This document shows positions 1 to 11,716 of a DNA stretch of 11,716 bases, piece by piece; positions within the stretch are counted from its first letter, which is position 1; each line of letters starts with the position of its first letter. Where the stretch lies: NCBI GenBank assembly GCA_002727535.1, contig PBXH01000051.1, positions 1 through 11,716 on the forward strand. The letters run 5' to 3'. Under the pieces are notes generated by a model. It made no database searches, was not told the origin of the DNA, and was given only the letters and a program-made list of their open reading frames with translations. Source of the DNA: Gammaproteobacteria bacterium (lineage in GTDB: Bacteria > Pseudomonadota > Gammaproteobacteria > Magnimaribacterales > TMED112). Both the position numbers and the translations under genes were made by a program.

Positions 1-2
1 AA

Positions 3-79
3 TGGTGCGAGTTGTAGGATTCGAACCTACGACCCCCTGCGTGTAAAGCAGGTGCTCTAACCAACTGAGCTAAACTCGC
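3..79 (-). tRNA. tRNA-Val (anticodon UAC)
   Basis: Read on the minus strand, this 77-nt stretch folds as a complete cloverleaf. The 7-bp acceptor stem is GCGAGTT paired with AACTCGC, followed by discriminator A and an encoded CCA (plus-strand positions 3-5). The D arm carries TAGCTCAGTTGGTTAGAGC. The anticodon stem CCTGC/GCAGG encloses the loop TTTACAC, giving anticodon TAC, which decodes valine GUA and, by wobble, other GUN codons. The T arm contains the standard GGTTCGAATCC. It is divergent from xseA with only 27 bp between them. Only two bases remain beyond CCA in the window, so any terminator or neighbouring tRNA cannot be seen. Confidence 0.97.
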
Positions 80-121
80 GAAGAGAATAGAATATAATAA
101 TTTTATATGGAAGACTACTCC
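80..121. promoter_or_regulatory. Shared divergent promoter region, tRNA-Val / xseA
   Basis: The 27-bp gap between tRNA-Val and xseA is AT-rich. On the plus strand a perfect TATAAT at 93-98 lies 8 bp before the xseA ATG, which would give a very short or absent leader. No good -35 is visible because that position falls inside the tRNA. On the minus strand TATTAT (94-99) with a weak TTGGAG (116-121, 16-bp spacer) could start the tRNA transcript a few bases before its 5' end. The two -10 elements overlap, so the promoters may compete. Consensus matching only. Confidence 0.35.
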
Positions 122-1330
122 AATCAAACTACAGGCGATCAGAGAGAGATTCTGTCTGTTTCAGAAGTAAACAAAACAGCAGATGATTTTATCAATGAAG
201 CATTCCCTCCTCTATGGGTTGCGGGCGAGATATCAAACTTTGTTGAATATGGAACTACTGGCCATTGGTATTTTTCAATAAAAGATTCAAATTCTGTGCT
301 TAGTTGCACAATGTTTAAATTTCAGAATATGAATCTTGGATTTAAACCTAAAGAAGGAGATCAAGTAATTTTACAAGGGAAGCTTGGCATCTATCAGAAA
401 GCAGGAAGATATCAAATGAAAGTAAGCAAAATGGAGCTTGCTGGTTTTGGTGAATTAATGCGTAAATATGAACAACTTAAAAATAAATTAAGTAGTGAAG
501 GTTTATTTAATAAAAAGAATCCTGATCACATACCTGAAATTATAAGTAGAGTTGCAGTTGTTACCTCTGCTCATGGGGCCGCTATCAGAGATGTAATTTC
601 TACCTTACAAAGAAGATCGCCTCATATTGAAATCCTTGTTGTACCAGCAAAAGTGCAAGGAGACGGATCGGCTAGATCAATACAACAATCACTTGAAAGA
701 ATTGATGATTTTCACAAAAAAAATATTATTGATGCAGTTATTCTTTGTCGAGGTGGTGGCTCAATTGAAGATCTTTGGAGCTTTAATGATGAGGGGTTAT
801 GTAGATACCTTGCAGAATATGACATTCCAGTCATAAGTGGCGTGGGACATGAAACGGATTTTACTTTAACAGATTTTATTGCAAATATTAGAGCAGCCAC
901 TCCAACTGCAGCTGCGGAGATCGTTAGTGAAGGTTCCAGCAAATTACACGAAAATTTTGAGTTTCTTAAACAATCATTAACCAAAGAGGTTAAGCAAAAA
1001 ATAAATCAGCTATCAGAAAAATTAGCAACACTTCAAAGACTTTTACGTTCACCAACTCAAAGATTACAAGAGCAGTATATGAGGCTTGATTCAAACTTAA
1101 TCGAGCTAAAAGCAAAATTTAACGCTTTATTCGCTGAAAAAATTAACTTACTTAAAGTTCTAAAAGAAAAGTTAAATGTTATAAACCCTGAACAAATACT
1201 TGGTCGTGGTTATTCAATAACATTTACAAATGATGGAAAGATTCTCAGTGATGCTGGACAAGCTAATGAAGATGATATTTTAGAAACTAGACTTGCTAAA
1301 GGTACAGTTAAATCTAAGGTAACTAATTAA
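107..1330 (+). CDS. xseA: Exodeoxyribonuclease VII large subunit XseA
   Basis: Large subunit of exonuclease VII, a cytoplasmic single-strand-specific nuclease that with several XseB subunits degrades ssDNA to oligonucleotides in repair. The N-terminal OB-fold runs over about residues 15-115, with WVAGEISNF and GHWYFSIKD typical of the family. The nuclease domain follows, with RGGGSIEDLWSFNDE near residues 213-227, VGHETD near 246-251 and RAATPTAAAE just after. Residues about 275-360 are a charged, coiled-coil-like region, and the family C-terminal motif GRGYSIT is present. At 407 aa it is shorter than E. coli XseA (456 aa), the loss being mainly in the coiled-coil part. No strong ribosome binding site precedes the ATG, but a TATAAT 8 bp upstream suggests a near-leaderless message. 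Its TAA lies within the four bases shared with the stop of the convergent thioredoxin gene. xseB is not in the window. Confidence 0.96.
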   Translation: MEDYSNQTTGDQREILSVSEVNKTADDFINEAFPPLWVAGEISNFVEYGTTGHWYFSIKDSNSVLSCTMFKFQNMNLGFKPKEGDQVILQGKLGIYQKAGRYQMKVSKMELAGFGELMRKYEQLKNKLSSEGLFNKKNPDHIPEIISRVAVVTSAHGAAIRDVISTLQRRSPHIEILVVPAKVQGDGSARSIQQSLERIDDFHKKNIIDAVILCRGGGSIEDLWSFNDEGLCRYLAEYDIPVISGVGHETDFTLTDFIANIRAATPTAAAEIVSEGSSKLHENFEFLKQSLTKEVKQKINQLSEKLATLQRLLRSPTQRLQEQYMRLDSNLIELKAKFNALFAEKINLLKVLKEKLNVINPEQILGRGYSITFTNDGKILSDAGQANEDDILETRLAKGTVKSKVTN

Positions 1331-1764
1331 ATATCGACTGCCTCCAATAATGATTCATAGGTTTGAGGAGTAATCATGGTTTTTACTACCTCATTATCTT
1401 TAATAATCATTATTGTTGGTACATGTCCTGGAATCTCTATACCCCACACATCTCTAGGATCAGTTTTTAAATTTGCAAATTCCATCCCCAGTTTTTCAAT
1501 TAAATCGAGTAATTCCAATTCATCTAATAAATCAAATTGGTCAAAATGAAAACCAAGAACAGTTATTTCAGGGTGTTCATCCAATTTGTTGAAGTAAGGC
1601 ATTTCTTTGATGCATGGTGGACACCAATCTGCCCATATATTCAATACAATAACTTCTTCACTTAACTCTTTGGATGATAAAAAACCACCTTGAGAAATTT
1701 CTAAATCCCCTGCCTTCTGACAAGAAGTAAGAAATATGATTAATGTAGTTAATATAATTCTCAT
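1327..1764 (-). CDS. TlpA/ResA-like thioredoxin-fold lipoprotein
   Basis: Predicted membrane-anchored thiol-disulfide oxidoreductase of the TlpA/ResA group, probably acting in the periplasm. With the ATG at 1764 the protein is 145 aa and starts with a short lipoprotein signal peptide ending in the lipobox LTSC (Cys15). The active site is WCPPC (residues 47-51) in the context LNIWADWCPPCIKEMPYF, and the cis-proline is Pro116 in GHVPTIMII. The reading frame extends 12 codons further up to a TTG at 1800. I prefer the ATG because it gives a clean lipoprotein signal and because TATAAT-like sequences lie within the longer version. The ResA versus DsbE-like role (cytochrome c maturation or general reduction) cannot be told from sequence. 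It is convergent with xseA (shared TTAA at the stops) and divergent from sppA. Confidence 0.85.
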   Translation of the reverse strand: MRIILTTLIIFLTSCQKAGDLEISQGGFLSSKELSEEVIVLNIWADWCPPCIKEMPYFNKLDEHPEITVLGFHFDQFDLLDELELLDLIEKLGMEFANLKTDPRDVWGIEIPGHVPTIMIIKDNEVVKTMITPQTYESLLEAVDI

Positions 1765-1807
1765 GCAAAAAAATATAAGAAAAACATTATATATGAACAA
1801 ATTATAT

Positions 1808-1836
1808 TTGCCGAAGGTGTGCTTTTAAGGCATTAT
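1808..1836 (+). promoter_or_regulatory. Putative sigma70-type promoter of sppA
   Basis: In the short gap before sppA, TTGCCG (1808-1813) and CATTAT (1831-1836) are spaced by 17 bp, each matching consensus at 4 of 6 positions. Transcription would begin about 20 bp before the ribosome binding site AGAGG at 1853-1857. Consensus match only; moderate to weak. Confidence 0.3.
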
Positions 1837-1863
1837 GTACTCTCTAATTCAAAGAGGTAATTT

Positions 1864-3717
1864 ATGGTAAAGAAAAAAGAAAAAACAAACGAAGGTTTTC
1901 TTCATAAGATCGGTAAATTTTTAGTTGCTGCATGGGGCTATATAGTCGTAGGAAGAGATTACTTTTGGAAAGCGGTCAGATTTACTTTGGCTACAGGTAT
2001 ATTTTTATTTATAGCAATAAATATTGTTATAAGCTTGATCAGTCCTTTATGGCAGGAATCAAATGAAGTTGATCCTACAGGAAAGGTAGTTGTATTTAGT
2101 CCTCAAGGAGTTGTTGTTGATCAACCGCCTACTCCTGCTCCAGCACAATGGTGGCAAGATTTAGATGGTGTAATACCTTCACAAAATGGAACAATCTATT
2201 ACCCATATCAGGATATGCTTGAATACTTTGAAGACTTTAAGAATGATGAGAGAGTCGATGCTATGATTTTTGATCCATCAGGTCTAGGTGTAAGTATTGT
2301 TTATGCATTACCAATTGCTAAGAAAATGAAGGAAGCAGTTGATGCAGGAAAAGAAATAGTTGTCAGAAGTGATTTTTTAACTGATGGAACTTATCTTTTA
2401 GCTTCGACGGCTACTGAAATTAGCGTCCCTACATATTCTGGAATATCGATTAATGGTTTTGGTGGCGCTAGACAATATTTAAAAAACTTCTTTGAAAAAT
2501 TTTTAATAACTCCAAGAATTTTTGCCGCTGGTGACTTTAAAACCGGGCCGGAGCCTTATACCAGCGATAGAATGAGTGATGAAGCTAAAGCAAATTTAGC
2601 CTTCTATGATCCTCTTTGGAACAAATGGAAGAATTTTGTTTTTGAAAATAGAGAAATAGATTTGCAATGGCTCGCTGATGAATCTTACAAACAAATCATT
2701 GATGGTTCAGTCAATCCACTTGAGGCTTCTTTAGTTTGGGGTGTTGTCGATGTAATCGAAGAATCCGATGCTTTTGATGATCGAATGAAAGAAAAATTTG
2801 GTACTGCTGAAGATGATGATGAAGCATTAAATGCGGTTTATTACCGTAGCTATTTAGCAAGTCTCGAAGAAGATATGCCATCAAAAAGTAAAAATGAAAT
2901 TAAGGTTGTGACTGTTGAAGGTACAATCATGGGTGGTCCAGTAGTTTATGGTCAAGCCGGATCAGATGGCATAGTTAAAATGCTTAAAGAAGCTCATGAA
3001 GATGAAGATACAAAGGCAATTGTTTTAAGAGTTAATTCCCCAGGTGGTTCAGTTGTCGATTCTGATTACATGAGATGGGAAATTGAAAAAGCTCAAGAAA
3101 AAGGAATACCTGTAGTTGTCTCAATGGGAACTTTAGCTGCATCTGGTGGATATTGGATTTCTTCTCTCGCTGATAAAATTTATGCTGAACCAGATACTAT
3201 TACAGGATCTATTGGTGTCTATGGAACTTTATTCAGTTTTGAAAAAATATTTGATTGGATGGGCATAAATTATGATGGCTATTCCACAACTAAGTGGGGT
3301 GCTTTTGATCTAACTGCCATGGACTGGCCAGAAGAATTTGAAAATTTGATGAGGGCTGGAATTTATTCAACATACGATAAATTTACCTCTCAAGTTTCTA
3401 ACGATAGAGGCATACCAATCGAGAAAGTAAGGGAAATAGCCAAGGGTAGAGTCTATTCAGGAGAAATGGCACTTGAAATAGACCTTGTAGATGAACTAGG
3501 AACGCTTGATGATGCTATTAAATATGTAGCTGAAAGTGCTGAACTTGAAGACTATAAAGTTGAACATGTAATTCCTCCAGCTCCAGCTGCAGATTATATG
3601 TTTCAATTTGATTTTATTAAGAACTTATTTGATGCAAAAGAAAATAATCACTTCACTGCAGAAGATATATATAAAAATATTAAAATCTATTGCTTTGAAT
3701 GTGAAATAGTCGACTAA
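1864..3717 (+). CDS. sppA: Signal peptide peptidase SppA, 67K type (protease IV)
   Basis: Inner-membrane serine protease that degrades cleaved signal peptides. At 617 aa it matches the full-length double-domain type (E. coli 618 aa). A cytoplasmic basic N-terminus is followed by one membrane segment at about residues 39-62 (FTLATGIFLFIAINIVISLI), with the rest periplasmic. Two S49 domains are arranged in tandem. The catalytic pair is split between them as in E. coli: the general-base lysine is Lys226 (GDFKTGPEP) in the first domain, and the nucleophile is Ser427 (GTLAASGGYW) in the second. VNSPGGSV and TGSIGVYG flank the active site. The C-terminus keeps a Cys-x-x-Cys (YCFECE) resembling the CLTC of E. 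coli SppA. The ATG is supported by AGAGG 6 bp upstream. The gene stands alone and is terminated by a hairpin just past its stop. Confidence 0.97.
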   Translation: MVKKKEKTNEGFLHKIGKFLVAAWGYIVVGRDYFWKAVRFTLATGIFLFIAINIVISLISPLWQESNEVDPTGKVVVFSPQGVVVDQPPTPAPAQWWQDLDGVIPSQNGTIYYPYQDMLEYFEDFKNDERVDAMIFDPSGLGVSIVYALPIAKKMKEAVDAGKEIVVRSDFLTDGTYLLASTATEISVPTYSGISINGFGGARQYLKNFFEKFLITPRIFAAGDFKTGPEPYTSDRMSDEAKANLAFYDPLWNKWKNFVFENREIDLQWLADESYKQIIDGSVNPLEASLVWGVVDVIEESDAFDDRMKEKFGTAEDDDEALNAVYYRSYLASLEEDMPSKSKNEIKVVTVEGTIMGGPVVYGQAGSDGIVKMLKEAHEDEDTKAIVLRVNSPGGSVVDSDYMRWEIEKAQEKGIPVVVSMGTLAASGGYWISSLADKIYAEPDTITGSIGVYGTLFSFEKIFDWMGINYDGYSTTKWGAFDLTAMDWPEEFENLMRAGIYSTYDKFTSQVSNDRGIPIEKVREIAKGRVYSGEMALEIDLVDELGTLDDAIKYVAESAELEDYKVEHVIPPAPAADYMFQFDFIKNLFDAKENNHFTAEDIYKNIKIYCFECEIVD

Positions 3718-4421
3718 GCTTTATATCCTTTAAAGAAAGAGCTAACTGATTTTTTGGTTGGCTCTTTTTTTTCTGAGTAGAGAAACTTTTCAAGATCTTG
3801 AATTGTTGTCTTTATTGAGTAAAAATCTCTTCTTATTCTTTTAGATATAAATTCCATTACGTCATCAGAGAAACCAAGGTCGAGTTTATTAACTACAAAT
3901 TTTATGCAATCAAGCACTTCTTCATCTCCAATCTCATTAATATAAAAATAATTCATCTGTTTTAATCGTGAAATTAAATCAGGTAAGCAAGAAAGCTGAG
4001 AAGGATTTAGATTAGATGCAAAAATTAAATTAGTAGAAGTATCTTTACATTCATTTATTAAATTAAATGTTTGTATTTCCATTTCTTTATTAATTTTATC
4101 GATATTGTCTAGGCAAATTAGATCAAATTGATTGAGGTCAGTAAAATAATCTTTAGTTCCATCAAGTTTTGCTAGGTCAATATATATATTCGATTTCGAT
4201 GTATTTTCTTTATGATTTAAAAGAGAATTTAATAAAAATGTCTTTCCAGAACCATATATTCCGGAAATAAATATATCTTTTTTTTGTTCAGAATGTATTA
4301 GCTCTTTTAATTCATTTTTTAATACTTGATTTTTATTTGAGAAAAAGAAATTTTCTAAACTTGCATCATAATCGCGGCCAAAATCAAAATAAAGCTGATT
4401 CCTTGTGGTTATATTTTCCAT
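3714..4421 (-). CDS. hda: DnaA-homologue Hda (regulatory inactivation of DnaA)
   Basis: AAA+ protein that, bound to the DNA-loaded sliding clamp, stimulates ATP hydrolysis by DnaA and so prevents re-initiation. At 235 aa it fits the family (E. coli about 233). An N-terminal clamp-binding motif QLYFDF lies at residues 9-14. The Walker A GIYGSGKT is at 54-61, a full P-loop where E. coli Hda has GAGRS. The Walker B-like LICLDNID is at 101-108. The LPDLISRL box at 146-153 carries the arginine-finger Arg152. The C-terminal lid domain follows, and no DNA-binding domain IV is present, which separates it from DnaA itself. The ATG shares one base with the TAA of the upstream DUF2066 gene (TAATG), indicating translational coupling. 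Its last codons contain the sppA terminator on the other strand. Confidence 0.9.
   Translation of the reverse strand: MENITTRNQLYFDFGRDYDASLENFFFSNKNQVLKNELKELIHSEQKKDIFISGIYGSGKTFLLNSLLNHKENTSKSNIYIDLAKLDGTKDYFTDLNQFDLICLDNIDKINKEMEIQTFNLINECKDTSTNLIFASNLNPSQLSCLPDLISRLKQMNYFYINEIGDEEVLDCIKFVVNKLDLGFSDDVMEFISKRIRRDFYSIKTTIQDLEKFLYSEKKEPTKKSVSSFFKGYKA
3736..3772 (+). terminator. Rho-independent terminator of sppA, inside hda coding sequence
   Basis: AAAGAGCTAAC (3736-3746) pairs with GTTGGCTCTTT (3757-3767) as an 11-bp stem with one G-U wobble and a 10-nt loop, followed by eight T residues (3765-3772). It begins 19 bp after the sppA stop, yet lies wholly inside the C-terminal codons of the convergent hda gene. 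The reverse complement ends in TTTCTTT, so it may also act weakly for the hda transcript. Confidence 0.75.
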
Positions 4422-5359
4422 TAAATTGTAATACCACCTAATTTTTTAAAGAACTCTGTAGCTTTCACCTTATCTAAATAAGTCTCATATTCGATTTCAA
4501 TTCCTTCGCTGGATATCTTCTTAACTCTAAAATGCAAAATATCAGTACTTACTGATAAAGTTTCAATTAGTTCTGTTATCTCATCTAATGAAAGTTCTGT
4601 ATCAAAAGTTACCAAGTAATTGTTTTTAGAAATCTCATCATTAATCTTAAGCACTTCACCTAATATTTGATCTAATAAGAAGTTTTGAAACTCTATTTTA
4701 TCTTCGATATATATTGTGGAGGTTTTAGGAAATTTTATGCTCCATTTATTTAGATCAAATCTATCAATCAGCATTATTAGCCAATCGCCATTTTCAGATT
4801 CTCCTATTCTATTTAGCAATTCTTGTTGCTCGTAGCTAGATACTGGATAATCTTCCAAAAATTCGTAGTCTATTGCTATGTTTTGATTTAATGATGATAA
4901 AAGTCTTGAATCAATTAATTCATTTTGAAAAGCTTCACTTTCATAAATAAAAAGATTTGATTCCAAAAAAAATGAATCATTTGCACCTATAAAAATTTTT
5001 GCTTTACCTTGAAAACTTAAAAAAGGAATCGAATTAGCTAAGAAAAAATCTTCTATAGAATCTTTACTAAATTTTAGTTCTATTAATCTTTGATCATTGA
5101 ATTTTTTTATTTGATAACCAATGAAATGCTTGGTTGCCTCAAGGTTAATTTCACGCTCTAATACATAATTTTCATTTACACCATATTTTCTCATGATCTT
5201 TTTATCTGAATTCTGAATTATTTCTTCAATCTGATTAAGCTTGCTATAACTTTCATATAGCAAAATAAAATTATCTGAAATCTGTGCTGTAGAGTTGAAA
5301 CTCAATGAGATAAAAGACAGTATAATTGCAACTGAATTAAATATTTTCTTAGAAAACAT
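4421..5359 (-). CDS. DUF2066-family exported protein
   Basis: Predicted secreted or periplasmic protein of unknown function, 312 aa. The N-terminus has a typical Sec signal peptide (lysines, then a hydrophobic stretch over residues about 9-20) with a likely cleavage after FNSTA, near residue 25. No lipobox or later membrane segment is visible. I assign it to DUF2066 mainly from context: in many gammaproteobacteria, for example Pseudomonas, a DUF2066 gene sits between purM, divergently oriented, and hda, which is exactly the order here. Its length and exported nature fit, but no catalytic motif stands out. It is coupled to hda through a TAATG overlap, and its ATG lies only 20 bp from the purM start on the other strand. 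Confidence 0.75.
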   Translation of the reverse strand: MFSKKIFNSVAIILSFISLSFNSTAQISDNFILLYESYSKLNQIEEIIQNSDKKIMRKYGVNENYVLEREINLEATKHFIGYQIKKFNDQRLIELKFSKDSIEDFFLANSIPFLSFQGKAKIFIGANDSFFLESNLFIYESEAFQNELIDSRLLSSLNQNIAIDYEFLEDYPVSSYEQQELLNRIGESENGDWLIMLIDRFDLNKWSIKFPKTSTIYIEDKIEFQNFLLDQILGEVLKINDEISKNNYLVTFDTELSLDEITELIETLSVSTDILHFRVKKISSEGIEIEYETYLDKVKATEFFKKLGGITI

Positions 5360-5380
5360 AATTTAAGATTAACTATTTTA
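5321..5380. promoter_or_regulatory. Compressed divergent promoter region, DUF2066 / purM
   Basis: Only 20 bp (5360-5379) separate the two divergent start codons, so promoters must lie inside coding sequence. On the plus strand a perfect TATAAT at 5321-5326, inside the DUF2066 signal-peptide codons, could serve purM; TTGAAA at 5295-5300 is a -35 candidate but with a long 20-bp spacer. On the minus strand TAAAAT (5375-5380) could start DUF2066 with a leader under 12 nt. Neither gene has a strong Shine-Dalgarno sequence. Consensus matching only. Confidence 0.3.
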
Positions 5381-6372
5381 TGACAAAAAACAAAAATAAA
5401 TACAAAGACATTGGCGTAGATATTGATGAAGGTCAAAAATTTATTGAGGATATAAAGAATCTCACTAAAAAACCTATCACATCTTATTCCCTAAGTGATA
5501 TTGGTGGCTTTTCTGGATATGTAGAAACACCTTCTGAATTTTCAGATCCTGTTTATGCTTTAGCGTGTGATGGAGTTGGTACAAAAATAAAAATTGGGTT
5601 AATGCTTGATAACTTAAAAACAATAGGCATCGATCTTGTTGCTATGTGTGTTAATGATTTAATTTCAAGCGGCGCAAAACCAGTCGCCTTTCTAGATTAT
5701 TATGGTTGCTCAAAACTTGATAGATCGAAGGGGAAAGAAATTATTTCAGGAATAGTAGAGGGTTGTAAGTTGGCGGGCTGTGAATTAATTGGTGGAGAGA
5801 CTGCTGAAATGCCTAACCACTATAACGAAAATAATTTTGATCTTGTTGGTTTCTCTATGGGCGTCAATAATAGAAATAAAATAATTGATGGATCATCTAT
5901 TGAGTCGGGTGATATTGTTTTAGGTTTGCCCTCTTCTGGTTTTCATTCAAATGGATATTCACTAATTAATGAAGTTATTAAAGATAAGATTATCGATAAT
6001 TCATTTATGGAAAAATTATTAATTCCTACAAGAATATATGTAAATGAAATTCTATTACTTAAAGAGATTTCTAAAATTAAAGGAATGGCACATATAACAG
6101 GTGGTGGTTTAAATGAAAATTTATCAAGAATTGCCAATGGAAAGACCATTTGTATTGATAAATCTAAATGGGTGATGCCAGAAATATTTAATGAAATTAA
6201 AGAGCTTGGAAATATATCTGAAGATGAGATGTTTAATGTTTTTAACTGTGGTGTTGGTTTTTGTATAGTCCTTGATAAAGAAAATGCAAAGAAGGCCATG
6301 GAAATAAATTCAGAGTTAATAGAAATTGGTTTTGTTTCTGATAGAAATAAAGTTGACTTTAATTTTGTATGA
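5380..6372 (+). CDS. purM: Phosphoribosylformylglycinamidine cyclo-ligase (AIR synthetase)
   Basis: Fifth step of de novo purine synthesis: ATP-dependent closure of FGAM to aminoimidazole ribonucleotide in the cytoplasm. At 330 aa it is slightly shorter than E. coli PurM (345 aa). The family motifs run in order: YKDIGVDIDEG (8-18), ACDGVGTK (62-69), GIDLVAMCVNDL (83-94), FLDYYG (104-109), GGETAEMP (138-145), HSNGYS (189-194), HITGGGLNEN (238-247) and FNCGVGF near the C-terminus. The start is supported because YKDIGVDID falls at the same distance from the N-terminus as in E. coli. It overlaps purN by four bases (ATGA), so the two purine genes are translationally coupled. No purR-like operator is evident. 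Confidence 0.97.
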   Translation: MTKNKNKYKDIGVDIDEGQKFIEDIKNLTKKPITSYSLSDIGGFSGYVETPSEFSDPVYALACDGVGTKIKIGLMLDNLKTIGIDLVAMCVNDLISSGAKPVAFLDYYGCSKLDRSKGKEIISGIVEGCKLAGCELIGGETAEMPNHYNENNFDLVGFSMGVNNRNKIIDGSSIESGDIVLGLPSSGFHSNGYSLINEVIKDKIIDNSFMEKLLIPTRIYVNEILLLKEISKIKGMAHITGGGLNENLSRIANGKTICIDKSKWVMPEIFNEIKELGNISEDEMFNVFNCGVGFCIVLDKENAKKAMEINSELIEIGFVSDRNKVDFNFV

Positions 6373-6920
6373 AAATAGTAGTTTTCTTTTCAGGCACTGG
6401 AACAAACCTTGAATCAATTCTTAGAGAACAAAAAAATTATGATTATGAGGTGATAGGTGCTTTCACTAACAATCCAAATGCCAAAGGAATTGAAATATGT
6501 GATAAATATGAAACAGAATGCAAAATTATTGATCATAAAGATTTTAACTCTAGAGAAGATTTTGATAAAAACATATCTATTTTCTTAGATCAAATTAATC
6601 CTGATTACATAATACTAGCTGGCTATATGAGAATAATATCTAAATCATTAGTTGATGACTGGGAAGGACAAATAATTAATATTCACCCTTCATTGCTGCC
6701 AAAATATCCTGGATTGGATACACATAAAAAGGCACTTCAAGCAAAAGATAAGATGCATGGAACTACAATACACTACGTCATAAGTGAATTAGATGCTGGA
6801 CCAATAATAAGACAGGAGTCATTTGAAATTGAACTAAATGACACTATAGAAAGTCTTACTAATAAGGTTAAAGAAATAGAGAATAAAATTTACCCGGAAA
6901 CTATTTCAAATCTAATATGA
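6369..6920 (+). CDS. purN: Phosphoribosylglycinamide formyltransferase PurN
   Basis: GAR transformylase, the third step of purine synthesis, using 10-formyltetrahydrofolate as one-carbon donor. The phosphate-binding loop is SGTGTNLESIL near residues 8-18. The catalytic residues are all visible: Asn104 and His106 in INIHPSLLPKYPGLDTH, and Asp142 in SELDAGP. Family phrases VLAGFMRI-like (ILAGYMRI) and HGTTIHYV are also present. At 183 aa it is about 30 residues shorter than E. coli PurN (212 aa); the protein ends right after the helix YPETISNLI and lacks the C-terminal tail. The catalytic core is complete, so it should be active. It overlaps purM by four bases at its start, and its TGA overlaps the start of the DUF3108 gene. 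Confidence 0.96.
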   Translation: MKIVVFFSGTGTNLESILREQKNYDYEVIGAFTNNPNAKGIEICDKYETECKIIDHKDFNSREDFDKNISIFLDQINPDYIILAGYMRIISKSLVDDWEGQIINIHPSLLPKYPGLDTHKKALQAKDKMHGTTIHYVISELDAGPIIRQESFEIELNDTIESLTNKVKEIENKIYPETISNLI

Positions 6921-7600
6921 TGAAGAAGCCATTTTTTTTAATACTAATATCATTTTTTATCTCAGCTGAGGATTTAAAAAGCTGGAAAGCTGAATTTACA
7001 TTTTCTCATCATGAATTTGGTAATTTCAATATGAAAAGAGACTTTATAATCGAGCCTGACGATAAAATCTCTTCAAGTTTTGTACTCAGGCCTTTAATTG
7101 TTTTCAAATATTCTCAGAATTCATCTCTATCAATTGATGGAGGAAATGTTAGCTCCATATTAACTGAAGTTAAAAATAATGTGCCAGGTGCTGATCCCAG
7201 TTATTTTAAGGTCCAGTTTGAGAACAATTTAACTACATCAAAAGAGTTAAATTTTAGAATTGAAGAAAACCGGCCAATTCTTGATCAATTAGGCAGTGAT
7301 TTGCAAATGAGAGTAAATGCAAAAAACGATATCAAAAATTTTAAATTATTGGTTATCGATAATGATGAAGGGGATGTTGTGGAAAGAAGCTATAAAACTC
7401 TTGGTACTGAAATAGTTCAAACAGATTTTGGATCTTTTGAATGCATAAAAATTAGTGCAACAGCATTGGATGCTGGCAAGATTATTTATTTCATTTCACC
7501 TGAATTAGACTTCATGATAATTAAAAGTTTTGTTGAGCTAAGAAGTGGAGAAGTTAATTCGCTAATACTCAAAGATATGCCTAAGTTTTTGGCAAAGTGA
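6917..7600 (+). CDS. DUF3108-family exported protein
   Basis: Exported protein of unknown function, 227 aa. It has a short Sec signal peptide: two lysines, then [12 protein letters not shown], with cleavage probably after Ala17 before [10 protein letters not shown]. The body appears beta-rich and soluble, in keeping with DUF3108, a family usually found next to purN/purM in gammaproteobacteria, as here. Two start codons are possible: ATG at 6917 or the adjacent ATG at 6920, which makes a TGATG junction with the purN stop; they differ by one Met. It is the third gene of the purM-purN operon by overlap, though no functional link to purines is known to me. Its last 20 bp overlap the convergent dcd gene. 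Confidence 0.75.
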
Positions 7601-8147
7601 CACCTTTTTGTCCTTGATATTTTCCACCCCTATCTTTATAGCTTGTTAAACAAATTTCATCTGATTGAAAGAAAATCATTTGAGCAACTCCTTCATTAGC
7701 ATAAATTTTTGCAGGAAGATTGGTTGTGTTTGAAAACTCTAAGGTTACATGGCCTTCCCATTCTGGTTCAAGAGGAGTTACGTTCACTATAATTCCACAC
7801 CTAGCATAAGTTGATTTCCCTAGACACAAGGTAAGTACTGAACGCGGTATCTTAAAATATTCGACTGTCCTGGCTAAAGCAAATGAATTAGGAGGAATAA
7901 TACACTCATCAGCAATGAGATCGATAAAGCTTTTTTCATCAAAGTTTTTTGGATCTACTATGGAAGAATGTGTGTTTGTAAATATTTTAAATTCATTTGC
8001 ACATCTAACATCATATCCATAACTTGAAACTCCGTAAGAAACAATTTTTTCGCCATCAACTTCTCTTATTTGAGAGGCTTCAAAAGGTTTTATTAAATCA
8101 TTGTTTTTTGATTGTTCTATTATCCATTTGTCTGATTTTATAGTCAT
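7581..8147 (-). CDS. dcd: dCTP deaminase
   Basis: Deaminates dCTP to dUTP, feeding dTTP synthesis through dUTPase and thymidylate synthase. At 188 aa it closely follows the Pseudomonas-type Dcd rather than the 193-aa E. coli form, with long shared blocks such as [14 protein letters not shown] (37-50), [11 protein letters not shown] (64-74) and [14 protein letters not shown] (85-98). The active-site region has KSTYARCG (111-118) and the catalytic glutamate Glu137 in GHVTLEFSN. The C-terminal [11 protein letters not shown], which closes over the nucleotide, is present. Its ATG shares one base with the TAA of recR (TAATG), so it is the last gene of the minus-strand cluster. It converges on DUF3108 with a 20-bp overlap, and I see no clear terminator there, only a 4-bp hairpin. 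Confidence 0.97.
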
Positions 8148-8749
8148 TAATCTAGCTCTCTTCTTCCTTGTATTGCTCTACTTAAGGTTGTGTTATCAAC
8201 ATATTCCAATTCTCCTCCCATTGGAACACCATAAGCAATTCTTGATATTAATATATTTTCATTCTTGATCTGATCTTTTATATAGAATGATGTTGCATCA
8301 CCCTCTACAGTTGGACTTGTGGCGATGATTATTTCCTTTATATCTGAATTAATAATCCTATTGATTAACATAGGTATACCTAGATCTTCAGGTGTCACAC
8401 CATCTATTGGTGAAAGCCTTCCCATTAAGACAAAATATTTTCCTTTAAAACTTCCTGAGCTCTCTATTGCTATTACATCTGTAGGATTTTCAACGACACA
8501 TAAGAGACTTTTGTCTCTTTTTTCACTTGAGCAAATATCGCACTCTATTTCCTCTGTTAAATTTCGACAAGTAGAACAATTTCTAATCTTTTCCATGGAA
8601 TTAGAGATTAATCTTGCTAGATTGTTACCACCTTCTCTATTTTTTTCTAATAAATAGAATGCCATCCTTTGGGCTGATTTTTCACCAATGCCAGGAAGAA
8701 TTTTAAAAGATTGTATTAATTGAGCTAATAAACTATTTTCATTCTTCAT
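8147..8749 (-). CDS. recR: Recombination mediator protein RecR
   Basis: With RecO (and RecF) loads RecA onto SSB-coated single strands in gap repair. At 200 aa it equals the family length (E. coli 201). The helix-hairpin-helix [15 protein letters not shown] lies at residues 17-31. A four-cysteine zinc finger uses Cys58, Cys61, Cys70 and Cys73. The Toprim domain starts at [10 protein letters not shown] (82-91) and includes [10 protein letters not shown] (144-153) and the [12 protein letters not shown] segment (174-185). Its ATG lies inside the end of the DnaX tau reading frame (11-base overlap, 8739-8749), so recR translation is coupled to ribosomes that have read the tau frame. The ybaB gene usually found between dnaX and recR is absent. 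Confidence 0.97.
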
Positions 8750-9260
8750 GATCAGTAATAGTAATTCTATCCTCTGTTATTTCTTCGCCAAAATTTTCTT
8801 TAAAATTTACTAACAACTCACTACTTATTATCTCTTTTTTAAATTCTTGAATATCTATTTCTCTTTTTTTAATCCAATCTTGTGACGGTGTGTTATTAAC
8901 TGATTCAGTAGATTCAAATTCTATAGTGTAGCCTTCATACCCTAATCTTTTTAAGGACTCTATTAAGTTATTAATATCTCCTTCACTTATCCTTTCAACG
9001 AATAAATTAGTGCCCCTAAAGAAAAACTTTTGCTCCTCAACTTTTTGAAGTTGTAAGTTAGAAAAGAATGCTCTTGAAGGCCCAGAAAGATCAAGCCTAT
9101 TAAAAATTTCAAGCCAGTTGTCTGGAGTAATTTTAACGTCATGTTTTTCCTCGCTAGCTTCATCTAAAGGCTTTATAACCTCATTGCTTGAGGTTTCATT
9201 GAGCTCTTGCTTTTCAGTTTGTGGTTTTTCTAGTTCTTGTTTTTTAGCTAATTTGGGCTT
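8739..9260 (-). CDS. dnaX: DnaX tau-specific C-terminal part, in the +1 frame (needs frameshift)
   Basis: A 173-codon open stretch on the minus strand, in the +1 (equivalently -2) frame relative to upstream dnaX, ending at TGA 8739-8741. It has no ATG; its frame is closed by a TAA at 9267-9269 immediately upstream of the A10 run, so it can only be reached by a frame change inside that run. It encodes a lysine/glutamate-rich linker of about 45 residues, then a folded domain starting around DNWLEIFNRLDL and ending TPSQDWIKKR and FGEEITEDRITI. These correspond in position and pattern to E. coli tau domain V, which binds the polymerase alpha subunit (TPLEWRQ; FDAELDEESI). Joined to residues 1-351 it gives a 523-aa tau-like protein. 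Without it the replisome would lack its usual polymerase tether. Confidence 0.85.
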   Translation of the reverse strand, partial: KPKLAKKQELEKPQTEKQELNETSSNEVIKPLDEASEEKHDVKITPDNWLEIFNRLDLSGPSRAFFSNLQLQKVEEQKFFFRGTNLFVERISEGDINNLIESLKRLGYEGYTIEFESTESVNNTPSQDWIKKREIDIQEFKKEIISSELLVNFKENFGEEITEDRITITDHEE

Positions 9261-10311
9261 TTTTTTTTAATGAATTTTTTGAATCTTCAGAAAATGTAAG
9301 GCATCTAAGAACAGCTATATCAAAACAATCTCTTTTATTTCCAGTCTGCTTTGCATCTATCAAGCCATTGGTAAAGAATTGATAATACAAATGCAGATCT
9401 TGAGCAGACTCTTCATCAGATAGAAGCCCATCAATCATTTTGGAATGTAAAAAACTTAAAGCTCTATCAAAAAGTATGTCGTAGTTAACATCTAATGATT
9501 TGTATCGCCTTATTTCATTGATTACATCGTCTACGGAGTTCTCAAAGATGGCTTCGAATAATTTTGTTGTTGATGAAATATCTAATACGCCATGTAATTT
9601 TGATATCTCTGGTTCTGTAAGATTACCATCGCAGTGTGAGATTGCCTGATCTGCTAAAGTAAGTGAATCTCTAACTGATCCTTTAGCCAATTCTACCAAT
9701 AAGTCGACAGACTTATCATCAGTGGTAACTTCTTCATTGGTAAAAACTCTTTTTAAATTCTCAGCTATCAATTCATCGGATACTAATTTCAGATTAAATT
9801 GAAGACATCGAGAAACAATGGTCTTAGGAATTTTATTTGCTTCTGTCGTTGCAAGCATAAATATTACATGGCCTGGTGGTTCTTCTAATGTTTTTAGCAT
9901 TGCATTGAAGCTCTGCGAAGATAGCATATGAACTTCATCTATTAAATAAACCTTATACTTTCCTTGTGATGGCCTATATTGAACTGAGTCTAATAGCTCT
10001 CTCATGTCATCAACGCCTGTCCTAGAAGCAGCATCAATTTCAATGAGATCTAAGTGAGAATTTTTTTGTACTTCTACACAATTATTGCAGACATTGCAGG
10101 TTTCACCTTTTTCAACATCATAATTTGTACAGTTTAGGGCCTTTGCAAATAATCGGCCCAACGTAGTTTTACCTACCCCTCTTGTTCCAGAAAATATATA
10201 CCCATTATGAAAAGATTGATTTTTTATTATGTTTCTTAAAGCAATAACAGTATTTTCCTGTCCTATTACTTCGGAAAATGAGTTTGGTCTATATTTATTA
10301 GCTAAAGCCAT
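9244..10311 (-). CDS. dnaX: DNA polymerase III subunit gamma/tau, 0-frame product (domains I-III)
   Basis: ATPase of the clamp loader that opens and places the beta clamp on DNA. The 0 frame gives 355 aa: RFC box NKYRPNSFSEVIGQ (5-18), Walker A GTRGVGKT (42-49), zinc-binding cysteines 61, 72, 75 and 78, Walker B LIDEVHML (123-130), MLKTLEEPP (138-146), and the SRC motif 167-169 with the arginine finger. The domain III collar continues to about 345. It then runs through a string of lysines encoded by A10 and stops after KAQIS. This is a gamma-like protein ending at the domain III/IV boundary, much shorter than E. coli tau (643 aa) or gamma (431 aa). The tau part continues downstream in another frame. 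Its ATG shares one base with the recX stop (TAATG). Confidence 0.95.
   Translation of the reverse strand: MALANKYRPNSFSEVIGQENTVIALRNIIKNQSFHNGYIFSGTRGVGKTTLGRLFAKALNCTNYDVEKGETCNVCNNCVEVQKNSHLDLIEIDAASRTGVDDMRELLDSVQYRPSQGKYKVYLIDEVHMLSSQSFNAMLKTLEEPPGHVIFMLATTEANKIPKTIVSRCLQFNLKLVSDELIAENLKRVFTNEEVTTDDKSVDLLVELAKGSVRDSLTLADQAISHCDGNLTEPEISKLHGVLDISSTTKLFEAIFENSVDDVINEIRRYKSLDVNYDILFDRALSFLHSKMIDGLLSDEESAQDLHLYYQFFTNGLIDAKQTGNKRDCFDIAVLRCLTFSEDSKNSLKKKAQIS
9259..9268 (-). other. A10 slippery run at the dnaX frame junction
   Basis: Ten consecutive A on the minus strand, in the context TTA-AAA-AAA-AAA-GCC of the 0 frame. The 0 frame stops at 9244-9246, four codons after the run. The -1 frame stops at once (AGC-CCA-AAT-TAG). 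Only +1/-2 opens the tau tail. Loss of one A (or gain of two) in the mRNA would do the same, so transcriptional slippage fits better than the -1 ribosomal slip of E. coli dnaX. A homopolymer sequencing error (true length nine) is the simplest alternative. Confidence 0.7.
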
Positions 10312-10745
10312 TAGTCGTATTCTTTTAGAGCGCTTTTTATTATTTCATAACTAAAACCTCTATAGGCTAAAAATCTTAAAATCTTTTCTTTTTCTTTAAA
10401 ATTTATCTCTTTATCTTGTCTTTTTTTATCAAATTGATCTTTGCATATGGATTGCCAGTCAATGTCTAGTGAATTTATATCGTAGAGGTCGGATGAAATT
10501 CCTTTTTTTGCTAAATATTGAGCTATGTAAGATGGGCCGTATCCTGATTGGGCTTTTGATTTGATAAATAATGCAGCAAATCTTTCATCATCAATAAAAT
10601 TTGATGCTTTCAGTTTTTCAATAAGCTCATTTAAATCTTTTTCATCAGGCTCAAACTTTTTTAATTTAGTTTTAAGCTCATAAGAAGAATGTTCTCTTCT
10701 CGAGAGAATATCTAAAGCTTTATTCCAAAGGTTTACTGAATCCAA
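10311..10745 (-). CDS. recX: RecX-family regulatory protein
   Basis: RecX binds RecA filaments and limits their growth and strand exchange. At 144 aa it is near family size (E. coli 166). The three-helix repeat pattern is recognisable: ALDILSRREHSSYELKTKL (9-27), NFIDDERFAALFIKSKAQSGYGPSYIAQYLAKKGI (49-83) and the C-terminal KEKILRFLAYRGFSYEIIKSAL, matching the E. coli segments RDHSEQELRRKL, YLDDSRFVARFI, GYGPARIRQEL and KIQRFLLYRGY. The usual neighbour recA is not here; instead recX lies 4 bp after slyB and overlaps dnaX by one base. It therefore appears co-transcribed with clamp-loader and recombination genes, which may tune RecA control with replication; that is inference. Confidence 0.9.
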   Translation of the reverse strand: MDSVNLWNKALDILSRREHSSYELKTKLKKFEPDEKDLNELIEKLKASNFIDDERFAALFIKSKAQSGYGPSYIAQYLAKKGISSDLYDINSLDIDWQSICKDQFDKKRQDKEINFKEKEKILRFLAYRGFSYEIIKSALKEYD

Positions 10746-10749
10746 TCAT

Positions 10750-11232
10750 CTAATTATAAGGCACTACTCTGCTCTTTCCAGATGATCTTACAATTCTAAC
10801 TTCATCACCGACACGAAACGCATAATCTGGATCTGTTGATACTTCTTGTACGACAGAAACTTCTCTTTCATTGGAATCAAGCTTTACTATTATCTCTAAG
10901 CCTTCTCTTCTTGAAATCCCTTCGCTTACTTCTTGGCCTACGACAGAACCAACAGCTGTACCTACTACTGCCCCTACTTCTTGTGTAGTTTCATCATTCT
11001 CACCACCAATATTTGAGCCTACTATTGCACCAATAATGGAACCAAAGATATTTCCGCTGTCTCTATCTCCTTCAATTGTTACTTTTTTAATAGAAACAAT
11101 TGTTCCAGACTGAACATATTGGCTTTTACCTGCAGCATCTCTTGAGACAACATCTGGAGAAAAACCTCCAGTAGCACAACCACCAAGAGCTAAAATAGAT
11201 ATTAGAATTATTGACTGTATTTTTTTATTCAT
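10750..11232 (-). CDS. slyB: SlyB-type glycine-zipper outer-membrane lipoprotein
   Basis: Lipoprotein of the SlyB/Pcp family, 160 aa. The signal peptide ends in the lipobox LGGC with lipidated Cys19, and no Asp follows at +2, consistent with outer-membrane sorting. After a short linker, SGTIVSIKKVTIEG (42-55) matches the YGTIVNVRPVQIQG block of E. coli SlyB. Two glycine-zipper helices then follow (about 60-77, GNIFGSIIGAIVGSNIGG, and 87-99), and a C-terminal beta domain with VGDEVRIVRSSGKSRVV. In E. coli SlyB helps stabilise the outer membrane under stress; the same role is inferred here. It overlaps the upstream regulator gene by eight bases and precedes recX by 4 bp, so it sits inside the DNA-metabolism cluster. 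Confidence 0.88.
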   Translation of the reverse strand: MNKKIQSIILISILALGGCATGGFSPDVVSRDAAGKSQYVQSGTIVSIKKVTIEGDRDSGNIFGSIIGAIVGSNIGGENDETTQEVGAVVGTAVGSVVGQEVSEGISRREGLEIIVKLDSNEREVSVVQEVSTDPDYAFRVGDEVRIVRSSGKSRVVPYN

Positions 11233-11479
11233 GCTTATTTGACCTCATCAACAATGGAAAAGTTCCATCATGCAATTTAAATATTTCTTCAACTGTACAA
11301 TTTAACACAGTAGCAATCTTTAATGCTAATACTGTGGAGGGAACATACACTCCATTTTCTATCGCATTGATGCTCTTTCTGGATACTTGAACGGCCTCAG
11401 CTAAATTTGCTTGAGTTAATTCTGCTTCTTTACGTTTGACTGTAAGCATTATTGCTAGATTTTTATGGTCTCTGCTCAT
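11225..11479 (-). CDS. Small XRE-family (Cro/cI-type) transcriptional regulator
   Basis: A single-domain helix-turn-helix protein. With ATG at 11479 it is 84 aa. The HTH covers residues about 15-70: TVKRKEAELTQANLAEAVQVSRKSINAIENG, then PSTVLALKIATVLNCTVEEIF, typical of YozG-like XRE regulators. A short tail FPLLMRSNKHE follows. The frame is open up to an ATG at 11518, adding 13 residues. I prefer 11479 because the upstream extension (IYFNIMSSIGYI) is unlike the family and is occupied by a perfect TATAAT and one arm of an inverted repeat. An even later Met (11449) is possible. It overlaps slyB by eight bases and heads the cluster down to dcd. It is likely autoregulated through the repeats just upstream; a stress signal is not evident from sequence. 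Confidence 0.85.
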   Translation of the reverse strand: MSRDHKNLAIMLTVKRKEAELTQANLAEAVQVSRKSINAIENGVYVPSTVLALKIATVLNCTVEEIFKLHDGTFPLLMRSNKHE

Positions 11480-11480
11480 A

Positions 11481-11542
11481 ATGTAACCTATGCTACTCAT
11501 TATATTAAAATAAATCAATTAAAAGAGTAGTAAAGGTTACAT
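11481..11542. repeat. 18-bp inverted repeat, putative operator between regulator and hsp20
   Basis: The left arm ATGTAACCTATGCTACTC (11481-11498) is the inverted complement of the right arm GAGTAGTAAAGGTTACAT (11525-11542) at 16 of 18 positions, with a 26-bp AT-rich centre. The left arm itself is roughly symmetric (GTAACCTATGCTAC, 10 of 14). The arms flank TATAAT of the regulator's strand, so a bound protein would cover its -35 and start region. The best candidate ligand is the adjacent XRE protein; this is inference. Confidence 0.65.
11499..11504 (-). promoter_or_regulatory. -10 element of the regulator-slyB-recX-dnaX-recR-dcd cluster
   Basis: A perfect TATAAT on the minus strand, 19 bp before the preferred ATG of the regulator gene. 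The -35 position (about 11522-11528) holds no good match and overlaps the right operator arm. The predicted start of transcription, near 11492, falls in the left arm. A weak -35 together with paired operators fits a regulated promoter. Confidence 0.45.
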
Positions 11543-11558
11543 TTAGATGAAAAAGTTC

Positions 11559-11586
11559 TTGATTTTTAAAAATCAATCATTAAATT
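11559..11586 (+). promoter_or_regulatory. Putative hsp20 promoter overlapping an 18-bp perfect palindrome
   Basis: TTGATT (11559-11564) and TAAATT (11581-11586), spaced by 16 bp, each match sigma70 consensus at 4 of 6. Transcription would begin at about 11592, just before the first leader hairpin. The -35 is the left edge of the perfect palindrome TTGATTTTTAAAAATCAA (11559-11576). A sigma32-like CTTGATT is present at 11558-11564, but no CCCCAT-type -10 follows at the right distance. Confidence 0.4.
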
Positions 11587-11593
11587 ATTAAGA

Positions 11594-11655
11594 GTTGGTG
11601 CTCAGGTGAGGCCAACGAAAACATTAACAAGTTGCTTTAAAGGAGGACTATTATG
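11594..11655 (+). promoter_or_regulatory. ROSE-like RNA thermometer in the hsp20 5' leader
   Basis: Two hairpins precede the start codon. Hairpin 1 pairs GTTGG (11594-11598) with CCAAC (11612-11616) and continues as CTC/GAG around the loop AGGT. Hairpin 2 pairs AGTT and CTTT (11630-11638, with G11634 bulged between them) with GGAGGACT (11642-11649) across an AAA loop. It buries the Shine-Dalgarno AGGAGG (11641-11646), which lies 6 nt before the ATG. The TTGCT at 11632-11636 facing the ribosome binding site is the conserved U(U/C)GCU signature of ROSE elements upstream of ibpA/hsp20 genes. At heat-shock temperature the short, wobble-rich stem would open. Folding was done by eye. Confidence 0.75.
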
Positions 11656-11716
11656 TTAATAAATTTTACTGATCCAATGTTCTCAAACCGAGTTTTAGGT
11701 TTTGAGAATCTCGTAA
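11653..11716 (+). CDS. Small heat-shock protein, Hsp20/IbpA family (5' end only)
   Basis: Only the first 21 codons are inside the window, reading MLINFTDPMFSNRVLGFENL and one more residue. The pattern F-x-x-P-(F/Y)-x-x-x-(V/I)-x-GF-(E/D)-x-L matches the N-terminus of E. coli IbpA (NFDLSPLYRSAIGFDRLF), which precedes the alpha-crystallin domain. Such proteins bind unfolded proteins under heat stress and hold them for DnaK/ClpB. The start has a near-perfect Shine-Dalgarno AGGAGG 6 nt upstream, the strongest in this window, and it is locked in a ROSE-like hairpin. That supports the assignment independently of the short protein match. The alpha-crystallin domain lies outside the window, so this rests on 21 residues plus context. 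Confidence 0.7.
   Translation, partial: MLINFTDPMFSNRVLGFENLV

Follow-up and report, generated by a model that had tools for sequence, protein, structure and literature searches.

In the organism studied here, which is taken as a SAR86 bacterium, dnaX is split at a run of ten A residues. The unshifted reading of the gene ends shortly after the run and gives a gamma-like product, while the tau-specific part continues in another frame that can be entered only within the run. Comparison across the SAR86 order indicates that the run is very probably a programmed transcriptional-slippage site of the Thermus type, kept at the boundary between domains III and IV. For this genome in particular, the best explanation, which we favor with modest confidence, is that such a site is combined with a gamma product templated by the ten A residues. 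For the order as a whole, we propose more tentatively that the slippage site is kept in every sampled genus and that its register flips occasionally by one base, in at most three genomes from three genera and in both directions. We infer that slippage itself takes place in SAR86 and that both gamma and tau are produced. The interpretation of the locus given by a first-pass annotation is partly supported.

Organization of the dnaX locus

The window, that is, the whole stretch of 11,716 nucleotides that was analysed, is an entire contig (C51) of a 714,531-base MAG (53 contigs, 75.8% complete). On its minus strand, recX, dnaX and recR, all matched by profiles, are followed by a gene that we take to be dcd. 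The features of the locus are collected in Table 1.

Table 1. Features of the dnaX region, with positions counted in the window
Feature	Coordinates	Strand	Remarks
recX	10311..10745	minus	directly upstream of dnaX; its stop shares one base with the dnaX start
dnaX, unshifted ORF (gamma-like product)	10311-9244	minus	355 aa; domains I-III followed by KKKAQIS
TAA shutting the tau-tail frame	9267..9269	minus	immediately upstream
A10 run, putative slippage site	9268-9259	minus (T10 on the plus strand)	exactly ten A; position conserved across SAR86 dnaX
tau C-terminal frame, domain IV/V-like	8739..9266	minus	175 codons and a stop (8739-8741); no Met
Third-frame stop TAG	9248..9250	minus	KKSPN, then the stop, which lies three codons beyond the run; frame used by mRNA with an eleventh A
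Gamma-frame stop TAA	9244..9246	minus	ends the unshifted ORF
recR	8147..8749	minus	its first 11 nt lie within the end of the tau frame

The unshifted frame ends in NSLKKKAQIS, with four codons between the run and the stop. Its product matches TIGR02397 with 381.7 bits (cut-off 250), and the Pfam models DNA_pol3_delta2, lid and domain III are all above their cut-offs. The domain III match ends at residue 340. The split falls at the domain III/IV boundary, as had been proposed. The tau frame is open from 9266 to 8742, with 172 of its codons beyond the run. Its product aligns to positions 492-653 of the 655 in NF005942 with E 3.9e-9, its 36 bits being far below the cut-off of 613 that applies to the whole protein, and has no match in Pfam. 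The alignment of the tail reaches the last residue of the tau of related genomes; with the weak model match and this alignment taken together, the tau-specific C-terminal part of dnaX is present in the window.

Because a TAA closes the tau frame just upstream, the switch of frame must fall inside the run. An independent translation start for the tail (P0001) was rejected, as the tail lacks a Met and no ATG, GTG or TTG ORF was listed there among ORFs of at least 80 aa. An mRNA with one extra A would be read in the third frame and would also give a gamma-like product. The 355-codon frame and its stop, the startless tail and the immediate stop of the -1 frame were all re-read from the sequence, and they are as the first-pass annotation described them. 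Elsewhere in the window, two ORFs were given no function: 4421-5359, which sits between what we take to be hda-like and purM-like genes, and 6917-7600, which follows a presumably purN-like gene.

The A run across the SAR86 order

A dnaX match at E 1e-40 or better was found in 171 of 203 genomes of the order, of which 150 were fetched; in two of these the contig stops short of the site, leaving 148 genes that were read, from 19 genera and four families. The run was taken as the longest A run within a stretch of 60-75 codons, and the run so chosen begins 299-330 codons after the ATPase motif. A run of 8-11 A is present at the site in all 148 genes and is at least nine long in 147 of them (A10 in 99, A9 in 43, A11 in five and A8 in one). 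Its codon phase differs mostly by family: it is phase 2 in 15 of 17 genes of the window's genus, phase 0 in 18 of 18 in family f2, and phase 1 in 93 of 95 in family f3 and in 16 of 18 in family f4. Since all three phases are used, what is kept is the nucleotides and not the residues. Consistent with this, when the codons of 144 intact genes were resampled synonymously, a null that preserves the Lys-rich protein, a run of A9 or more near the site was expected in 65.2 genes and observed in all 144.

Both non-tau frames close within eight codons past the run in 119 of 124 intact genes, whereas the background for such double closure in the same genes is 38% at tail positions and 37% at head positions. 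Against synonymous resampling, double closure was observed in 137 of 144 genes (75.75 expected). The SAR86 genomes are related and non-independent, and these figures are given as counts, not as probabilities.

The tau frame itself is intact in 144 of the 148 genes, which shows that the tau register is under selection. In the window's genus, 17 of 21 genomes have a dnaX match, and in 16 of the 17, all but the window, the gene is one open frame of 524-545 aa. Short open dnaX frames in two further genomes (G172 and G054) were rejected as breaks, as they end at contig edges. In another genome (G124; L115, G124:C1:1017272-1019277), A10 is intact and the frame breaks slightly downstream, while close kin are unbroken. 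This gene was not counted as an inversion, as slippage at the run cannot bridge a break that lies downstream of it.

Long runs are otherwise scarce in this genome. Of the 19 A/T runs of at least nine in the 714,531-base MAG, none but that in dnaX was found to reach ten. In the coding sequence of 21 of its contigs (260,360 b), A9 or more was observed five times, against about 31 expected from synonymous shuffling, and T9 or more once, against about 14. By contrast, coding runs of A6-A8 are at or above the shuffle expectation; T8 is below it (18 against 29.7). A close relative, G012, has nine coding A runs of at least nine where about 44 are expected, and two T runs where about 21 are. Coding runs of at least nine are thus far below shuffles, which argues that such runs are avoided, as expected where the polymerase slips on them.

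Genomes in which gamma is templated

Gamma is templated in three of the 148 genomes: the window (A10), G093 (A11) and G137 (A8). In each, the run differs by one base from that of the closest kin. The two closest relatives of the window, G012 and G010 (93.6% aa identity over 357 aa), have A9 and one continuous tau frame; the closest kin of G093 (97.4% identical) have A10, and those of G137 (94.9%) have A9, the tail frame being open in both off-frame genes. All three are single genomes with no replicates from the same species. The inverted layout is not shared by close relatives of the window, and the other two genomes belong to other genera. A neutral run length would put about two thirds of the genes off-frame, and only three of 148 are; thus, the tau-templated length is strongly preferred.

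The tails of these genes look constrained, to judge from substitution ratios, slightly less in the window and G093 comparisons than between intact kin. For the window, tail dN/dS is 0.28 and 0.22 to its two closest kin and 0.21 between those kin; it is 0.20-0.24 for G093 (0.18 for intact kin in its group) and 0.20 for G137. The earlier claim that the tail is not decaying is in line with these ratios. Nevertheless, the run-length changes look recent, and this makes the test a weak one. A further point against the favored reading is that the tail of the window has diverged much more than its head: the tail is 62-64% identical to those of its kin with dS of 0.8-1.1, while the head is 92.5% identical with dS of 0.5-0.7; the tails of the two kin are 89.5% alike. 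A separate alignment of the tail to the tau of kin gave 65% identity over 159 aa.

Proposed mechanism

In the mechanism that we propose, RNA polymerase would slip on the run and produce mRNAs with differing numbers of A. Ordinary translation of this mixture would then give gamma from two registers, which stop within a few codons, and tau from the third. In most SAR86 genomes, the templated length would give tau and the slipped mRNAs gamma. In the window, mRNAs with the templated ten A, and also those with eleven, would give gamma, and those with nine or twelve would give tau. In published cases, slippage on A runs mostly takes the form of insertion (PMC5574713, PMC4256274). If insertions dominate, tau from A10, which takes one fewer or two more A, should be less efficient than the reverse. 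Tau is probably the minor product in this genome, and the inversion may therefore come at a cost.

Alternative explanations

That the tenth A is truly in the chromosome seems rather likely. The main competing view is that assembly or consensus building introduced one base too many, or that the MAG caught a variant of a minority strain; in either case the organism has A9, templates tau and makes gamma by slippage; we consider this a serious but less probable account. The first-pass annotation had named nine A residues in relatives as the observation that would speak against its reading. Nine A in a single tau frame is indeed what G012 and G010 carry, but as these are other species, the observation weakens the claim for this genome without deciding it. 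The state of the MAG also lends weight to an error, since it resembles a masked consensus, with 2,292 N in 248,644 b of 20 contigs, and two of its contigs are 99.8% alike over 3,010 b; it may partly be a strain consensus. These near-duplicates (L261, G000:C25 near 2583, and L262, G000:C27 near 13358) could be strain redundancy or a true repeat. Errors are expected at the longest run, where only three of 148 genomes are off-frame, and a second frame split relative to G012 occurs at an N-rich place (L232, G000:C18, about 11535-11550). The window, on the other hand, contains no N. When 401 ORFs of G012 were compared with a sample of the genome, 109 ORF-contig pairs of at least 60% identity, covering 31,181 aligned residues, had two frame splits, namely dnaX and the one among N. 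Apart from dnaX, the MAG has 18 runs, all of nine; seven lie well inside one open frame and, as read from the table, the other 11 show no split with at least 50 codons on each side, L258, whose frames are shorter, being less clear. Runs of ten or more A/T were found at 67 places in the SAR86 genomes examined, mostly in family f4. Of these, 19 are non-dnaX runs inside one open frame, eight are dnaX (three judged by a 131-codon tail alone), 37 belong to neither class and three were flagged as splits. Two of the flagged places were rejected as gene boundaries, L335 because the run precedes an ORF with its own ATG and L356 because one gene ends there and the GTG that starts another overlaps the run; the third is L350. 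The difference between three of 148 off-frame at the dnaX site and none clear elsewhere is not significant, the numbers being too small to distinguish three of 148 from zero. A chimeric contig joined at the run was also considered and rejected, as no join is seen there and the drop in identity to kin begins at least about 150 nt upstream. Identity to G012 and G010 is 0.91 and 0.90 at 9712-9563, and 0.79 and 0.76 at 9562-9413; it is lowest just past the run (0.70 at 9262-9127, with gaps), so that the low point adjoins the run, and is about 0.8 into recR.

The second product could in principle come from ribosomal and not transcriptional frameshifting, which we regard as very unlikely. Ribosomes also slip on poly-A, and kin with A9 followed by G carry the E. 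coli heptamer A AAA AAG in frame. Nevertheless, tau in the window needs a +1 or -2 shift and not the -1 shift of E. coli, after which a ribosome would meet a stop three codons beyond the run; the window does not conform to an E. coli-type -1 site, and the direction is wrong for tau. As had been claimed, stimulators of that type are not seen. The 60 nt downstream of the run in the window fold at -1.7 kcal/mol (z 0.61 against shuffles), and across SAR86 this stretch is no more stable than shuffles (mean z -0.21 in 126 of the first 128 genes); taken by itself, this comparison discriminates poorly, as even 29 sites of the known type, with A AAA AAG, average only z -0.63. Upstream SD-like 4-mers are present in 26 of 126 SAR86 genes and in 21 of the 29 other gammaproteobacterial dnaX genes with A AAA AAG, two groups that differ in base composition. 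Moreover, the off-frame genomes need shifts in opposite directions (the window and G093 against G137), and the section of Antonov et al. on such genes (PMC3711429) predicts transcriptional slippage except where all members of a cluster shift in one direction. Transcriptional slippage on poly-A, which the first-pass annotation preferred, still offers the best mechanism. The last alternative, a true recent loss of the frame, with tau lost or nearly so and the tail starting to decay, is highly improbable. It would fit a template whose frame is broken, where tau would depend on slipped transcripts, and a tail that has diverged from kin more than the head. However, the tail is stop-free over 175 codons and aligned to the last residue of the tau of kin, its dN/dS of 0.22-0.28 is near the 0.21 of intact kin, and the break sits at the conserved run, in contrast to the unbridgeable break downstream of an intact A10 in G124. 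Tau is also essential in E. coli, which counts against its loss.

Comparison with known systems

The proposed slippage at a dnaX site kept across SAR86, with gamma templated in the window, has close parallels. In Thermus, slippage on nine A produces three mRNA registers, of which one gives tau and two stop at once and give gamma (PMC1088944, in the part concerned with dnaX). Like T. thermophilus dnaX (Larsen et al. 2000, as described in PMC1088944 and PMC5009743), most SAR86 genes have nearby stops in both other frames and a run of this kind, A9 in Thermus; the conserved run reaches at least nine A in 147 of 148 SAR86 genes, and the stops in the window lie four and three codons past the run. 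Tau is templated in Thermus and in most SAR86, whereas gamma is templated in the window, so that in this respect the window departs from the Thermus type. Slippage has been demonstrated in Thermus; for SAR86, it is deduced from sequence. E. coli dnaX likewise encodes gamma and tau in one gene, and the two products part in the same region, past domain III, but there by -1 ribosomal frameshifting, with A AAA AAG, an SD and a stem-loop.

The inverted layout had been considered unpublished; it is not new. The dnaX section of Antonov et al. 2013 (PMC3711429) describes 17 two-ORF dnaX genes from complete genomes of 12 genera that need recoding for tau, including nine with ten A, and the relevant text of Atkins et al. 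2016 (PMC5009743) states that one nucleotide can reverse the roles of the products, naming dnaX. The window is a gene of this kind, with ORFs that overlap at poly-A and tau obtainable only by recoding. The likeness extends to a templated gamma, to A10 and to transcriptional slippage as the proposed mechanism. That section names three chlorobial species, but not its nine A10 cases. Unlike that set, the window has close kin that template tau, and its inversion is a one-base difference between species.

Two other cases are related more distantly. In Blochmannia dnaX, slippage is believed to repair a poly-A indel and so restore tau (the portion of PMC3017870 on this gene); in contrast to the run in the window, that indel is in the part that encodes tau only, beyond the site of ribosomal frameshifting to gamma. 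In Citrobacter rodentium, tssM1 is interrupted at A11, and slippage yields short and full-length forms that are both used (PMC4256274, in its passages on tssM1). This is another gene, and slippage there was shown by cDNA mass and protein assays, whereas the case for SAR86 is built on sequence comparison. In the open-licence papers searched, neither an order-wide dnaX site in SAR86 nor scattered one-base flips were found.

Implications

SAR86 bacteria are among the abundant bacteria of the surface ocean and are mostly uncultured. If the site works as argued, an entire order with small genomes would be actively retaining gamma. This would bear on the long-standing question of gamma's function, the mechanism having been shown in Thermus and predicted in a few other bacteria. 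Occasional one-base flips to a templated gamma, if real, would be a natural demonstration that a free-living ocean bacterium tolerates a broken frame in a replisome gene by means of efficient slippage, and the off-frame relatives could reveal the amount of slippage that is required for life. In addition, the gene would be misread by gene finders that terminate dnaX at the run and by pipelines that repair frames.

Runs of A9 or A10 after domain III also occur, at varied positions and phases, in 12 of 69 other gammaproteobacterial dnaX loci, from records not named SAR86 (L046, L056, L061, L065, L069, L085, L090, L091, L094, L097, L102 and L110), and some of these may be slippage sites too.
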